Source: Beijerinckiaceae bacterium (GTDB lineage Bacteria; Pseudomonadota; Alphaproteobacteria; Rhizobiales; Beijerinckiaceae). Taken from it: a stretch of 64,000 nucleotides of DNA. This document shows, piece by piece, positions 1 to 64,000 of this stretch (its first letter is position 1; every line of letters begins with the position of its first letter). The notes under the pieces are model-generated. The model had not been told where the DNA came from. It searched no databases and saw only the letters and a list, made by a program, of their open reading frames with translations. The stretch covers positions 1 through 64,000 of the forward strand of contig CANGBC010000004.1 in NCBI GenBank assembly GCA_947452005.1, in the 5' to 3' direction. Made by a program: the position numbers and the translations under genes.

Positions 1-134
1 ATGGGAAGCAATTTTCTGATCGCATCCGATCTTTTTTGTTTCCATAATCAGAGGGTCTAAAGAAAAATGGTTGGAATTTCAATCACATTTTGATCTGTTG
101 ATCACCTAAGTTTTCTTATGTATCAAATTACCCT

Positions 135-183
135 CAGACTACGAATCTGGGGGTCAGGAGTTCGAATCTCTTCGGGCGCGCCA
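135..183 (+). other. 3' fragment of tRNA-Arg(ACG), probable attachment-site remnant
   Basis: This stretch reads as the last two thirds of a tRNA. It has an anticodon stem-loop TCAGA-CTACGAA-TCTGG (anticodon ACG, arginine), a variable loop, a T arm AGGAG-TTCGAAT-CTCTT, the 3' acceptor strand CGGGCGC, a discriminator G and an encoded CCA at 181-183. The matching 5' acceptor strand (GCGCCCG) and D arm are absent from 1-134, which is AT-rich and unlike the rest of the window. A 3' tRNA fragment joined to AT-rich DNA is the usual footprint of tRNA-targeted integration, so this is probably one att end of an element lying to the left. It is not expected to make a functional tRNA. Confidence 0.7.
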
Positions 184-228
184 TTTCCTTTCACGACACA
201 GACCGGCCGCAAGCAGCCTTCGCGCTGA

Positions 229-753
229 TCAGTGATGGTCGTGTGAATGGACCTGCAAGGCTTCCAGAAAACGCGAGACCATGTTGTAGGCCGCAATCGT
301 GGCGGTGAGCTCAACCATGTGCTCTGCATCATAGAATTTGGCGACGGCGTCATAAATGGTGTCCGGCACCTGAATCTTTTTGGTCATCGTGTCGCAATAG
401 GCCAGCACAGCGCGCTGTTCATCGGTGAAACATGTCGCAGGCTCCCAATCATGCAGGGCATCGACTTGCGCGTGTGACAAGCCTTCACGCAAGGCGAGCG
501 GGGCGTGCTGATCCGCCTCATAGCTAGCGCCATTGACGAAGGCGACACGCATGATCACCATTTCGCGGATCGCGCCATGGAGTTTGCATTTCTGTCGAAT
601 GGCCGTGAGATAGGTGAGCCAGCCATCGGCCACGGGCGCGCTGTTGAGCAGCATTTTGTAGAGATGTGTTAGCGAACCACGCTCTTGCACAATCCGCTCG
701 GCAATGGCCTGGCGATCTTGTGTGTCGGGCTGCGCGTAGGGAATGCGGGCCAT
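229..753 (-). CDS. Carboxymuconolactone decarboxylase family (AhpD-like) protein
   Basis: 174-residue all-helical protein of the CMD/AhpD-like fold. The family-typical segment REMVIMRVAFVNGASYEADQH lies around residues 63-83, with the His that follows the Y-E-x-x-x-H type motif. The CxxC pair of true AhpD peroxidase reductases is missing, so a peroxidase-recycling role is unlikely. It resembles single-domain CMD proteins found with aromatic or carboxylic acid catabolic genes. The ATG start at 751-753 gives a normal N-terminus. It is transcribed towards the tRNA fragment and has no close same-strand partner. Family assignment is good; the reaction is unknown. Confidence 0.8.
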   Translation of the reverse strand: MARIPYAQPDTQDRQAIAERIVQERGSLTHLYKMLLNSAPVADGWLTYLTAIRQKCKLHGAIREMVIMRVAFVNGASYEADQHAPLALREGLSHAQVDALHDWEPATCFTDEQRAVLAYCDTMTKKIQVPDTIYDAVAKFYDAEHMVELTATIAAYNMVSRFLEALQVHSHDHH

Positions 754-969
754 ATCAGTTTCGAGCCTTTCAGATGCGCTTTGACGCGCGACAGGATGAT
801 CCGCCGATCATAAGCCGTCCCGTCTGTGTCTGCATAGAGCCGTGGGGTGAGCTCGCGCCCAGTCTTTGAAAAAACAGGTTTGACGCGCCTGTCGTTGGCT
901 GTAGCCTTTGTTTCTTCCTGCTGATGCACAGCTGTCTTGCTTTGTCTCGATCCAGTCAGGCGATACGTG

Positions 970-1446
970 ATGACAGACAAACCCGGCCCTTATGGATTTG
1001 CCCGCTTGTTGCTGGTGGCGCTGGCTTTGATGGCCAGCGGGCGCGCGCAAGCCGACGGTTGGCGCTATTATGAGCCCAACAAGGGCATGCGCTTTTCCAC
1101 TTATGAGGTCGATGACCGCCCTGGTCAGCTGGGCCCAATCACCATCTCCTGCGAAAATTTCATTTTGAAATTGTCGGTTGTGGTTCCAAAGCCACGCCAG
1201 AACACCCAGCAGGGCATGATCCGGATTGAAAGCCTGCCGCGCGTGGCCATTCAGGCCGGAACGCTCATGCAAGGCGCGGATGGCTATTTCCTGACCAACA
1301 ACCTCAATTTCAACGATCCGATTTTCTCGATGATCGAGCGTGGGGATTTCGTGATCAAGGGTGAGAATGGCCTGGTTCTAGGCACGGTGAAACATTCGAA
1401 CCCCTATCTGATGGATCTGGTCTACAATTGCCGAAAAGGTGGCTAG
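970..1446 (+). CDS. Secreted hypothetical protein
   Basis: 158 residues from the ATG at 970, preferred over an upstream start because the signal peptide then begins naturally: a short polar stretch, a hydrophobic core LLLVALALMAS, and a likely cleavage after AQA (about residue 28). The mature part is beta-rich with only two cysteines (about residues 61 and 154), which could form a disulfide in the periplasm. I do not recognise the family. It stands alone between a reverse-strand gene and the first Bug receptor and shows no membrane segment beyond the signal. Confidence 0.7.
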   Translation: MTDKPGPYGFARLLLVALALMASGRAQADGWRYYEPNKGMRFSTYEVDDRPGQLGPITISCENFILKLSVVVPKPRQNTQQGMIRIESLPRVAIQAGTLMQGADGYFLTNNLNFNDPIFSMIERGDFVIKGENGLVLGTVKHSNPYLMDLVYNCRKGG

Positions 1447-1613
1447 GGCATCCATAAACCCCATCATTTCAGTAAGATCGGCGCTCCCGCCGACAAGATG
1501 GGGGGATCTGCACCTTGCCGCCTCTGAAATGTGATCAGCACAGATCGCTTTTGAATGCCGGGATTGGGGGCTCCTCTCCTAGCCTTCGGCTCAAGAAAAA
1601 GGGGGGAAGTCCA

Positions 1614-2588
1614 ATGCTGTCACGCCGCTACCTGTCCACATGCCTTGGCGCATTCATTCTTGCTGGTCTGGCACTGACACCGCTGGCGCACGCGCAAGAT
1701 GGGCGTGTTGTGACGCTGATCGTTCCCTTCGCGCCGGGTGGCGGCAATGACATTATCGCGCGCGAATTGGGCCGCCAGCTGATCGATACGCTGAAGACCA
1801 ATGTCATCATCGACAATCGCGCAGGCGCAGGTGGTTTGATCGCGGCCAAAAACACGGCGGCCGCTCCGCCCAATGGCCTGACATTGATGTTTGTCAGTTC
1901 ATCCGTTGTCACAACGGCGGCGGTGCGCAAGCAAGAGCCCTATAATATCGCCAAGGATTTTACCTCGATTGCGATGATCGGGCGTGGCCCGTTTCTGGTT
2001 GTGGCCAGCAATGAATCGGGTTTGAAAACCATTGGTGATGTCGTCACACGTTCCAAGCAAAAGCCCGGCTCGCTGAATTTTGTCTCTTCAGGTGTGGGCA
2101 GCATTTTGCATCTGTCGACCGAATTGTTCATGAAGCGCGCCGGTATCACCATGACGCATGTGCCCTATTCAGGCAGCGGTCCTGCGTTGATGGATCTCGT
2201 TGCAGGACGGGCGGATCTTTTCATCACCACTGTTCCGGTTGTGGCCAGCCACGTGCAGGAAAAGACGCTCACACTTTTGGCCTCGACAGGTGATGAGCGC
2301 TCCAATGTCTTCCCTGATGCGCCAACCCTTGCTGAGGGTGGCGTGAAGGGGCCGGGCCTCTACACATTATGGGGCATTGTTGGCCCGCCCAATATGGCCC
2401 CTGATCTGGTGGCTCATCTCAATAAGGCCGTGAATGATGCAGCGGCCTCGCCCGCTATGGTCAAACGCTTTGCTGAAGAAGGTGCATCAAGCTATCGCGG
2501 CACACCGGAAGAATTTGCCAAAGTGCTTGAAGAAGAACGCGCTACTTGGCGTCGCGTGGTCGAAGATGGCAATCTTTATACAAATTGA
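1614..2588 (+). CDS. TctC/Bug-type tripartite tricarboxylate transporter receptor (1 of 9)
   Basis: 324-residue periplasmic solute receptor. The start at 1614 is preceded by a G-rich ribosome site and gives a clean signal peptide ending AHA. The mature protein opens with the classical Bug signature VVTLIVPFAPGGGNDIIAR, followed by IIDNRAGAGGLIAA and HVPYSGSGPALMDLVAGRAD, which form the ligand pocket that binds a carboxylate. Such receptors usually deliver to TctA/TctB membrane proteins, but none is present here. It lies about 80 bp upstream of a PrpF-family isomerase, so its ligand is probably the carboxylic acid handled by this cluster. Confidence 0.9.
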   Translation: MLSRRYLSTCLGAFILAGLALTPLAHAQDGRVVTLIVPFAPGGGNDIIARELGRQLIDTLKTNVIIDNRAGAGGLIAAKNTAAAPPNGLTLMFVSSSVVTTAAVRKQEPYNIAKDFTSIAMIGRGPFLVVASNESGLKTIGDVVTRSKQKPGSLNFVSSGVGSILHLSTELFMKRAGITMTHVPYSGSGPALMDLVAGRADLFITTVPVVASHVQEKTLTLLASTGDERSNVFPDAPTLAEGGVKGPGLYTLWGIVGPPNMAPDLVAHLNKAVNDAAASPAMVKRFAEEGASSYRGTPEEFAKVLEEERATWRRVVEDGNLYTN

Positions 2589-2667
2589 GCGAACATCTGC
2601 GTCTCAGATAAAATCGCGCGGACCATAAGACATATTTCTGCTGCAGATGGCAGCACAGGAGGATGAT

Positions 2668-3765
2668 ATGCAAACGGCTATTCGTTGCGTTTTGATGCGG
2701 GGCGGCACATCACGCGGCCCGTTCTTCCACGATGCTGATTTGCCTGCCGATATGGAAACACGCAAGCAAGTGTTGCTGCGCGTGATGGGCAGCCCGCATG
2801 TGCGCCAGATTGATGGCATTGGCGGCTCTGATCCGGTGACAAGCAAAGTGGCCGTCATCCGCAAATCCACCCGCCCCGATGCCGATGTCGATTATCTCTT
2901 CACGCAGGTCTGGGTGGATCGTGCTGAAGTCGACACCTCCCCCTCTTGCGGCAATATCCTAACGGGGGTTGGACCATTCGCCATTGATGAGGGTCTTGTG
3001 AAGGCGCAGGACGGCGAAACGCGTGTGCGTATTTTTGACGTCAACACCAATTCGCTGGTTGAGGCCGTTGTGCAGACGCCCGGCGGGCGTGTGGATTATG
3101 AAGGCGTCCATAGCATTGATGGCGTCAATGATTCCTATGCGCCCATTCGTCTCGATTTCCGCCGCATGGTCGGTGGCAAGACGGGCAAATTGTTTCCGAC
3201 CGGCCAGCGCTCGGAAGTGATCAATGGCGTGAATGTGTCCTGTGTCGATATGGCCATGCCGGTTGTCTTTGTGCCGGCTGAGCAGGTGGGCGTGACAGGC
3301 TATGAAGGCAAATTGGAGCTGGATACCAATCGCGACATGCTGGGCAAGCTCGAAGCCATTCGTCTCATTGCAGGCGAGCGCATGGGCTTTGGCGATGTGT
3401 CGGGCCGCGTGATCCCCAAAATCTCCATTGTCGCCAAGCCGAAAAATGGCGGCACGATTGCCTCGCGCTATTTCATGCCTCATGCCATTGCCACCGCCTA
3501 TGCAGTGACGGGCGCGACCTGCCTGGCCACCGCCTGCTGCGTGCCGGGCACTGTTCCTCATGATTACGCGACCCTTGCACCCAATGCGGAAGGCGTGAGC
3601 ACCATTGCCATTGAGCATCCGCAGGGCAAGATTTACGTGGATTCGAAAATCGCTGAAAAGAATGGCGAGGTTGAAGTAGAGCAGGCCACTCTGGTACGTC
3701 ATGCACGGCGCCTGATGGCGGGCGAGGTCTATGTGCCGGGCGCCGTCTGGTCTGGCGCGAATTGA
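2668..3765 (+). CDS. PrpF/4-oxalomesaconate tautomerase family protein
   Basis: 365 residues from the ATG at 2668, which follows an excellent ribosome site (AGGAGG). It belongs to the PrpF superfamily (diaminopimelate-epimerase fold), whose members move a double bond or isomerise unsaturated tricarboxylates such as 2-methylaconitate, trans-aconitate or 4-oxalomesaconate (GalD/LigU). The N-terminal MRGGTSRGPFF and the Cys-containing SPSCGNILTGVGPFA are the family's substrate and catalytic motifs. It sits between a Bug receptor and a hydrolase, and a second PrpF-family gene lies at 5477. Which tricarboxylate it uses cannot be decided from the sequence. Confidence 0.85.
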   Translation: MQTAIRCVLMRGGTSRGPFFHDADLPADMETRKQVLLRVMGSPHVRQIDGIGGSDPVTSKVAVIRKSTRPDADVDYLFTQVWVDRAEVDTSPSCGNILTGVGPFAIDEGLVKAQDGETRVRIFDVNTNSLVEAVVQTPGGRVDYEGVHSIDGVNDSYAPIRLDFRRMVGGKTGKLFPTGQRSEVINGVNVSCVDMAMPVVFVPAEQVGVTGYEGKLELDTNRDMLGKLEAIRLIAGERMGFGDVSGRVIPKISIVAKPKNGGTIASRYFMPHAIATAYAVTGATCLATACCVPGTVPHDYATLAPNAEGVSTIAIEHPQGKIYVDSKIAEKNGEVEVEQATLVRHARRLMAGEVYVPGAVWSGAN

Positions 3766-3788
3766 AATTATCGAGAGGCTCGTTGTCC

Positions 3789-4412
3789 ATGCATGCCATT
3801 CCACTCAGCCTTGATGATTTTCTGCAGCCCGCGCGCGTCGCGCTGGTCATGTGGGACATGCAAAAAGGCCTTGCAGGCAAAGCACCCGATTTCGCTGCCA
3901 TTGTTGCCAATGCGCGCAAGCTGATTGCGCAGGCAGATCGGCTCCATATTCCGGTCATCTGGAGCCGCCACATCGCGCCGCCGTTTGAAATGACGGTTGG
4001 GCCGTTCATGCTCTGGCTGATGAAGAAGCAGAAGGTCGATCATCCCTCCAAGTTGAAGCCTGCCATGCAGCGCGGCATGGAAGAGACAGATTACATCGAC
4101 GGCTTTGGCCCGTCGGACCATCATACAATCCTCGAAAAAAGCCAGCCGTCCTTCTTCGTCGACACGCCTCTGGCGACACGGCTCAAGGTCATGAACCGTG
4201 ACACGATTGTCATTGGTGGAGTGGCCACCGACATTGGTGTGGAATTCACCTGTCGGCATGCGGCGTCACTGGGCATTTATTCTGTCGCGGTGGAAGATGC
4301 GAGCGGCGCCTACACACACGAGGCGCATGAGCGGTCCATGACCTTCCTGCGCAATTGGACAACGCCGGTTGTGAAGACAGACGAGATCTGCACCATCTGG
4401 CAGAAGCATTAA
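3789..4412 (+). CDS. Isochorismatase-fold hydrolase with Gly at the usual Cys position
   Basis: 207-residue isochorismatase-like protein with the first catalytic Asp in ALVMWDMQKG. In amidase members the nucleophile motif reads TxxCV; here it is GGVATDIGVEFTCRHA, with glycine where the cysteine belongs and a Cys displaced five residues on. True isochorismatases (EntB, PhzD) also carry Gly there and hydrolyse a vinyl ether instead of an amide. I use the ATG at 3789, after GAGAGG; an upstream TTG at 3762 would overlap the previous gene. It follows the PrpF gene by 23 bp and is surely co-transcribed. Confidence 0.85.
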   Translation: MHAIPLSLDDFLQPARVALVMWDMQKGLAGKAPDFAAIVANARKLIAQADRLHIPVIWSRHIAPPFEMTVGPFMLWLMKKQKVDHPSKLKPAMQRGMEETDYIDGFGPSDHHTILEKSQPSFFVDTPLATRLKVMNRDTIVIGGVATDIGVEFTCRHAASLGIYSVAVEDASGAYTHEAHERSMTFLRNWTTPVVKTDEICTIWQKH

Positions 4413-4474
4413 AAAAATCGGCGCAGCCCCACACAGAAGGGGGCTGCCACCAAACACATAGAGGGGAGGAGCTT

Positions 4475-5440
4475 ATGCGTATTTTCGGCGTTGCTTTGTC
4501 GCTCGGCCTGTCGTTTTGCGCGGCGGCTCCGGCTTTCTCACAGGCCTATCCAAACAAGCCCGGCCAGATCGTTGTGCCTTTTGCAGCTGGTGGCATCACC
4601 GATATTCTGGAACGCGCCTGGGCTGAAAAATTTGTCGAAAAAACGGGACAGCGTTTTGTCATCGTCAATCGTCCGGGTGCCAATGGCATTGTGGGCACAG
4701 AATCTGTCGCGCGCGCGGCTGCAGATGGCTACACGCTGCTTGTGGCGCCCGATTCCAGCTTCACCACCATTCCGCATATGTCGGCCAAGTTGAAATATGA
4801 GCTGGGAGATTTCGAGCCTGTGTCAGGTCTGGGCATCAGCCCACATGCTTTGGTGGTGCCGCCTGATTTCCCGGCGAAAAATTTTGATGAATTTGTCTCT
4901 TATGCGAAGCAAAATCCCACCAATGTGTTTTACGGCACATTTGGTGCGGGCACGTCAGGCCATCTGAACTTTCTGTATTTTGAAAAGATGACGGCTGGCA
5001 AATTCACGCCGGTTCACTATAGCGGCGCGTCGCCCGCGATTAATGATTTGCTGGGCAATCACATCAAGGCCATGACGGTCTCGATTGGTCTCATTGCGGG
5101 CAATGCTGAAGTCGGCAAGCTCAAGGTCTTGGCCTATGGGTCCAGCAAGCGGCTTGAAAACGTCCCCAATGTTCCGGTGATTGCCGAAACGCTGCCGGGT
5201 TTTGAGGCAGGCTCCTGGTACGCCATGTTTGCACCCAAGGGCACACCGCCTGATGTGATCGAAAAACTCTCTAAAGCCACGCAGGAGATCTTCAGCGATC
5301 CGGCGTTTGAAAAGCAATTCCTCACGCCCAATTTCACCTTCTCCATCGCCAAGGGGCCGAAGGATTTGCGCGATCGCATCCAGAAAGATTCCAATCTCTG
5401 GAGCCCGATCATCAAAGATGCCAAGCTGACCGTCGAGTAA
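4475..5440 (+). CDS. TctC/Bug-type receptor (2 of 9)
   Basis: 321-residue periplasmic receptor with a signal peptide ending PAFSQA and the classical Bug opening YPNKPGQIVVPFAAGGITD, then VNRPGANGIVG and HYSGASPAINDLLG. The ATG at 4475 follows GGGGAGGAG. It is the second receptor in this operon and pairs with the second PrpF-family gene 36 bp downstream, giving two receptor-isomerase pairs in series. That layout suggests two related but different substrates, or a duplication followed by divergence. Confidence 0.9.
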   Translation: MRIFGVALSLGLSFCAAAPAFSQAYPNKPGQIVVPFAAGGITDILERAWAEKFVEKTGQRFVIVNRPGANGIVGTESVARAAADGYTLLVAPDSSFTTIPHMSAKLKYELGDFEPVSGLGISPHALVVPPDFPAKNFDEFVSYAKQNPTNVFYGTFGAGTSGHLNFLYFEKMTAGKFTPVHYSGASPAINDLLGNHIKAMTVSIGLIAGNAEVGKLKVLAYGSSKRLENVPNVPVIAETLPGFEAGSWYAMFAPKGTPPDVIEKLSKATQEIFSDPAFEKQFLTPNFTFSIAKGPKDLRDRIQKDSNLWSPIIKDAKLTVE

Positions 5441-5476
5441 GACCATTCGCCCGTTCTCGGGCTTGAGGAGCAGGAT

Positions 5477-6625
5477 ATGAATCAGGCTTGGATCCCGGCA
5501 AGCTTTTGGCGTGGTGGCACCAGCAAGGGTGTGTTCTTCAAGTCAGAAGATTTGCCTTATCCGCGTGAGGTGATTGATCAGATTCTGCTCGCCGTCATGG
5601 GCACGCCCGATCCCAACGGGCGTCAGCTCAATGGCATGGGGGGCGGCACGTCATCCCTGTCCAAAGCAGTGATCATCGGCCCCTCGACGCATCCTGATGC
5701 CGATGTCGATTACACATTCATCCAGCTTGCCATCGACAAGCCGATTGCGGACTGGACCGGCAATTGCGGCAATCTCTCTTCGGTGATTGGTCCTTATGCT
5801 GTCGACAACGGCTTGGTGAAAGTGGCGGATGGCGAAGCCACCGTGCGCTTTCACCAAACCAATACGAAGAAAATCATTCACGCGCGCTTCCGTGTTGAAA
5901 ATGGCATGGCGGCGATTGATGGCGATATGGAAATTGCAGGCGTGGCTGGCAAGGCCGCACCCGTGCGTCTCGATTTCGTCAAGCCGGGTGGTGCGGCCAC
6001 AGGCAAGCTGTTGCCGACCGGTAAGGTTGTGGATCGCATTGCGCTGCCCAATGGCCAAGAGATCGATATTTCACTGGTCGATGCCAGCCACCCGAATGCC
6101 TTTGTGCGCGCGCGTGATCTGGGCCTCACGGGGATCGAAAGCCCCGATTCCATTCAGGCCAATACAGAATTGATGGCCACACTCGAACATTTGCGCCGCC
6201 GTGCTGGCGTGATGATGGGGCTGGCGCCCAATGAAGAGGCTGTGACGCTGACAGGCCCGCGCATTGGTATGGTGGCTGAGCCGCAAGCCTATGTCGCTTT
6301 GGACAAGTCGCAGATCAGTGATGCTTATGAAATTGCCACGCGGATGATTTCCGTCGAACAGCCCCATCGCGCGGTGCCTTTGTCGAGCGGGCTTTGTCTG
6401 TCGGTGGCGTTGCGCATTGAGGGCACGTTGCCTCATCAAATGTCGCGCAAAGTGGTGGATGGTCAGCCGATCCGCATCGGCAATCCCTCAGGCCTGCTCG
6501 CCTATGGCGCTGATGTGCGCCAGGAGAATGGTCAGTGGGTGGCCGACAGCGCAGGCGTCTATCGCACCTCGCGCTGTCTGATGAAAGGCGCGGTCGCTGT
6601 GCCGCGCCATCTCGTTACGGAATGA
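5477..6625 (+). CDS. PrpF-family isomerase, second copy
   Basis: 382-residue PrpF-superfamily protein, slightly longer than the copy at 2668 and clearly divergent from it. It keeps FWRGGTSKGVFF at the N-terminus and the TGNCGNLSSVIGPYAVDNG segment containing the catalytic Cys. PrpF proper isomerises 2-methyl-trans-aconitate to the cis form in the 2-methylcitrate cycle. The isocitrate-lyase-superfamily gene that ends immediately downstream on the other strand (11 bp overlap of 3' ends) would fit a methylcitrate-like or dimethylmalate-like route. The ATG at 5477 follows GGAGCAGGAT. Confidence 0.85.
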   Translation: MNQAWIPASFWRGGTSKGVFFKSEDLPYPREVIDQILLAVMGTPDPNGRQLNGMGGGTSSLSKAVIIGPSTHPDADVDYTFIQLAIDKPIADWTGNCGNLSSVIGPYAVDNGLVKVADGEATVRFHQTNTKKIIHARFRVENGMAAIDGDMEIAGVAGKAAPVRLDFVKPGGAATGKLLPTGKVVDRIALPNGQEIDISLVDASHPNAFVRARDLGLTGIESPDSIQANTELMATLEHLRRRAGVMMGLAPNEEAVTLTGPRIGMVAEPQAYVALDKSQISDAYEIATRMISVEQPHRAVPLSSGLCLSVALRIEGTLPHQMSRKVVDGQPIRIGNPSGLLAYGADVRQENGQWVADSAGVYRTSRCLMKGAVAVPRHLVTE

Positions 6626-7511
6626 CCGATTTGGCAATCGACTGATCAAGCGCTTCAAACTCGTGATAGCCGATCAGATCGTAAAGCTCGGCGCGGGTCT
6701 GCATCTGCGGCAGCATTTTTTCGGTCGAGCCTTCATCACGGATGGTTGCGTAGAGATTCTCTGACGCTTTGGCCGAGACGCGCAGCGAGCTGACGGGCCA
6801 GATGACCATCTGATAGCCCATGTCGCGGAACTGCTCGCCGGTGAAGAAAGGCGTGCGACCAAATTCCGTCATATTGGCAAGCAGTGGCGCATCAATGCGG
6901 CGCGCGAATTCGCGAAACATCTCTTCATTGTTGAGGGCTTCAGGGAAGATCGCATCTGCACCTGCTGCCAGATAGGCTTTGGCGCGTTCAACGGCCCCAT
7001 CAAGTCCTTCACTGGCCGCAGCATCTGTGCGCGCGATGATATAGAGGTGGCGGCGTGCGCGGGCAGCGGCAGCCACTTTGGCGGCCATATCATCCTTGCT
7101 GGCGATTTTCTTGTCGCTCAGATGTCCGCATTTTTTGGGCAGAATCTGATCTTCAAGATGCACCGCCCCTGCACCTGCATCTTCAAAGCTGCGCACCATA
7201 TTCATGACATTGAGCGCTTCGCCATAACCCGTGTCACCATCGACGAGCACGGGCAGGCCTGATGCACGCGCCACCTGGCGAATGTAGAAGGCCATGTCTT
7301 CAATGGTCAGAATGCCAAGATCGGGCAATCCCATCGAGGCCGAGACGGCTGCACCTGACAGATAGACGGCTTTGAACCCGGCACGCTTGGCCTGCAGGGA
7401 GCAAATGCCATTATGCGAGCCGGGAATACCAAGAATCTCGCCCTTGCGGAGCAATTCACGGAAACGCTGACCGGCCGGGGCCGATGGATGGGAATCGCCC
7501 AGAAGATACAT
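6615..7511 (-). CDS. Isocitrate lyase/PEP mutase superfamily C-C lyase (methylisocitrate lyase-like)
   Basis: 298 residues. The TIM-barrel motifs are present: LPVLVDGDTGYGE for Mg2+ binding, HLEDQILPKKCGHL with the catalytic Cys of the KKCGH loop, and IIARTDA. PEP mutases lack that lyase loop, so a lyase is favoured: methylisocitrate lyase (PrpB) or 2,3-dimethylmalate lyase, both giving pyruvate plus a C3/C4 product. It starts at 7511; a longer reading frame upstream runs into the preceding gene. It lies 38 bp downstream of the dioxygenase gene on the same strand and shares its operon with it. Confidence 0.88.
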   Translation of the reverse strand: MYLLGDSHPSAPAGQRFRELLRKGEILGIPGSHNGICSLQAKRAGFKAVYLSGAAVSASMGLPDLGILTIEDMAFYIRQVARASGLPVLVDGDTGYGEALNVMNMVRSFEDAGAGAVHLEDQILPKKCGHLSDKKIASKDDMAAKVAAAARARRHLYIIARTDAAASEGLDGAVERAKAYLAAGADAIFPEALNNEEMFREFARRIDAPLLANMTEFGRTPFFTGEQFRDMGYQMVIWPVSSLRVSAKASENLYATIRDEGSTEKMLPQMQTRAELYDLIGYHEFEALDQSIAKSVIP

Positions 7512-7549
7512 GTCGTGATCCTGTTTCTTTTTGTTCTTGCAGGTGCGGC

Positions 7550-8494
7550 TTAGCCGGCCAGCTTTTGCGAGATAATCTCGTCGCAACGCTTGTTGCGCTC
7601 TTCGAGAATCTTGCCTGCCATCGCGTCGCGCAATTCAGGCGAGGGATCAGCCAGACCAAAGCGATCCGGGCCATTCATGATCTTGGCCCAGTAATCCGGC
7701 ATGCCGACCACATGCTTGGCCTCATCAATGTAATCGACTTCGGCGGTATATTCGGTGACGAAACCATTCGGCTCGATGAAATAAGAGAAGAGATTGTTGC
7801 CGGGTCCATGGCGGCCCACGCCCCAACCAATCTTGAAGCCATGCTTCTTCATGCGGCCAGCACCGCGCATCAGGCCGTCGAAATTTTCGACTTCATAGGC
7901 CATGTGGTTCAGGCTCGCGCCCTGTGCGCGCGCCAGTGCAATCGAGTGGTGGTAGGAGGAGCAACGCACAAAATCCATGCGCGCCGTGGAATCGGTCAGG
8001 CGGAAGCCCAGCACATCGATGAAGAACTCGCGCTGCTTGTCGACATCCATCACGTTCAAAACGGCATGCGACATTTTCAGCGGCTGCGAATGATCCTTGA
8101 ACGATCCACCCGCATGCACCACGACATCGGCAGAAATGTTCAGCGTCTGGCCTTCGGGTGTCTTCACCGAGAAACCATAGCCGCCGCCGGCAATGGCGGG
8201 CAGCGCTTGGGGAGCCGAGACAATCTCGCAGCCCATGGCCACAGCCTTGGCATGCAGGCCATCAACGCCTGCGCGTGTGGGGGCGGAGAAGTTGATCGCC
8301 ACGAGACCCGCCTTGGGGCGCTCGTGAATGGTGAGCACATGATGCTCCGTGCCCGATGCGCGCAGATAAGCCGCGCCATTGGCCGAGGCGACTTCGCTCA
8401 AGCCCCAGGCGTTGGAGTAAAAGGCGGATGTTTCTTTCAGGTCGAACACGGCGAGTTCGACGCCGCGCAGGCCGTTGACGCGAATATCGGTCAT
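7550..8494 (-). CDS. VOC-superfamily type I extradiol dioxygenase-like protein
   Basis: 314 residues made of two vicinal-oxygen-chelate modules, the length of catechol 2,3-dioxygenases. Candidate iron ligands are visible in the C-terminal module: His in LKMSHAVLNV, His in LNHMAYEV and Glu in FVTEYTAEV, the 2-His-1-carboxylate triad. The start has a good ribosome site (GGAGGAC). It probably opens an aromatic ring next to two hydroxyls. Its operon partner is the C-C lyase at 6615 and the LysR regulator lies just upstream in the same direction. A C-terminal tail of about 50 residues beyond the last ligand is longer than usual. Confidence 0.85.
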   Translation of the reverse strand: MTDIRVNGLRGVELAVFDLKETSAFYSNAWGLSEVASANGAAYLRASGTEHHVLTIHERPKAGLVAINFSAPTRAGVDGLHAKAVAMGCEIVSAPQALPAIAGGGYGFSVKTPEGQTLNISADVVVHAGGSFKDHSQPLKMSHAVLNVMDVDKQREFFIDVLGFRLTDSTARMDFVRCSSYHHSIALARAQGASLNHMAYEVENFDGLMRGAGRMKKHGFKIGWGVGRHGPGNNLFSYFIEPNGFVTEYTAEVDYIDEAKHVVGMPDYWAKIMNGPDRFGLADPSPELRDAMAGKILEERNKRCDEIISQKLAG

Positions 8495-8621
8495 ATTGTC
8501 CTCCGATGGGGGCAGAGGCCCCGAAATTTTTCAATCTCCGGCACCATGCCGGGGAGAAGATCAAAAAGCGAGGTCTTCGGCTCAAAACTTGATAAGCCGC
8601 GCTCACTTCCGAATTGATCGA

Positions 8622-9881
8622 TCAGGAGATCACATCCAGCATCAGGTCGGCTGGCAGATCTTCTGGGCTGCGTTGCATATCGACGATGCGGCTGCGCATG
8701 CAGCCCACAAAACGGCTCTGGACGGCATTGGGCTTCCAGTCGCTGCGCACCGTCAGCCCATCCGGAATGCGCGTAATGCCGGTGTCATAGTCGAGCTTGC
8801 CGATCTTGCCCATATGGGGGTCGAACTCAAGCTCGAGCGGGGTCAGCAAAGCGAGCCGATTGCTGGAGGCCAGAAAGGCAATCTGGGCCGAGACCGAGGT
8901 CGCTTCAATCTGGGTGGTTGGCTTAATCGGCGAATTGGCAAACATTTGTTCAAATGTCCGGCGCCTCTGGGTGCTGGGGCCTGACAGAACCCAGTCGCAA
9001 GCGGCAATATCGCGCAAGGTGACGCGCTTCTTGCTCATCAGGGGGTGGTCTGTGCGCGCGGCCACGCAATAGGGCTCTTGGAACATCGGAATCTCACGCA
9101 CCTTGTCGAGATTTTCCGGACATTTCAGCGCGCCAAACATCATGTCAATGCGGCCGTTTTGCAGCTCATTGAGCAGATAATGGTAGGAGCCTTCAATCAC
9201 CCGGATATGCGTCTGGGGATAGATGGTCAAAAGATCATTGATGCTGGCTGCCAGCAAGGATGTCGAGCACAAAGGCTGCGCGCCGATGAAGAGCTGCATC
9301 GAGAAACGCTGCTGCAGCAGGGCTATCTCATCCAGAGCGGCCGACAGTTCAAAGCACGCGCGCTGGAAACACTGGCTAATGCGCGAGCCCAGAGCCGAGG
9401 CGCAGACACCGCGTGGCGTGCGCTCAAACAAGGTGATGCCGAGGCTGATTTCGAGATCGCGCGCGATGCGCTGAACCGCCGGGCGTGAGAGTTTTAGTGC
9501 ATTGGCGGCGAGCTCGATGGAGGAAAATTCCGAGATCGCCCGCAATACTTTGACGTGGGAAGATTTGACGCGGGAAGCGGCAAAGCGGGCTTTTTCACTT
9601 GAATCGTCGAACACTTCTGCGGCCAGCGTTTTCTCGACGCGGTCAAACATGCGCTGCACGGCTTCCTGCAGCACGGTGCCTTCCTCGGTCAGATAGGTGC
9701 CGCCCTTGTTGCGATAGAAGAGCGAGGCCTGCGCCCATTTTTCGAGATTGAGAATGGCTTGCGTAGCGGCCGGCTGAGACAGATGGACGGAGGCCGCGCC
9801 GCGGCTGAAATTTTTGAATTGCGCGATGGCATCGAAGACGCGCAAATGCCGGAAGCTGGGAATACGGGTCACATCTGACAT
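8622..9881 (-). CDS. LysR-type regulator with two tandem N-terminal DNA-binding domains
   Basis: 419 residues, about 110 more than an ordinary LysR protein. Residues 8-70 form a LysR winged helix (SFRHLRVFDAIAQFKNFSRG, then SVHLSQPAATQAILNLE). Residues 107-167 form a second one (VKVLRAISEFSSIELAANAL, then KLSRPAVQRIARDLEISLG, ending in a wing LFERTPRGV). From about residue 195 the normal effector-binding domain follows. The extra length is therefore a duplicated DNA-binding domain, not a bad start. It probably controls the 1.6-8.5 kb catabolic genes, or the operon starting near 10 kb on the opposite strand. Confidence 0.9.
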   Translation of the reverse strand: MSDVTRIPSFRHLRVFDAIAQFKNFSRGAASVHLSQPAATQAILNLEKWAQASLFYRNKGGTYLTEEGTVLQEAVQRMFDRVEKTLAAEVFDDSSEKARFAASRVKSSHVKVLRAISEFSSIELAANALKLSRPAVQRIARDLEISLGITLFERTPRGVCASALGSRISQCFQRACFELSAALDEIALLQQRFSMQLFIGAQPLCSTSLLAASINDLLTIYPQTHIRVIEGSYHYLLNELQNGRIDMMFGALKCPENLDKVREIPMFQEPYCVAARTDHPLMSKKRVTLRDIAACDWVLSGPSTQRRRTFEQMFANSPIKPTTQIEATSVSAQIAFLASSNRLALLTPLELEFDPHMGKIGKLDYDTGITRIPDGLTVRSDWKPNAVQSRFVGCMRSRIVDMQRSPEDLPADLMLDVIS

Positions 9882-10005
9882 GGTTGGCTCAAGTTGGCCT
9901 CGAGTTCGGAACGGAAATTTTATGAGATCGCGTCCGTTTCAGATTGGCCAGAGACCCCTGAAGTGACGAGACTTCCTCCCTATGAGCCTAAAGTAGGCGG
10001 CAGCC

Positions 10006-10140
10006 ATGGCGCTGTCCATCCAGAATGTGCCGGGAGAAATGATGACGTCTGTGCAAACAGGGCATAAGCCCGCCAGCAGCACGCATTATGCTGCAGCGCA
10101 CAATCGTGGCCGCACGGCGGGGCGCGTTGCGCATGTCTGA
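10006..10140 (+). CDS. Possible 44-residue leader ORF overlapping the next start
   Basis: A short reading frame begins at ATG 10006 (in-frame ATGs also at 10039 and 10042, the latter behind GGGAGAA) and stops at 10138-10140. Its end overlaps the start of the binding-protein gene at 10133 by eight bases, an arrangement typical of translational coupling. Third positions are mostly G or C, as in real genes here. The predicted peptide has no signal or known motif. It could be a coupling leader or chance. Confidence 0.3.
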   Translation: MALSIQNVPGEMMTSVQTGHKPASSTHYAAAHNRGRTAGRVAHV

Positions 10141-11068
10141 GCGCCTGATCGTCAATTGCAATCCGACCGCCAAGGCGCTGCCCTTTCATGCCGGGCTGGC
10201 GCGCGGGCTTTTTGCCAAGCGCGGCATAGCGCTGGAGCTGGTCTCGACCAATTCCTCGCGCGCCCAGCGTGATGGCATTGCGCGGGGTGATTTCCAGATC
10301 GTTCATGTGGCGATCGACAATGCCGTGTCGATGCGTGAAGACGATGGCATTGATGTTGTCGCCATCATGGGTGGCGACCCGGGCATGAATGAACTGATCA
10401 CCACGCCTGACATCACCAAGCTGGAAGATTTCGCAGGCGGCAAACTGTTTGTGGATGCGCCCGATACGGCTTTCGCCCTGCAGGCCTATCGCATGTTTGC
10501 GCAAGTGGGGCTTGAGCGGGATCGCGATTACAAAGTGGTGGCGGTTGGGCGCGGCGAATTGCGCGTCGAGGCTTTGCGCGACAACCCGACCCATGCAGCG
10601 GCCATTTTGAACCTGCCCTATACGCTCGAGACAAAAGCCATGGGCCTGCGCTCTTTTGGTGATACGACCGATTATATCGGCCCCTATCAGGCCGGATCGG
10701 CCTTTGGTCTGCGTACATGGTTTGCCGAAAACCGCGATCTCACCGTGCGCTATATTGCGACCTATATCGAATGCCTCACCTATATTCTGGATCCCGCCCA
10801 TCATGCTGAATGTGTCAGCCTCCTCATTTCAAAATTGAAAATGGAGCCGACCATCGCGGATGAAACGCTGCGCCTGTTGCGCGCGCCCAAATATGGGCTT
10901 GATCCGCTGGCCCAGATGGATTTGCCCGGTGTCGAAAACACTCTGGCACTGCGCCAGCTCTTTGCACCGGGCGCTTGCGGCAAGGCGTCAGATTATATGG
11001 ATCTGTCCTATTACGCCGAAGCGCTCGCCCTGTTGCGCCAAGACGGTTTGGTCGGGCGCCCCTCATGA
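10133..11068 (+). CDS. NMT1/THI5-like ABC substrate-binding protein without signal peptide
   Basis: 311 residues of the NMT1/THI5/SsuA-like periplasmic-binding fold (LIVNCNPTAKALPFHAGLA near the N-terminus, then a GL-KRGI segment typical of the family). Unlike the second binding protein of the same operon (12660), it begins directly with the mature fold, and no signal peptide can be made from any start upstream. It may be cytoplasmic, acting as a sensor or a ligand-binding enzyme relative. It overlaps the permease gene by ATGA, so it belongs to the ABC operon. Confidence 0.8.
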   Translation: MSERLIVNCNPTAKALPFHAGLARGLFAKRGIALELVSTNSSRAQRDGIARGDFQIVHVAIDNAVSMREDDGIDVVAIMGGDPGMNELITTPDITKLEDFAGGKLFVDAPDTAFALQAYRMFAQVGLERDRDYKVVAVGRGELRVEALRDNPTHAAAILNLPYTLETKAMGLRSFGDTTDYIGPYQAGSAFGLRTWFAENRDLTVRYIATYIECLTYILDPAHHAECVSLLISKLKMEPTIADETLRLLRAPKYGLDPLAQMDLPGVENTLALRQLFAPGACGKASDYMDLSYYAEALALLRQDGLVGRPS

Positions 11069-11847
11069 GAGCGATAAAATCATCGCGCTGGATCAGCACA
11101 TTGCATCCCTGGCAGATCTCGCTTCTGTCGGTCGTCAGCGGGCTTTTCGTCTGGCAGATGGTATCGGATCATGTCATCGCCAATCCGCTCTTTCTGGCTT
11201 CACCCTTTCAGGTGTTGAAAGCGCTGCTGCGTCTGATGGAGACGGGTGAATTATGGCGCCATGTGGCCATAAGTGCCGTTGAATTTTTCGCAGGCTATGC
11301 GATTGCCGCTGTGCTCGGCATTTGCATCGGCCTGCTGATTGCCACCAATGATTTTGCCAAAAACTGGCTGCAGCCGTGGATCTCCGGCTTTTACGCCACA
11401 CCGACGGTGGCGCTGGGACCTCTGTTCATTTTGTGGCTGGGCATCGGCGTCTGGTCTAAAATCGTGGTTGTCGTTCTGCTCGTTGTCTTTGCTGTCATCA
11501 TCAATACGGAGGCTGGCATTCGGTCCACGAGTGAGCGCTATCTTGAGATGATGCGCTCTTTTGGAGCCACACCACGCCAGCTGTTTTTCAAAGTCTCACT
11601 GCCCTCGGCCACGCCCTTTATTCTGGCAGGTCTCAAGCTTGGCATCGGGCGTGGTTTGATTGGCGTGGTTGTGGCAGAATTGTTCGGCTCGCGTCTGGGT
11701 CTGGGCCGTTTGATTGGTGCTTCTGCCGACAGTTTCAACATGCCGGAATTATTCGCAGCCGTGAGTATTCTGGCCGCCAGCGGCATCGCCATGAACAGCG
11801 CCTTCGCCCATCTCGAAAAGCGCCTCGTGCCTTGGACGAAGGATTAA
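11065..11847 (+). CDS. ABC transporter permease, SsuC/TauC/ThiX type
   Basis: 260 residues with about six membrane segments. The EAA-type cytoplasmic loop is in the region EMMRSFGATPRQLFFKVSLP, the contact surface for the ATPase. It starts at the ATG overlapping the previous stop (ATGA), so it is translationally coupled. Permeases of this family import aromatic sulfonates, taurine, pyrimidine thiamine precursors or riboflavin-like compounds; the sequence does not say which. It works with the ATPase at 11852 and the exported binding protein at 12660. Confidence 0.88.
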   Translation: MRAIKSSRWISTLHPWQISLLSVVSGLFVWQMVSDHVIANPLFLASPFQVLKALLRLMETGELWRHVAISAVEFFAGYAIAAVLGICIGLLIATNDFAKNWLQPWISGFYATPTVALGPLFILWLGIGVWSKIVVVVLLVVFAVIINTEAGIRSTSERYLEMMRSFGATPRQLFFKVSLPSATPFILAGLKLGIGRGLIGVVVAELFGSRLGLGRLIGASADSFNMPELFAAVSILAASGIAMNSAFAHLEKRLVPWTKD

Positions 11848-11851
11848 GCCC

Positions 11852-12625
11852 ATGTCGAAACTTGTCTCCGACGGGCTGACAAAATCCTTTGGTGATCTGA
11901 AGGTTCTGGAAAACGTCCATCTGACAATTGAGGACGGCGAATTCGTTGCGCTCGTTGGCCCGTCTGGCTGTGGCAAGACAACTTTTCTGCGCACGGTGGC
12001 CGGATTGGAATCGGCTGATGAAGGCGCCATTTACCTCAACGAACATCAGATTACGGGCCCCGGTCGCGACCGTGGCTTTGTCTTTCAGCAAGACAGTTTG
12101 TTGCCGTGGCGCACCGTCATGGAAAATACAGTTGTGGGCCTGGAGCTCGCAGGCAAGCTGAATGGCGCCGAGGCTGAGCGCGTGCGCGCTTTGCTCGACC
12201 TTGTTGGCTTGGGTGGTTTTGAAAACTACTATCCGCGCCAATTGTCAGGCGGCATGCGCCAGCGCGTCAATCTCGCCCGCGCACTCGCCATTGATCCCAA
12301 AGTCTTGCTCATGGACGAGCCGTTCTCGGCGCTTGATGCGCAGACGCGCGAGATCATGCAGGCGGAATTGCAACGTGTGTGGGAAGAGGGGCGCAAAACC
12401 GTTCTCTTTGTGACCCATCAAATCGATGAAGCGGTGTTTCTGGCCGATCGCGTTCTCGTCTTCGCGCGCCGTCCCGGCCGCCTGCTCGAGGATATTCGCA
12501 TTGATCTGCCGCGCCCGCGCAATATGGCGACCAAGCGTCGTCCGGAATTTGTTGCTCTGGTTGATCGCATCTGGAAATTGATCGAAAAGGATGTGCGCGA
12601 AAGCGTGCTGATCGAAAAAATCTAA
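11852..12625 (+). CDS. ABC transporter ATP-binding protein, SsuB/TauB type
   Basis: 257 residues with all nucleotide-binding motifs: Walker A GPSGCGKTT, Q-loop FVFQQDSLLPWRTV, signature LSGGMRQRVNLARAL, Walker B VLLMDEPFSALD and switch His in VTHQIDEA. The Q-loop LPWR sequence is typical of nitrate/taurine/sulfonate-type importers. It lies 4 bp after the permease gene and energises that importer. Confidence 0.92.
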   Translation: MSKLVSDGLTKSFGDLKVLENVHLTIEDGEFVALVGPSGCGKTTFLRTVAGLESADEGAIYLNEHQITGPGRDRGFVFQQDSLLPWRTVMENTVVGLELAGKLNGAEAERVRALLDLVGLGGFENYYPRQLSGGMRQRVNLARALAIDPKVLLMDEPFSALDAQTREIMQAELQRVWEEGRKTVLFVTHQIDEAVFLADRVLVFARRPGRLLEDIRIDLPRPRNMATKRRPEFVALVDRIWKLIEKDVRESVLIEKI

Positions 12626-12659
12626 AAAGGCGCGCAAGCGCTGCTGGGGAGGGACTGAC

Positions 12660-13655
12660 ATGACACGTTTTTCGGGCATGTTTGCAAAAGCAGTCGGCAT
12701 GAGCGCGGTGGCGCTGACCTGCGTCCTGACGCCTGTTGCCCCATCGGCGCTTGCGGCTGAAAAGGTGGTGATCACCGGCGTGCTGGGCTCATGGACCTCA
12801 GGCCTGTGGCCTTTTCTTATCGCGCAGAAAAAAGGCCTGTTTGCCCGCCATGGCATTCAGCATGACATTGTCTTTGTGCCCACAGCGCCCGGTCTCGTCC
12901 AGCAATTGACGGCAGGCTCCATCGATATGATTGCGCTGAACGGTTTGGCAGAACCGCTGCATGCCGTTGAAAAAGGTGCACCCGTCGCCATCATGCGCAT
13001 CATGGGCCAGACGACCAATTATGTGATGATTGGCAGCAAAACGATCAACAAGCTCGAAGATCTCAAGGGGAAGAAAGTGGCGCTGGGCGGTTTGCGCGAC
13101 ATCAACAAAATCTATTTTGACCGCGTGATGGCCCATACGGGCCTCAAGGATTCTGATGTCGATATTATCGTCATCGGCGCTACGGGTGCGCGTTTTGCGG
13201 CCCTCCAGTCCGGCTCGATTGACGCGACCATGCTGGTGCCACCGTTCAATTTCACAGCCATCAAGAACGGCTTCAAAGATCTCGGCCTTGTGCGCGATTT
13301 CGCGCCCGATTTGCCGCAGACCGGCATGCAGGTCTCGCAGCGCTGGGCCAAGGCCAATATGAAGGAAGCGCGTGAGATCAACACCGCTGTGGATGAGGCC
13401 GTGGCCTGGTTCTATGACGAAAAGAACCGCGAAGAAGCCATCGACATTATGGCGGAAGCCGCCAAGTCTGATCGCAAGGAGATCGCCGATTCCTATGATT
13501 TTCTGCGCGGCATTGAATTCTTTGCCCGCACCAGCACAATTCACCGCAAACCGCTCGAAAACATGATGCGCGACATGGTGGCGATCAAGGATATGGAGAA
13601 GATGATTCCCATTTCCTCGCTGGTCGTGCCCGGCCTCAACGACATCGCAGACTAA
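12660..13655 (+). CDS. NMT1/SsuA-like periplasmic substrate-binding protein
   Basis: 331 residues with a long signal peptide (hydrophobic core VALTCVLTPVAPSALA) and the two-lobed NMT1-type fold; the segment FLIAQKKGLFARHGI is characteristic. It is the exported binding protein of the ABC importer encoded immediately upstream. The start at 12660 follows GGGGAGGGA. Having both this protein and a signal-less paralogue in the operon is unusual. The substrate is not readable from sequence. Confidence 0.88.
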   Translation: MTRFSGMFAKAVGMSAVALTCVLTPVAPSALAAEKVVITGVLGSWTSGLWPFLIAQKKGLFARHGIQHDIVFVPTAPGLVQQLTAGSIDMIALNGLAEPLHAVEKGAPVAIMRIMGQTTNYVMIGSKTINKLEDLKGKKVALGGLRDINKIYFDRVMAHTGLKDSDVDIIVIGATGARFAALQSGSIDATMLVPPFNFTAIKNGFKDLGLVRDFAPDLPQTGMQVSQRWAKANMKEAREINTAVDEAVAWFYDEKNREEAIDIMAEAAKSDRKEIADSYDFLRGIEFFARTSTIHRKPLENMMRDMVAIKDMEKMIPISSLVVPGLNDIAD

Positions 13656-13666
13656 GGAACAAGAAA

Positions 13667-14719
13667 ATGACCTTCACGCTCATGCTGACAGGTGACGTCA
13701 ATCTGATGAATGTCACCGATGCAGATGTGCCCTTTCGCAAAGTGCGCAGCACATTTGAAAAGGCTGATCTGGTGTTCGCCAATCTCGAATGCTGTCTGAC
13801 AGACCGGCTGAACGAAGGCTCGACCAGCGTTGAGGGCTTCTTCTCCGATCCGAAAGTGACAGAAACCGCTCTGAAACAGGCGTGTATCGAAGTGGTCGGG
13901 CTGGCCAATAACGTCAATTATGGCGAACAGGCGATCAATGAATCGATTGCGCATCTCGACCGCGCAGGCTTTTTGCATACCGGTGCCGGGGCCAATGATG
14001 CCGAGGCGCGCAAGCCCGCGATCATCGAGCGCAAGGGCAAGAAGATTGCCTTTTTGCAACGCAGCTCCGTCTATTGGGCGACCAATCACGAAGCCACCAA
14101 ACATTCAGCTGGCATTGCCGTTTTGCGCGGCCACACGGCCTATCAAGTGCCGATGTATAAAATGAAGCGCGAAATTCCGCCGATGAATCGGCCAGGCATT
14201 CCGCCCTATATCGTGACATGGGCTGACAAAGCCTATCTCGAAAAGTTTCAGGCCGATCTGGTGGAAGCGCGCAAAGAGGCTGACATTGTTGTCTGCTCTT
14301 TCCATTGGGGCCTGCACAAGGATGTGCTGGACTATATGAAAGAGATTGCCCATGCCGCGATTGATGGTGGCGCGGATGTCGTCATCGGCCACGGTCCGCA
14401 TTATTCGCTGGGTGTCGAAATCTATAAAGGCAAGCCGATCTATTACGGGCTTGGCTCTTTCTCCTTCCACACAGGCCATGGTGGCGTCACCCATGGTGAC
14501 TGGATTGGCATGATGGCCAAAGTGGAGTTTGAAGATAATGCTGTCTCGCGGGCAGCATTTGAATTTGTGCGCCACAATGAGGCCAATGAGAGCTATGTTT
14601 GTGATCTCGCCCAAGAGCAGGATGAGTTCAAGGACATTGCCAAGCGCTCGCGCGACATGGGCACGGATATTGTCGCATCGGGCAATGAAATCGTCTTGAA
14701 ACAGGTGGACGCACGATGA
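13667..14719 (+). CDS. CapA-like (poly-gamma-glutamate synthesis type) metallophosphatase-fold protein
   Basis: 350-residue CapA-family protein. Metal-site Asp in MLTGDVNL, Glu in FANLECCLTD and the C-terminal His in GHGPHYSLG followed by YYGLGSFSF match the family. The central motif, normally NNH..DyG, reads ANNVNYGEQ, so its His is lost and the loop is shortened. There is no signal peptide or membrane anchor, unlike capsule CapA. It lies 11 bp after the binding-protein gene and overlaps the next gene by ATGA, inside a catabolic operon, so a cytosolic hydrolase role is more likely than capsule synthesis. Confidence 0.8.
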   Translation: MTFTLMLTGDVNLMNVTDADVPFRKVRSTFEKADLVFANLECCLTDRLNEGSTSVEGFFSDPKVTETALKQACIEVVGLANNVNYGEQAINESIAHLDRAGFLHTGAGANDAEARKPAIIERKGKKIAFLQRSSVYWATNHEATKHSAGIAVLRGHTAYQVPMYKMKREIPPMNRPGIPPYIVTWADKAYLEKFQADLVEARKEADIVVCSFHWGLHKDVLDYMKEIAHAAIDGGADVVIGHGPHYSLGVEIYKGKPIYYGLGSFSFHTGHGGVTHGDWIGMMAKVEFEDNAVSRAAFEFVRHNEANESYVCDLAQEQDEFKDIAKRSRDMGTDIVASGNEIVLKQVDAR

Positions 14720-16050
14720 GCGGCGAAAGCGCCACGCTGGCAAAATATGTTGTCGACTTCTCGCTGGCCCAGGTGCCAACGCACGTTATGGATCGCGCGC
14801 GTGAATGTCTGATCGACACAATCGGGATTGCCGTGCGTGGGCGTGAGACGATTTGGGGCAAGATCGCGATTGAGCATGCCCGTCAGGTGACAGGCGCGTG
14901 CCGCGTGATCGGTTTGCCAGATTTGCACATTGGTGCGGAGCAGGCTGCTTTTGCCAACGGGCTTTTAGCGCATGCGCTGGAGCTGGATTCCTTGCGCAAG
15001 CCGGGTGCCGGCGTGCATCCGGGCGCAATTGTTGTGGCGGCTGCGCTGGCGGCAGCGCAAGAGCGCAAGGCGTCAGGTCATGCCTTGCTTGAGGCGATCA
15101 TTGCGGGCTTTGAAGTGCTGATGCGCGTGGGTGCTTCAACACTGCATTCTGCTGAGCCGCGCGGTTTTCATGCGCCGGGCCTCACCGGGCCTTTGGGCGC
15201 AGCAGCTGCGGCGGGGAAAATTTATGGACTCAACGCGGACCAGATGAATTCAGCGTTTGGTTTGGCTGTTTCCATGTCGGCCGGGCTGATGCAATTTGCC
15301 TATGAAGGGCAGGGCGCGATGGTCAAGCGTCTGCATATCGGCCGCGCAGCGCAAAATGGCGTGTTTGCAGCCCAAATGGCGGCGCGTGGCTATGAAGGCC
15401 CGCATGAATCGCTTGAAGGCAAGCGCGGGTTTCTCGCAACATTCTGCGGCAAGCAGGATCTCGTCAAACTGACCGGCGGTTTGGGAGACGACTTCGAGAC
15501 GTTGAAAATCTGCCTCAAGCGTTATCCCTGTCACATCACCGCGCATACGGCGATTTATGCGATTGAATCTTGGCAGCGCGAGTTGGATGTGAGCGCCGAT
15601 CAGGTGAAACAGATTACGGTCTATGGCACCAGCCGCATGGCTGAATTGAACGGGAACAAGGCGCCTGCTGATCCCGCGCTTGCCAATTATTCCATTCCCT
15701 TCTCGCTGGCTTGCGCTTTGAGCGGTACAGCAGCTGATCCTGCCTCCTTCGAGGCGTCGAAGCTGCAAGACGAAGCCGTAAGGGCGTTGGCGCAAAAGAT
15801 TGACGTGGTGAGCGACGGGCGCGAAAGCCATTCCGACTGGATGACGCGCACCGTGTTGACGCTCAGCGATGGCCGCGTGCTGGAGCGCGAAGTTGCAGAA
15901 TTCCCCGGCACGCCGGGTATGCCTCTGACGCCTGCGCAATTGCGCGAGCGGTTTGATATCATGACCAAGGATTACTCTGGAGATGCGGCTCATCTGTTTG
16001 AGCGGCTCTGCGCAATTGAAAATGAGAGCCAGCTCGACTGGCTGTGCTGA
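14716..16050 (+). CDS. MmgE/PrpD family protein (first copy)
   Basis: 444 residues covering the whole MmgE/PrpD fold. Family hallmarks include ANGLLAHALELDSLRKPGAGVHPG (about residues 78-101) and GAMVKRLHIGRAAQNGVFAA, which line the active site. Relatives include 2-methylcitrate dehydratase, cis-aconitate decarboxylase and uncharacterised hydratases. It is coupled to the CapA-like gene and followed 22 bp later by a second PrpD-type gene. The usual D-D pair appears as E-L-D-S here, so its substrate probably differs from methylcitrate. Confidence 0.87.
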   Translation: MSGESATLAKYVVDFSLAQVPTHVMDRARECLIDTIGIAVRGRETIWGKIAIEHARQVTGACRVIGLPDLHIGAEQAAFANGLLAHALELDSLRKPGAGVHPGAIVVAAALAAAQERKASGHALLEAIIAGFEVLMRVGASTLHSAEPRGFHAPGLTGPLGAAAAAGKIYGLNADQMNSAFGLAVSMSAGLMQFAYEGQGAMVKRLHIGRAAQNGVFAAQMAARGYEGPHESLEGKRGFLATFCGKQDLVKLTGGLGDDFETLKICLKRYPCHITAHTAIYAIESWQRELDVSADQVKQITVYGTSRMAELNGNKAPADPALANYSIPFSLACALSGTAADPASFEASKLQDEAVRALAQKIDVVSDGRESHSDWMTRTVLTLSDGRVLEREVAEFPGTPGMPLTPAQLRERFDIMTKDYSGDAAHLFERLCAIENESQLDWLC

Positions 16051-16072
16051 AACAAGAAAAGAAGGACATCAA

Positions 16073-17470
16073 ATGGCCAAGTCTCACAACGGCGAAAATC
16101 CCCACACCAAGGCAATTGCTGAATTCGTCAGCGGTTTCACCTTTGAGCGCATTCCCGCAGACGTGTTGAAGCGGATCAAGCTGCTGACGCTCGATTCTCT
16201 GGGCTGCGCAATCTATGGCATCAACCTGCCCTGGAGCCGCATCCTGCGTGAAACGCTGGGTGAAGTGGACAAGACGGCAGATTCGGCTGTCTGGGGCACG
16301 AAAGAAAAACTGTCCTCGCCTCACGCTGTGTTGATCAATGGCGCGCTGGTGCAGAGCTTTGAGCTGGATGACGTGCATCGTGTCGGCGTGTTGCATGTGG
16401 GTGCTGTGACGCTGCCCGGCGTGCTCGCCGTGCTCGAAAAAGATGCGTCGCTGTCTGGCAAAGAATTTTTGGCAGCCACTGTGGCTGGCTATGAAATTGG
16501 CCCGCGTGTGGGCATTTGCATGGGTCAAGAACATATCGGCCAAGGCTGGCATTCAGGTGCTACGCTTGGTGTCTTTTCGGCGGCTGCAGGGGCTGCGCGC
16601 GCGATGCGTCTCGATGTTGCGCAGACGATTAATGCTCTGGGCATTGGTGGTACGCAGGCCGCAGGCCTGATGGCCGCGCAATATGGTTCCATGGTCAAGC
16701 GCATGCATGCAGGCCGCTCGGCGCAGTCGGGTTTTTATGGCGCGCTGCTGGCGCGCAAGGGCTACACGGGCATTCAGGATGTGCTTGAAAGCGAATATGG
16801 CGGGTTCTGCACGACCTTCTCGCGCTCAACCGACCGCTTCAACCTCGCGGCCCTTTCCGATGGTCTGGGCGAGCGTTTTGAAACCATGCAGATCGCATTG
16901 AAATTCTATTCATGCGTCGGCTCTAATCATACGACGCTCGATGGCATTCGCGAGATTCAGGCACGCCGTCCCTTCACGCTGAATGATATTGAAAAGATCA
17001 TCGTGCATGGTTCGCAGGTCACGGCTGACCATGTGGGTTGGCCCTACAAGCCACAGGGCCTCACCTCGGCGCAGCTCAATCTGCCTTATTGCATCGCGAC
17101 CTATCTGATCGAGGGTGATGCTTTTGTGGCCCAGTTCACGGAAGACAAAGTGGCTGATCCGCAGCGCATGGAAGTCTCAAAGCTCGTGAATGTGATTGAA
17201 GATCCGGCCATCACCGCGCTGGGTTCGCGTTTCCGCCACAAGGTGCGTGTGGAAATTCGCTTCAAGAATGGTGATGTGCAGGAAGAGACGGTCGAGTCAC
17301 CACGTGGCTCTGAGCATAAATTTGCGACCGAGGAAGATGTGATCGCGAAGTTCCGCAAATTGTCGGAAACGCAATTCTCATGCGAAAAGACCGACAAGAT
17401 CATTGATCTCGTGATGAACGCCGAGCGCCTGTCGAGTGCGCAGGATATTTCCACAGCCCTTCAGGCCTGA
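16073..17470 (+). CDS. MmgE/PrpD family protein (second copy)
   Basis: 465 residues from ATG 16073. It has the canonical SFELDDVHRVGVLHVGAVTLPG segment with the Asp pair and His used in aconitase-like dehydration by PrpD proteins, and later SMVKRMHAGRSAQSGFYGAL. It is divergent from the copy at 14716. Two PrpD proteins side by side suggest two hydration/dehydration steps in one pathway, or a heteromeric enzyme. The downstream FAH-type enzyme and alpha/beta hydrolase are in the same operon. Confidence 0.88.
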   Translation: MAKSHNGENPHTKAIAEFVSGFTFERIPADVLKRIKLLTLDSLGCAIYGINLPWSRILRETLGEVDKTADSAVWGTKEKLSSPHAVLINGALVQSFELDDVHRVGVLHVGAVTLPGVLAVLEKDASLSGKEFLAATVAGYEIGPRVGICMGQEHIGQGWHSGATLGVFSAAAGAARAMRLDVAQTINALGIGGTQAAGLMAAQYGSMVKRMHAGRSAQSGFYGALLARKGYTGIQDVLESEYGGFCTTFSRSTDRFNLAALSDGLGERFETMQIALKFYSCVGSNHTTLDGIREIQARRPFTLNDIEKIIVHGSQVTADHVGWPYKPQGLTSAQLNLPYCIATYLIEGDAFVAQFTEDKVADPQRMEVSKLVNVIEDPAITALGSRFRHKVRVEIRFKNGDVQEETVESPRGSEHKFATEEDVIAKFRKLSETQFSCEKTDKIIDLVMNAERLSSAQDISTALQA

Positions 17471-17494
17471 GCGACATTCAGAAAGGATTGACCT

Positions 17495-18358
17495 ATGCGT
17501 ATTTGCCGCTTCGGAGATGATCGCCTCGGTGTTGTGATCGGCGATCAAATTCATGATGTCACAGACATTCAGACAGAGGTGCGTGCCAAAGCGCCTTATA
17601 CGGCCATGTATGACGCCGTGATCGAAGCCCTTCCGCAGATCAAGGATCGTCTGATGGACGCGGCCAAAAAAGCGCCGGGCGTCGATGTGGCGAGCGTTAC
17701 ATTGCTCTCACCTGTCGCGCGTGTGCCGAAGATTGTGGCGGCTCCGACCAATTATCAGGATCACATCATCGAGATGGAAGCCGCGCGTCAGGCGGGTGGC
17801 TCCAAACATACGGCCAAGATCGGCACGGATGGTTTGTTTCTGAAGGCGCCAACATCATTGGTCGGCCCTGCAGCTGGTGTGCCGGTGCGTTTTCCGGAAC
17901 GCCGCACCGATCATGAGCTGGAGCTTGTGGTTGTGATTGGCAAGCAATGCACCAATGTCACTCAGGAAGATGCGCTGAATTATGTCGCCGGCTATTCGCT
18001 GGGTCTCGACATGACCATTCGCGGTCCTGAAGATCGCTCTTTCCGCAAGTCACCCGATGGCTATGCGGTGCTGGGCCCCTGGATGGTCACAGCTGATGAA
18101 GTGCCCGATCCCACCGACGTGCCGCTGGAGCTGAAGGTGAATGGCGAAACGCGCCAGAAAACCAACACAGCCTATCTGATCTACGACGTGCGTCGCCTGA
18201 TTGAATTCGCGACGTCCTTCTACACGCTCTATCCGGGTGATGTGATCTATACGGGCACATGTTCGGGTGTGGGTCCGGTGAAGCCGGGTGATGTCATAAC
18301 GCTGGAGAGCCCGCTGATTGGCCGTATGGATGTGCCGGTGCGCGCGCATCAACATTAA
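17495..18358 (+). CDS. Fumarylacetoacetase (FAH) family hydrolase or isomerase
   Basis: 287 residues. The C-terminal FAH domain (about residues 75-284) has the metal ligands in RRTDHELELVVVIG (two Glu) and LGLDMTIRGPE (Asp), and the usual DVIYTGTCSGVGPVKPGD near the end. Members hydrate, tautomerise or cleave 2-oxo-dienoates and acylpyruvates in meta-cleavage and homoprotocatechuate pathways. The start at 17495 follows GAAAGGA. Operon partners are PrpD-type proteins upstream and an alpha/beta hydrolase 11 bp downstream. Confidence 0.88.
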   Translation: MRICRFGDDRLGVVIGDQIHDVTDIQTEVRAKAPYTAMYDAVIEALPQIKDRLMDAAKKAPGVDVASVTLLSPVARVPKIVAAPTNYQDHIIEMEAARQAGGSKHTAKIGTDGLFLKAPTSLVGPAAGVPVRFPERRTDHELELVVVIGKQCTNVTQEDALNYVAGYSLGLDMTIRGPEDRSFRKSPDGYAVLGPWMVTADEVPDPTDVPLELKVNGETRQKTNTAYLIYDVRRLIEFATSFYTLYPGDVIYTGTCSGVGPVKPGDVITLESPLIGRMDVPVRAHQH

Positions 18359-18369
18359 GGACAGATTCG

Positions 18370-19170
18370 ATGCTCTACAGAAAATCGAATGGTCTGCGCA
18401 TTGCCTATGATCTGGTCGGCGATGAAAAAGCGCCGGTCGTTTATTTCGGCCACGCGCTCGCCTCCGACATGGGCATGTGGGCAGAACAGGTCGCGGCTTT
18501 CACCGCGGCCGGTTTCCGTGTCTTGCGTGTCGACTTGCGCGGGCACGGTGGGAGCGATGCTGCTCCCGGCCTCTATCTCATGGATGATCTTGTCAATGAT
18601 GCGGTCGAAGTCATGGATCGTCTCGAGATTGAGAAGGTGCATTTCTGCGGCCTGTCGATTGGCGGCATGATCGGGCAGGGGCTGGGCATCCATCATCCTA
18701 CGCGACTGCATTCGCTCATTCTGTGCGATACGCAAAGCCAATCGCCGGCGGATGCGCAAAAGCGCTGGGGTGATCGCATCATCCATATCCGGCGCGACAA
18801 TTCACTGGAGCCCATTGCCGATACGACACTGGGTCGCTGGCTCTCGCCCGAATTCAAAGCCCGCAATCCCGGCCGCTGGCAGCAGATCCGTGAAACCGTC
18901 GCCTCCTGCACGCCGTCTGGCTACATCGGCTGCGCAGCTGCGATCCAGAATTTCAAATGGACGGATCAGCTCTCCAAAATCTCGGCACCCACTTATGTGC
19001 TGTGTGGCGAAGATGATCCGGGCGCCAATCCGGACGAAAATAAAATGATCGCGCAGACGGTGCAGCATGGCGAGTTCCTCGCCATTCCGAAAGCGCGCCA
19101 CTTGCCCAATATTGAAGATCCGGATGGCTTCAACCGCATCGTCATTGACTGGTGCAAGCGCCATAGCTGA
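18370..19170 (+). CDS. Alpha/beta hydrolase, 3-oxoadipate enol-lactonase-like
   Basis: 266 residues with the alpha/beta-hydrolase core: oxyanion segment YFGHALASDMGMW, nucleophile elbow FCGLSIGGMIGQ (Ser), acid Asp in CGEDDPGANPD and catalytic His in KARHLPNIEDP. The length and arrangement resemble PcaD enol-lactonases and C-C bond hydrolases. It sits between the FAH-type gene and a Bug receptor and probably performs the hydrolytic step of the same pathway. Confidence 0.85.
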   Translation: MLYRKSNGLRIAYDLVGDEKAPVVYFGHALASDMGMWAEQVAAFTAAGFRVLRVDLRGHGGSDAAPGLYLMDDLVNDAVEVMDRLEIEKVHFCGLSIGGMIGQGLGIHHPTRLHSLILCDTQSQSPADAQKRWGDRIIHIRRDNSLEPIADTTLGRWLSPEFKARNPGRWQQIRETVASCTPSGYIGCAAAIQNFKWTDQLSKISAPTYVLCGEDDPGANPDENKMIAQTVQHGEFLAIPKARHLPNIEDPDGFNRIVIDWCKRHS

Positions 19171-19196
19171 GTGCTGAATCAAAAGGGAGGGGAACC

Positions 19197-20213
19197 ATGT
19201 CGCTGAGGCTTGCTTGTCTGGTTGGAATTCCCCTCCTGTCTTGCGCGGTACCCGCTGCAGCGCAGGACTTTTTTTCTGGCAAGAGCATATCGGTTCTGGT
19301 CGGGGCTGGCGCTGGTGGCTCTTATGACGTCTATGCGCGCACGCTCGCCAATCATATGGGGCGCTATATTCCAGGCCAGCCGTCGATTGTCGTCAAAATA
19401 GCAGGTGGCGTGGGTGGCGGTGTTGCAACCGCTGTGCAGATGGAACATTCGGTGGCCAAAGATGGGCTCACCATCGGCATTGTTCAACAGACCAATGTGA
19501 CAAGTCAGATTACCGAAGACGAGGTGAAGGGCCGCTATGATGTCACCAAGTGGCATTGGATCGGCAATATGGCGCCGCTTCGCAATATGCTCGGTGTCTG
19601 GCACACGGCGCCCACGCAGACATTGGATGAAGCTAAAAAGATCGAGACCATTATCGGTGCAACCGGGCGCAATTCTCCGACTTATACGGTGCCCGCCGCG
19701 CTCAATCAGCTCATCGGCACGAAATACAAGATTGTGCTTGGGTATAATGGCGCGGCTGATTTGAATCTCGCTATGGAGCGCGGAGAAATTCACGGGCGTG
19801 GCGCCAATTGGATCAGCGTTGTGATTTCAGCGCCGCAATATATTGCGGAAAAGAAGTTCAAAGTGCTGGTGGTCGATGGCCTGACGCGCGATCCCACGCT
19901 TCCCAATGTTCCCACCCTTCTGGAGCTGGCTCAGGGTGAGAATGAAAAAGCGGCTGTCCGCCTCATCTCGGCGTCTGGTGAATTTGCGCGCGCTTTCTTT
20001 GTGCCACCGGGCACGCCGCCCGAGCGGGTTGCGATTTTGCGCAAAGCATTTGACGCGACAATGAAAGATGCGGCCTTTTTGGCTGAATCGGAAAAACTCA
20101 AGATGGACATTGAGCCTTCCGATGGCGTGACATTGGACCGGCTGGCCAAGGAGATTATCAATTCATCTCCTCAGGCCATTGCTCTGGCAAAAGAGCTGAT
20201 CGGTAGCAAATAG
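19197..20213 (+). CDS. TctC/Bug-type receptor, FYxGKxI subtype (3 of 9)
   Basis: 338 residues with a signal peptide ending AAA before QDFFSGKSISVLVGAGAGG. It belongs to the second subtype in this window, in which the mature protein starts with an F-x-x-GK motif and continues GGSYDVYARTLANHMGRYIP. The start at 19197 follows GGGAGGGG. It closes the operon that begins near 10 kb, so it probably captures the same acid or a pathway intermediate. Its stop lies five bases from the stop of the convergent methyltransferase gene. Confidence 0.88.
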   Translation: MSLRLACLVGIPLLSCAVPAAAQDFFSGKSISVLVGAGAGGSYDVYARTLANHMGRYIPGQPSIVVKIAGGVGGGVATAVQMEHSVAKDGLTIGIVQQTNVTSQITEDEVKGRYDVTKWHWIGNMAPLRNMLGVWHTAPTQTLDEAKKIETIIGATGRNSPTYTVPAALNQLIGTKYKIVLGYNGAADLNLAMERGEIHGRGANWISVVISAPQYIAEKKFKVLVVDGLTRDPTLPNVPTLLELAQGENEKAAVRLISASGEFARAFFVPPGTPPERVAILRKAFDATMKDAAFLAESEKLKMDIEPSDGVTLDRLAKEIINSSPQAIALAKELIGSK

Positions 20214-20218
20214 GGCGA

Positions 20219-20947
20219 TCAGTTTTTGCGCAGGATATTCACGCGAAACACCTGATCAAAGACAAGCTTGCCATCGACGCGCTCGGCATTGTCCTCAAAC
20301 GTCTTGCGCACTTTGGCGGGGTCCGCATCGAAAAAGACTTTGCGCTTGGGGTCGCGATCAATCTGGTCGTCGCGCCATTCTTCGAAATGATCGAACGTGC
20401 GTGGCGCGCGATAGAGAATTTCTTTTTCAAGCTGAACGTTGGGCATGGCCAGCACAGCCTCATAGGCCTGCGTGCGCACCAGGGTCTCATCATTCACGAG
20501 GCAGGTTGCGTCGTGATAATTGCCAGACGGCACAGGCTCCATCACATAAAGCAGGCCGCCCGTGCGCAGCACGCGCAAGGCTTCTGTCATGGCCAAAGCC
20601 GGGTCTGGCATGTGGTGCAGGCTGTTGGAAAAGATCACGGCATCAAAATGTCCCTTGTCGAAGGGGATTTTGTCCGCATTGGCTTCAATGAACTGCACAG
20701 GTACGCCAAGCTCACGCGCCTTGTCGGCGGCTTGCGCAATTTTGCGTTCTTTGACGTCAAGGCCCGTCACATCGGAAAAGAGACTCGCCAGCCCGCGGGT
20801 GAATTTGCCTTCGCCGCAGCCAAGATCAATGACGCGCGGTCCAAGCCCTTTCAATTCCTCATTGGCAATTTTCACATTGGTGGAGATCGGCAATGCGGCG
20901 ATTGATGCGCGTGATGGGTGAAGGGCGTCGGCGATCCTCTTGTCCAA
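20219..20947 (-). CDS. Class I SAM-dependent methyltransferase
   Basis: 242 residues from a TTG at 20947, chosen because it is preceded by AAGGAAC at good spacing and because upstream in-frame sequence lacks family similarity. Motif I is RVIDLGCGEGKFTRGL, followed by an acidic residue in VTGLDVKERKI, and the post-motif FDAVIFSNSLHHMPDP is typical of UbiE/MenG-like small-molecule methyltransferases. The substrate is unknown. A possible 46-residue ORF directly precedes it. Confidence 0.82.
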   Translation of the reverse strand: MDKRIADALHPSRASIAALPISTNVKIANEELKGLGPRVIDLGCGEGKFTRGLASLFSDVTGLDVKERKIAQAADKARELGVPVQFIEANADKIPFDKGHFDAVIFSNSLHHMPDPALAMTEALRVLRTGGLLYVMEPVPSGNYHDATCLVNDETLVRTQAYEAVLAMPNVQLEKEILYRAPRTFDHFEEWRDDQIDRDPKRKVFFDADPAKVRKTFEDNAERVDGKLVFDQVFRVNILRKN

Positions 20948-20963
20948 TTTTCTTGTTCCTTGA

Positions 20964-21104
20964 TCAGCGTTTCGAAAGTTCTTTGTCAGGTTTGCCGATA
21001 GGGGCCTGTTTGTAAAGTGTCGGATAAGCCGTTGCCACCGCCCCATCCTGGCCAGCCGGAGCGCCACGGCCGGGGCTGGTTTCGGGCCAATCCAATTCCG
21101 GCAT
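20964..21104 (-). CDS. Possible 46-residue ORF upstream of the methyltransferase
   Basis: A short frame from ATG 21104 ends 16 bases before the methyltransferase TTG, so the next ribosome site begins right after its stop. The codons are GC-rich at the third position. The product is Pro/Gly-rich and hydrophilic, with no signal peptide or known motif. It may be a real small protein or merely the untranslated leader. Confidence 0.3.
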   Translation of the reverse strand: MPELDWPETSPGRGAPAGQDGAVATAYPTLYKQAPIGKPDKELSKR

Positions 21105-21196
21105 GAGCTTATTCAAAAGCCTTGCAATCTGCGCTTTTGGCGTTGCGCAACGCGCCAATCGAGGCTCTAATTTCTCTAACAAATAAGGGGGAGACC

Positions 21197-22033
21197 ATGG
21201 GCACAAGATTCATTGCGCTGGCGCTTTGCATGGGTGTTTCAACAGCTGCTCTCGCGCAAGGCGCGCCTGATCCCGATGATGCGTTGAAGGAAGACATCGT
21301 CACTGCCTACAAGATTCTCGTCAATGAAGGTATTCTCGATTCCTTCGGTCACGTGACCGCGCGGTCCAATAAAGATCCCAATATTTTTCTGATGCCCCAA
21401 GCCATGCCGCCCGCGCTGGTGACCAAGGCCGATATTCTCGAAGTGCGCGTGTCAGACAGCCAACCGATTGATCCCAAGGGGCGGCGCGTCAATGGCGAGC
21501 GTTATATTCATGGTGAAATCTACAAGGCGCGGCCGGATGTGAAGTCGGTCATTCATTCCCATTCCATGGGCGTGATCCCGCTCAGCTTGACGCCGATCAA
21601 GCTGAAGCCTGTGGTGGCGCAGGCAGGTTTCCTGCCGCTGGAATCGCCGACCTTTGAAATCCGAGATGCGCGTGAGCCCGGTGGGCGCGGCATGCAGATC
21701 ACCGACAGCAAGCGCGGCGCTGCTCTTGCCAAGACGCTTGGCCCCAATCCCGTCGCGCTGATGCGCGGACATGGTGAGACGGTCGTTGGCAAGTCGATCA
21801 AACAGGCGGTGGTTTTTGCCGTTTATATCGACATCAATGCGAAAATGCAGACGCAGGCGCTTTACCTGTCGAAGAATGTCAAAACCATGAACACGCCTGA
21901 GCTGTTTACGGAAGATGAATTCGACATCAACCGCCCGTGGGAACATTTCCGCCAGAAGACGCTCGATCCTGCCGCCAAGGCCGCCATTGATCGCTCGCAA
22001 TTTGGTCTGACCCAAACACAAGAAAAACGCTGA
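21197..22033 (+). CDS. Exported class II aldolase/adducin-family protein
   Basis: 278 residues from ATG 21197 after AAGGGGGA. A signal peptide (IALALCMGVSTAALA, cleavage before QGAP) precedes a complete class II aldolase domain. The domain has zinc His ligands in SVIHSHSMGV and LMRGHGETVV and the typical ILDSFGHVTARS opening. Class II aldolases and decarboxylases are normally cytosolic. Its closest relative in the window is the signal-less protein at 38513; both share the GAALAKTLGP block and both adjoin a Bug receptor gene. A periplasmic lyase or a ligand-binding role is possible. Confidence 0.85.
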   Translation: MGTRFIALALCMGVSTAALAQGAPDPDDALKEDIVTAYKILVNEGILDSFGHVTARSNKDPNIFLMPQAMPPALVTKADILEVRVSDSQPIDPKGRRVNGERYIHGEIYKARPDVKSVIHSHSMGVIPLSLTPIKLKPVVAQAGFLPLESPTFEIRDAREPGGRGMQITDSKRGAALAKTLGPNPVALMRGHGETVVGKSIKQAVVFAVYIDINAKMQTQALYLSKNVKTMNTPELFTEDEFDINRPWEHFRQKTLDPAAKAAIDRSQFGLTQTQEKR

Positions 22034-22076
22034 GCCGCAAGCTTTGTCGATAATTCAAAACAGGAGGAGCGCTTCC

Positions 22077-23096
22077 ATGCGCATGTTCGTGAAAACTCTG
22101 GCGCTTGCTGCAGCCGCTCTGCTCTCAGCCAATGCAGCACAGGCTGATGCTGTTTCAGATTTCTACAAAGGCAAGACGCTGACGCTGGTCTCGGGCTTCA
22201 CGCCCAATGGCGAGAATGACATTCAATTGCGCCTGCTGGGTCGCTATATCGGCAAATATCTGCCGGGTAATCCGCAGACCATGATGTCCAACATGCCGGG
22301 TGCCGGCACGTTGCTCGCCGCCAATCATCTGTTCAAGGCGCCTGCCGACGGCACCGTGATTTCCATGTTCACATCGCAAGCAGCCATTGAGCCCTATCTG
22401 GGCAATACAGCGGCTATGTTTGATCCGACCAAATTGTCCTGGATCGGCAGCATGTCGCAGGATCGCCAATTCTGCATGTTGCAGGGCGATGCCAATGGCG
22501 TGAAGAATTTTGATCAGCTCGTCCAGAAAGAAGTCACTTTCGGCTCCAGCGCGCCTGCGACGGATATTTTCCGCTTCAGTGCCGTGATCAAAAACCTGCT
22601 CGGCGCCAAGATGAAGCTCGTGTCGGGTTATCCCGGCATGCCCGCCATTCGCTTGGCGATGGAAGGCGGCGAAGTTTCGGGCGTGTGCGGCGTGTCAGAA
22701 ATGATTCTGCGCACCAATCTGGCTGATGCCTACAAGACAAAGAAGATCAATCTGATCATCCAGATGGGCCGCTCAACGACAGAAGAATTTGGCAAAATGC
22801 CAAGCGTCTTTGATTATGCCAAGGATCAGAAGACCAAGGACATGCTGGAATTCTTCTTCAAGGATCTGGCCATTGGCCGCCCGATTGCAGCGCCTGCTGG
22901 CGTGCCGGCTGATCGACTGGCTGCTCTGCGCAAGGCTCTGCCCGAGACGCTGAAGGACAAGGACTTCCTTGGGGAAGCGGAAAAGATTGGCATGTCCATC
23001 AGCCCCGTGTCGGCGGACGACATTCAGGCAACGATGGTTGCATTGTCGAAAAAACCAAAAAGCTTCTATGAAGAAGTGAAGCGCGTGTCTGAATAA
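22077..23096 (+). CDS. TctC/Bug-type receptor, FYKGKT subtype (4 of 9)
   Basis: 339 residues from ATG 22077 after AGGAGGAG. The signal peptide ends AQADA, and the mature protein begins SDFYKGKTLTLVSGFTPNGE, then LLGRYIGKYLPGNPQ and MPGAGTLLAANHLF. The family-typical glycine run after the first strand is replaced by TPNGEND. It lies 43 bp after the exported aldolase and ends at a strong terminator, so the two genes form a closed unit. Confidence 0.9.
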   Translation: MRMFVKTLALAAAALLSANAAQADAVSDFYKGKTLTLVSGFTPNGENDIQLRLLGRYIGKYLPGNPQTMMSNMPGAGTLLAANHLFKAPADGTVISMFTSQAAIEPYLGNTAAMFDPTKLSWIGSMSQDRQFCMLQGDANGVKNFDQLVQKEVTFGSSAPATDIFRFSAVIKNLLGAKMKLVSGYPGMPAIRLAMEGGEVSGVCGVSEMILRTNLADAYKTKKINLIIQMGRSTTEEFGKMPSVFDYAKDQKTKDMLEFFFKDLAIGRPIAAPAGVPADRLAALRKALPETLKDKDFLGEAEKIGMSISPVSADDIQATMVALSKKPKSFYEEVKRVSE

Positions 23097-23113
23097 GTCT
23101 GCGCGGCAGGCAT

Positions 23114-23150
23114 AAAAAAGGGCCGGGAGAAATCCCGGCCCTTTTCTTTT
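23114..23150 (+). terminator. Strong bidirectional rho-independent terminator
   Basis: Stem GGGCCGGGA/TCCCGGCCC (23120-23128 with 23133-23141) closes a GAAA tetraloop, flanked by an A-run upstream and TTTTCTTTT downstream. It ends the receptor gene at 22077 and, read on the other strand, the monooxygenase gene that stops at 23166. Confidence 0.9.
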
Positions 23151-23165
23151 GTATGATGGGAAGCT

Positions 23166-24374
23166 TTACGCGGGATTGGCGTAAGCTGCAGGCACATTGG
23201 TTGGCACTTTGTCCCAATCCTGTGCGGGCTCAAAGCCCCAGACCCAGTCAATCTTTCCGTGCGTGCCATTGCCGGATTTGATTTCTTTCTTCTGCTTTTC
23301 TTGGTCGGCCATGTGCTTAAACTTGTTGGCCGAGTTCGACAGGTTCTGCACGCCGTGCACGCGGGGAATGCGCACCGCGCGGAAATGCTCGAACGCTTCC
23401 AGCGGGTCAGCGCATTTGTTCATCCAGCGACCGAGAATGTAGGAATCCTCAAAGGCCATGCACGCACCTTGTCCCACACTCGGCACCATGGCATGCGCAG
23501 CATCGCCGATCAGTTGAATGCGGCCAAAGCCCCAATTGTTGGTGATGGGGCGCGTAAACAGGCCCCATTTGGAACATTCCTTGACGGTCGCAAGCAGTTT
23601 CACCAGACGCGGTTCGGCATCGGGATAGCTCGCGCGCATCAGATCAGGATCGCCCTTGATCGCCCAGCCTTCTTCTTCCCACACATCGCTGTCGACCTGC
23701 GAGACGATATTCACAAGGCGGTTTTGGCGGATGTAATAGGCGATCAAATGGCGGCCCGGGCCAACCCATTGCACATGGCCATGCGGCTCCAGACAATCAG
23801 CGGGCACAACTTCGGCCTTGAGCAGCGCGCGCCAAACCATCTGGCCAGTGAAGGTCGGATTGTCGTCACCATAAAGCGCTTGGCGCAGAACGGATTTCAC
23901 ACCATCGGCGCCGATGACATATTCAGCTTCAACCTGCGTTCCGTTGGTGAAGTGCAGGCTCACGCCTGTGTCTTTCACATCAACACTCTTCAGGCGGTGG
24001 CCCAGATGAATATGCGCGCGGTCGAGTGGCTCAGCCAGTGCATCGATCAGATCGGCGCGATGGAAGCAATAATAGGGCATGCCATAGCGTTCAGCGAGTT
24101 CGAAGCGATTGGTATATTCGAGAAACTCACCGGTGATCATATTGCGGGTGACGGGGCCGGGTGACTTGTGGCCAATGGCATCCACTTGCGGGCCAACGCC
24201 AACGGCATGCAGCGCCTTTACGGCCTGCGGGCTGCAATTGACCGAGGCACCAATTTCGCCCAGCTCTGCGGCAGCCTCGAACACTTCGGCCTGGATTCCA
24301 TGCGTGCGCAACGCATTGGCGGCGGCGAGGCCAGCCAGTCCGCCACCGATAATTGCGATCCTGCAGGTCTTCAT
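23166..24374 (-). CDS. FAD-dependent aromatic ring monooxygenase (salicylate hydroxylase-like)
   Basis: 402 residues of the class A flavoprotein hydroxylase family. FAD dinucleotide fold IAIIGGGLAGLAAANALR is at residues 5-22, the DG motif is VIGADGVKSVLRQ, and the second FAD motif is RIQLIGDAAHAMVPSVGQG. Relatives hydroxylate salicylate, 3- or 4-hydroxybenzoate or 6-hydroxynicotinate with NAD(P)H. The start at 24374 follows GGAGGAACG. It is divergent from the Tat-dependent receptor at 24645, with a 270-bp shared control region between them. Confidence 0.88.
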   Translation of the reverse strand: MKTCRIAIIGGGLAGLAAANALRTHGIQAEVFEAAAELGEIGASVNCSPQAVKALHAVGVGPQVDAIGHKSPGPVTRNMITGEFLEYTNRFELAERYGMPYYCFHRADLIDALAEPLDRAHIHLGHRLKSVDVKDTGVSLHFTNGTQVEAEYVIGADGVKSVLRQALYGDDNPTFTGQMVWRALLKAEVVPADCLEPHGHVQWVGPGRHLIAYYIRQNRLVNIVSQVDSDVWEEEGWAIKGDPDLMRASYPDAEPRLVKLLATVKECSKWGLFTRPITNNWGFGRIQLIGDAAHAMVPSVGQGACMAFEDSYILGRWMNKCADPLEAFEHFRAVRIPRVHGVQNLSNSANKFKHMADQEKQKKEIKSGNGTHGKIDWVWGFEPAQDWDKVPTNVPAAYANPA

Positions 24375-24644
24375 ACGCACGTTCCTCCATCCGCTCTGAG
24401 GGCTCATCTTATGGTCTGAAAATTGGCTCGACGCGGCCCAAAAGCAAATCCAAATCCCGTAATCGCTCATTACAATTCAACGAGATCGATATAATTGCCG
24501 CCACCGTCATTCAAATACGGTCGGGGGTGATCACCTTTGCGGGCCGGGCGACCTTTTGGGTTGTCAGGTGACCATTCCAAAAATAACCTCAGATCAAAGA
24601 AAAACAGGCTGGCTCAAAGAGCCGCCCGAGGGAGGATGAAGCAC
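24375..24644. promoter_or_regulatory. Divergent control region with a GGTGATCACC palindrome
   Basis: The 270 bp between the monooxygenase and the next receptor gene contain no convincing gene and are locally AT-rich around 24440-24510. A perfect ten-base palindrome GGTGATCACC lies at 24526-24535, and a related half site GGTGACC follows about 35 bp on. It is a candidate operator for a regulator not encoded nearby; one ten-base palindrome could also be chance. Confidence 0.35.
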
Positions 24645-25625
24645 ATGACCATTTCGCGCCGTCAATTTGTGGCCGGGGCTTCGCTGGCTGCGGCCTTGCC
24701 GACATCCTATCAAAGCGCGCTCGCGCAGGCGGGCTATCCTAACAAGCCCATTCGTCTGCTCGTGGGCTTCGCGCCCGGCGGCTCCACCGATACCGTTGGT
24801 CGTTTGATCGGTCAGGCACTGGGTGAGCGGATCGGGCAAAATCTCGTCATCGAAAACAGGCCGGGTGCGGGCACCAATATTGCGACCGAGGCTGCTATTC
24901 GCTCAGCACCTGATGGCTATACGTTGCTGATGGTTGGCCCCTCAGTCACGATCAATGCCACGCTCTATAAAGAGCTCAACTTCAATTTCATCCGTGATGC
25001 CGAACCTGTCAGCGCCGTGGCAAGTCAGGCACAGGTCATGCTGGCCAATCCGAAACTGCCGGTGCAGAGCGTCGCTGAGCTGATCGACTATGGCAAAAAG
25101 AACCCGGGCAAACTGACAGTCGCATCGGCTGGCATTGGCTCCATCGGCCATTTGACGGGCGAATTGTTCAAGATGAAATCGGGCATTGAGCTTTTGCATG
25201 TGCCTTATCGCGGCGCATCTCCCGCGCTTGCCGATCTGGTTAGCGGGCAGGTGGATATTTCTTTCGCGGGCATTGCGGGTGCTGTGGAGTTTGTGAAAGC
25301 TGGCACGTTGCGCGCGCTCGGCGTATCCACCAAGACGCGCTCTGAGCGTCTGCCGGATGTGCCGGTGATTGCCGATACTGTGCCGGGCTTTGAGAGCAAT
25401 GACTGGTTTGGCATGGCCGCGCCCAAAAACACGCCGCCAGAGATTATCGCGCTGCTCAATCGTGAAATCGCAGCGGCATTGGCCGACCCCAAGTTGAAAT
25501 CCCGCTTTGCTGAACTGGGTGCAGCCTCGATGCCCATGCTGCCTGCAGACTTTGGCCGCCTGCTGCGTGATGACACCGAAAAATGGGGTGACGTTGTGCG
25601 CACGGCAAAAATTTCGCCGATTTGA
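24645..25625 (+). CDS. TctC/Bug-type receptor with Tat signal (5 of 9)
   Basis: 326 residues. I choose ATG 24645, about nine bases from GGGAGG; the ATG at 24636 lies too close to it. The N-terminus ISRRQFVAGASLAAALPT carries a twin-arginine motif, so export as a folded protein is predicted, unlike the other eight receptors, which have ordinary Sec-type signals. The mature protein is classical Bug: YPNKPIRLLVGFAPGGSTD, ENRPGAGTNIATE, HVPYRGASPALADLVSGQVD. It is probably co-transcribed with the NMT1-type binding protein 17 bp downstream. Confidence 0.9.
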   Translation: MTISRRQFVAGASLAAALPTSYQSALAQAGYPNKPIRLLVGFAPGGSTDTVGRLIGQALGERIGQNLVIENRPGAGTNIATEAAIRSAPDGYTLLMVGPSVTINATLYKELNFNFIRDAEPVSAVASQAQVMLANPKLPVQSVAELIDYGKKNPGKLTVASAGIGSIGHLTGELFKMKSGIELLHVPYRGASPALADLVSGQVDISFAGIAGAVEFVKAGTLRALGVSTKTRSERLPDVPVIADTVPGFESNDWFGMAAPKNTPPEIIALLNREIAAALADPKLKSRFAELGAASMPMLPADFGRLLRDDTEKWGDVVRTAKISPI

Positions 25626-25642
25626 TGTTGAAGGAAATGCCT

Positions 25643-26593
25643 ATGAAACGTCCGTTTCTCTTGACCGCAACCGCGGTGGCTTTCCTGTTTGCCGGGTCGG
25701 GCGCGCAGGCATTGGATAAATTCGTCATCGCCTCTGGGGCCTTTGGCAATTGGCAGACGGCCCCGCCGCATATGGGGCAAGTCTCGCGCATTTTCGAAAA
25801 GCACGGCCTTGATGTCGAAGTGTTGTGGACGGAGGGCGGCGGCGAATCCCTGCAGGCTGTGGCCTCCGCCAGTGCCGATGTGGGTGTTGGGCTGGGTCTG
25901 TCAGCTGTGATGGCGGCCTATCAAAAGGGCGCACCGATCCGCCCGATTGGCAACACCAGCACGGGGCCTGATCTTTATTGGTATGTGCCGACCAACTCCC
26001 CGATCAAATCGCTGAAAGACGCCGATGGCAAAAGCATTTCTTATGCAACCATCGGCTCGTCTGGTTATGTCGCATTGTTGCAGATGGCCAAGCTGTACAA
26101 TGTGAATTTGAAACTGACCGCGACAGGCGGGCCTGCCGCCACTTACACGCAGGTCATGTCCGGTCAGGTTGATATTGGCTGGGCTAATCCACCGTTCGGT
26201 TTTGAACAGCGCAAGAATGGGCTGATCCGCGTGGTGGCGCGTGAATCCGAATTGCCAGATTTTCTGGATCAGACCTCGCGCGTGCTGATCGCCAATATCA
26301 ACACGATCAAAAACAAGCACAAGCAGATGGAAGCTTTTCGCGCGGCTTATGCCGAGACGATTGAGTGGATGTATTCCGGCCCTGAGGCCATGAAGGCCTA
26401 TTCGGACTTCTCCAAAGTTCCGCTCGATATTGCCAATCAGGTGATTGAGGAATTCTGGCCCAAGAAAGCCATTCTCATGACAAGCCTGGGTGGTGTAGAC
26501 GCTGCCATGCGCGATGCCGTTGAGATGAAGCTCATGAAAGAGCCGATGGCCAAGGCGCAGCAAGATGAGTTCTTCGCCTATTACGCCAAATAA
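25643..26593 (+). CDS. NMT1/SsuA-like periplasmic binding protein, orphan
   Basis: 316 residues with a signal peptide ending GAQA and an NMT1-type fold (VEVLWTEGGGESLQAVASAS lines the ligand cleft). The start at 25643 follows AAGGAAATG. There is no permease or ATPase next to it; it lies between a Bug receptor and a DoxX-like membrane protein. It may feed the ABC importer at 11065-12625 or one elsewhere. Confidence 0.83.
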   Translation: MKRPFLLTATAVAFLFAGSGAQALDKFVIASGAFGNWQTAPPHMGQVSRIFEKHGLDVEVLWTEGGGESLQAVASASADVGVGLGLSAVMAAYQKGAPIRPIGNTSTGPDLYWYVPTNSPIKSLKDADGKSISYATIGSSGYVALLQMAKLYNVNLKLTATGGPAATYTQVMSGQVDIGWANPPFGFEQRKNGLIRVVARESELPDFLDQTSRVLIANINTIKNKHKQMEAFRAAYAETIEWMYSGPEAMKAYSDFSKVPLDIANQVIEEFWPKKAILMTSLGGVDAAMRDAVEMKLMKEPMAKAQQDEFFAYYAK

Positions 26594-26605
26594 AAGGGGC
26601 ACGCG

Positions 26606-27058
26606 ATGAGTGAGTCTGAACCCAAGAGGATCATTCCAGCACTAGATCCCTTTTATGCGCTGAGCATCCCTTTCTCATGGCTCCTTTTGCGCTGTGGTGC
26701 AGGTTTGCTCCTGGCTGTTCATGGTTTTGGCAAAGTGGGGCGCACGGCAGGCCCTGCTGAATTGCTCAAACGCGCGCCCGACATGGCCTCGATTGGCGCC
26801 GAGCTCACCTTTGTTTTGATGGTCATCGAATTCATCGGTGGCCTGTGCATTGCGCTGGGGCTGTTCACACGTTTCTTTGCAGCCGCAGCTGCCATCGAAA
26901 TGGGCGTGCTGACGTTCTATATTTACTGGAGCAATGGCTTCAGCTGGACGGCGCGTGGGTATGAATTCACGTTGCTCTGGGGCATCGTGCTGCTGGTCAT
27001 TGCCTTGCGCGGTGGTGGGCCTTGGTCGCTTGATCGCAAGATCGGTCGCGAGCTTTAA
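26606..27058 (+). CDS. DoxX family membrane protein
   Basis: 150 residues with about four membrane segments. The DoxX pattern is clear in LLLRCGAGLLLAVHGFGKVG and in FIGGLCIALGLFTRFFA. DoxX-type proteins are small integral membrane proteins linked to redox or thiol homeostasis, with loosely defined functions. It starts 12 bp after the binding-protein gene and ends overlapping, by four bases, the convergent cyclodeaminase-like gene. Confidence 0.83.
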   Translation: MSESEPKRIIPALDPFYALSIPFSWLLLRCGAGLLLAVHGFGKVGRTAGPAELLKRAPDMASIGAELTFVLMVIEFIGGLCIALGLFTRFFAAAAAIEMGVLTFYIYWSNGFSWTARGYEFTLLWGIVLLVIALRGGGPWSLDRKIGREL

Positions 27059-28146
27059 GGCGGCATCGGTTGGTTAAACAGAGATGTCGGAATCTGCGTG
27101 CCAAGGCCTTGCGCTTTGGCGCGCTCATAAACCAGATGCGCAACAGCTGTAAACTGCGCGCCCACACCCGTTGAATTCAGAAAAAACGTGATCTCATCAT
27201 CATGGGCACGCGCTGTGGTTTTTCCGCTGACCAATTCACCGAGATCAGGAAAATCATTCCAGTTGATTGTGCCCGGCAGATGATCGCGCATGGTGAAGGC
27301 ATGGCGGGCCTCCATAGCGGCAAAATCGGTCGAGACATATTCATGCTCTTTCATGCGGGTGTGAAAGACGCAGACATCGGCTTTGGTAAAGCAGTCATCC
27401 ATCGGCTCATCGCGTTGCATGCAGGATAAATGCATGCCGGGTGTTAGCCATCGGGCAGGAAAGAAAGGCTTGCGGCTGTTGGTGGCAGTGATTGCAATAT
27501 CTACGCCGCGCACAGCTTGTTCTGCGCTTTCAGCAGGTTGCGCATCAAGATCATGTTCCACGCGCATGCGGGCACAAAAGGCTTCAGCTTCGTCGCGGTT
27601 GGGGCTGAAAACGGACAGGCTCTCAATGTCGCGCACCTGACAGAGTGCGGCAATCTGCGGGCCTGCCTGATTGCCGGCGCCAATCAGGCCGACACGGCGG
27701 GCATTTTTGCGCGCCAGATATTTCGCGCCAATGGCATTGATCGCGCCCACGGCGAATTTCTGCAAAATGCCATCTTGCAGAATGGCCATCAGCTCGCCGG
27801 TGGCTGAGGAGAAGAGAAACACCAGCCCAACCCAGCTTTGATTTTCCGCCGCTGGAATTTTAATCCGCCGCCGCGCACCATCAACCAGCGGAAAGGCCAC
27901 CACATCCGACGTCACACGGATGGAGGCGGCTTGCAGGCTCGGGATCGCGCCATCCAATGTTTTGAATTGATGGGCGGCAGGCACATCTGCGCCAATGGCG
28001 GCTTGCGTTGGATGAAACAGATCGGTGCGGCCGCGATAGACAGCGCTGCCTGATCCCAGTTCCGCATAGGTCTGTTCAAGGCGCTCGATCACGCTGGGGA
28101 GATCAAGCACCTTTTGCGCATCCTCCGTTGAGAGGACGAGTGTCAC
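27055..28146 (-). CDS. Ornithine cyclodeaminase/mu-crystallin family protein
   Basis: 363 residues. The NAD(P)-binding turn RVGLIGAGNQAGPQIAAL is at about 150-167, and the fold continues with DIAITATNSRKPFFPARWL as in the family. Members act as ornithine cyclodeaminases, alanine dehydrogenases or ketimine reductases. The start is a GTG at 28146 overlapping the upstream stop (GTGA), so it is translationally coupled to the Bug receptor gene 28143. The coupling to a carboxylate receptor suggests an amino- or imino-acid substrate. Confidence 0.83.
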   Translation of the reverse strand: MTLVLSTEDAQKVLDLPSVIERLEQTYAELGSGSAVYRGRTDLFHPTQAAIGADVPAAHQFKTLDGAIPSLQAASIRVTSDVVAFPLVDGARRRIKIPAAENQSWVGLVFLFSSATGELMAILQDGILQKFAVGAINAIGAKYLARKNARRVGLIGAGNQAGPQIAALCQVRDIESLSVFSPNRDEAEAFCARMRVEHDLDAQPAESAEQAVRGVDIAITATNSRKPFFPARWLTPGMHLSCMQRDEPMDDCFTKADVCVFHTRMKEHEYVSTDFAAMEARHAFTMRDHLPGTINWNDFPDLGELVSGKTTARAHDDEITFFLNSTGVGAQFTAVAHLVYERAKAQGLGTQIPTSLFNQPMPP

Positions 28147-29144
28147 TCCGTGATCTCACGCACTTTGGCAATGCTCTCGGGCTTTGCCGCATAGACATGC
28201 GCAATGATCTTGGCCGCTTCTTCGCCTGTCATGGGCTGGATTGGCAAATTGAATTTCTTCGCATCCGCCAGCATAGCCTCATCCTTCAAGGCGGCGTTGA
28301 AGCCTGCGCGCACTAGCTTCAGCCGGTCTTCAGGAACCGTTTTGGCCATAATGAAGGGACGCCCCACTTCGCTGGAGGCTGCGAAAATTTCAAGAATCTC
28401 TTTCTGCTGGTCGGTTTTTGCAAAATTGCCCGCGTAAGGAAGGTCGGCTGGCATCGAGCTTTCGCGCGAGGGCGAGAAAGAGACGAGCGGATAGATTTTC
28501 TTGTCCGCAATCCATTCCACCGGCAAGCTGCTCCAGGAGCCGCAGTCAGCATCGAGCTCGCCGCGCTCAAGGGCGAGCTTTTGTTCAGCTGAACCGGGGA
28601 AGCCCAAGACGTGACGAATCTTGATGCCAAACACATTGCGCAGTGTTGAGGCGTTCATGTAATTGGCCGTGCCTTTGGCGGTGCTGCCAAAGACAGTTTC
28701 TTGGCGCGCAACAAGATCATCCCATGTCTTGATGCCCGTTTTGTGCCAAGCGTAACAAACGCGCACTTCGGGTGCCATGCTGCCAATCCATGCGACATCG
28801 GTGAACTTCACCTTGATGCGATTGGGATCGACAAGCGATTCCAGAATCAGCGCAGGATTGAAGGCCGTGAGATACGTGCCGTCTTTGGGTTGTGTCGCAT
28901 CAAGCTGGCGCACGGCGTTGAGCGAGCCGGCGCCGGGCAGGTTCTGCACAATGACTTCCGGCTTGCCATCAATATGGCGGCCGATATGGCGCGCCATCAG
29001 GCGGCCATAGCTGTCATAGCCACCACCGGGCGAATAACCGATGACAACTGTGAACGTCTTGCCCTTGTAAAAGGAGTCCTGCGCGGCAACCGGTGCGGCG
29101 GCAATCAGCGTGGCGGCGCACAGGCTGGGGAACAAATATTTCAT
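28143..29144 (-). CDS. TctC/Bug-type receptor, FYKGKT subtype (6 of 9)
   Basis: 333 residues from ATG 29144 after GGGAGGAGTCC. The signal peptide ends PVAAQ, then DSFYKGKTFTVVIGYSPGGG, YDSYGRLMARHIGRHIDGKP and NLPGAGSLNAVRQL. Paired by overlap with the cyclodeaminase-like gene. Divergent from the ABC-F gene at 29324, so the 180 bp between them must hold both promoters. Confidence 0.9.
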   Translation of the reverse strand: MKYLFPSLCAATLIAAAPVAAQDSFYKGKTFTVVIGYSPGGGYDSYGRLMARHIGRHIDGKPEVIVQNLPGAGSLNAVRQLDATQPKDGTYLTAFNPALILESLVDPNRIKVKFTDVAWIGSMAPEVRVCYAWHKTGIKTWDDLVARQETVFGSTAKGTANYMNASTLRNVFGIKIRHVLGFPGSAEQKLALERGELDADCGSWSSLPVEWIADKKIYPLVSFSPSRESSMPADLPYAGNFAKTDQQKEILEIFAASSEVGRPFIMAKTVPEDRLKLVRAGFNAALKDEAMLADAKKFNLPIQPMTGEEAAKIIAHVYAAKPESIAKVREITE

Positions 29145-29323
29145 AGGACTCCTCCCGATCTTCTCTGGCCGGTCTTTGCCGGAACATGCGCGCAATTTAG
29201 CCGCTGCCGCGCATCCCTGTCCAATCTGGCCCGGTCACGAGGCCGTGTCAGGCTGAAAAAGGGTGACCTTTGGCCCGCAAGCGGCTATGGGAGCGCATCC
29301 TCCTGCTCGGACTTTTTCAGCTC

Positions 29324-30946
29324 ATGATCCGTCTCGATAATATCTCCCGCCAAAACGGGCACCAGATCGTATTCATCGAGGCCTCCGCGGCGCTTCAGCG
29401 CGGCGAGAAGATTGGCCTCGTGGGTCCCAATGGGGCCGGCAAATCGACTTTGTTTCGATTGATCATGGGGCAGGATTTGCCTGATGAAGGTCAGGTATCG
29501 GTCGATCGTGGTGTGACCATTGGTTATTTCGATCAGGATGTCGGCGAAATGTCGGGTCACAGCGCCGTGGCCGAGGTGATGGAAGGCGCGGGGCCTGTGA
29601 GTGTGGTTGCTGCCGAACTCAAGGCGCTCGAAGCCGCCATGGCTGATCCCGATCAGCTCGACAAGATTGAAGAGCTTGTTGATGCCTATGGCGAAGTGCA
29701 GTCGCGCTTTGAAGAGCTCGACGGCTATGCGCTGGAAGGCCGTGCGCGCGAAGTCCTCGCGGGCTTGAGCTTTTCGGAAGAAATGATGGATGGCGATGTT
29801 GGCAATCTGTCGGGCGGTTGGAAAATGCGTGTGGCGCTGGCGCGCATCCTGCTCATGCGCCCCGATTGCATGTTGCTGGATGAACCCTCCAACCATCTGG
29901 ATCTGGAAAGCCTGATCTGGCTGGAGAGCTTTCTCAAAGGCTATGAAGGCGCCATTCTCATGACCTCGCATGATCGCGAATTCATGAACCGCATTGTTCA
30001 TCGCATCATTGAAATTGATGGCGGAAATCTCAATTCTTATTCGGGCAATTACGAATTTTACGAGCAGCAGCGCGCGCAGAACGCTCTGCAGCAGCAGGCG
30101 CAGTTTGAGCGCCAGCAGGCCATGCTCGCCAAGGAAATCAAATTTATTGAGCGCTTCAAGGCGCGCGCCTCCCATGCCGCGCAGGTGCAGAGCCGTGTCA
30201 AAAAGCTCGACAAGATCGAACGCGTCGAGCCGCCCAAGCGTCGTGAATCAGTCATCTTCGATTTTCCCCCGGCACCGCGCTCTGGCGATGATGTCGCGAT
30301 GCTGAAGGGCGTGTCGAAGTCTTACGGTGCACGCAGTATTTATGAGGGTTTTGATTTTTCCATCCGCCGGCGTGAGCGCTGGTGCATCATGGGCGTCAAT
30401 GGCGCTGGAAAATCGACATTGCTGAAGCTGATTGCGGGCGCGTCCGAGCCTGATTCAGGCACAGTGACAGTCGGCAGCACGGTTAAAATGGGCTATTTCG
30501 CGCAGCATGCGATGGAATTGCTCGATGGTGATCGTACGGTTTTTGAATCGCTGGAAGATTCCTTCCCGCAAGCAGGCCAAGGCGCTTTGCGCGCGCTGGC
30601 CGGGTGTTTTGGTTTTTCGGGCGATGACATCGAAAAGAAGTGCCGCGTTTTGTCGGGTGGTGAAAAAGCCCGTCTGGTCATGGCCAAAATGCTGTTTGAT
30701 CCGCCGAATTTTCTGGTGCTCGATGAGCCCACCAACCATCTTGATATGATGACCAAGGAAATGCTGATCAAAGCTCTGGCGGAATATGATGGCACGATGC
30801 TGTTTGTGTCCCATGATCGTCATTTCCTTGCAGCCTTGTCGAACCGCGTGCTTGAACTGACGCCCGATGGCATTCAGCAATATGGCGGCGGCTATACCGA
30901 ATATGTCGCGCGCACAGGGCAAGAGGCGCCGGGTCTGCATTCGTAA
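29324..30946 (+). CDS. ABC-F family ATPase
   Basis: 540 residues with two ATPase domains on one chain and no membrane segment, the layout of ABC-F translation factors. Domain 1 has VGPNGAGKSTLFR, LSGGWKMRVALARILL and LLDEPSNHLDLES; domain 2 has GVNGAGKSTLLK, LSGGEKARLVMAKML and LVLDEPTNHLDM. The linker between the domains (about residues 240-305) is helical and Gln/Arg-rich (YEQQRAQNALQQQAQFER), as in factors that contact the ribosomal E site. This is probably a housekeeping gene resembling YheS/Uup. I use ATG 29324, where the ATPase domain begins. Confidence 0.9.
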   Translation: MIRLDNISRQNGHQIVFIEASAALQRGEKIGLVGPNGAGKSTLFRLIMGQDLPDEGQVSVDRGVTIGYFDQDVGEMSGHSAVAEVMEGAGPVSVVAAELKALEAAMADPDQLDKIEELVDAYGEVQSRFEELDGYALEGRAREVLAGLSFSEEMMDGDVGNLSGGWKMRVALARILLMRPDCMLLDEPSNHLDLESLIWLESFLKGYEGAILMTSHDREFMNRIVHRIIEIDGGNLNSYSGNYEFYEQQRAQNALQQQAQFERQQAMLAKEIKFIERFKARASHAAQVQSRVKKLDKIERVEPPKRRESVIFDFPPAPRSGDDVAMLKGVSKSYGARSIYEGFDFSIRRRERWCIMGVNGAGKSTLLKLIAGASEPDSGTVTVGSTVKMGYFAQHAMELLDGDRTVFESLEDSFPQAGQGALRALAGCFGFSGDDIEKKCRVLSGGEKARLVMAKMLFDPPNFLVLDEPTNHLDMMTKEMLIKALAEYDGTMLFVSHDRHFLAALSNRVLELTPDGIQQYGGGYTEYVARTGQEAPGLHS

Positions 30947-30963
30947 ACTTCAGGAGAGACGTC

Positions 30964-31749
30964 ATGGATCTGGGCTTGAAGGGCAAGGTTGCATTGATTT
31001 TTGGAGCCAGCGGTGGCTTGGGCGGCGCGATGAGCGCATCCCTTGCAGCTGAAGGCGCAAAGGTTGCGCTGGCCGGTCGCAATGCAGAAGCTTTGGCCAA
31101 GCTTGGCGCGCAATTGCGTAACCAGGGGGCTGAGGTTCTCGAGCTTGTCTGGGATCTGGCTGATCTGTCTTCCATTGACGCGCATTTCGCGACCATTGAG
31201 AGCAAGCTTGGTGGCGTCGATATTCTCATCAACAACACGGGCGGCCCGCCGCCATCCACGGCTGCCAATGTGGGCGCCGATGTGTGGGAATCACAATTTC
31301 GCGCCATGGTCGTGTCGGTGATCAAGATCACGGATCGTGCTCTGCCGCATATGCGCGCGCAAAAATGGGGCCGCATCATCACCAGCACATCGTCAGGTGT
31401 GGTGGCGCCCATTCCCAATCTCGGCGTATCCAATGCTTTGCGCGCGACGCTGGTGGGTTGGTCGAAGACGCTGGCGCGGGAAGTGGCATCTGATGGCATT
31501 ACTGCCAATGTCATTTTGCCCGGCCGCATTGCGACCCCGCGCATCGCGCAACTCGATTCCGCACGTGCAGGGCGCGAGAAGATCGCCGTCGACGACGTGG
31601 TGAAGCAGAGTCTGGCGCAGATTCCTGCTGGCCGCTATGGCGACCCGGCTGAATATGGTGATGTGGCCGCTTTTCTGGCGAGCGCACGCGCATCTTATGT
31701 CACGGGCACAATTGTGCGTGTTGATGGTGGCTATATCGCGAGCATTTGA
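30964..31749 (+). CDS. Short-chain dehydrogenase/reductase lacking the Tyr-Lys pair
   Basis: 261-residue SDR fold. The cofactor motif GASGGLGGAM is at residues 15-24 and the NNTGGPP segment replaces NNAG. At the active site, where classical SDRs have YxxxK, the sequence is GVSNALRATLVGWSK, placing Ser and Arg in the Tyr and Lys positions; the preceding STSSGV Ser is kept. Some annotated SDRs share this S-N-x-x-R form. It is 17 bp after the ABC-F gene and followed by a second, canonical SDR. Confidence 0.85.
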   Translation: MDLGLKGKVALIFGASGGLGGAMSASLAAEGAKVALAGRNAEALAKLGAQLRNQGAEVLELVWDLADLSSIDAHFATIESKLGGVDILINNTGGPPPSTAANVGADVWESQFRAMVVSVIKITDRALPHMRAQKWGRIITSTSSGVVAPIPNLGVSNALRATLVGWSKTLAREVASDGITANVILPGRIATPRIAQLDSARAGREKIAVDDVVKQSLAQIPAGRYGDPAEYGDVAAFLASARASYVTGTIVRVDGGYIASI

Positions 31750-31829
31750 GGCTCGTCTTCACTTTTCCCCTTGCGGGCTGCGTCTGCTTTTCCCACACTG
31801 ACAAAAAACAAAGTCAGGGAGGATAAAGC

Positions 31830-32618
31830 ATGGCTCTGCTCGAGGGCCGCGTCGCGGTCGTGTCCGGTGGCGGCGGGGATATTGGCGGGGGCATTGCCCG
31901 CCGCTTTGCCAAAGAGGGTGCCGCCATTGCGGTCTGCGATGTCTCGCTCGAAAAGGCAGAGGCAGTCGCCGCTGACATTCGCGCCAGCGGCGGGCGTGCG
32001 ATTGGCATTGCAGTTGATGTCTCGCGGCCTGACCAATGCGAAGCCGCAGCCACGCGCACCCTTGCGGAATTTGGCAAGATCACCACACTCGTCAACGCAT
32101 CCGCCACTGTATCGCCCGACGGCAATGTCGAAAAAATCGCGCTCGACGATTGGAAGCGCGCGCTGGATGTGAATTTCACCGGCATGTTTCTGATGTGCAA
32201 ATATACGCTGGGCGCCATTCGTGCGGCGGGGGGCGGCGCGGTGGTGAATATCGCCTCCAGCCACGGTCATTTTGGTCTGCCGGGGCGTACCGCCTATTGC
32301 TCGACCAAAGCTGCGGTCATGCATTTCACGCGCGTTCTGGCGATTGATTATGGCCCTGACAATATCCGCGCCAATACCATTTCGCCCGGCCCGATTGATA
32401 CAGAGCGCTCCTTGCGCCGCTATGGCTCGCGAGAAAATTCCAATCGTGTGCGTGGCGTGGGCCAAGTGCTGGGCCGCACAGGCACAGTCGAAGAAGTGGC
32501 TGCTGCCGCGGCTTTCCTGGCGTCTGATGAATCAAGTTTTGTCACCGGCACAGACCTCTTGGTTGATGGCGGGCAGACGTCGTTCAAAGGCTCTTCACTG
32601 GAGAGATATTCATCATGA
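31830..32618 (+). CDS. Short-chain dehydrogenase/reductase, canonical
   Basis: 262 residues with cofactor loop SGGGGDIGGGIARRFA, NAS in TLVNASATVSPDG, catalytic Ser in NIASSHGHFG and YCSTK as YxxxK, then ISPGPIDTERSL. It is a FabG-like NAD(P)-dependent oxidoreductase. The start follows GGGAGGA. Its stop overlaps the start of the next Bug receptor (ATGA), so receptor and dehydrogenase are co-translated and probably handle the same hydroxy- or oxo-acid. Confidence 0.9.
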   Translation: MALLEGRVAVVSGGGGDIGGGIARRFAKEGAAIAVCDVSLEKAEAVAADIRASGGRAIGIAVDVSRPDQCEAAATRTLAEFGKITTLVNASATVSPDGNVEKIALDDWKRALDVNFTGMFLMCKYTLGAIRAAGGGAVVNIASSHGHFGLPGRTAYCSTKAAVMHFTRVLAIDYGPDNIRANTISPGPIDTERSLRRYGSRENSNRVRGVGQVLGRTGTVEEVAAAAAFLASDESSFVTGTDLLVDGGQTSFKGSSLERYSS

Positions 32619-33631
32619 AAAAACTGTCTCTCTGTGGCGCCTTGCTGGCGTGTCTGGTTCCTGCAAGCGCGCATGCGCAAAGTGATTTTTATGCAGGCAA
32701 GCGCATCACCATCATTGTGGGCTCTGAATCGGGTGGCGGCTATGACACGCATGCGCGCGTCATGTCGCGCCATTTCGGGCGGTTCCTCTCCGGCAATCCA
32801 ACGATCATCGTGCAAAACATGCCCGGCGCTGGTTCGATTGTGGCCACCAATTATCTCTACAATGTCGCGCCCAAAGACGGCACGAGTCTTGGCATTATCC
32901 AGCGCACCATGCTGACCGCCAAACTGGCGCGGCTGGATGGCGTGCAATTTGATCCGATGCAGATCAATTGGGTGGGCAATCTGACCACCGAAGTGGGCAT
33001 GGTTGTCTCGTGGCACAATCACCCGGTGAAAACCGCGCAAGATCTTTTTACCAAAGAGCTGATTGTAGGTGGCGCAGGTGTGGCAGCCGATACGGAAGCC
33101 ACGCCACGTTTGCTCAATGCGGTGCTGGGCACAAAATTCAAGATTGTGTCGGGCTATCGCGGCAATACGAATATCATGTTAGCGCTGGAAAACGGCGAGA
33201 TTGGCGGGCTGGGTGATTGGGCCTGGCCCAACATTAAAACGCGTCGGCCTGATTTCTTGCGTGACCGCAAGATCAATCTGCTCATGCAGCTTGGTTTTGA
33301 AAAGCTGGATGATGCACCGGCTGACATCCCGCTCGTCATGGATTTTGCCAAGACGGATGATGATCGCAAAGTGCTGCAGCTCTATTTCGCGCAAAAGCAG
33401 GTGGCGCGCCCCGTCATGGCGCCGCCCGGCGTGCCGACTGATCGCATGCAAACCCTGCGCACGGCATTCAATGCCATGGTGAAGGATAAGGAAGCGATTG
33501 CCGACGCCATCCGCTCGGGCGTTGAAATCAGCGCGACGAGTTCGGACGATGTGGGCAAGGTGATGGCGCTGATTGCAGCCACACCACCTCATATTTCTGA
33601 TCGCCTCGCCGAGGCACTCAAACCGCGGTGA
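32615..33631 (+). CDS. TctC/Bug-type receptor, FYAGKR subtype (7 of 9)
   Basis: 338 residues. The signal peptide ends SAHA, then QSDFYAGKRITIIVGSESGG, YDTHARVMSRHFGRFLSGNP and NMPGAGSIVATNYLYN. Translationally coupled to the SDR upstream. Its last 14 bases overlap the 3' end of the convergent hypothetical gene at 33618. Confidence 0.9.
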   Translation: MKKLSLCGALLACLVPASAHAQSDFYAGKRITIIVGSESGGGYDTHARVMSRHFGRFLSGNPTIIVQNMPGAGSIVATNYLYNVAPKDGTSLGIIQRTMLTAKLARLDGVQFDPMQINWVGNLTTEVGMVVSWHNHPVKTAQDLFTKELIVGGAGVAADTEATPRLLNAVLGTKFKIVSGYRGNTNIMLALENGEIGGLGDWAWPNIKTRRPDFLRDRKINLLMQLGFEKLDDAPADIPLVMDFAKTDDDRKVLQLYFAQKQVARPVMAPPGVPTDRMQTLRTAFNAMVKDKEAIADAIRSGVEISATSSDDVGKVMALIAATPPHISDRLAEALKPR

Positions 33632-34088
33632 GGTTCTCCTCGCCCAGGGCGTGGGCATGCAGGAAGTCGGCAAGTTCCGCCTCGTCGACTTTCGTGTCTC
33701 GCGCAGCCGCCATGAAAAACAATTCTGACAGCGGCGGCTGGATCAGTTTCAACAGCGAGGCCTCCAACAGCAGGAGGTCTCGCGGACGATTGTCGCGGAA
33801 TGCATCAATCATTCCGCGATGGGCACGGTTATAAAACCGGCGCAACGCCACCCCGAAGGGCGTGTATCCCTGCTGACGCAAATGCGCTCGCAGGAAGGTA
33901 ATCACATCCAGCGCTTGTCCAAGGCTCTCTCGAGCCTCTGGAGCGCCGGCGGCCCCCCGCAAGGCCGCCATGCGCACGGATGAGACCAGGCACCCGAAGA
34001 GCATCATGATGCGCTCCTCCTCAGAGGAATCCGCGATGATTTCCTGTAGAAGCGGGAAACGGAGATCATCTTCGTCAAACGACAACAT
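33618..34088 (-). CDS. Hypothetical helical protein
   Basis: 156 residues, predicted almost wholly alpha-helical, cytosolic and acidic at both ends (MLSFDEDDLRFP and the DTKVDEAELADFLHAH tail). There is no known motif, signal or membrane segment, and I do not recognise the family. It is monocistronic, convergent with a Bug receptor gene and divergent from the exported methyltransferase gene, with a 200-bp intergenic region upstream. Codon use matches neighbouring genes, so it is likely real. Confidence 0.65.
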   Translation of the reverse strand: MLSFDEDDLRFPLLQEIIADSSEEERIMMLFGCLVSSVRMAALRGAAGAPEARESLGQALDVITFLRAHLRQQGYTPFGVALRRFYNRAHRGMIDAFRDNRPRDLLLLEASLLKLIQPPLSELFFMAAARDTKVDEAELADFLHAHALGEENLTAV

Positions 34089-34289
34089 GGATGTCCTTCG
34101 GGGCTCTGGAGTGAGACATCAACCACAGGGGTCTGTCGTTGGTGTCAGGCTCTTAGACGGTTCGGCCGGACAAATATTAAGCGCCGCCGCCCGCTTTTCA
34201 GCCCTTTTGCCGCCAAAGCCCCAGCCCGCGCTTGCCCGCCCCTGTGGGCGTGGCATGATTGGCCCATCAGAACGTCAGGGGAGGATGGC

Positions 34290-35006
34290 ATGAAGATCAT
34301 GGCTTTGGGCTTTCTGGCCCTTATGGCGCTGGTGGGGGCGGGGCAGGCCCCGGCCTCAGCGCAGGATTACCGCGCGCTCCTCGCCGCCCCCGACCGCAGC
34401 GAGGCCGACCGCACCAATGATGATAAGCGCAAGGCTTTCGAGCTGCTCGCCTTCGCCGCCCCCAAGACCGGCCAATCTGTGCTCGATATGGGCGCGGGTG
34501 GCGGCTATTCGACCGAGCTGATGGCCCGCGCCGTGGGCCCGACCGGCAAGGTCTATGCGCAGAACGGGGCGGCGAGCGAGCGCTTTGCGGCGCGGGCCAA
34601 ATCTCCCGCCATGGCCAATGTCACAGCACTCACGCGCCCCTTTGATGATCCGCTGCCCGCAGGCACCGAAAAGCTCGATCTGATCACCTTCTTCTTCGCC
34701 TATCACGACACGACCTTCATGGAGGTCGACCGGGCCAAGATGAACAAGGCCATGTTTGATGCGCTGAAGCCCGGTGGCTTTCTGGTGATCGCCGACCATT
34801 CAGCACGCCCCGGTGAGGGCACAAGTGTGGGCAAGACGACGCATCGCATTGAGGAAAGCGCGCTTGTTGGGGAAGTGACGGCAGCGGGCTTCAAACTGGT
34901 TGGCAGCGCCGATTTCCTGCGCAACCCAGCCGACCCACGCGATGTCTCCGTCAATCGCTCCGGCATCAAGAATGATGAGTTTGTTTTGAAGTTTCAGAAG
35001 CCGTAA
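34290..35006 (+). CDS. SAM-dependent methyltransferase-like protein with a signal peptide
   Basis: 238 residues from ATG 34290 after GGGGAGGAT. A signal peptide (GFLALMALVGAGQAPASA) comes first. It is followed by a Rossmann methyltransferase fold with motif I SVLDMGAGGGYSTELMA and a late GGFLVIADHSARPGEG strand. SAM is not known to be available in the periplasm, so either the mature protein binds something else or the leader is retained as an anchor. Similar exported proteins occur in other proteobacteria, with no known function that I can name. Confidence 0.8.
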   Translation: MKIMALGFLALMALVGAGQAPASAQDYRALLAAPDRSEADRTNDDKRKAFELLAFAAPKTGQSVLDMGAGGGYSTELMARAVGPTGKVYAQNGAASERFAARAKSPAMANVTALTRPFDDPLPAGTEKLDLITFFFAYHDTTFMEVDRAKMNKAMFDALKPGGFLVIADHSARPGEGTSVGKTTHRIEESALVGEVTAAGFKLVGSADFLRNPADPRDVSVNRSGIKNDEFVLKFQKP

Positions 35007-35015
35007 TCATCCTAC

Positions 35016-36401
35016 TCACACCGCCACAGAATGGCGTGCGCGGTCGCGCAGCAGATAGGTGTCGAAGGTTGCGGCCACCACGCGGGCGAGCGTTGCCCCT
35101 GCCGGGGTGAGTGTGAGCCTGGCACCCTCGCGGGTGATCAGGCCGTCGCGCTGCAAAATGTCGAGCTGTTCATTTTCGGGCAGATACCAGTCAGGCTCGA
35201 CATCAAAGAAAGCGGCGGCGGCTTCAAGATTGACCGCGCCATCGCACATGATGCGCTCAATCACATAACCGCGCAGACAATCGTCCACGCTCATGGCAAG
35301 GCCCTTTGAAACGGGCAGGTGGCCGGCTTCAATGGCGCGCGCCCAAGCGCCCGTCTCCGATTGGTTCTGCACATAGCCAAAGGGTGTGCGGCCGATAGAT
35401 GTTGCGCCAAAGCCAATCAGGCTGCGCGCATCATCATCCGTATAGCCCTGGAAATTGCGGTGTAGGCGGCCTTCGCGTGCGGCCTTGGCCAGGGAGTCAT
35501 CAGGCAAAGCAAAGTGATCAATGCCAATCGGCTGATAGCCACCTGCGACGAGGGCTTGCGCAGACAAGCGCGCTTGGGCCGCGCGCTCTTCCGCGCCGGG
35601 GAGGGCTGCTTCATCAATCATGCGCTGGTTTTTCGCCATCCATGGCACATGTGCATAGCCAAACAGCACGACGCGGTCGGGTTTCATCGCAAGACATTCT
35701 TCGACCGTCTTGCACAGAGCCACTTCCGTTTGTTGGGGCAGACCATAGATGAGATCGTAATTGATCCCCTTCACGCCAGCGGCGCGCAGCTTCTCAGTGG
35801 TCTTTTGCACAAGTGCTGCTGGCTGGATGCGGTTGATGGCCGCCTGCACGGTCGGGTCAAACTCCTGCACGCCAAGGCTGGCCCGCGTGAAGCCGAGCGC
35901 GTCAATGCGGGCAATCATCTCATCCGTGATGGTGCGCGGGTCGGTTTCAATGGCGCGCTCAGCGCCGGGTGTGAAATCGAAAAGGGCCTCAATTGTGCGG
36001 ACAATCTTCTCCAGATCTTCAGGATGCACAGCTGTTGGCGTGCCGCCGCCAAAATGCAAATGCGCGACGGCCATGCGCGCGGGCAATTGCGCAGCCACCA
36101 AGGCGATCTCGGCGCAGAGATTGTCGACATATGTGCGCACGGGCTGGTAGCGGGCGATCAGCTTCATGTTGCAACCGCAATACCAGCACATCTGCTTGCA
36201 GAAGGGGATGTGCACATAAAGCGAGACCGGCTCAGCTGGATCAAGGGCTGCGAGCCAGCTGCGATAGATGTCTTCGGGAAAATTTTTCTCGAAATGCGGC
36301 GCGGTAGGGTAGCTCGTATAGCGCGGCACGGCGCGACGCGCATAAAGCGCGAGAAGCGCGGAATCGGCTCCGTGGCGCGGGCGGGGCAGGTCAGGGCGCA
36401 A
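35016..36401 (-). CDS. hemN: Oxygen-independent coproporphyrinogen III dehydrogenase
   Basis: 461-residue radical-SAM enzyme of the HemN type, converting coproporphyrinogen III to protoporphyrinogen IX without oxygen. The 4Fe-4S motif is in HIPFCKQMCWYCGCN (CxxxCxxC plus the extra Cys), with the N-terminal YTSYPTAPHF typical of true HemN and not HemW. GGGTPTAVHPEDL follows. The start is a TTG at 36401 preceded by AAAGGA. HemN indicates that the organism makes heme when oxygen is low. I saw no convincing FNR site upstream. Confidence 0.92.
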   Translation of the reverse strand: MRPDLPRPRHGADSALLALYARRAVPRYTSYPTAPHFEKNFPEDIYRSWLAALDPAEPVSLYVHIPFCKQMCWYCGCNMKLIARYQPVRTYVDNLCAEIALVAAQLPARMAVAHLHFGGGTPTAVHPEDLEKIVRTIEALFDFTPGAERAIETDPRTITDEMIARIDALGFTRASLGVQEFDPTVQAAINRIQPAALVQKTTEKLRAAGVKGINYDLIYGLPQQTEVALCKTVEECLAMKPDRVVLFGYAHVPWMAKNQRMIDEAALPGAEERAAQARLSAQALVAGGYQPIGIDHFALPDDSLAKAAREGRLHRNFQGYTDDDARSLIGFGATSIGRTPFGYVQNQSETGAWARAIEAGHLPVSKGLAMSVDDCLRGYVIERIMCDGAVNLEAAAAFFDVEPDWYLPENEQLDILQRDGLITREGARLTLTPAGATLARVVAATFDTYLLRDRARHSVAV

Positions 36402-36606
36402 GGCTTTGGTCCTTTGATCGGGGCTTGGCTCACAGCATTATCGGCACACAATGACAGGGCGCGGGCGAGGCGCGCCTTGATCTGAGTCCATGTTTTGGGC
36501 GCGGGCCAAAAAAAATCGAGGCGGGGTCCCCCGGCGCTCGGCCAAGCTGCCAAGCTCCGATCTGTTTCTTTTTGCTCGTTTTTTAGGAAGGATCGGCGCG
36601 GGCAAT

Positions 36607-36637
36607 AAAAAGGGCGCCGTTGCGGGCGCCCTTTCCT
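36607..36637 (-). terminator. Rho-independent terminator of the MHS transporter gene
   Basis: Stem AAAGGGCGCC/GGCGCCCTTT (36609-36618 with 36625-36634) around a GTTGCG loop; on the minus strand a run of five T follows. It ends the transporter gene that stops at 36662 and shields it from hemN. The rest of 36402-36661 holds no gene I can support. Confidence 0.8.
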
Positions 36638-36661
36638 GAGGATCCGGACAGGCTGTTCAGA

Positions 36662-38377
36662 TCAAGACTTTTCCTCGGCGAAAATATCCTTGTCCTTGTT
36701 CTCGGGGACAAAGATCAAGCCGATGACGACACAGCCCAGCGCGATCACGATCGGATACCAGAGACCGAAATAGTTATCGCCCGTTTGCGCAATCATGGCG
36801 AAGGCGGTGGCCGGCATGAGACCGCCGAACCAGCCGTTGCCGATGTGATAGGGCAGCGACATGCCGGTGTAGCGGATGCGTGTTGGGAAGAGTTCGACAA
36901 GCGCTGCTGCAATCGGTCCATAGACCATGGTGACCAGCACGACGAGATAGGTCAGGACTGCGATCAATCCGAGCGTTTGCGCGCGCAGATCAAAGAAGCC
37001 TGACATTTTCACAATCGTGTCGTTCTTCACGCCAGCGACAGGATAGCCAGCTGCGCCCAGCGTATCATTCACCGACTTGGTGAAAGAAGCCGGAACGTTT
37101 TTGGCATCGTCACCCGTCAGCTTGCCAGCATCGTAAGCAGCGACTTCCTTGTCGCCGATGCGGATCTTGGCAGTCTGGCCCTTGGTGCCCTGCTCAACCG
37201 AATAATTCACCGACGAGCGTGCGAGTGTTGCTTTGGCAATGTCGCAAGACGAGGTGAACTTGGATGTGCCGGTCGGGTTGAACTGGAACGAGCATTCGTC
37301 CATGTCGGCCAGCACGGTGACCTTGGTGTTCTGCTGTGCCTTGTACAGCATCGGATTGGCTGTTTCCGAAATATACTTGAACACCGGGAAGTAGGTGATC
37401 GCCGCCAGCAGCATGCCAGCCAGAATGATCGGCTTGCGGCCGATGCGGTCTGACAGTGAGCCGAAGATGACGAAGCCAGCGGTGCCAAGGATCAGCGACC
37501 AAGCGATGAGCACGTTGGCGGTGAACATGTCGACGCGCAAAATGCTCTGCAGGAAGAACAGCGCGTAGAACTGGCCCGTGTACCAGACAACGGCCTGACC
37601 GGCGACGAGGCCAAGCAGAGCGATGACGGCAAATTTGGCGTTCTTCCACTGGCCGAAAGCTTCCGACAAAGGCGCCTTCGACTGCTTGCCTTCGTCCTTC
37701 ATTTTGGTGAAGGCCGGGCTTTCTTCCATCTGCATACGAATCCAGACCGAGATCGCGAGCAGGAAGATCGACAGCAAGAAGGGAATACGCCAGCCCCATT
37801 TGGCGAAGTCGGCTTCACCCGTCCAGGAGCGCACGCCCAAGATCACCATCAGTGACAGCAGCAGGCCGAGCGTTGCAGTGGTTTGAATCCAGCTGGTGAA
37901 ATAGCCGCGACGACCGGCAGGTGCGTGTTCAGCAACGTAGACAACCGCGCCGCCATATTCGCCACCCAGTGCAAGACCTTGCAACATGCGCAATGCGATG
38001 AGGGTGACAGGCGCGAGCCATCCGATCTGCTCATAAGTGGGCAGGCAGCCGACGATGAAGGTCGACGCACCCATGATGAGAATGGTCATCAGAAACGTGT
38101 ATTTGCGCCCGACCATATCGCCGAGGCGACCAAAGAAGAGGGCGCCGAAGGGGCGCACCAGAAAGCCCGCCGCAAAGGCAAGAAGCGCGAAGACATTTCG
38201 CGTGGCTTCCGGGAAGGATGAGAAAAATTGCGCGCCGATAATCGCGGCGAGCGAGCCGTAAAGATAAAAATCATACCATTCGAAAATGGTGCCGGCAGAT
38301 GAAGCCAGAATGACGCGCTTTTCTTCGCGCGTCATAGGTCTTGCGCGCTCGGCGGGAGCGGGAACAGCAATGGACAT
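36662..38377 (-). CDS. MFS transporter, metabolite:H+ symporter (MHS) family, with a large loop insertion
   Basis: 571 residues; MHS proteins such as KgtP/ShiA are about 430-450. Family motifs are clear: GTIFEWYDFYLYGSLAA in TM1, RPFGALFFGRLGDMVGRKY after TM2, and GSLSDRIGRKP after TM8. The extra length is a hydrophilic block at about residues 338-460, after TM9, which by MFS topology faces the periplasm and contains two Cys (362 and 378). Likely substrate: a dicarboxylate or other organic acid taken up with protons. The start follows GAGAGGAG. It precedes no other gene before the terminator at 36607. Confidence 0.9.
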   Translation of the reverse strand: MSIAVPAPAERARPMTREEKRVILASSAGTIFEWYDFYLYGSLAAIIGAQFFSSFPEATRNVFALLAFAAGFLVRPFGALFFGRLGDMVGRKYTFLMTILIMGASTFIVGCLPTYEQIGWLAPVTLIALRMLQGLALGGEYGGAVVYVAEHAPAGRRGYFTSWIQTTATLGLLLSLMVILGVRSWTGEADFAKWGWRIPFLLSIFLLAISVWIRMQMEESPAFTKMKDEGKQSKAPLSEAFGQWKNAKFAVIALLGLVAGQAVVWYTGQFYALFFLQSILRVDMFTANVLIAWSLILGTAGFVIFGSLSDRIGRKPIILAGMLLAAITYFPVFKYISETANPMLYKAQQNTKVTVLADMDECSFQFNPTGTSKFTSSCDIAKATLARSSVNYSVEQGTKGQTAKIRIGDKEVAAYDAGKLTGDDAKNVPASFTKSVNDTLGAAGYPVAGVKNDTIVKMSGFFDLRAQTLGLIAVLTYLVVLVTMVYGPIAAALVELFPTRIRYTGMSLPYHIGNGWFGGLMPATAFAMIAQTGDNYFGLWYPIVIALGCVVIGLIFVPENKDKDIFAEEKS

Positions 38378-38512
38378 GACGTCTCCTCTCTTTCGCACAC
38401 GGCCTTTCTGGATGGCCATGAAACGGGACGGAGACAGTCAGCTGTTGTCAGTCATCAAGGTCTAATAACAAACCGGTTATTGGTCTGTGGCTCACGCATC
38501 TTTGAACGTGAC

Positions 38513-39253
38513 TTAGCCCATCATGCCCCAATCGGCTGGCACGACGCCTTCGGCCACGCCCTTGCGCACGTAATAGTTCCACAATTTGCCGACGTGGAAA
38601 TCACGCATTTCATGCTTGTTGATTTGCACGAGTTCTTCTTCTGTCAGTGGCAAAGGCTCGGCGCCTGATTGCAGGACTTGAATGTAAGCCTTGGCATTTT
38701 CTTCAAAATGCACGGCATCCACCAGAAGAGCAGGCACGCTTTCAGCGACCAAAGTCAGCCCATGTCCGCGCATCAGCACGGCGTGGTGGGGGCCCAGTGT
38801 CTTGGCCAGTGCCGCGCCTTGTTCTTGCTCTTTGATGTGGCTCGGATCGGGATGGGTCGGGATGCCGCTTTCCCAGCGCACAGCACGCGCGCGCATGAGG
38901 CCCAGTTGCACGCCTTTCATCATGGTGAAGGCAATGGCCAGTTCCATATGGCAATGGAGCACGCTTTCCACATCGGGTCGGGCTTTGAGCACTTCAAGAT
39001 GGAGCGCCAGTTCAGCTGGCACTTTGCCTTCGCCTTCAACCACATTGCCTTCGTAATCGACGACGAGCAGGCGCTCCGGGGAAAGTTCGGCGCGGGAATC
39101 AAGACCCGTCTGGATCAGAAACGTTTCGCCACCGGGCAGGCGCGTGGCGACATGGCCGGAATAATCCAGAATGCCTTCGGCCACGAGAATGCGCGTGGCA
39201 GCCGCCACTTCTTTGCGCAACTGGTTATGAATCGTGTTGAGATTGGAGGCCAT
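38513..39253 (-). CDS. Class II aldolase/adducin-family protein, cytosolic
   Basis: 246 residues without a signal peptide. Zinc His are in SVLHCHMELAI and LMRGHGLTLVAE, and the fold begins with EGILDYSGHVATRLPG. It resembles fuculose-phosphate aldolase and decarboxylases of the same fold. It is paralogous to the exported protein at 21197 (shared GAALAKTLGP and ARPDVxSV blocks). Its start overlaps the stop of the upstream Bug receptor by one base (TAATG), so the two are coupled, repeating the receptor-aldolase pairing seen at 21-23 kb. Confidence 0.87.
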   Translation of the reverse strand: MASNLNTIHNQLRKEVAAATRILVAEGILDYSGHVATRLPGGETFLIQTGLDSRAELSPERLLVVDYEGNVVEGEGKVPAELALHLEVLKARPDVESVLHCHMELAIAFTMMKGVQLGLMRARAVRWESGIPTHPDPSHIKEQEQGAALAKTLGPHHAVLMRGHGLTLVAESVPALLVDAVHFEENAKAYIQVLQSGAEPLPLTEEELVQINKHEMRDFHVGKLWNYYVRKGVAEGVVPADWGMMG

Positions 39254-40305
39254 TATTTACCTGTATTGTTGTTTTGTTCGATGCCGCCGATGATCTCTTG
39301 CAGGCGTGCGGCGATGCTGGGCGGTGTTGACACGATGTCAGCCACAATGCGCTGCATCTCTTCACCCGAGACAGGCTGAATATCGAGATTTTCTTTCTTC
39401 GCGACATCGAGGAAAGCGGGATCTTTCATCATGCGATCAAAATTGCTGCGCAGGAGTTTCACGCGATCATCTGGCACGCCGGGTGTCGTGAAGATCGGGC
39501 GCCCGATGGTGGTGGACGCTGACAAAAGCTTCAGCACCGCGCGGTCTTCAGCAGTTTTGGCGAGATCCATCAGGAGCGGCACATTGGGCAGGTCAGGGGC
39601 TTTGAACAGGCCGATCTGCACGAGGATGGTCAGCTTGCCTTCTGCGACCCATTGCGGACGGGTGGATTTCCACGCGCCCCATGAATTCGAGCCGCGTCCC
39701 GCGACTTCGCCGCGTTCCATCGCGAGATTGATGTCGTTACCACCGGGGTAACCGGTGATGATCTTGAATTTTGTGCCCAGCAGCGCGTTCATGGCCTTGG
39801 GATATTGCGAGGACGTCGAGCCGCCTGTGGCGCCCAGCGGAATTTCGATGCGCTTGGCGTCTTCGATATTTTTGACCGGGCTCGTCGAGAGAATGGCGGT
39901 GGTGTTGTTGTCGGCTGCCGGATTGCCAATGTAGATCAGCTCGCGCGTATCAATCTTGAGCTGTTTGTCGCCCATGGCTTGCTCGACCGAGAGTGATTGA
40001 TCGGCGGTGGCAAGCACCGTGCCGTCACGCGGACCAGCGGTATAGAGCCAGGTCACAGCGGTGCGGCTGCCGCCACCCGGCATGTTGCGCGGCACAATGA
40101 CCGGATTGCCGGGGAGATAATTGCCAAATTGGCGGGCCACAAGGCGCGCATAAAGATCATACGTGCCACCGGCTGAATAGCCGATGATCATGTCGATCTT
40201 TTTTCCTTTGTAGAACTCATCGCTGCTTTGGGCTTGCGCTGGCAGCGCGCCAAGTGCCGCAGCGAAAGCGAGGCCGATGCGACCCGCCCGGAATGTTCCG
40301 GTCAT
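39253..40305 (-). CDS. TctC/Bug-type receptor, FYKGKK subtype (8 of 9)
   Basis: 350 residues with a signal peptide ending ALPAQA. The mature start is SDEFYKGKKIDMIIGYSAGG, then YDLYARLVARQFGNYLPGNP and RNMPGGGSRTAVTWLY. A good ribosome site (GGGAGGA) precedes 40305. It is the first gene of a receptor-aldolase operon and is divergent from the Tat-exported thiamine-diphosphate enzyme, with which it shares a 195-bp control region. Confidence 0.9.
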   Translation of the reverse strand: MTGTFRAGRIGLAFAAALGALPAQAQSSDEFYKGKKIDMIIGYSAGGTYDLYARLVARQFGNYLPGNPVIVPRNMPGGGSRTAVTWLYTAGPRDGTVLATADQSLSVEQAMGDKQLKIDTRELIYIGNPAADNNTTAILSTSPVKNIEDAKRIEIPLGATGGSTSSQYPKAMNALLGTKFKIITGYPGGNDINLAMERGEVAGRGSNSWGAWKSTRPQWVAEGKLTILVQIGLFKAPDLPNVPLLMDLAKTAEDRAVLKLLSASTTIGRPIFTTPGVPDDRVKLLRSNFDRMMKDPAFLDVAKKENLDIQPVSGEEMQRIVADIVSTPPSIAARLQEIIGGIEQNNNTGK

Positions 40306-40406
40306 GATGTCCTCCCAACGCTTTTTGTTTGGCTCGCTCTTTTGAGGCGGGCTTATCTGGGGTCAGGATAGGCGAAAGGTGGCATGGCGTCCAACCGCCT
40401 TTGCCT

Positions 40407-40434
40407 TTGACAGACGTCGGCCGCCTGCTAGCCT
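40407..40434 (+). promoter_or_regulatory. Candidate promoter and hairpin leader of the periplasmic ThDP operon
   Basis: A perfect -35 TTGACA (40407-40412) is followed after 16 bases by a weak -10 TAGCCT (40429-40434). The leader carries a small perfect hairpin CCGTG-AAAA-CACGG at 40442-40455 before the ribosome site of the gene at 40501. The promoter is plausible but the -10 match is poor. I see no thiamine riboswitch consensus in the leader. Confidence 0.35.
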
Positions 40435-40500
40435 CAGGTCACCGTGAAAACACGGGAGAGTCCGGGCAACCGGGCGCCTAGAATATCAGGGAGAGAGCCC

Positions 40501-42468
40501 ATGACCGAACCCCGTAACGGGTCGGGCACCGACCGTCGCCGTTTCCTCAAGGGAGCAGCGCTGGCGGGAGCCGCACCTGCCATTGCCGCCACCACATCCG
40601 TCGCACAAGCCCAAGTGGCCGCGCCGCGTCATCTTCCCTCAGCTCTGCCACCGAACGCGCATCAGATCGCGGCGGAAACACACACGCCCGGCCCTATTGA
40701 AAACCGCATCGGCGGCAAGCCGGGTTCGGATTTCATGGTCGATGTCATCAAGACACTCGATATCAAATACACGCCCTCTAATTGCGCCTCATCTTTCCGC
40801 GCTTTGCATGAATCGATCATCAATTACGGCGACAACAAAGCGCCGGAATATCTGTCTTGCATGCATGAAGAGTCGGGCGTCGGCATGGCGCATGGTTATT
40901 TCAAAGTGACCGGCAAGCCGCTGATGACCATGGTGCATGGGACGGTTGGTCTGCAGCATGCAACGATGGGCATTTACAATGCCTGGTGCGACCGCGTGCC
41001 GGTCATCATCATTGGCGGCAACGATCTGGATGCGGCGTCACGCCCACCCGGTGTGCCAACCTTCCATGCTGCACAAGACATCAACACGATTGTGCGCGAT
41101 TATACCAAGTGGGATGACATGCCCACGTCTCTGCAGGCTTTCGCGCAAAGCATGGTGCGTGGCTACAAGATCGCCATGACGCCACCCTACGGGCCGGTGG
41201 CGATTTCACTCGATGCCGGTCTGCAGCAAGAGCCGATTGGCGCGCATAACTCGGGTCTCTACATTCCCAAATTCACCATGCCATCGCCCCCTGCAGGTGA
41301 AATGGGCGCGGTGAAGGATGCGGCCAAAATGCTGTTGGCAGCTGAAAATCCGGTGATCGTGGCAGATCGCGCCGCGCGCACACCCAATGGCATTCGCCTG
41401 CTTGTTGAATTGGCTGAGCTTCTGCAAGCCCAAGTCGTTGACCAAGGCGGGCGCATGAATTTCCCCAACACGCATTATCTTGCGCGTGGTGCGGGCGTTA
41501 CCGCACAGGCGGATTTGATTCTCGGCCTTGAACTGTCTGACTTCTGGGCTGTGGTGAACTCCTACACAGATAATGGCGAGCATGGCATTGGCTATAATTC
41601 CGCCAAGGCCAAGGCCGGTGTGAAGCTGATCTCGATCTCCTCGGTCGAATTGCTCACCAAAGCCAATTATCAGGATTTCCAGCGCTTCCAGTCGGTCGAC
41701 ATTTCCATGCCCGCCGATGCCGAAGCGACATTGCCGGCTTTGATTGAAGCTGTGAAATCGCAGATGACATCCGAGCGGCGCGCGCAAAATGATCAGCGTG
41801 CGGAAAAAGCCAAAAAGGCTTTTGCTGATATTCGCGGTCGTGAAACGGCGGCGGCTGCTGTGGCATGGGATGCAAGCCCCATTTCCACTGCGCGTTTGTG
41901 CATGGAGCTCTACAACCAGATCAAGGATGAAGACTGGTCGCTTGTTGCCTCCGAAGGCAATGTGTCGAACTGGCCCAACCGCCTCTGGAAGATGGAAAAG
42001 CACCATCATTGGCTCGGCCGCTCAGGCGGTTATGGCGTGGGCTATGGTGCGCCTGCCTCTGTGGGTGCAGCGCTGGCCAACCGCGATCTGGGCCGCTTCT
42101 CGGTGTCGATCCAATCCGATGGTGACTTGATGTTTGCGCCGGGCGTTTTGTGGACAGCAGCCAAACACAAAATCCCGTTGCTCTCGGTCATGCACAATAA
42201 CCGCGCATGGCATCAGGAAGTCATGCATGTGCAGCGCATGGCGAGCTTCCGCAATCGTCCGTCCAATTACGGCAATGATGCGGGGCCGATTGGCACGATG
42301 ATCCAGAACCCGGACATTGAATATCACAAGCTGGCGGAATCGATGGGCTGGTGGGCGAAGGGTCCGATCAAGGATCCAGCGCAGCTTGGTCCGGCGATCA
42401 AGGAAGCCATGGCGGTGGTGAAGTCGGGCCAGCCCGCACTTCTCAACGTCTGGACGCAGCCACGCTGA
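40501..42468 (+). CDS. Tat-exported thiamine diphosphate-dependent enzyme (acetolactate synthase/pyruvate oxidase fold)
   Basis: 655 residues. The N-terminus TDRRRFLKGAALAGAAPAIA is a textbook twin-arginine signal (cleavage near AQAQ, residue 38), so a folded, cofactor-loaded enzyme is exported. The three domains of the POX/ALS family follow. The PYR domain has catalytic Glu 123 in CMHEESGVGMAHGYFK, the central domain spans about 265-425, and the PP domain has the Mg-ThDP motif SDGDLMF (539-545) with the paired NN at 566-567. The canonical enzymes are cytosolic. The gene directly after it encodes a c-type cytochrome, suggesting oxidative decarboxylation of a 2-oxoacid with electrons passed to cytochrome c. 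Whether FAD is bound cannot be seen. Confidence 0.88.
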   Translation: MTEPRNGSGTDRRRFLKGAALAGAAPAIAATTSVAQAQVAAPRHLPSALPPNAHQIAAETHTPGPIENRIGGKPGSDFMVDVIKTLDIKYTPSNCASSFRALHESIINYGDNKAPEYLSCMHEESGVGMAHGYFKVTGKPLMTMVHGTVGLQHATMGIYNAWCDRVPVIIIGGNDLDAASRPPGVPTFHAAQDINTIVRDYTKWDDMPTSLQAFAQSMVRGYKIAMTPPYGPVAISLDAGLQQEPIGAHNSGLYIPKFTMPSPPAGEMGAVKDAAKMLLAAENPVIVADRAARTPNGIRLLVELAELLQAQVVDQGGRMNFPNTHYLARGAGVTAQADLILGLELSDFWAVVNSYTDNGEHGIGYNSAKAKAGVKLISISSVELLTKANYQDFQRFQSVDISMPADAEATLPALIEAVKSQMTSERRAQNDQRAEKAKKAFADIRGRETAAAAVAWDASPISTARLCMELYNQIKDEDWSLVASEGNVSNWPNRLWKMEKHHHWLGRSGGYGVGYGAPASVGAALANRDLGRFSVSIQSDGDLMFAPGVLWTAAKHKIPLLSVMHNNRAWHQEVMHVQRMASFRNRPSNYGNDAGPIGTMIQNPDIEYHKLAESMGWWAKGPIKDPAQLGPAIKEAMAVVKSGQPALLNVWTQPR

Positions 42469-42482
42469 TCGGGAGAGAAACC

Positions 42483-42824
42483 ATGAAGAAGCTCGTTTAC
42501 GCTGCACTCGTTGCAGCCACAGCATGTGGCCTCTCGTCCGCTTTCGCGGGTGATGCGACCAAGGGCAAGGCCACTTTTGTAGGCAAAGGTTGCTGGCAAT
42601 GTCACGGCTATGAAGGGCAGGGCGGGTCAGCTGGTCCGCGTCTGGCCAATACGCAATTGCCGGAGGATGGTCTGATCTCATTCGTGCACAATACGAATGG
42701 CATCATGCCGCCCTTTTCGGAAAAGCTGATCTCGGATGCAGAGCTGTCGGATATTTACGCCTATCTGCAATCACGACCAAAGCCTGCGGATCCCAAAACA
42801 ATTCCGCTGCTGAATTTGAAGTGA
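42483..42824 (+). CDS. Periplasmic monoheme cytochrome c
   Basis: 113 residues with a signal peptide (ALVAATACGLSSAFA) and a single heme site C37-W-Q-C40-H41. Met 75 in NTNGIMPPF is the probable sixth ligand, as in class I cytochromes c. It starts 14 bp after the Tat-exported ThDP enzyme gene with its own ribosome site (GGGAGAG), so the two are certainly co-transcribed. Small cytochromes encoded next to periplasmic dehydrogenases are usually their electron acceptors, and I infer that here. A terminator hairpin follows. Confidence 0.92.
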   Translation: MKKLVYAALVAATACGLSSAFAGDATKGKATFVGKGCWQCHGYEGQGGSAGPRLANTQLPEDGLISFVHNTNGIMPPFSEKLISDAELSDIYAYLQSRPKPADPKTIPLLNLK

Positions 42825-42832
42825 CATCAATC

Positions 42833-42864
42833 GGCGGTCCTGCAAGGGGCCGCCTTTATTCTTT
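42833..42864 (+). terminator. Rho-independent terminator after the cytochrome c gene
   Basis: Stem GGCGGTCC/GGGCCGCC (42833-42840 with 42847-42854, one G-T pair) around TGCAAG, followed by TTTATTCTTT. It lies only 13 bp before the PEBP gene, so read-through or a promoter within the stem region would be needed to express that gene. Confidence 0.65.
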
Positions 42865-42876
42865 GGGGAATAACAG

Positions 42877-43434
42877 ATGAAAAAATCATGTCTGGCACTT
42901 GCTGTCGCTGCTCTTCTGACAAGCCCGGCGCTGGCCGCTGAACCGTTTCGCCTTTCATCGCCGATCTTCAAAGATGGCGACGTGCTGCCCAAAAAATACG
43001 GTGGCATCAGCCCTGCCAATAAAAATTGCGTGGGTGAAAATATCTCGATCCCGCTGCAATGGACCAAGGGGCCTGAGGGCACCAAGTCTTATGTGCTGAT
43101 GATGGTTGATCTGGCGGGTCGATTGGGCGCGGGCGTTGAGCATTGGCTGGCTTATGGCATTCCAGCCGATGTGACGAAGCTCGATGAAGGCATGCATTCC
43201 AAGGCACAGACCTTCATCACGGGTGGCGCGGCTGGCAATGACACGCAGCTCTATTTCGGCCCTTGCCCCTCGCCGGGCTCGGGCATGCACCATTATGTGA
43301 TCACATTGGTGGCGACTGATCTGGCGCCAGGCGAGCTGAAGCCCGGTCTCAAACGGGACGAGATCATCAAGGCCATGGCTGGCCGCGGCAAAGCGGTCAC
43401 CGATATGGTGCTGAAACAGGAATATCTGCCCTGA
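42877..43434 (+). CDS. Secreted YbhB/YbcL (PEBP, Raf-kinase-inhibitor-like) protein
   Basis: 185 residues with a signal peptide ending PALA. The PEBP fold is recognised from the anion-pocket motifs SYVLMMVDL, HWLAYGIP and YFGPCPSPGSGMHHY. Bacterial members bind small anions or ligands and have no agreed function. It follows the ThDP enzyme-cytochrome c pair, but a terminator hairpin lies between, so membership of the same functional unit is likely from position but not proven. The mature protein would be in the same compartment, the periplasm. Confidence 0.87.
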   Translation: MKKSCLALAVAALLTSPALAAEPFRLSSPIFKDGDVLPKKYGGISPANKNCVGENISIPLQWTKGPEGTKSYVLMMVDLAGRLGAGVEHWLAYGIPADVTKLDEGMHSKAQTFITGGAAGNDTQLYFGPCPSPGSGMHHYVITLVATDLAPGELKPGLKRDEIIKAMAGRGKAVTDMVLKQEYLP

Positions 43435-43488
43435 AACAAGAACGGCATCGGTCTTGCTCTGAGAGTGTCCTCCACCCATATTGAGGGC

Positions 43489-44433
43489 ATGATGAGCAAA
43501 ACCGATCCTGATCTCGCCAAAATGATCGACGAGATTGCCCAAGAGATGCGCGCGCGCACAGATCGCGGGCGTGTGGCGAGCTATATTCCCGAGCTTGAGA
43601 AAGTTGATCCCGCGCATTTTGGCATGGCGCTGGTCGATCTTGATGGCCAGGTGCATGTGGGCGGCGATGCGGATCTGCCCTTTTCGATCCAGAGCATTTC
43701 CAAAGTGTTCACGCTGACGCTGGCTTTGGGTCGCGTGGGCGATCGCCTGTGGCGCAAGGTCGGGCGCGAGCCGTCTGGCAACAAGTTCAATTCCATCGTG
43801 CAGCTCGAACATGAGCAAGGCGTGCCGCGCAATCCCTTCGTCAACGCTGGCGCCATTGCGGTGACGGATGAGATTCTCTCAGGCCGTCAGCCGCGCGAAA
43901 CTTTGGGCGAGATTTTGCGCTTCCTGCAATTTCTGGCCGATGACGAGACGATCTATATTGATCACGAAGTGGCGGCGTCCGAAAAGCGCACGGGCTTTCG
44001 CAATGCCGCTTTGACCAATTATATGAAAAGTTTCGGCGTCATCGAAAACCCGGTTGAATATACGCTGGGCGTCTATTTCCATCACTGCGCGATTGCTATG
44101 TCGTGTCGGCAATTGGCCAATGCGGGGTTGTTTCTGGCGAGCGATGGCCGCCATCCGGTGCGCGGACATTCCGTGGTCTCGTCTGAACGCGCGCGGCGTA
44201 TCAATGCGCTGATGATGACGTGCGGCCATTATGATGGCTCGGGCGAATTTGCCTATCGTGTCGGCCTGCCCGGCAAGAGCGGTGTGGGCGGCGGCATTCT
44301 GGCGATTGCGCCAGGGCGCGCATCCATTGCGGTCTGGGCGCCGGGACTGGATGAGACCGGCAATTCGCATCTGGGCCGCGTTGCGCTGGAAGAATTGGCC
44401 AAGCGCACGGGCTGGTCGGTTTTTGGCCGTTAA
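43489..44433 (+). CDS. glsA: Glutaminase
   Basis: 314 residues, the normal size for a GlsA/YbaS-type glutaminase (glutamine to glutamate plus ammonia). The serine-lysine catalytic motif is in [15 protein letters not shown], with Asn/Glu/Tyr substrate contacts in [14 protein letters not shown] and [20 protein letters not shown]. Two ATGs in tandem at 43489 and 43492 follow GAGGGC; either could start. The 3' end overlaps the convergent MFS gene by four bases. Confidence 0.93.
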
Positions 44434-45653
44434 ATCCGGTCGAGTTCAAATTTCGCCACGCTGATGGCCAGCCATGCGCAGCCAGCGAGCAACAAAGCAC
44501 CGATGACATAAAAGCCATTGGCCAGACCAAACCATTGCACCACATAGCCCATGACAATGGGCGTGACGATGGAGGCCAAGCGATTGTTGGTGACGCGAAG
44601 TCCCACAATCGAGCCTTGCACATCACGTGGAACAGCGCGCGCCTGCAGCGCAAACATCATCGGCTGCACGATGCCTTCCGAGAGGCGACGCACAGCATGA
44701 GCGGCAGCCAGCAGAACGAACATTGAGCCCAGCAGTGGCGTGAGCGAGAGCAGCAGAATTGAGCTGGCGGTAAAGCCAATCATCATCCAGGCCATCGACA
44801 GGCGGTTGAAGTAGCGCACCATCAGAGAGCCGAGCCCGTTGAAAATTTCGGCAAAGGAAAACAGCGAGCCAATCATGGTGCCGGTGTAGCCCAGCTCTTT
44901 CAGATAGACGATCAGAAACGAGCCTTCGGCTGCATTGGTGGCGTGGCGGGTGAAGGAAATGGCGAGTGTAAAGGCCACAGCTGGAATGACAGCCAGTTTG
45001 AACGAGCCCGTATAATCAGACAGTTTTGGCAGAATATCGCGCCATGACACTTTGCCGACCACGCTTTCTGCTTTTTGCGGGTTTTCAATCCGCGACACAG
45101 AAAAGAACATGCAGGCGGACCAGGCGGTGATGCCCAAAAAGGCAATGCGCGGGCCGGTGAGATCCCATAACAGGCCCATCAAAAGGGGCGCGAAAATCGT
45201 GCCGATGCGCGAGTAGAACGAAAATGTGCCGATGCGGCCAGGGTCGCCACCCGTCACCAGCGCGATCATTGTCTGTGCGCCGATCCAGGTCATGTTGCTG
45301 GCAAAGCCAATGAGCATTTGCAGGATGATCATCAACGGCAGCCACGGCAGCAGCGGATAGACGGCTGCGAGCAAGCCCGTCATGGCGGTGAAGAACAGCA
45401 TGACACGGCGTGTGCCCAGCCGATCCATCAGCGCGCCGCCGTGAATGGCGAGAAAGAATGTGAGGGCCGATCGTGCGCCCACCAGAATGCCGATTTCGGC
45501 GGGCTCCGCGCCTTGCAGCACGGCCCAGAGTGGCACGATGAAGGTGAGCAGTTCCGACTGGCCCATGCTGAACAGGCCGGCGGCATAGGTGGCTGGCAGG
45601 CTGGAGAGGTGCGGTGCCGGCGTGCCGGTCTGTTCGTCTTGCCTCTGAGCCAA
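44430..45653 (-). CDS. MFS transporter
   Basis: 407 residues and about twelve membrane segments, with [16 protein letters not shown] as the MFS loop 2-3 motif. I place the start at a TTG (45653) eight bases after AAGGAAGG; the longer frame upstream is not similar to a transporter and the first internal ATG falls inside TM1. It could be a drug or metabolite exporter. There is no operon partner. The gene at 45746 is divergent, leaving about 90 bp for both promoters. Confidence 0.83.
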
Positions 45654-45745
45654 CGCAGTGACCTTCCTTGTTCTGATTGTTCTGTCCGCTCTAGAGCATG
45701 GCCAATCGACTTGGCAAGGGGTAGGGCGCGACATTACTCTGGGTG

Positions 45746-47404
45746 ATGATGAAACGCCTCGTCTTTGCTCTTGTCTGTGCTTGGATCTGCGTGCCTGCAA
45801 ATGCAGACACGTGGCTTTTGCACAATGGCACCATCACCACGCAGGATGCAGCGGGCGAGGTTTCGGCGCTGCTGGTCGAGGGCGAGACCATTATCGGTGT
45901 GGGCGAGGCGCAGGCGCTGCGTGCGCAAGCCAAGGGAGCTGCGCGCGAGATTGATCTGCAAGGTCGGCGCGTCATTCCGGGGCTGATTGATTCTCACATT
46001 CACGCCATTCGCGCAGGCCTCACCTTTGCGCAGGAAGTTGACTGGGCGGATGTCCCCAATCTGACAGAGGCCTTGGCGCGCATCAGCGATGTCGCGGCGC
46101 GCCGCCCAGATGATGCATGGATCGTTGTGCCCGGTGGCTGGAACGCGCAGCAATTTGACGAGAAGCGCGCACCAACACGCGCCGAGATTGAAGCGGCGGC
46201 ACCGGGGCGTCCCGTCTATGTGCAAATGTCTTATGCGGGTGTGCTGATGTCGGCGCGCGGTCTGACTTTGCTGGGTCTCTCGCGCGATGAAGATCTGCCC
46301 GGTGCGGCGCGTTTCGAGCGTGATCCGCAAGGCCAGATGACCGGCTGGATTTTGGGCGATCTCCCCGCCATTGTGGACTTATATGAGCGGCTGCCAAAAC
46401 CCTCTCTGCAAGAAGCCAAACGTGGCACGCAGGCGTTTTTCCGTGCGCTCAATCGCTTGGGTGTGACAGGCGTGTCTGATCCGGGCGGGCATAATCTGAG
46501 CCTGCATCAATATGCAGCCGTGCAAGAGCTGGCAGGCGAGGGCGCTTTATCTGTGCGTGTGCGCGCGTCCCTTTGTGCGCCGCGTGCCGGGCAGGAATTG
46601 GCCGATTTCCAGATGCTCGCCAAATACAGCCCGATGTTTGCAGGCGACGATTTTTTTCGTTTCAACGGCATTGGCGAATGCGTGACATGGGGCCTTTATA
46701 ATAACGACACGCCAAGCGCCGAACAGCTGACGGAATTTGAAGAGGTCGCGCTTTGGGCGGCACGCGCCGGGCTGGGTCTGACGATCCATTGGAACAATGA
46801 AGCCTCGATCCATCATCTGCTGGATGCTTTCGCACATGTGCGCGCGCAGGTGGATTATGCGCCTTTGCGCTGGTCGATTGCCCATGTGCATGATGCACGC
46901 CCGCAAACGCTCGCGCGGATGAAAGAGCTGCAGCTTGGCTGGCTCGTGCAAAACAGATTGTATTTTGCAGCGCCCGCTTTTCTGGCGCGCTATGAGGCTG
47001 AGCGTCTCAGCGCCTTGCCGCCCCTCAAAGAGGCCTTGGCGCTGGGCTTGCCGGTGGGCGGTGGCACAGATGCGGATCGCGTCATGTCCTACAACCCGTT
47101 TGTTGCGCTGCGCTGGATGCTGGATGGGCGCACCATTGCCGGGCAGGCGACGCGGGAGGCGGCGCAAATTCCGACCCGTGAAGAGGCGCTGCGCATCTGG
47201 ACGCAAGGCTCCGCCTGGTTCTCCCATGAGGATGCGCGCCGGGGTGTGCTCAAAATCGGGGCCTTGGCCGATCTCGCCGTTTTGTCGGAGGATTATTTTG
47301 CCCTGCCGGTGGAAGATCTGGCGCGCATCCGCGCCGATCTGACCATGGTGGGTGGGCGCATTGTCCATGCCGCGGGTGATTTTGCCCCGCTCGCCTCACA
47401 ATAG
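45746..47404 (+). CDS. Exported amidohydrolase family 3 (YtcJ-like) protein
   Basis: About 552 residues. A signal peptide (RLVFALVCAWICVPANA) precedes a complete amidohydrolase-3 barrel. Metal His pair is in VIPGLIDSHIHAIRAG, further ligands lie in LTIHWNNEAS and SIAHVHDARPQ, and the C-terminal composite domain is re-entered at LKIGALADLAVL. YtcJ-like enzymes cleave amide or carbamate bonds of unknown natural substrates. The start may be GTG 45743 or ATG 45746 or 45749. It is followed by three small membrane or secreted proteins. Confidence 0.85.
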   Translation: MMKRLVFALVCAWICVPANADTWLLHNGTITTQDAAGEVSALLVEGETIIGVGEAQALRAQAKGAAREIDLQGRRVIPGLIDSHIHAIRAGLTFAQEVDWADVPNLTEALARISDVAARRPDDAWIVVPGGWNAQQFDEKRAPTRAEIEAAAPGRPVYVQMSYAGVLMSARGLTLLGLSRDEDLPGAARFERDPQGQMTGWILGDLPAIVDLYERLPKPSLQEAKRGTQAFFRALNRLGVTGVSDPGGHNLSLHQYAAVQELAGEGALSVRVRASLCAPRAGQELADFQMLAKYSPMFAGDDFFRFNGIGECVTWGLYNNDTPSAEQLTEFEEVALWAARAGLGLTIHWNNEASIHHLLDAFAHVRAQVDYAPLRWSIAHVHDARPQTLARMKELQLGWLVQNRLYFAAPAFLARYEAERLSALPPLKEALALGLPVGGGTDADRVMSYNPFVALRWMLDGRTIAGQATREAAQIPTREEALRIWTQGSAWFSHEDARRGVLKIGALADLAVLSEDYFALPVEDLARIRADLTMVGGRIVHAAGDFAPLASQ

Positions 47405-47484
47405 AGCGAGCGCTCTGGACGGGGGCAGCGTTCTGGGCCAGATTTGCCCCCAAGAAAGCGGCCAACAGCTTTCGGGAGGGGGAG

Positions 47485-47943
47485 ATGAACGTTTTTCTAT
47501 TGATCCTGCACGGGCTGTGCGCCGTGGCTCTTCTGGGGGCTATTTCGCATCAGACGGTGTCGGCCTGGTGGCCAGCGCGCAAGGCCATGGGCTTTGGCCC
47601 GAGCTTTCGCGCGGTTCAAGGCGCCAAATTCACCAAAGCCATTGTGATCCTTTTCCTCATCACCTTCGTTCTGGGGGCCATCATCTATCCGCCCTATCGC
47701 CTGCATGGGCGCACCTATCTTGAGACCATGCGCATGTGGACGGTGAATGGCTCTTTTGAATTGAAGGAGCAGTTTCTCGCGCTGAGCCTTGGCATGTTGC
47801 CCTTCTATTGGCACGTCTGGCGGCAGCCGCTGGATGAAGCGCTGACCTTGGCGCGCAAAATGTCGAGCGCCCTGATTTTCTTCGCCGTCTGGTTCGGCTT
47901 TATCACGGGCCATGTCGTCAACAATGTGCGGGGGATTTTCTGA
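47485..47943 (+). CDS. Small integral membrane protein of unknown function
   Basis: 152 residues with about four membrane segments (hydrophobic stretches near residues 3-25, 50-70, 92-110 and 128-150). His and Trp lie at membrane edges (HGLCAVALLGAISHQTVSAW and MLPFYWHVWRQP), which could hold a cofactor such as heme. I do not recognise the family. It is separated by one base from the next membrane protein gene, so they probably form a complex. Confidence 0.75.
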   Translation: MNVFLLILHGLCAVALLGAISHQTVSAWWPARKAMGFGPSFRAVQGAKFTKAIVILFLITFVLGAIIYPPYRLHGRTYLETMRMWTVNGSFELKEQFLALSLGMLPFYWHVWRQPLDEALTLARKMSSALIFFAVWFGFITGHVVNNVRGIF

Positions 47944-47944
47944 C

Positions 47945-48265
47945 ATGCTCAGCGCAAGACTGACACCGATTTTCTCTGCTGCTTTCGCGATTGCTTATGT
48001 CATCGCGGAGCAGAATAATTTTGCGCTCTTCACCTATCATCCGCGCATTGATGAATGGGGTTTCTTGACGCAGGCCCCGCGCAACGGGCCGGGCATGTAT
48101 TGGTATGGGTGGTTGGGTACGTCCATTGTTGCTGCGGGTGCGGTAACGGCGGCCTCCATCCCCTTCGTGCGCACGCGCTCCGTGCCCGTGGTGATCGGCT
48201 GGGCTGTGCCGCTCGTCATCATGGTGCTGTTTGTCTATTTGCTGCGCGCTTTCTTCTTCCGCTGA
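47945..48265 (+). CDS. Small membrane protein of unknown function, partner of the preceding gene
   Basis: 106 residues with three likely membrane segments, an aromatic-rich external loop (GPGMYWYGWLGTS) and a C-terminal YLLRAFFFR. It begins at ATG 47945 next to the upstream TGA, so it is coupled. Function unknown. Confidence 0.72.
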   Translation: MLSARLTPIFSAAFAIAYVIAEQNNFALFTYHPRIDEWGFLTQAPRNGPGMYWYGWLGTSIVAAGAVTAASIPFVRTRSVPVVIGWAVPLVIMVLFVYLLRAFFFR

Positions 48266-48278
48266 AAGGCTTGGGTCC

Positions 48279-48659
48279 ATGTTCAAGAAACACGCTTGTT
48301 TCGGGCTTCTTTTGATCAGCCTGGCTGCGCCAGCTTATGCCGGTGGCGATGATGTCGAGCCAGGTCTGGGCGACCCTGCTGATGGCCCGCCTTTCTTTGG
48401 CGAAGCGCTCAACATCAAGGCGCGCAAGCCGATGGCGGATGTTCTGGTGCGGGCCGAGTTTGGCAAAGGTCAGGCGATTCTGGCGCGTACCGATGCTGAG
48501 GGGAAATTCCGCTTTGGCGCTTTTGGCCGCACGGTCGATCCCAATTCGATTCAATTCACCTGCAGCATAAAAGGCTTCAAGCCGGTGGATCTGATCCGCC
48601 GGCCTGGCCCTCGCGATGAATCGCCGATTGAATTGCAGTGTTTGCTTGAGCCGGAGTGA
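48279..48659 (+). CDS. Secreted carboxypeptidase-regulatory-like domain protein
   Basis: 126 residues with a signal peptide ending PAYA. The rest looks like one small beta-sandwich of the CarboxypepD_reg/CNA-B type: KARKPMADVLVRAEF, then RTDAEGKFRFGAFGRTVDP. Such domains act in protein-surface or cofactor binding. It is the last gene of the 47.4-48.7 kb membrane set. Its stop abuts the convergent VOC gene with no gap. Confidence 0.72.
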   Translation: MFKKHACFGLLLISLAAPAYAGGDDVEPGLGDPADGPPFFGEALNIKARKPMADVLVRAEFGKGQAILARTDAEGKFRFGAFGRTVDPNSIQFTCSIKGFKPVDLIRRPGPRDESPIELQCLLEPE

Positions 48660-49052
48660 TTATTCCGGAACGGGCGCGCCTTGCAGATCCATGATCTCGA
48701 TGACATTGCGATCGGGATCGTGGAAATAAGCGCTGCGGCCGCGGAATGTGCCGTGCTCGCGGTCTTCTTCCTTGAAGACGCGGATGTTCTTTTCAGCGAG
48801 AAATTTCTTCATCTGGTCGTAGCGCTCGCCGCGATAGATGAAGGCTGTGTGGATGTCGTGCTTGTCACCGGGGTTCACATCAATCGGATTTTCCGAATAG
48901 GTGAGCACGAAATAGACGTCCTCGCAGCGCATGAACACCATATGGCTGTTCCGGCGCACTTTGGTGAGCCCCAGAATGCCCGTGTAGAAGGCTTCCGACC
49001 GGTCAAGATCTTTGACGGGAATGGCGAAGTGGAGAACGGCTTCAGCTTTCAT
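48660..49052 (-). CDS. VOC/glyoxalase-fold single-domain protein
   Basis: 130 residues, a single vicinal-oxygen-chelate module. Metal-ligand positions are visible in LHFAIPVKDL (His), HDIHTAFIYRG (His) and DPDRNVIEIMDL (Glu). It could be a lyase, a fosfomycin-resistance-type transferase or an extradiol dioxygenase half; the sequence does not choose. The start follows a GGGGCGAGAC region. No operon partner. Confidence 0.8.
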   Translation of the reverse strand: MKAEAVLHFAIPVKDLDRSEAFYTGILGLTKVRRNSHMVFMRCEDVYFVLTYSENPIDVNPGDKHDIHTAFIYRGERYDQMKKFLAEKNIRVFKEEDREHGTFRGRSAYFHDPDRNVIEIMDLQGAPVPE

Positions 49053-49176
49053 GGTGTCTCGCCCCAGTTTGTTGTTTTGCCGAGAGGTTAGGATGCAAGC
49101 TGCGGGTTGGCAAGCGGGCCGCTGATTGCTACCTTCTTCTCAAAGGTCCACCAGTGGCCTCAGGGGAGATAAGAAA

Positions 49177-50220
49177 ATGAAGCGTGCCTTCCACCGGGCC
49201 CTGGTCTCGACATCCGCGATCCTGCTCGCCGCCACGGCCTCTCTGTCGGCGGCCCGGGCTGATGCCATTGAGGATTTTTACAAGGGCAAAACGCTGAGCC
49301 TCGTTGTCTCCTCCTCCACGGGTGGTGGCTATGACACGCTGGCGCGCCTGCTGACACGCTTCCTCACGCGCCATCTCCCCGGACAGCCCAATATTGTGGT
49401 GCGCAACATGCCGGGCGCTGGCGGCATTGTCGCCACCAATCATCTCTACACTTTGGCGCCCAAGGACGGCACCGTGATTGGCGCTGTGCAGAACAACACG
49501 CCTTTCGAGCCGCTGTTTGGCACCAAGGAAGCGCAATATGATCCCACCAAATTCAACTGGCTGGGTTCGCCCTCCGTTGAGACCAGCATTCTGACAGTCT
49601 GGCACACATCCCCCGTCAGCACGCTTGCAGAAGCGCAAAAGAAAGAGCTGACCATGGGCTCATCGGGCGCCAATTCGACGCCGAGCTTTTATGGCCGCCT
49701 GCTCAATGAAACATTGGGCACCAAGCTCAAGCTGATCGTTGGTTATCCGGGCCAGAATGACGCGCTGCTGGCGATGGAGCGCGGCGAGCTCGATGGTTAT
49801 CCGAGCGTCTTCTACAATTCCCTTGTCTCCACGCGCCCGACTTGGCTGCCGGAAAAGAAGGTCAAGCTGATCGTGCAATATGGTGCCGAAAAGCTGCCGC
49901 AATTGCCCGACGTGCCGTTCGTTCTTGATCTTGTGAAGAATGAGGAAGATCGCCAGCTGTGGCGCGCGGCCGTTGGCCCGATTGCCACGGGTCGTCCCTA
50001 TTTGCTGCCGCCGGGCGTGCCTGCCGATCGCGTGATCGCCATGCGCAAAGCCTTTTGGGATGCGATCAACGACAAGGAATTCCTGAGCGAACAGGCCAAG
50101 GCCAATCTGGGTGCGGATACGCCGCGCACGGGTGAGCAAATTCAGGATATTATCGTGACGTCTTATCGTTCGCCGCCAGCCGTGGTTGAGCGCTTGAAGA
50201 AGCTCCAGCAGAGCCAATAA
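49177..50220 (+). CDS. TctC/Bug-type receptor, FYKGKT subtype (9 of 9)
   Basis: 347 residues from ATG 49177 after GGGGAGAT. The signal peptide ends ARADA; the mature start is IEDFYKGKTLSLVVSSSTGG, then YDTLARLLTRFLTRHLPGQP and NMPGAGGIVATNHLY. Followed 11 bp later by a group D flavin monooxygenase-like gene, so receptor and oxygenase are a unit that suggests an aromatic acid ligand. Confidence 0.9.
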   Translation: MKRAFHRALVSTSAILLAATASLSAARADAIEDFYKGKTLSLVVSSSTGGGYDTLARLLTRFLTRHLPGQPNIVVRNMPGAGGIVATNHLYTLAPKDGTVIGAVQNNTPFEPLFGTKEAQYDPTKFNWLGSPSVETSILTVWHTSPVSTLAEAQKKELTMGSSGANSTPSFYGRLLNETLGTKLKLIVGYPGQNDALLAMERGELDGYPSVFYNSLVSTRPTWLPEKKVKLIVQYGAEKLPQLPDVPFVLDLVKNEEDRQLWRAAVGPIATGRPYLLPPGVPADRVIAMRKAFWDAINDKEFLSEQAKANLGADTPRTGEQIQDIIVTSYRSPPAVVERLKKLQQSQ

Positions 50221-50231
50221 GGGGACAGAAC

Positions 50232-51407
50232 ATGCTCGACAAGAACAAGGCGCTGAGCGCCACCCCCGCAGAGATGATTGCACGTGCTGAAGCGATGGTG
50301 CCGGTTCTGGCCTCTCGCGCCTCACAGGCCGAGTCGCTGCGTCGTTGCCCGGATGAAACCATTGCTGATTATGTGGCGTCCGGCCTGCTGCGCGTATGCC
50401 AGCCGGTGCTGTATGGCGGTTATGAAATGGGTTATGACGTGCTGTGCACGATCATCCAGACTTTGGCGCGCGGCTGCGCCTCGCAGGCCTGGACCTATAT
50501 GGTGCTGGCCGACAATCCGCTCAAACTGGCGACCTTCTCCAAGCAAGCGCAGGATGATGTCTGGGGCAAGGATGATACGCAGCGCGTCGGCGTGGCTGTG
50601 GCAGCGGTTGGCAAAGGCACGCGCGCTGAAGGCGGCATCACCTGGGAAGGCCTGCATGGCTTCTCGAGTGGCATCGACCATGCCCATTGGCTGATCTGCG
50701 GCGGCTCGATCACCGAAGCTGATGGCTCCAAGACCGGTTGCATGGTTTTGATCCCCAAAACCGATGTCACAGTGATCGACGATTGGAAAGTCGTTGGCCT
50801 GGCGGGCACAGGCTCGAAGAGCTTCAAGGTTGATGGCGCGTTCATTCCAGATCACCGCATCATCATGAAAAAAGATTATGACGCCGGCACTACGCCTGGC
50901 GCTGAAATGCACCATTCGGCGGTGTTTCGCATGCCGCGCGGTGGTGTCTCGGCGGCCAGCTATACAGCGGCGGCCCTTGGGTCTGCGCAGGCTTTGCTCA
51001 AGACCTATTATGAATATACCGCGCCGCGTAAATCACGCGGCAAGGCTATGGCGGATGAGCCCGGCACGCAAATGCTGATTGGTCTGGCCTCTGCCGAGCT
51101 GGAAGCAGCTGACCGCATGTATATGGGCGTGTTGCGCGAGACGATGGAAGTGCTCGAGCGTGGCGACAAAGTCTCGAAAGAGATGCAGGTGCAAGGTAAG
51201 CGCAATTGCTGCTATGCCGCGCAACTTGCCATGCAGGCCGCGCAGAAAATCTTCAATGCAGCAGGTGGGCGTGCACTGTTTCTGGATAGCCCCATGCAGC
51301 GCCAGTTCCGCGATTGTTTTGCCGCCTCCGCGCATCACTCGCTGTCGTGGGATTCCGCTGCGATGGAATATGGCAAGTACCAGCTTCAGGCGCATCAGAA
51401 GCACTAA
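50232..51407 (+). CDS. Acyl-CoA-dehydrogenase-fold flavin monooxygenase (HsaA/HpaB-like)
   Basis: 391 residues of the acyl-CoA dehydrogenase fold: a helical N-terminal domain, a beta domain around GLHGFSSGIDHAHWLICGG and a C-terminal helical bundle. The segment AGTGSKSFKVDGAFIPDHRI matches the SKDVVVxDVFVP motif of group D monooxygenases such as HsaA. These two-component enzymes hydroxylate aromatic rings using reduced flavin from a separate reductase, which is not encoded nearby. The catalytic Glu of true acyl-CoA dehydrogenases is not apparent. Confidence 0.83.
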   Translation: MLDKNKALSATPAEMIARAEAMVPVLASRASQAESLRRCPDETIADYVASGLLRVCQPVLYGGYEMGYDVLCTIIQTLARGCASQAWTYMVLADNPLKLATFSKQAQDDVWGKDDTQRVGVAVAAVGKGTRAEGGITWEGLHGFSSGIDHAHWLICGGSITEADGSKTGCMVLIPKTDVTVIDDWKVVGLAGTGSKSFKVDGAFIPDHRIIMKKDYDAGTTPGAEMHHSAVFRMPRGGVSAASYTAAALGSAQALLKTYYEYTAPRKSRGKAMADEPGTQMLIGLASAELEAADRMYMGVLRETMEVLERGDKVSKEMQVQGKRNCCYAAQLAMQAAQKIFNAAGGRALFLDSPMQRQFRDCFAASAHHSLSWDSAAMEYGKYQLQAHQKH

Positions 51408-51416
51408 AGCAAAAGC

Positions 51417-51443
51417 GCGGGCGCGAGATTATATCGCGCCCGC
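51417..51443 (-). terminator. Hairpin terminator between convergent genes
   Basis: A perfect ten-pair stem GCGGGCGCGA/TCGCGCCCGC (51417-51426 with 51434-51443) with loop GATTATA. The stop codon of chrA lies in the loop. On the minus strand a short CTTTTG run follows; on the plus strand the T-run is missing. Most likely it ends chrA. Confidence 0.55.
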
Positions 51444-52769
51444 AAGCCACGCCGCGATGCCTGCGGCAGACGTTGCAGCCAAAACCTGCAACATGCCGGC
51501 CTTCAGCCGGAAAATCGCCAAAGCCGCACCACAGCTCAAAGCCAGCGCCGCCGGATTGACGGAGGCCAGCACAGGCAGATCCATGCCGTGCCATGTCTGC
51601 GTTTGCGAAAACAGGGTGTGAACGGCAAACCACACAGCCAGATTGAGAATGACGCCGACTACAGCGGCTGTAATGGCGGACAGCGCGCCTGCCAGCGCGC
51701 GGTTGTCGCGCAATTGTTCAATGAAGGGCGCGCCCAGAAAAATCCACAAGAAGCAGGGCGCAAAGGTGACCCATGTTGCGATCAGCCCGCCAATTGTGCC
51801 CGACAGCAAAGGTGATAAAGAGCCCGCGTCGCGGAACGCACCCATGAAGCCCACAAATTGCAACACCATGACGAGGGGCCCCGGCGTGGTTTCGGCCATG
51901 CCAAGACCATCGAGCATTTCGCCAGGCTTCAGCCAGTGAAAATTCTCAACCGCCTGCTGCGCCACATAGGCCAGCACCGCATAAGCGCCACCGAATGTCA
52001 CGACAGCCATTTTTGAGAAGAAGAGCGCGATTTGCGAAAAGATGTGGCCTTCACCCAGCGCCATGATCAGCGCGGCGACAGGTGCGATCCAGAGCATGGC
52101 AGCACAAAGTGCGGCGATGTACGCGCCACGCCGCATCGCTGCGGTTTGTGACATCGTATCATCGAGAAGGCTCGGGTGATCCTGTGACTTCGTGGCGTGA
52201 TGGCCATTCGCGCCGGTGAAGGCTTGATGGTTCATGCGCGCACCCATAAAGCCGATTACCCCTGCGGCCAGAATGATCAACGGGAAGGGCACCTGAAACA
52301 GAAGCAGCGCCAGAAAAGCGCCAGCTGCGAGGCCCTGCATGACGCGGTTTTTCAGCGCGCGTTTGCCAACGCGCACGACAGCCTCGACCACAATGGCGAG
52401 CACGGCAGCCTTCAGGCCAAAAAACAGAGCGGCGACAAAGCCCACGCTCCCAAACAGCGCATAGATATAGCTCAGCGCCATGATTGCGATGATGCCAGGC
52501 AGAATGAACAGGAGCCCGGCTACCAGTCCGCCGCGCACGCCATGCATCAGCCAGCCAATATAAGTGGCCAATTGTTGCGCCTCGGGACCGGGCAGCAACA
52601 TGCAATAATTCAACGCGTGCAAAAATCGCGTCTCGGAAATCCAGCGCTTCTCGTCGACCAGAATGCGATGCATGACGGCAATCTGCCCGGCAGGACCGCC
52701 GAAGGACAGGGCAGCCACACGGACCCAAACGCGCAGCGCTTCACTCCATGAAATGCCGTGATCCTGCAT
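51429..52769 (-). CDS. chrA: Chromate transporter, two-domain ChrA family
   Basis: 446 residues, the length of long-chain CHR proteins that expel chromate. Both halves have the family signature: FGGPAGQIAVMHRILVDEKRW with the PGPEAQQLATYIGW block in the first, and FGGAYAVLAYVAQQAVENF with TTPGPLVMVLQFVGF in the second. About ten to twelve membrane segments. I use ATG 52769; the one at 52787 is upstream and less likely. Some CHR proteins may move sulfate or other oxyanions instead. Confidence 0.9.
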   Translation of the reverse strand: MQDHGISWSEALRVWVRVAALSFGGPAGQIAVMHRILVDEKRWISETRFLHALNYCMLLPGPEAQQLATYIGWLMHGVRGGLVAGLLFILPGIIAIMALSYIYALFGSVGFVAALFFGLKAAVLAIVVEAVVRVGKRALKNRVMQGLAAGAFLALLLFQVPFPLIILAAGVIGFMGARMNHQAFTGANGHHATKSQDHPSLLDDTMSQTAAMRRGAYIAALCAAMLWIAPVAALIMALGEGHIFSQIALFFSKMAVVTFGGAYAVLAYVAQQAVENFHWLKPGEMLDGLGMAETTPGPLVMVLQFVGFMGAFRDAGSLSPLLSGTIGGLIATWVTFAPCFLWIFLGAPFIEQLRDNRALAGALSAITAAVVGVILNLAVWFAVHTLFSQTQTWHGMDLPVLASVNPAALALSCGAALAIFRLKAGMLQVLAATSAAGIAAWLAGAI

Positions 52770-52829
52770 GCCCGCCCCCTGCCTCAAATTGTGCGGCTTA
52801 GAGGCGGGTCTGCGAGGCCAATGTCAATC

Positions 52830-53120
52830 TCACTCGGGTGGTGGCGTGCGGCGGATTTTCTTTTTCCGCACAACATGCCGGCGCGTTGCGGTGCGCCGAA
52901 CGGTCGGCACACCGGTTTCGCGCGCCACGGTCGGGCCGGTTGCGGCCCCCACAACGCCGCCTGCGACAGCGCCCACTGGGCCGCCCACCGCAGCGCCCGC
53001 CAAAGCGCCGACGCCCGCGCCGCCCACGCGTTCTTGCGTGGTGTTGCAGGCAGCCAGTGCCAAGGCCGATCCAGATGCAAAAAGAACAAGCAGGAGTTTT
53101 TTGCTGTTTGCCAATGTCAT
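52830..53120 (-). CDS. Glycine-zipper lipoprotein
   Basis: 96 residues. A lipoprotein signal ends in the lipobox LAAC with Cys 25, so the protein is lipid-anchored. Then comes a Gly/Ala zipper (GGAGVGALAGAAVGGPVGAV, residues 33-52) able to pack in or across a membrane, and an Arg/Lys-rich tail (RRTATRRHVVRKKKIRR). This resembles OsmB/SlyB-like outer membrane lipoproteins. The start at 53120 follows AAAGGAGG. A longer frame exists upstream but only overlaps the divergent gene. Confidence 0.85.
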   Translation of the reverse strand: MTLANSKKLLLVLFASGSALALAACNTTQERVGGAGVGALAGAAVGGPVGAVAGGVVGAATGPTVARETGVPTVRRTATRRHVVRKKKIRRTPPPE

Positions 53121-53274
53121 GGCCGAGCCTCCTTTGCCCCCGTTGCGCAACACGAGTGAAAGGCTCTGGTTCCTCGCACCTGACCGTATGGCGCAAAGAC
53201 CGTGAGCGGAACGCAAGCCCATGACGGGCGTTCGTGTCATCTGAGCTTTGTAACGGGATGGCGAGGAGGATTTC

Positions 53275-54219
53275 ATGGCCAGTGTGATGGGAGACAGTGA
53301 TCTTCGCCGGCTGGAGCGCGAAGCAGAAAATGCCCGCGCGCGTCTGCACGAAACCATTGCCGAGATTCGTGACCCGCGCACGATCGACAATGCCAAGCTG
53401 GAGATGAAACATCGTGCCAATGAGGTGAAGGATCGCGCCTTGGAGTTTGTGCGCGAGCGGCGCGACGATGCGATGGAGAGCGGGCGTTCGCAATGGTCAG
53501 ATTTTTCGCGACGTGTGCAAATGAATGCGATGAACAATCCATGGCCGGTGCTGATGATTGGTGCTGGACTTGGCTGGCGCCTGTGGAAACGCCCGCCTGT
53601 GACAAGCGTGCTGATCGGGACAGGGCTTTGGCAGCTGTTCAAAAACTGGGATTCCGTGTCCGATCCCGATGTCAGCCAAATTGAGCGGCCCATAGCTGGT
53701 GTCGGTGAAACATTGACGCACGCCAAAGATGCCGTGGCCGCGCGTGTGTCTGATGTGGCGGATCGTGTTCAGGCGAGCGTGCAGCCCGTGATTGAACGTG
53801 CAGCGCCCTTGTTTGATGAGGACAATCGCGCGCGCCTGGGCATGCTGGCGCTGATGGCAGGCGCCGGGCTTTGCGTCGGTGGCCTGTTGCGCAATTCGCA
53901 AACCGCACAGCGCATGATGGATGAAGCCCGCGAGACGGCGCGCAACTTGGGCGAGTCGATTTCAGAGCTAGGTGATGAAATGGTGCCTGTGCGCAGTGCG
54001 CAGGACATGGCGGCCGAACACCCTTTGCTCCTGTCGATCATGGGCGTGGCCATTGGCGCTGTGCTGGGTGGCATGATCCGGCAGATGCCGACAGCCGGGG
54101 CTATTTCTGACCGCGCCACGCAGGTGGCTGAAAGTCTGCGCGAAACCGTGACGGGTGAAATGCCGCAGCACCGCGAGGCGCAAGCCCAGCGCGACCGCGT
54201 GATGGTTCACTCGCATTGA
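53275..54219 (+). CDS. DUF3618 domain protein
   Basis: 314 residues. The N-terminal DUF3618 segment is RRLEREAENARARLHETIAE at about residues 11-30, with helical, highly charged repeats after it and two hydrophobic patches (NPWPVLMIGAGLG near residue 88, MLALMAGAGLCVGGLL near residue 193). A third GLY-rich patch is at about 250-268. It looks like a membrane-associated stress or envelope protein. The start follows GAGGAGGA. It lies 12 bp upstream of a polyhydroxyalkanoate-system gene, suggesting a granule-surface or membrane role. Confidence 0.82.
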   Translation: MASVMGDSDLRRLEREAENARARLHETIAEIRDPRTIDNAKLEMKHRANEVKDRALEFVRERRDDAMESGRSQWSDFSRRVQMNAMNNPWPVLMIGAGLGWRLWKRPPVTSVLIGTGLWQLFKNWDSVSDPDVSQIERPIAGVGETLTHAKDAVAARVSDVADRVQASVQPVIERAAPLFDEDNRARLGMLALMAGAGLCVGGLLRNSQTAQRMMDEARETARNLGESISELGDEMVPVRSAQDMAAEHPLLLSIMGVAIGAVLGGMIRQMPTAGAISDRATQVAESLRETVTGEMPQHREAQAQRDRVMVHSH

Positions 54220-54231
54220 GGGGCAGGCCCT

Positions 54232-54555
54232 ATGGCGCGCGAGGTCAAGCTTTCCATTCCGCATGAACTGGGCGCAGAAGAAGCCAAGCGCCGCATTCAT
54301 GACGGGCTGGAGGCTTTGCGCGCCGAATATGGCACGCATTTTTCCACCGCAGATATTGTCTGGTCCGACACGAATGCGGATGTGAAAATTGCCGCCTTCG
54401 GGCAAAGTCTGACAACGGCCATTGATGTGGCGGATCGGCGTGTCGACGTCACGCTGCTCCTGCCCGTGCTGCTGGCGGGCTTTGCCGAGCGTGCGCGCAA
54501 TTTTCTGGAGGCCAAAGGCTCCGACATGTTGCGCCTGCCGCCGGGCAGCAGCTGA
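54232..54555 (+). CDS. Polyhydroxyalkanoic acid system family protein
   Basis: 107 residues matching the small PHA_gran_rgn-type family: VKLSIPHELGAEEAKRRIHD at the start and FGQSLTTAIDVADRRVDVTL in the middle. Such proteins are found with polyhydroxyalkanoate granules, with unclear activity. No synthase or depolymerase is in the window. Probably co-transcribed with the DUF3618 gene. Confidence 0.82.
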   Translation: MAREVKLSIPHELGAEEAKRRIHDGLEALRAEYGTHFSTADIVWSDTNADVKIAAFGQSLTTAIDVADRRVDVTLLLPVLLAGFAERARNFLEAKGSDMLRLPPGSS

Positions 54556-54610
54556 CGGAGCCGCGGCAATCGGTTATGAAGAGCGCAACGCTTTTCAGGA
54601 GCCTTGTCTC

Positions 54611-55495
54611 ATGGCCGCACGACAGCCCGTTGCTTTTCTGCCTGCACCCGCGCCCCATTGGGTGGGCGATGGCTTTTTCGTTGTGCCACTCTTTGCCGAT
54701 CTCGCCTTCAGCGAAGAGGTGAGCCCGTTCCTGATGCTTGATTATGCTGCGCCCACTGAATTTCCGCCGCGCACCAAACCACCCGGCGTTGGCGCGCATC
54801 CCCATCGCGGTTTTGAGACGGTGACGATTGTCTATCATGGTGAGGTGGAGCATCGCGACAGCGCGGGCAATGCCGGCACGATTGGTCCGGGCGATGTGCA
54901 ATGGATGACAGCAGGCGCTGGCCTGCTGCATGAAGAGTTTCACTCGCGCGAACAGACCAAACGCGGTGGCCTTGTGTCGATGGCGCAACTCTGGGTCAAT
55001 CTGCCAGCCAAGGACAAGTCTGCACCGCCCGCCTATCAGACCATTCTGAATGCGCAGATTCCGGTTGTGGATCTGGGTGGTGGCAGTCGCTTGCGTGTGG
55101 TGGCTGGCGCTTATGCAGATGCAAAAGGCCCGGCGCGCACTTTTTCAGATTTGCATGTCTGGGACATTGAGCTGAAAGCGGGTGCCGATGTCACGCTGCC
55201 CGTGGCTAGGGGTGACAATGTCACGGTCGCGCATTTTTCCGGCACGTTGCATGTGGTCGGGCAGGATTTGCCGCAGCCGGGCCTCCTCACCTTTGCCAAA
55301 GAGGGTGAGGCGATTGTTCTTCACGCCAAGAGTGACGTGAAATGCCTTGTGCTGGCTGGCAAGCCGCTGGGCGAACCGATTGCCGCACAGGGTCCGTTCG
55401 TCATGAATACGCAGGACGAGATTCGCCAAGCGATCATGGATTTCCGCGCCGGTAAAATGGGCCGCTTGGAAGATTTCGAGCCTCAGGGCGCGTAA
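54611..55495 (+). CDS. Pirin family protein
   Basis: 294 residues with two cupin domains. The N-terminal metal site is HPHRGFETVTIVYHGEVEH (three His and a Glu), followed by the GDVQWMTAGAGLLHEE motif. Bacterial pirins bind Fe(II) and some act as quercetin 2,3-dioxygenases or as regulators. I use ATG 54611; upstream frame overlaps the previous gene without similarity. The 3' end overlaps the convergent regulator gene by 13 bases. Confidence 0.88.
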   Translation: MAARQPVAFLPAPAPHWVGDGFFVVPLFADLAFSEEVSPFLMLDYAAPTEFPPRTKPPGVGAHPHRGFETVTIVYHGEVEHRDSAGNAGTIGPGDVQWMTAGAGLLHEEFHSREQTKRGGLVSMAQLWVNLPAKDKSAPPAYQTILNAQIPVVDLGGGSRLRVVAGAYADAKGPARTFSDLHVWDIELKAGADVTLPVARGDNVTVAHFSGTLHVVGQDLPQPGLLTFAKEGEAIVLHAKSDVKCLVLAGKPLGEPIAAQGPFVMNTQDEIRQAIMDFRAGKMGRLEDFEPQGA

Positions 55496-56361
55496 CGGAT
55501 CACGCCTGCATCTGACACGTCATAGCCTGTGAGCTCAGTTGCGCGTTGAGCAAAGCGATCATCGCGCAGCAGCGTCATCAGGCCTTGGATCGGTGGGCGG
55601 AAAAAATCTGCTTGCCGCATGACAAGATCGAAATGCTCAAATTGCAGCGGCACAAAATCAAGCCGCGCAGCTTTGGCAGCAGCGCGCGTGGCAATGCCGC
55701 AATCAGCCTTGCCGCTGGCAACAGCATTGGCGAGATCAGGACCAGTCAAACAGGCTGGCAATAAGAGATTAAGTGCGGCTGTATTGGTGCCAAGGCGCTG
55801 CAAGAGCACATCGAGCAGCATTTGCGCGCCAGCGCCTTTTTGCCGAACCGCCAAGCAGGCTTTTCTCGTCAGCACATCTTCGAGCGAGGAAATGTTTTTG
55901 GGATTGCCGGGTGCGACCAGCAGACCTTGCTCGCGCTTGGCGAAGTTGACCAGCACGCCGTCATGCAGGCCCGCCAGGCGGGCCACAACGCCCGGATTGG
56001 CGTCTTCGCGATCTGCCGCATGATAGTGAATCGCAGCCGCCAGCACTTCGCCGCGTAGCAGACGCTCGACACCCATTTCGCTGCCCTCGGGGAGGCTGGC
56101 GAGCCCCGAGGCTGATTCCCGCAAAGCCCATTCGAGAAGACCGTCCTGGCTGCCGCCGACAATCGGCGGGGCCGGGCGCGCTGTCATGCCGGCCGGCACG
56201 GCAAGCCCCGACAGGACCCAGCGGTCGAGCTCATGGCGGGGAAAGAGCCATTTGCCCGTGATTTTGGAGCCAGGAATCGCGCCCTCGGCCACAAGCTCAT
56301 AGAGCTTGCGCTCTTTGAGGCGCAGATAATCGGCAGCTTCGGCGGTTGTGAGCAGATCCAT
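55483..56361 (-). CDS. Helix-turn-helix regulator with periplasmic-binding-like effector domain (likely Mo/W sensing)
   Basis: 292 residues. An excisionase-type helix-turn-helix (LLTTAEAADYLRLKERKLYE, residues 3-22, then ITGKWLFPRHELDRWV) binds DNA. A PBP-like domain (about residues 85-285) resembles the domain fused to MoeA at 59695. Regulators of this design control molybdate or tungstate uptake. It is divergent from tupB with only 86 bp between, so it most likely regulates the tup operon. The start at 56361 is set by the HTH. Confidence 0.87.
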   Translation of the reverse strand: MDLLTTAEAADYLRLKERKLYELVAEGAIPGSKITGKWLFPRHELDRWVLSGLAVPAGMTARPAPPIVGGSQDGLLEWALRESASGLASLPEGSEMGVERLLRGEVLAAAIHYHAADREDANPGVVARLAGLHDGVLVNFAKREQGLLVAPGNPKNISSLEDVLTRKACLAVRQKGAGAQMLLDVLLQRLGTNTAALNLLLPACLTGPDLANAVASGKADCGIATRAAAKAARLDFVPLQFEHFDLVMRQADFFRPPIQGLMTLLRDDRFAQRATELTGYDVSDAGVIRYAP

Positions 56362-56401
56362 GCCTGCATTTATATGCGCCAGAGTGCACAAATTCAACCA
56401 T

Positions 56402-56431
56402 TTGACTTTATTCGTAACAAGAACCCTATCT
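56402..56431 (+). promoter_or_regulatory. Candidate promoter of the tup operon
   Basis: TTGACT (56402-56407) and CTATCT (56426-56431) with an 18-base spacer lie in the 86-bp region between the divergent regulator and tupB. Matches are fair, not strong. The regulator presumably binds close to here. Confidence 0.4.
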
Positions 56432-56447
56432 GGCGCCGGAGAGCATC

Positions 56448-57140
56448 ATGATGGAAGGGTCTGGCGCCCTGCAGCTCGTCCTTTCGGGCGATCCGGCGCT
56501 TTATGCAGTTGTCCGCCTGTCGCTGGTCGTCAGCCTGAGCGCCGTGGCTGTGGCCGCGCTCATCGGCATGCCGCTGGGCGGGCTGATCGCGCTTACCCGT
56601 TTTCCGGGCCGCGCAGGCGTGATTGTTCTGCTCAATGCTTTTATGGGCCTGCCGCCAGTGGTGGTGGGTCTCGCCGTCTTTCTCCTGCTGTCGCGTTCGG
56701 GCCCGCTGGGCGCGTGGGGGCTGCTGTTCACGCCAACCGCCATGGTGATGGCGCAGGCCGTTCTCATCACGCCGATCATTGCCGCGTTGACGCGCCAGAG
56801 TGTTGAAGATTTGTGGAGCGAATATCGCGACGAGCTGAATGCCATGGGCGTCGGCCCGTTCCAGCGTTTGCTGACGCTGCTCTATGATGCGCGCATTGCG
56901 CTGGTCACCGTCCTTCTTGCGGGCTTTGGCCGTGCGGCTGCCGAAGTCGGCGCTGTGATGATTGTGGGAGGCAATATCAACGGCTTCACGCGTGTGATGA
57001 CGACAGCCATTGCGCTGGAGACATCGAAAGGCGATCTGCCGCTCGCCATGGGCTTGGGGCTCATTCTGATCATCATCGTCTTTGCGATGAACGCCAGCGC
57101 TTGGGGCTTGCGGCTTTATGCGGAAAGGCGGATCGGATGA
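56448..57140 (+). CDS. tupB: Tungstate ABC transporter permease
   Basis: 230 residues, about six membrane segments, a permease of the TupB family that imports tungstate (or molybdate). The cytoplasmic EAA-like loop is in ELNAMGVGPFQRLLTLLYDA followed by GFGRAAAEVGAVMIVGGNIN, a stretch typical of tungstate permeases. The start at 56448 follows CCGGAGAG. Its stop overlaps the next start (ATGA). Assignment rests on the gene order with TupC and TupA. Confidence 0.88.
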   Translation: MMEGSGALQLVLSGDPALYAVVRLSLVVSLSAVAVAALIGMPLGGLIALTRFPGRAGVIVLLNAFMGLPPVVVGLAVFLLLSRSGPLGAWGLLFTPTAMVMAQAVLITPIIAALTRQSVEDLWSEYRDELNAMGVGPFQRLLTLLYDARIALVTVLLAGFGRAAAEVGAVMIVGGNINGFTRVMTTAIALETSKGDLPLAMGLGLILIIIVFAMNASAWGLRLYAERRIG

Positions 57141-57853
57141 GTGATCTGCCGCTCTCATTCTCGAAGGTTTCTTATGCGGTCGGCGCCACGCCGATTCTGC
57201 GCGATGTTGATCTTGTGGTGCGCGCGGGTGCGCCGACTTTTATCATCGGGCCGAATGGCTCGGGCAAATCCACGCTTCTGCGCTTTGCCATGGGGTTGAT
57301 TGCGCCGACGTCGGGCATGATCGACTGGAATGGTTCGCGCGATCCAGCACCGCGCCGCCGCGCGATTGTGTTTCAGCATCCGGTCTTGTTGCGCCGCTCT
57401 GTGGCGGCCAATCTCACCTATGCGCTCGATCAGGCAGGCGTCGAAAAGTCCAAGCAGGACGGGCGTTGCGCGCAATTGCTGGAGCTTGTTGGTCTGTTGG
57501 ATCTGGCGGATCGCCCGGCGCGACGCCTGTCAGGTGGCGAACGACAAAAGCTTGCTTTTGCCCGCGCGCTGGCGCGCACACCTGAATTGCTCATTCTGGA
57601 TGAGCCAACCGCGAGCCTTGATCCCTCCGCCACGCTCGCTCTCGAACAGCTCATCACCACGGCCGCGCGTGAGGGCATTAAAATTCTGATGGCCTCGCAT
57701 GATCTTGGTCAGGTGCGCCGTCTGGCTGGCGATATTGTGTTTCTGCATCGCGGTCGGATTTTGGAAGTGGCGAGTGCGAAAGATTTCTTCGAGCAACCCC
57801 GCAGCGCGCAGGCATCAGCCTTTTTGCGCGGCGATCTTATCACGGAGGACTGA
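57137..57853 (+). CDS. tupC: Tungstate ABC transporter ATP-binding protein
   Basis: 238 residues with Walker A GPNGSGKSTLL, Q-loop IVFQHPVLLRRS, signature LSGGERQKLAFARAL, Walker B LLILDEPTASLD and switch His in ASHDLGQVRR. The start overlaps tupB by four bases, so translation is coupled. It drives import with the TupB permease. Confidence 0.9.
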   Translation: MSDLPLSFSKVSYAVGATPILRDVDLVVRAGAPTFIIGPNGSGKSTLLRFAMGLIAPTSGMIDWNGSRDPAPRRRAIVFQHPVLLRRSVAANLTYALDQAGVEKSKQDGRCAQLLELVGLLDLADRPARRLSGGERQKLAFARALARTPELLILDEPTASLDPSATLALEQLITTAAREGIKILMASHDLGQVRRLAGDIVFLHRGRILEVASAKDFFEQPRSAQASAFLRGDLITED

Positions 57854-57854
57854 T

Positions 57855-58664
57855 ATGCGTTTTCTGATTTCAGCTTTGACCATTGCCTGCCTGACATTTG
57901 GTGCGCAGGCACAAGACAAGACGATCACCATTGCCTCGACCACATCGACGCAGGATTCCGGCCTCTTCAATCATCTGCTGCCGGCCTTCAAAGCCAAGAC
58001 AGGCATTGATGTGAAGGTGATTGCGCAAGGCACAGGGCAGGCGCTCGACACTGCACGTCGGGGTGACGCGGATGTTGTCTTTGTTCATGCCAAATCGGCC
58101 GAAGAGAAGTTTCTCGCTGAAGGCTTCGGCGTGAAGCGTTTCGACGTCATGTATAATGACTTTGTGCTGGTGGGCCCCGCGAGTGATCCGGCTGGCATCA
58201 AAGGCTCGAAAGACATTGTTGGTTCTTTGAAAGCTGTTCAGGCCAAGGCTGCGCCCTTTGTGTCGCGTGGCGACAAGTCGGGCACCCATCTGGCGGAGCT
58301 CGCGCTGTGGAAAGATGCAGGCCTCGACCCCGCAGGCGCCAAGGCTGATTGGTACAAGGAAATCGGCCAAGGCATGGGCGCGGCGCTCAATACGGCCAAG
58401 GCGATGGGCGCTTATGTTTTGTCGGATCGCGGCACGTGGATTTCCTTCAAGGGCAAGGATGGTCTCATCATTGCGGTTGAAGGCGACACCAAGCTTTTCA
58501 ATCAATATGGCGTGATGCTGGTGAACCCCGCCAAGCACCCGCATGTGAAAGCCGATCTGGGTCAGGCCTTTGTTGATTATGTGATCTCGGCCGAGGGGCA
58601 GAAGGTGATTGCTGATTACAAAATCGAAGGCCAGCAGCTCTTCTTCCCCAACGCGGGCAAGTGA
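57855..58664 (+). CDS. tupA: Tungstate-binding periplasmic protein
   Basis: 269 residues with a signal peptide ending GAQA. The oxyanion-binding loop IASTTSTQDSGLFNHLLP is the TupA hallmark (TTT/STxxSGL), and VIAQGTGQALDTARRGDADV follows. TupA proteins prefer tungstate over molybdate by a large factor in characterised cases. The start lies one base after the tupC stop. Gene order here is regulator-BCA, with the binding protein last. Confidence 0.88.
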   Translation: MRFLISALTIACLTFGAQAQDKTITIASTTSTQDSGLFNHLLPAFKAKTGIDVKVIAQGTGQALDTARRGDADVVFVHAKSAEEKFLAEGFGVKRFDVMYNDFVLVGPASDPAGIKGSKDIVGSLKAVQAKAAPFVSRGDKSGTHLAELALWKDAGLDPAGAKADWYKEIGQGMGAALNTAKAMGAYVLSDRGTWISFKGKDGLIIAVEGDTKLFNQYGVMLVNPAKHPHVKADLGQAFVDYVISAEGQKVIADYKIEGQQLFFPNAGK

Positions 58665-58717
58665 TCTTTCGGGCGGCGGGTTTGCAAGATCCGCCGCCCG
58701 CGTTACACCTTCGGGCC

Positions 58718-59698
58718 ATGAGTGCCCTTCTTTCCTATGATCATGCGCTGGAGCGCTTGCTAGCCGAGCTGACACCTGTCAGCGCGCAGTCGCGCGCGCT
58801 CGCGCAAGCAGCAGGATGTGTGGCAGCGCAGGATGTGCACGTGGCCCAGCCTGTGCCCGCGCAGGCTATGGCGCTGCGCGATGGTTATGAAATGCAGGCG
58901 CAGGAGATTGCGGGCGCGTCCTCTTATGCGCCGGTTGTCCTGTCGGCTGCACCGCGTTTTGTGCATGCGGGTGATGCGCTTTCGGCGTCTTGCGATTGTG
59001 TTGTGGAAGCCAGTGGCGTTGATCTCGATGGGCCGCTCCCGCAGGCTTTGGTGGAATCTTTCCCCGGTGAGAATATCCGCCGTGCGGGTGAAGATTTTGC
59101 GCAAGGCGCTTTGCTGTTGCGTTCTGGGGAAGTGGTCTCGGCGCACCATGCTCTGTTGCTCGCACTGGCAGGCGTGGCCGACGTGTCCGTGCGCGCACCA
59201 GTGATTGCATTGCGCGGTGAAGATGGTGCGCTGAAAAACTGGCTCGCAGATCAGCTCGCGCATGCAGGCGCAAATCTGGATGGTGCGCCTGATTTCGTCA
59301 TTGCACTCGGTGCGTCTGAGAATGCGCAGCAACTGGCGCTGGAGCCGGGGCGCGAGATTGTTTTGGCGCAAGAGGCAGACGGGCCGATGATTGGCATGCC
59401 CGCGCGCCTCGATCAGGCCTTTGCTGCGCTCCATGCCTTCATCTGGCCCGCGCTTGTGAGTCTCTCCGGGATTGTGCGGGTTGAAAAAAGCCTGCCGCTC
59501 GCTCAGAAAATCGCCAGCCGCGTGGGTGTGACGGAGCTGGCTTTATTCGAAGAGCGGGAAGGTCACTTCCATCTGCTTGCTCTGGGTGATCTGCCCTTGC
59601 AATCTCTGGTGCGTGCCACACATGTCAGCCTGATCGGTGCCATGAGTGAAGGCCATGGCGCGGGTGAGATGATGACAGCCTTTCCGGTTCGCGCATGA
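58718..59698 (+). CDS. Degenerate MoeA-like protein
   Basis: 326 residues. The N-terminal part follows MoeA domains I and II: an RAMDGYA-like site appears as MALRDGYEM, and NIRRAGEDFAQGALLLRSGE with HHALLLALAGVADVSV is recognisable. From about residue 170 the molybdopterin-binding domain III is eroded: the LSGGxSxG loop is missing. It therefore probably cannot insert metal alone. Its stop overlaps the start of a complete MoeA by ATGA, so the pair may form a heterodimer, since MoeA active sites lie between subunits. Confidence 0.8.
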   Translation: MSALLSYDHALERLLAELTPVSAQSRALAQAAGCVAAQDVHVAQPVPAQAMALRDGYEMQAQEIAGASSYAPVVLSAAPRFVHAGDALSASCDCVVEASGVDLDGPLPQALVESFPGENIRRAGEDFAQGALLLRSGEVVSAHHALLLALAGVADVSVRAPVIALRGEDGALKNWLADQLAHAGANLDGAPDFVIALGASENAQQLALEPGREIVLAQEADGPMIGMPARLDQAFAALHAFIWPALVSLSGIVRVEKSLPLAQKIASRVGVTELALFEEREGHFHLLALGDLPLQSLVRATHVSLIGAMSEGHGAGEMMTAFPVRA

Positions 59699-61638
59699 CC
59701 AACAAGCCAGATGCCAGCCTTGCGCAGGACCAGTTCCTGTCCATCCTCTCGCGCGAAGATGCGCTGACGCGTTTTGAGGCGGCGCTGTTTCCGCGTGCGC
59801 TGAGCACAGAGCGTGTGGCGCTGGCTGAAGCACTGGGTCGCGCACTCGCGCAAGATGTGCGTGCACCCATCGATGTGCCGCCCTTTGATCGCTCGAATGT
59901 TGATGGCTTTGCCGTGCGCGCGGCTGATCTGGCGCAGGCGTCAGAAGCCAATCCTGTGCGCCTCGCGCTCAATGACGAAGTGATTGCTTGCGGCACGGCA
60001 CCTAGACTCGTTGTTGCGCCTATGACTGCAACACCCATTGCAACAGGTGGCCCTGTGCCGCGTGGGGCTGATGCGATTGTCATGATCGAGCAAACGCAGC
60101 CTTTGGATGGTGCAATTGATGTGCGCCGCGCGGTGAGTGCTGGCCAGTTCATATCGTCGGCGGGCACCGATATGGCGCGCGGTGAAACCGTGTTGCGCGC
60201 AGGCGCGGTGATTGGCGCGCGTGAAATCGGCATGCTGGCTGCTTGCGGCATTGCGCAGATTGATGTCACGCGCATTCCGCGTGTCGCCATTCTCTCGACC
60301 GGTGATGAGCTGGTGCAGCCGGGTGGCGTGCTACAGCCCGCACAAATCTTCGATACCAACGGCCCGATTGTCGCTGCCGCTGTGCGCGAAAATGGCGGTG
60401 AGCCGATTTTCCTGGGCCATGTCGCGGATGATGAAGCTGCACTTGAGACGGCCATGCGTGACGCGCTGGCAGCTCACGACATGCTGATCTTGTCGGGTGG
60501 CACGTCCAAAGGTGCAGGAGATTACACGCATCGCATTCTGTCGCGGCTTGGCCAAATCATTGCGCATGGTGTTGCGCTCAAGCCCGGCAAGCCTTTGTGT
60601 CTGGCGGTGTGTGATGGCAAGCCCGTTGTCATTCTCCCGGGCTTTCCGACGTCGGCTATGTTCACTTTCCACGATATGATCGTGCCATCACTGCGCCGCA
60701 TGGCGGGATTGCCTGCGCGCAAGGATGCAAAAGTGGACGCGCGCGTGCCGGTGCGCATTGCCTCTGAATTGGGCCGCGCCGAATTTGTCATGGTTGCGCT
60801 GGTCGAGGGCGCAGATGGTTTGCTGGCTTACCCCACGGGTAAGGGCTCGGGCGCGATCACCAGCTTTGCGCAGGCCGATGGTTTCTTGCGCATTGATGCG
60901 CTGGCCGATCATATGGCGGCAGGCACATCAACCGAAGTGACTTTGTTCACGCCGCACGTGCGCGTGCCCGATCTCACGATTATCGGCTCGCATTGCACGG
61001 GGCTTGATGTGGCGATGGCACCCGTGGCGCGTGCGGGTTTTGCCGCGCGCATCATCGCGGTGGGTTCACTCGGCGGATTGGCAGCCGCCAAGCGCGGAGA
61101 ATGCGATATTGCCCCCATTCATCTCTTTGATGGCAAGAGCGAGACTTATAACCAGCCGTTCCTCAGCGAGGGGCTTGAGCTTGTCGAAGGCTGGCGGCGC
61201 ATGCAGGGCATCGTCTTTCGCAAAGATGATGCGCGCTTTGCGGGGCTGGATGCGCGCGGCGCCGTCGCCAAGGCGATCGCTGATCCGCTCTGTCTGATGG
61301 TCAACCGCAATCAGGGCGCAGGCACACGCATTCTGCTGGATCGCCTGCTCGCAGGTGTGAAGCCCGAAGGTTATTGGAACCAGCCGAAATCACATAATGC
61401 CGTGGCCGCTGCTGTCGCGCAGGGGCGTGCCGATTGGGGCATGACGATTGCGCCTGTGGCTGAGGCTTATGGTCTGGCGTTCTTGCCTTTTTCTGAAGAG
61501 CATTATGATCTGGCACTGGTGAGTGCGCGCAAGAACAAGCCTGCGGTGCAGGCGCTTTTGCAGTCGTTGCGCTCGGACGAGACTAAGAAAGCCTTGATCG
61601 AGGCGGGCTTCTCCCCTGCTTCGTCATTGCGAGCGTAG
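59695..61638 (+). CDS. moeA: MoeA molybdotransferase fused to a periplasmic-binding-like domain
   Basis: 647 residues against about 410 for MoeA. Residues about 18-425 are a full MoeA that inserts Mo/W into adenylylated molybdopterin: PPFDRSNVDGFAVRAADL, PRGADAIVMIEQ, AILSTGDELV and LILSGGTSKGAGDYT. Residues about 430-640 form a PBP-like oxyanion-type domain (TIIGSHCTGLDVAMAPVARA, NQGAGTRILLDRLL), like that of the regulator at 55483. The fusion may select the metal or hand it on. The last five codons (SSLRA) and the stop lie in a dispersed palindromic repeat, so the C-terminus has been rewritten by the repeat. Confidence 0.9.
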   Translation: MTNKPDASLAQDQFLSILSREDALTRFEAALFPRALSTERVALAEALGRALAQDVRAPIDVPPFDRSNVDGFAVRAADLAQASEANPVRLALNDEVIACGTAPRLVVAPMTATPIATGGPVPRGADAIVMIEQTQPLDGAIDVRRAVSAGQFISSAGTDMARGETVLRAGAVIGAREIGMLAACGIAQIDVTRIPRVAILSTGDELVQPGGVLQPAQIFDTNGPIVAAAVRENGGEPIFLGHVADDEAALETAMRDALAAHDMLILSGGTSKGAGDYTHRILSRLGQIIAHGVALKPGKPLCLAVCDGKPVVILPGFPTSAMFTFHDMIVPSLRRMAGLPARKDAKVDARVPVRIASELGRAEFVMVALVEGADGLLAYPTGKGSGAITSFAQADGFLRIDALADHMAAGTSTEVTLFTPHVRVPDLTIIGSHCTGLDVAMAPVARAGFAARIIAVGSLGGLAAAKRGECDIAPIHLFDGKSETYNQPFLSEGLELVEGWRRMQGIVFRKDDARFAGLDARGAVAKAIADPLCLMVNRNQGAGTRILLDRLLAGVKPEGYWNQPKSHNAVAAAVAQGRADWGMTIAPVAEAYGLAFLPFSEEHYDLALVSARKNKPAVQALLQSLRSDETKKALIEAGFSPASSLRA

Positions 61639-61711
61639 CGAAGCAATCCATAGCACCAAGCTTGCGAGGTATGGATTGCCGCGTCGGCCTGCGGCCTCCT
61701 CGCAATGACGA
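61621..61711. repeat. Dispersed palindromic repeat (nested inverted repeats)
   Basis: Outer arms TCGTCATTGCGAG (61621-61633) and CTCGCAATGACGA (61699-61711) are exact reverse complements. Inner arms GCAATCCAT (61643-61651) and ATGGATTGC (61671-61679) also pair. CGTCATTGCGAG...GCAATCCAT elements of this form are widespread in Bradyrhizobium-like genomes, as far as I recall. This copy sits between the ends of convergent moeA and mobA, includes the moeA stop codon, and may serve as a terminator for both. Confidence 0.85.
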
Positions 61712-61713
61712 GC

Positions 61714-62331
61714 TTAATCGTCCAGTGCCGCCAATCTTTCCGCCTCAGCCAAATCATGCGGCGTGTTGGCGTTGAAGAATGGATCGACGGGACGCGTCGG
61801 CCAATCAACAGTGGCGAGTGCGTGGCGCGCGGTCCAGCGGTCGATCTTGCGGCAATCTTCTTCGACGAGCGCTTTGCGCAAATCATGACGCAGGCTCACG
61901 CTCCACAGACCGATGACCGGATGCGTCTGTCCGTCTGAACGCGCCACGCAAAGCTTGGCATCTTCCTCGCGACGAAAAGCATGAAACCTCGCCACGAGAT
62001 CGCGCGGCAGGAAGGGGCAATCGGCTGCCGCACTCACCACCCATTCGGTTTCAGGCCGGTTCTGCGCGGTCCAGTCTAGCGCTGCGAGTATGCCGGCCAG
62101 CGGCCCGGCAAAATCAGGCACGTCATCGGGCACAACGGGCAAGTCAAAGGCATCGAATCGTGCCGGGTCGCCATTGGCATTGAGAATGAGGCCGGAACAT
62201 TGTGGCCCCACGCGATCAATCACGCGCTGCAGAATGGTGCGTCCTGCAATCTCGCGCATGGCTTTATCACCGCCGCCCATGCGCCGTGCCAGACCGCCTG
62301 CGAGAATGACGCCAATTGTATCACTCATCAT
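61714..62331 (-). CDS. mobA: Molybdenum cofactor guanylyltransferase
   Basis: 205 residues, the size of MobA, which makes the bis-MGD cofactor from molybdopterin and GTP. The nucleotide motif [18 protein letters not shown] (residues about 7-24) and [12 protein letters not shown] with [10 protein letters not shown] are characteristic. Two ATGs in tandem (62331 and 62328) overlap the 3' end of fdhD. Formate dehydrogenases need bis-MGD, consistent with the neighbour. Confidence 0.92.
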
Positions 62332-63190
62332 CAGACCCTTTGCGCCTCGCGCGCATGCTTTCTTCTTCGACGAAGTTGAGATCTTGGTCGAAAATAATGC
62401 GCTCTTGTCCGGCCAGCGCAATGAAACGTTTGCCCTTGGCGCGACCAATCAGCGTGAGCCCGACCTGGCGTGCCAGTTCCACACCCCAGGCGGTGAAGCC
62501 GGAGCGTGACACAAGAATCGGGATGCCCATGCGCACCGTCTTGATGACCATTTCGGAGGTCAGGCGTCCGGTTGTGTAGAAAATCTTGTTCGCAGGATCG
62601 ATCTTTTCGCGAAACATCCAGCCGGCAATTTTATCAACCGCATTGTGGCGGCCGACATCTTCCATATAGCAAATGGGCTCGCCCTTTTCGCACAAGATGC
62701 AGCCATGGATCGCGCCTGCTGCCAGATAAAGCGAGGGCGTGGTGTTGATCTTGTGGGTCAGCTCATAGAGCCAGCTGGTGCGCAGTTCTGCTTGCGGCAG
62801 AACGGCATCCTCCACCGCTTCCATCAGATCGCCAAAGGCCGTGCCTTGGGCGCAGCCGGAGGTCAGCGTTTTCTTCTTCAGCTTTTGCTCGTAATTGGTA
62901 CCACGTTCCGTGCGCACAACGACGACTTCGAGATCGTCGTCATATTCGACCTCGGTGACGATATCGTCGGGCTTCAGCATGTTCTGGTTGAGCAAATAGC
63001 CGAGCGCCAGATATTCGGGGTAATCATTGATCGTCATCATGGTGACGATTTCTTGCGCATTGAGATAGAGCGTCAGCGCGCGTTCCACCGGCACACGAAT
63101 ATCGACGGGCGCACCCGTCTGATCAATGCCGCTCACCGCCTCTGTCAGGCGGGGATTGTCGGGCGCGGGGCTGATGATCGCTTTTGTCAT
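62321..63190 (-). CDS. fdhD: Formate dehydrogenase accessory sulfurtransferase
   Basis: 289 residues. FdhD passes sulfur from a cysteine desulfurase to the Mo/W-bis-MGD of formate dehydrogenase. The conserved core [40 protein letters not shown] and [13 protein letters not shown] is intact. The mobile loop, CxxC in E. coli, is [10 protein letters not shown], with only the first Cys (113). It overlaps mobA and lies 6 bp from the mrp stop, giving an mrp-fdhD-mobA operon. Confidence 0.92.
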
Positions 63191-63196
63191 CGCGCC

Positions 63197-64000
63197 TCAC
63201 TCAATGACAATGCGCGGGGCAGGCTTGGCAGCCTTGTCGAGCGAGGCCCAGACTTGTGCCGCGATGTCCTTGTAGATTTTCGCGTGATGCGAGTCGGGAT
63301 CGGTGGCGACCACCGGTCGACCCTCGTCGGACGTCTCGCGGATATTCATGTCGAGCGGAATCTCGCCCAAGAATGGCACGCCGAGTTTTTCAGCTTCCGC
63401 ACGCGCGCCGCCATGGCCGAAGATCGGCGAGATATGTCCGCAATTGGGGCAGCAGAAGCTCGACATGTTTTCGATGACGCCGAGCAGCGGCACATCTACC
63501 TTCTGGAACATGGCAATGCCGCGCCGCGCATCAATGAGCGCGAGATCTTGCGGGGTGGAGACAATGACAGCGCCGGACGTTGGCGTCTGTTGCGCAATGG
63601 TGAGCTGTGCATCACCTGTGCCCGGTGGCAGATCGACCACGAGCGCGTCCAACTCGCCCCACGCGACTTCGCGCAACATTTGCGAAATGGCGGAGATCAC
63701 CATGGGGCCGCGCCAGATCATGGCGGCATCATCATCAATCAGGAAACCGATGGACATGACTTTCACGCCGTAGCGTTCCATCGGCTCCAGCATGCGTGGG
63801 CCAACCATGCGCGGCTTGCCACGCAGGCCAAAGAGGCGCGGCTGCGAGGGGCCGTAAATATCAGCGTCCAGAATGCCGACTTTGAGGCCGAGTGCCGCGA
63901 GGCCCAAGGCCAGATTGCAGGCAGTGGTGGATTTGCCAACGCCGCCTTTGCCGGATGCCACGGCAATAATGTGTTTCACACCGGGAAGGGCTGCGGGCTT
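63197..64000 (-). CDS. mrp: Mrp/ApbC-type iron-sulfur cluster carrier ATPase (partial, N-terminus outside window)
   Basis: 267 codons are visible and the frame stays open to the edge. Mrp proteins have an N-terminal DUF59 domain of about 90 residues, which must lie beyond 64000; an internal GTG at 63979 should not be taken as the start, because GVKHIIAVASGKGGVGKST is continuous family sequence. The deviant Walker A is SGKGGVGKST, then DADIYGPSQPRLFG and the metal-binding CPNCGH (CxxC). It carries 4Fe-4S clusters to apo-proteins, perhaps a formate dehydrogenase here. Confidence 0.9.
   Translation of the reverse strand, partial: KPAALPGVKHIIAVASGKGGVGKSTTACNLALGLAALGLKVGILDADIYGPSQPRLFGLRGKPRMVGPRMLEPMERYGVKVMSIGFLIDDDAAMIWRGPMVISAISQMLREVAWGELDALVVDLPPGTGDAQLTIAQQTPTSGAVIVSTPQDLALIDARRGIAMFQKVDVPLLGVIENMSSFCCPNCGHISPIFGHGGARAEAEKLGVPFLGEIPLDMNIRETSDEGRPVVATDPDSHHAKIYKDIAAQVWASLDKAAKPAPRIVIE

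Follow-up and report, generated by a model that had tools for sequence, protein, structure and literature searches.

The gene pair in the window

In the window, the whole 64,000-nucleotide stretch of contig CANGBC010000004.1 analysed here (Beijerinckiaceae bacterium, GCA_947452005.1), two adjacent genes were found on the forward strand. The first one (40501..42468, ATG at 40501, stop codon ending at 42468) encodes a 655-aa protein (P0001) with PF02776, PF00205, and PF02775, three Pfam domains of thiamine diphosphate (ThDP) enzymes, above cut-off and no other Pfam domain. We refer to this protein and its close relatives as family A. The leader, DRRRFLKGAALAGAAPAIAATTSVAQA as judged by eye, contains DRRRFLKGAA at residues 11-20 and, inside it, the twin-arginine (Tat) motif RRRFLK at residues 12-17 (40534..40551). 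In an alignment of 41 proteins, the catalytic Glu123 (40867..40869), which belongs to an HEE string, is present in 40 and replaced by Asp in one (L016), while His146 (40936..40938) is found in all 41; in benzoylformate decarboxylase their aligned counterparts are residues 47 and 70, respectively. The ThDP/Mg motif SDGD...NN (D540-G541-D542 and N566-N567, 42118..42201) is also conserved, with Asp540, Gly541, Asn566, and Asn567 each in 41/41 proteins. On its 3' side lies a stretch specific to the Tat clade described below (H571, E573, M575, and Q578; 42211..42234). The three domains, the catalytic Glu, and the DG(D)...NN motif are those of the decarboxylase type of the ThDP superfamily, and their conservation strongly suggests that family A enzymes bind ThDP.

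The second gene (42483..42824, ATG at 42483, stop codon ending at 42824) is separated from the stop codon of the first by 14 bp, on the same strand, and encodes a monohaem cytochrome c of 113 aa with PF13442 (Cytochrome_CBB3) and PF00034 (Cytochrom_C) above cut-off and nothing else. A Sec-like leader occupies residues 1-22 (42483..42548) and ends in AFA; the leaders of both genes were called by the twin-arginine motif and by eye. The haem-binding CWQCH is at residues 37-41 (42591..42605), with both Cys and the His preserved in 79/79 cytochromes, as are Met75 (42705..42707), the probable axial haem ligand, and the Leu ending the IPLL tail. The initial annotation, which had reported a Tat leader on a full ThDP enzyme, the catalytic Glu123 with the DGD...NN site, and a signal-peptide CxxCH cytochrome 14 bp further on, was therefore right about the architecture of the locus.

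The best matches of the family A cytochrome profile were bc1 and cbb3 cytochrome subunits, and the p-cresol methylhydroxylase subunit was also matched. Fold matches were weak (best E 0.006), with cytochrome cL among them. Distances between enzymes and between cytochromes have a correlation of 0.78 over 75 pairs (L042, L063, and L070 left out), and none of 2000 permutations exceeded 0.24, although shared descent alone can explain the observed value.

Upstream of the pair, on the opposite strand, there are an aldolase-II gene and a TctC-like gene. Around 81 loci, the raw counts of neighbouring gene clusters were 38 for a TctC-type receptor, 17 for an amidohydrolase, 12 for an FAD monooxygenase, 10 for UbiD, and 6 for a UbiX-like protein (cluster names from Pfam, with TctC and UbiX named by eye). 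Since the neighbours vary among loci, no substrate can be deduced from them. Immediately after the pair, a YbhB/PEBP-family protein with a leader-like start is encoded at 42877-43434; its family is not among the printed neighbour clusters that include the window.

Leader and cytochrome among the relatives

A scan of the genome collection returned 222 relatives, and the best 80 of them, 51-98% identical to the window protein, were analysed. Because the scan patterns were taken from the mature protein, selection did not depend on the leader. By title, these relatives belong to Alpha- and Betaproteobacteria and to Acidobacteria, with one "Deltaproteobacteria" MAG and a few labelled more broadly. 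The Tat motif, written as RRx[FL][LIMVF], was found in 78/80, the exceptions being L042 and L070, in which the contig begins inside the gene. Likewise, 78/80 have a CxxCH gene on the same strand no more than 700 bp downstream; in L075 the contig ends inside the gene, and in L084 the 144 bp left open with a leader-like frame. Where at least 400 bp are available downstream, the CxxCH gene is always present (77/77 loci).

Genome and plasmid searches added 15 further family A loci, 43-54% identical to the window protein, which are not copies of the 80 (best match to them 45-80%). The leader is present in 14 of them, L131 being cut, and the cytochrome in 11 of the 12 that could be assessed (the contig ends inside the gene in L132 and L141, and 216 bp past it in L133). 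The true exception is L135 (5622-7505 on G290:C12), which has a leader and whose start is overlapped by an MFS-like gene; within 12 kb no frame matches the cytochrome family, and the four CxxCH strings there are all in other frames. The genome of L135 carries another family A copy, with a cytochrome. Some variation was seen on plasmids, with a dihaem cytochrome beside the Tat-ThDP gene in Caballeronia zhejiangensis (L147). In Novosphingobium sp. KACC 22771 (L148), two small cytochrome genes follow the Tat-ThDP gene in tandem from 7689 onward.

The nearest leaderless relatives (31-39% identity) were collected as a comparison set of 37 proteins: ten borne on plasmids, where 18 records had a relative and 12 were analysed (the other two being Tat-type), and 27 copies in 20 genome stretches (four in the window's own genome). 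None of the 37 has the Tat motif. A homologue of the family A cytochrome lies alongside in 0/37, by a homology search that was also negative at four loci positive in the CxxCH gene scan (L024, L045, L062, and L069). A CxxCH string is found downstream in two of 20 leaderless loci (L101 and L102), and neither matches the cytochrome family.

In a quick tree of 79 proteins, which used 27 of the 80 loci and left out cut proteins, 40 Tat proteins group together (SH-aLRT 99) and 36 leaderless ones fall on another side (86). In a careful tree of 54 proteins, family A is a clade (100/100) nested among leaderless proteins (85/93). Nineteen positions are conserved in at least 95% of 90 Tat proteins and in at most 10% of the 37 leaderless ones; G147 and T148, which adjoin the catalytic His, belong to this set. 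Close to the ThDP motif, H571, E573, M575, and Q578, also of this set, are each found in 87-89 of the 90 Tat proteins versus 0-1 of the 37. The counterparts of Glu123 and His146 are kept in 37/37 leaderless relatives, so these two residues are evidence of ThDP chemistry and say nothing for oxidation.

The initial annotation had held that Tat-less homologues with no cytochrome neighbour in most relatives would speak against its proposal, and the opposite was found. With leader and cytochrome each in 78/80, the remaining cases at contig ends, and neither in the leaderless set, we discarded a chance motif or a chance neighbour. The ThDP and cytochrome genes are a real, conserved two-gene module. 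From the same comparisons, we strongly infer that the enzyme is exported by Tat and is a partner of the cytochrome. TatC was not found in the window's own genome, which is 58% complete, and was present in 9/9 relatives' genomes examined, including the carrier of a 98% identical pair. CcmE is present in the window's own genome.

A second branch with leader and cytochrome

The window's own genome encodes another ThDP protein with a Tat leader (P0006; L089 5136-7064 on G000:C8), which shares about 24% identity with the window protein. Same-strand CxxCH genes with leader-like starts flank it on both sides, upstream at 4777-5118 and downstream at 6953-7366. The downstream cytochrome is above the cut-off for Cytochrome_CBB3, while the upstream one has no Pfam match and weakly matches the sulphite dehydrogenase cytochrome SorB. 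Further out, TctC-like genes lie on both sides of L089 4777-7366. We call P0006 and its relatives family B.

Relatives of P0006 (31-99% identical) occupy 19 loci in 16 of 49 genomes searched, drawn from 50 family A loci less L016, a proportion that gives no free estimate of family B frequency since these genomes were chosen for carrying family A. In all 19 loci a same-strand CxxCH gene adjoins the ThDP gene, upstream only in seven, on both sides in seven, and downstream only, as a dihaem form, in five. The leader pattern fits 18/19, and L196 reads SRRQL. The dihaem cytochrome downstream is found in the distant members L196-L200 (31-39% identical to P0006), and closer members have single-haem neighbours. 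In a sample of 289 genomes of the class, only the own copy and one in G202 (L181) were found; the latter protein has SRRSF, with no same-strand CxxCH frame within 1.5 kb. Altogether a small cytochrome neighbour, different from those of family A, is present in 20/21 family B loci, which include two near-identical pairs (L193/L194 and L199/L200). In the plasmid search P0006 had no match.

The careful tree puts family B in a clade of its own (100/99) and joins family A and the leaderless proteins in a second one (100/100). As the two families are on separate branches, either export and cytochrome pairing arose twice or they were lost in the leaderless group. Under either history, the leader occurs together with a cytochrome partner on two distinct ThDP branches.

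Cofactors, proposed reaction, and known systems

The window protein scores below the cut-off of all 25 NCBIfam models listed for it, including those of acetolactate synthase (TIGR00118; 118.6 against 538.35) and benzoylformate decarboxylase (148.6 against 493). For the two Tat families the best model was PRK08327, "thiamine pyrophosphate-requiring protein", with 228 (A) and 259 (B) against 456. Among solved sequences, the family profile matched 45 at E ≤ 1e-30, all named benzoylformate decarboxylase, many of which are variants of one enzyme. Taking Ser26, Glu47, His70, and His281 as the catalytic residues of that enzyme, the Glu and His70 are kept in family A and the Ser in 38/41 proteins, with no conserved counterpart of His281. 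The label "acetolactate synthase/pyruvate oxidase-type" of the initial annotation was too specific.

The FAD site expected there found no support either. The segments MLGMHG(T) and GARFDDR, which we take to be FAD contacts of acetolactate synthase, are retained in the acetolactate synthase of the window's own genome, the sole reference of this comparison, and are absent from the window protein, eight family A relatives, the P0006 frame, and the aligned leaderless proteins. An FAD-containing acetolactate synthase or pyruvate oxidase was rejected on these missing segments and the missed NCBIfam cut-offs. The comparison argues strongly that family A has no FAD site of the acetolactate synthase type, and its enzymes are probably flavin-free. 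The acetolactate synthase of the same genome (L001, G000:C3) has GEAS in place of the usual GDGS of the ThDP motif.

The AlphaFold model of the window protein has a mean pLDDT of 78 and is weak at 177-191, 388-394, and 571-602, a last segment that prevents the electron path from being judged from the model. Its best fold matches were glyoxylate carboligase, hydroxybenzoylformate decarboxylase, and related ThDP enzymes, with no separation of FAD-binding from FAD-free relatives.

The two genes probably encode a ThDP dehydrogenase of the periplasm and a cytochrome c dedicated to it, the enzyme oxidising a 2-oxoacid (or an aldehyde) and passing the electrons to the cytochrome. The enzyme would fold in the cytoplasm with ThDP and Mg and then leave through Tat, and the cytochrome would leave through Sec and have its haem attached outside. 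After attack on the 2-oxoacid (or aldehyde) and loss of CO2, the ThDP-bound enamine would pass two electrons, singly, to the cytochrome, which would feed them into the respiratory chain, and hydrolysis of the acyl-ThDP would yield a carboxylate. Since only ThDP domains are recognised and the acetolactate-synthase-type FAD site is missing, oxidation of the enamine by haem c would be the simplest coupling. Of the periplasmic cytochrome-linked enzyme suggested initially, export and partnership are well supported by the comparisons above; oxidation by the enzyme, direct transfer from enamine to haem, and the class of substrate are what we only infer.

This explanation is favoured by the nearly universal leader and cytochrome in a separate Tat clade, absent from all 37 leaderless relatives and recurring in family B, and by cytochromes that resemble partner subunits of periplasmic dehydrogenases, such as that of p-cresol methylhydroxylase. 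The dihaem or second cytochromes of L147 and L148, CcmE in the own genome, and TatC in the nine relatives' genomes agree with it, as do an active site like that of benzoylformate decarboxylase, the missing FAD segments, and the clade-specific residues beside the ThDP motif. Against it count L135 in family A and L181 in family B, which have the leader and no adjacent cytochrome found, the failure to find TatC in the incomplete own genome, the variable neighbours that point to no substrate, the weak model segment at 571-602, the lack of a conserved His281 counterpart, and the surroundings of some leaderless relatives. An aldehyde dehydrogenase gene lies within 3 kb of six of the ten plasmid-borne ones (L149, L151, L152, L173, L176, and L178; from the annotation in L173), but of none of the other 27 and of three of the 81 rows of the Tat set, in a search whose query aldehyde dehydrogenases originate from those same plasmid loci. 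As a side argument, this adjacency fits a decarboxylase whose aldehyde is oxidised next.

These six loci also speak for a periplasmic decarboxylase, lyase, or carboligase of non-oxidative type, with the cytochrome serving a separate step such as product oxidation with another dehydrogenase. Although the nearest solved relatives are non-oxidative decarboxylases, we regard this as unlikely, because no third gene is present in even half of the 81 loci, so that no common second dehydrogenase was seen, and residues of the active site set the Tat clade apart from its leaderless relatives. Less likely still is a pyruvate-oxidase-like enzyme with FAD between ThDP and cytochrome; the central domain PF00205 is present and the fold matches include FAD-binding enzymes such as glyoxylate carboligase, but the family A proteins compared lack the two segments seen in the own genome's acetolactate synthase. 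There is a slight chance that the same exported, cytochrome-linked enzyme acts on an aldehyde, an acyloin, or a 1,2-dione entering the same ThDP enamine instead of a 2-oxoacid: the neighbouring genes vary and no residues are assigned to the substrate, whereas Glu123 and His146 correspond to residues of a 2-oxoacid decarboxylase, though leaderless relatives have both. A non-functional leader on a cytosolic protein, or an accidental pairing, is highly improbable despite the TatC gene not found, given a genome only 58% complete, TatC in all nine relatives' genomes, and the recurrence of leader and cytochrome over two phyla and two branches.

The proposed periplasmic ThDP dehydrogenase with its cytochrome can be compared with several known enzymes. 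Benzoylformate decarboxylase, about 20% identical by fold, is cytosolic and non-oxidative and, unlike family A, is not known to have a Tat leader or a cytochrome. Pyruvate oxidase of the PoxB type, or pyruvate dehydrogenase (quinone), also works with ThDP and supplies respiration with electrons, using FAD and quinone on the inner face of the membrane, whereas family A lacks the FAD segments and its partner is a cytochrome c. In pyruvate:ferredoxin oxidoreductase the ThDP intermediate is oxidised by single electrons with no flavin, but that cytosolic enzyme uses iron-sulphur clusters and CoA, and the window protein shows ThDP domains only. In the p-cresol methylhydroxylase, methanol dehydrogenase/cytochrome cL, and SorAB systems, too, the catalytic protein is exported and has a small cytochrome of its own, and the cytochromes described here match theirs by sequence or fold (SorB weakly, for family B). 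Their cofactors are flavin, PQQ, or molybdenum, not ThDP.

To our knowledge, the ThDP enzymes that have this fold are regarded as cytosolic. The module belongs to a wider theme of ThDP enzymes exported with cytochrome partners, and the results suggest that organic acids can be oxidised outside the cytoplasm by a route not yet described. With chances a little under even, the two families may form a class of ThDP oxidoreductases that contain no flavin and no iron-sulphur cluster, in which a dedicated cytochrome outside the cytoplasm takes electrons through its haem straight from the ThDP-bound enamine, a state reached in at least two ThDP branches that recruited different cytochromes; they would then be respiratory 2-oxoacid dehydrogenases of a new kind. 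If so, the two exported branches would let bacteria draw electrons from periplasmic 2-oxoacids without importing them and would raise the problem of how ThDP is linked to haem when no flavin is present; two genes are enough to test this. A literature search, with subscription papers and preprints outside its scope, found no description of a Tat-ThDP/cytochrome module; PMC8880074, PMC4103569, and PMC11267869 deal with other subjects.

Family A is rare, with Limnohabitans sp. 15K and Roseiarcaceae bacterium H3SJ34-1 among its cultured carriers. Counting the centre genome, and with as a rule four to six candidates scored per genome, it was found in 2/289 genomes of the window's class, 1/297 of its order, 6/300 in the order of G290, and 6/199 in the phylum of G289. 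The latter, a single acidobacterial genome, has seven family A gene places, on contigs C664, C334, C276, C577, C542, C398, and C197, several of them cut by contig ends.
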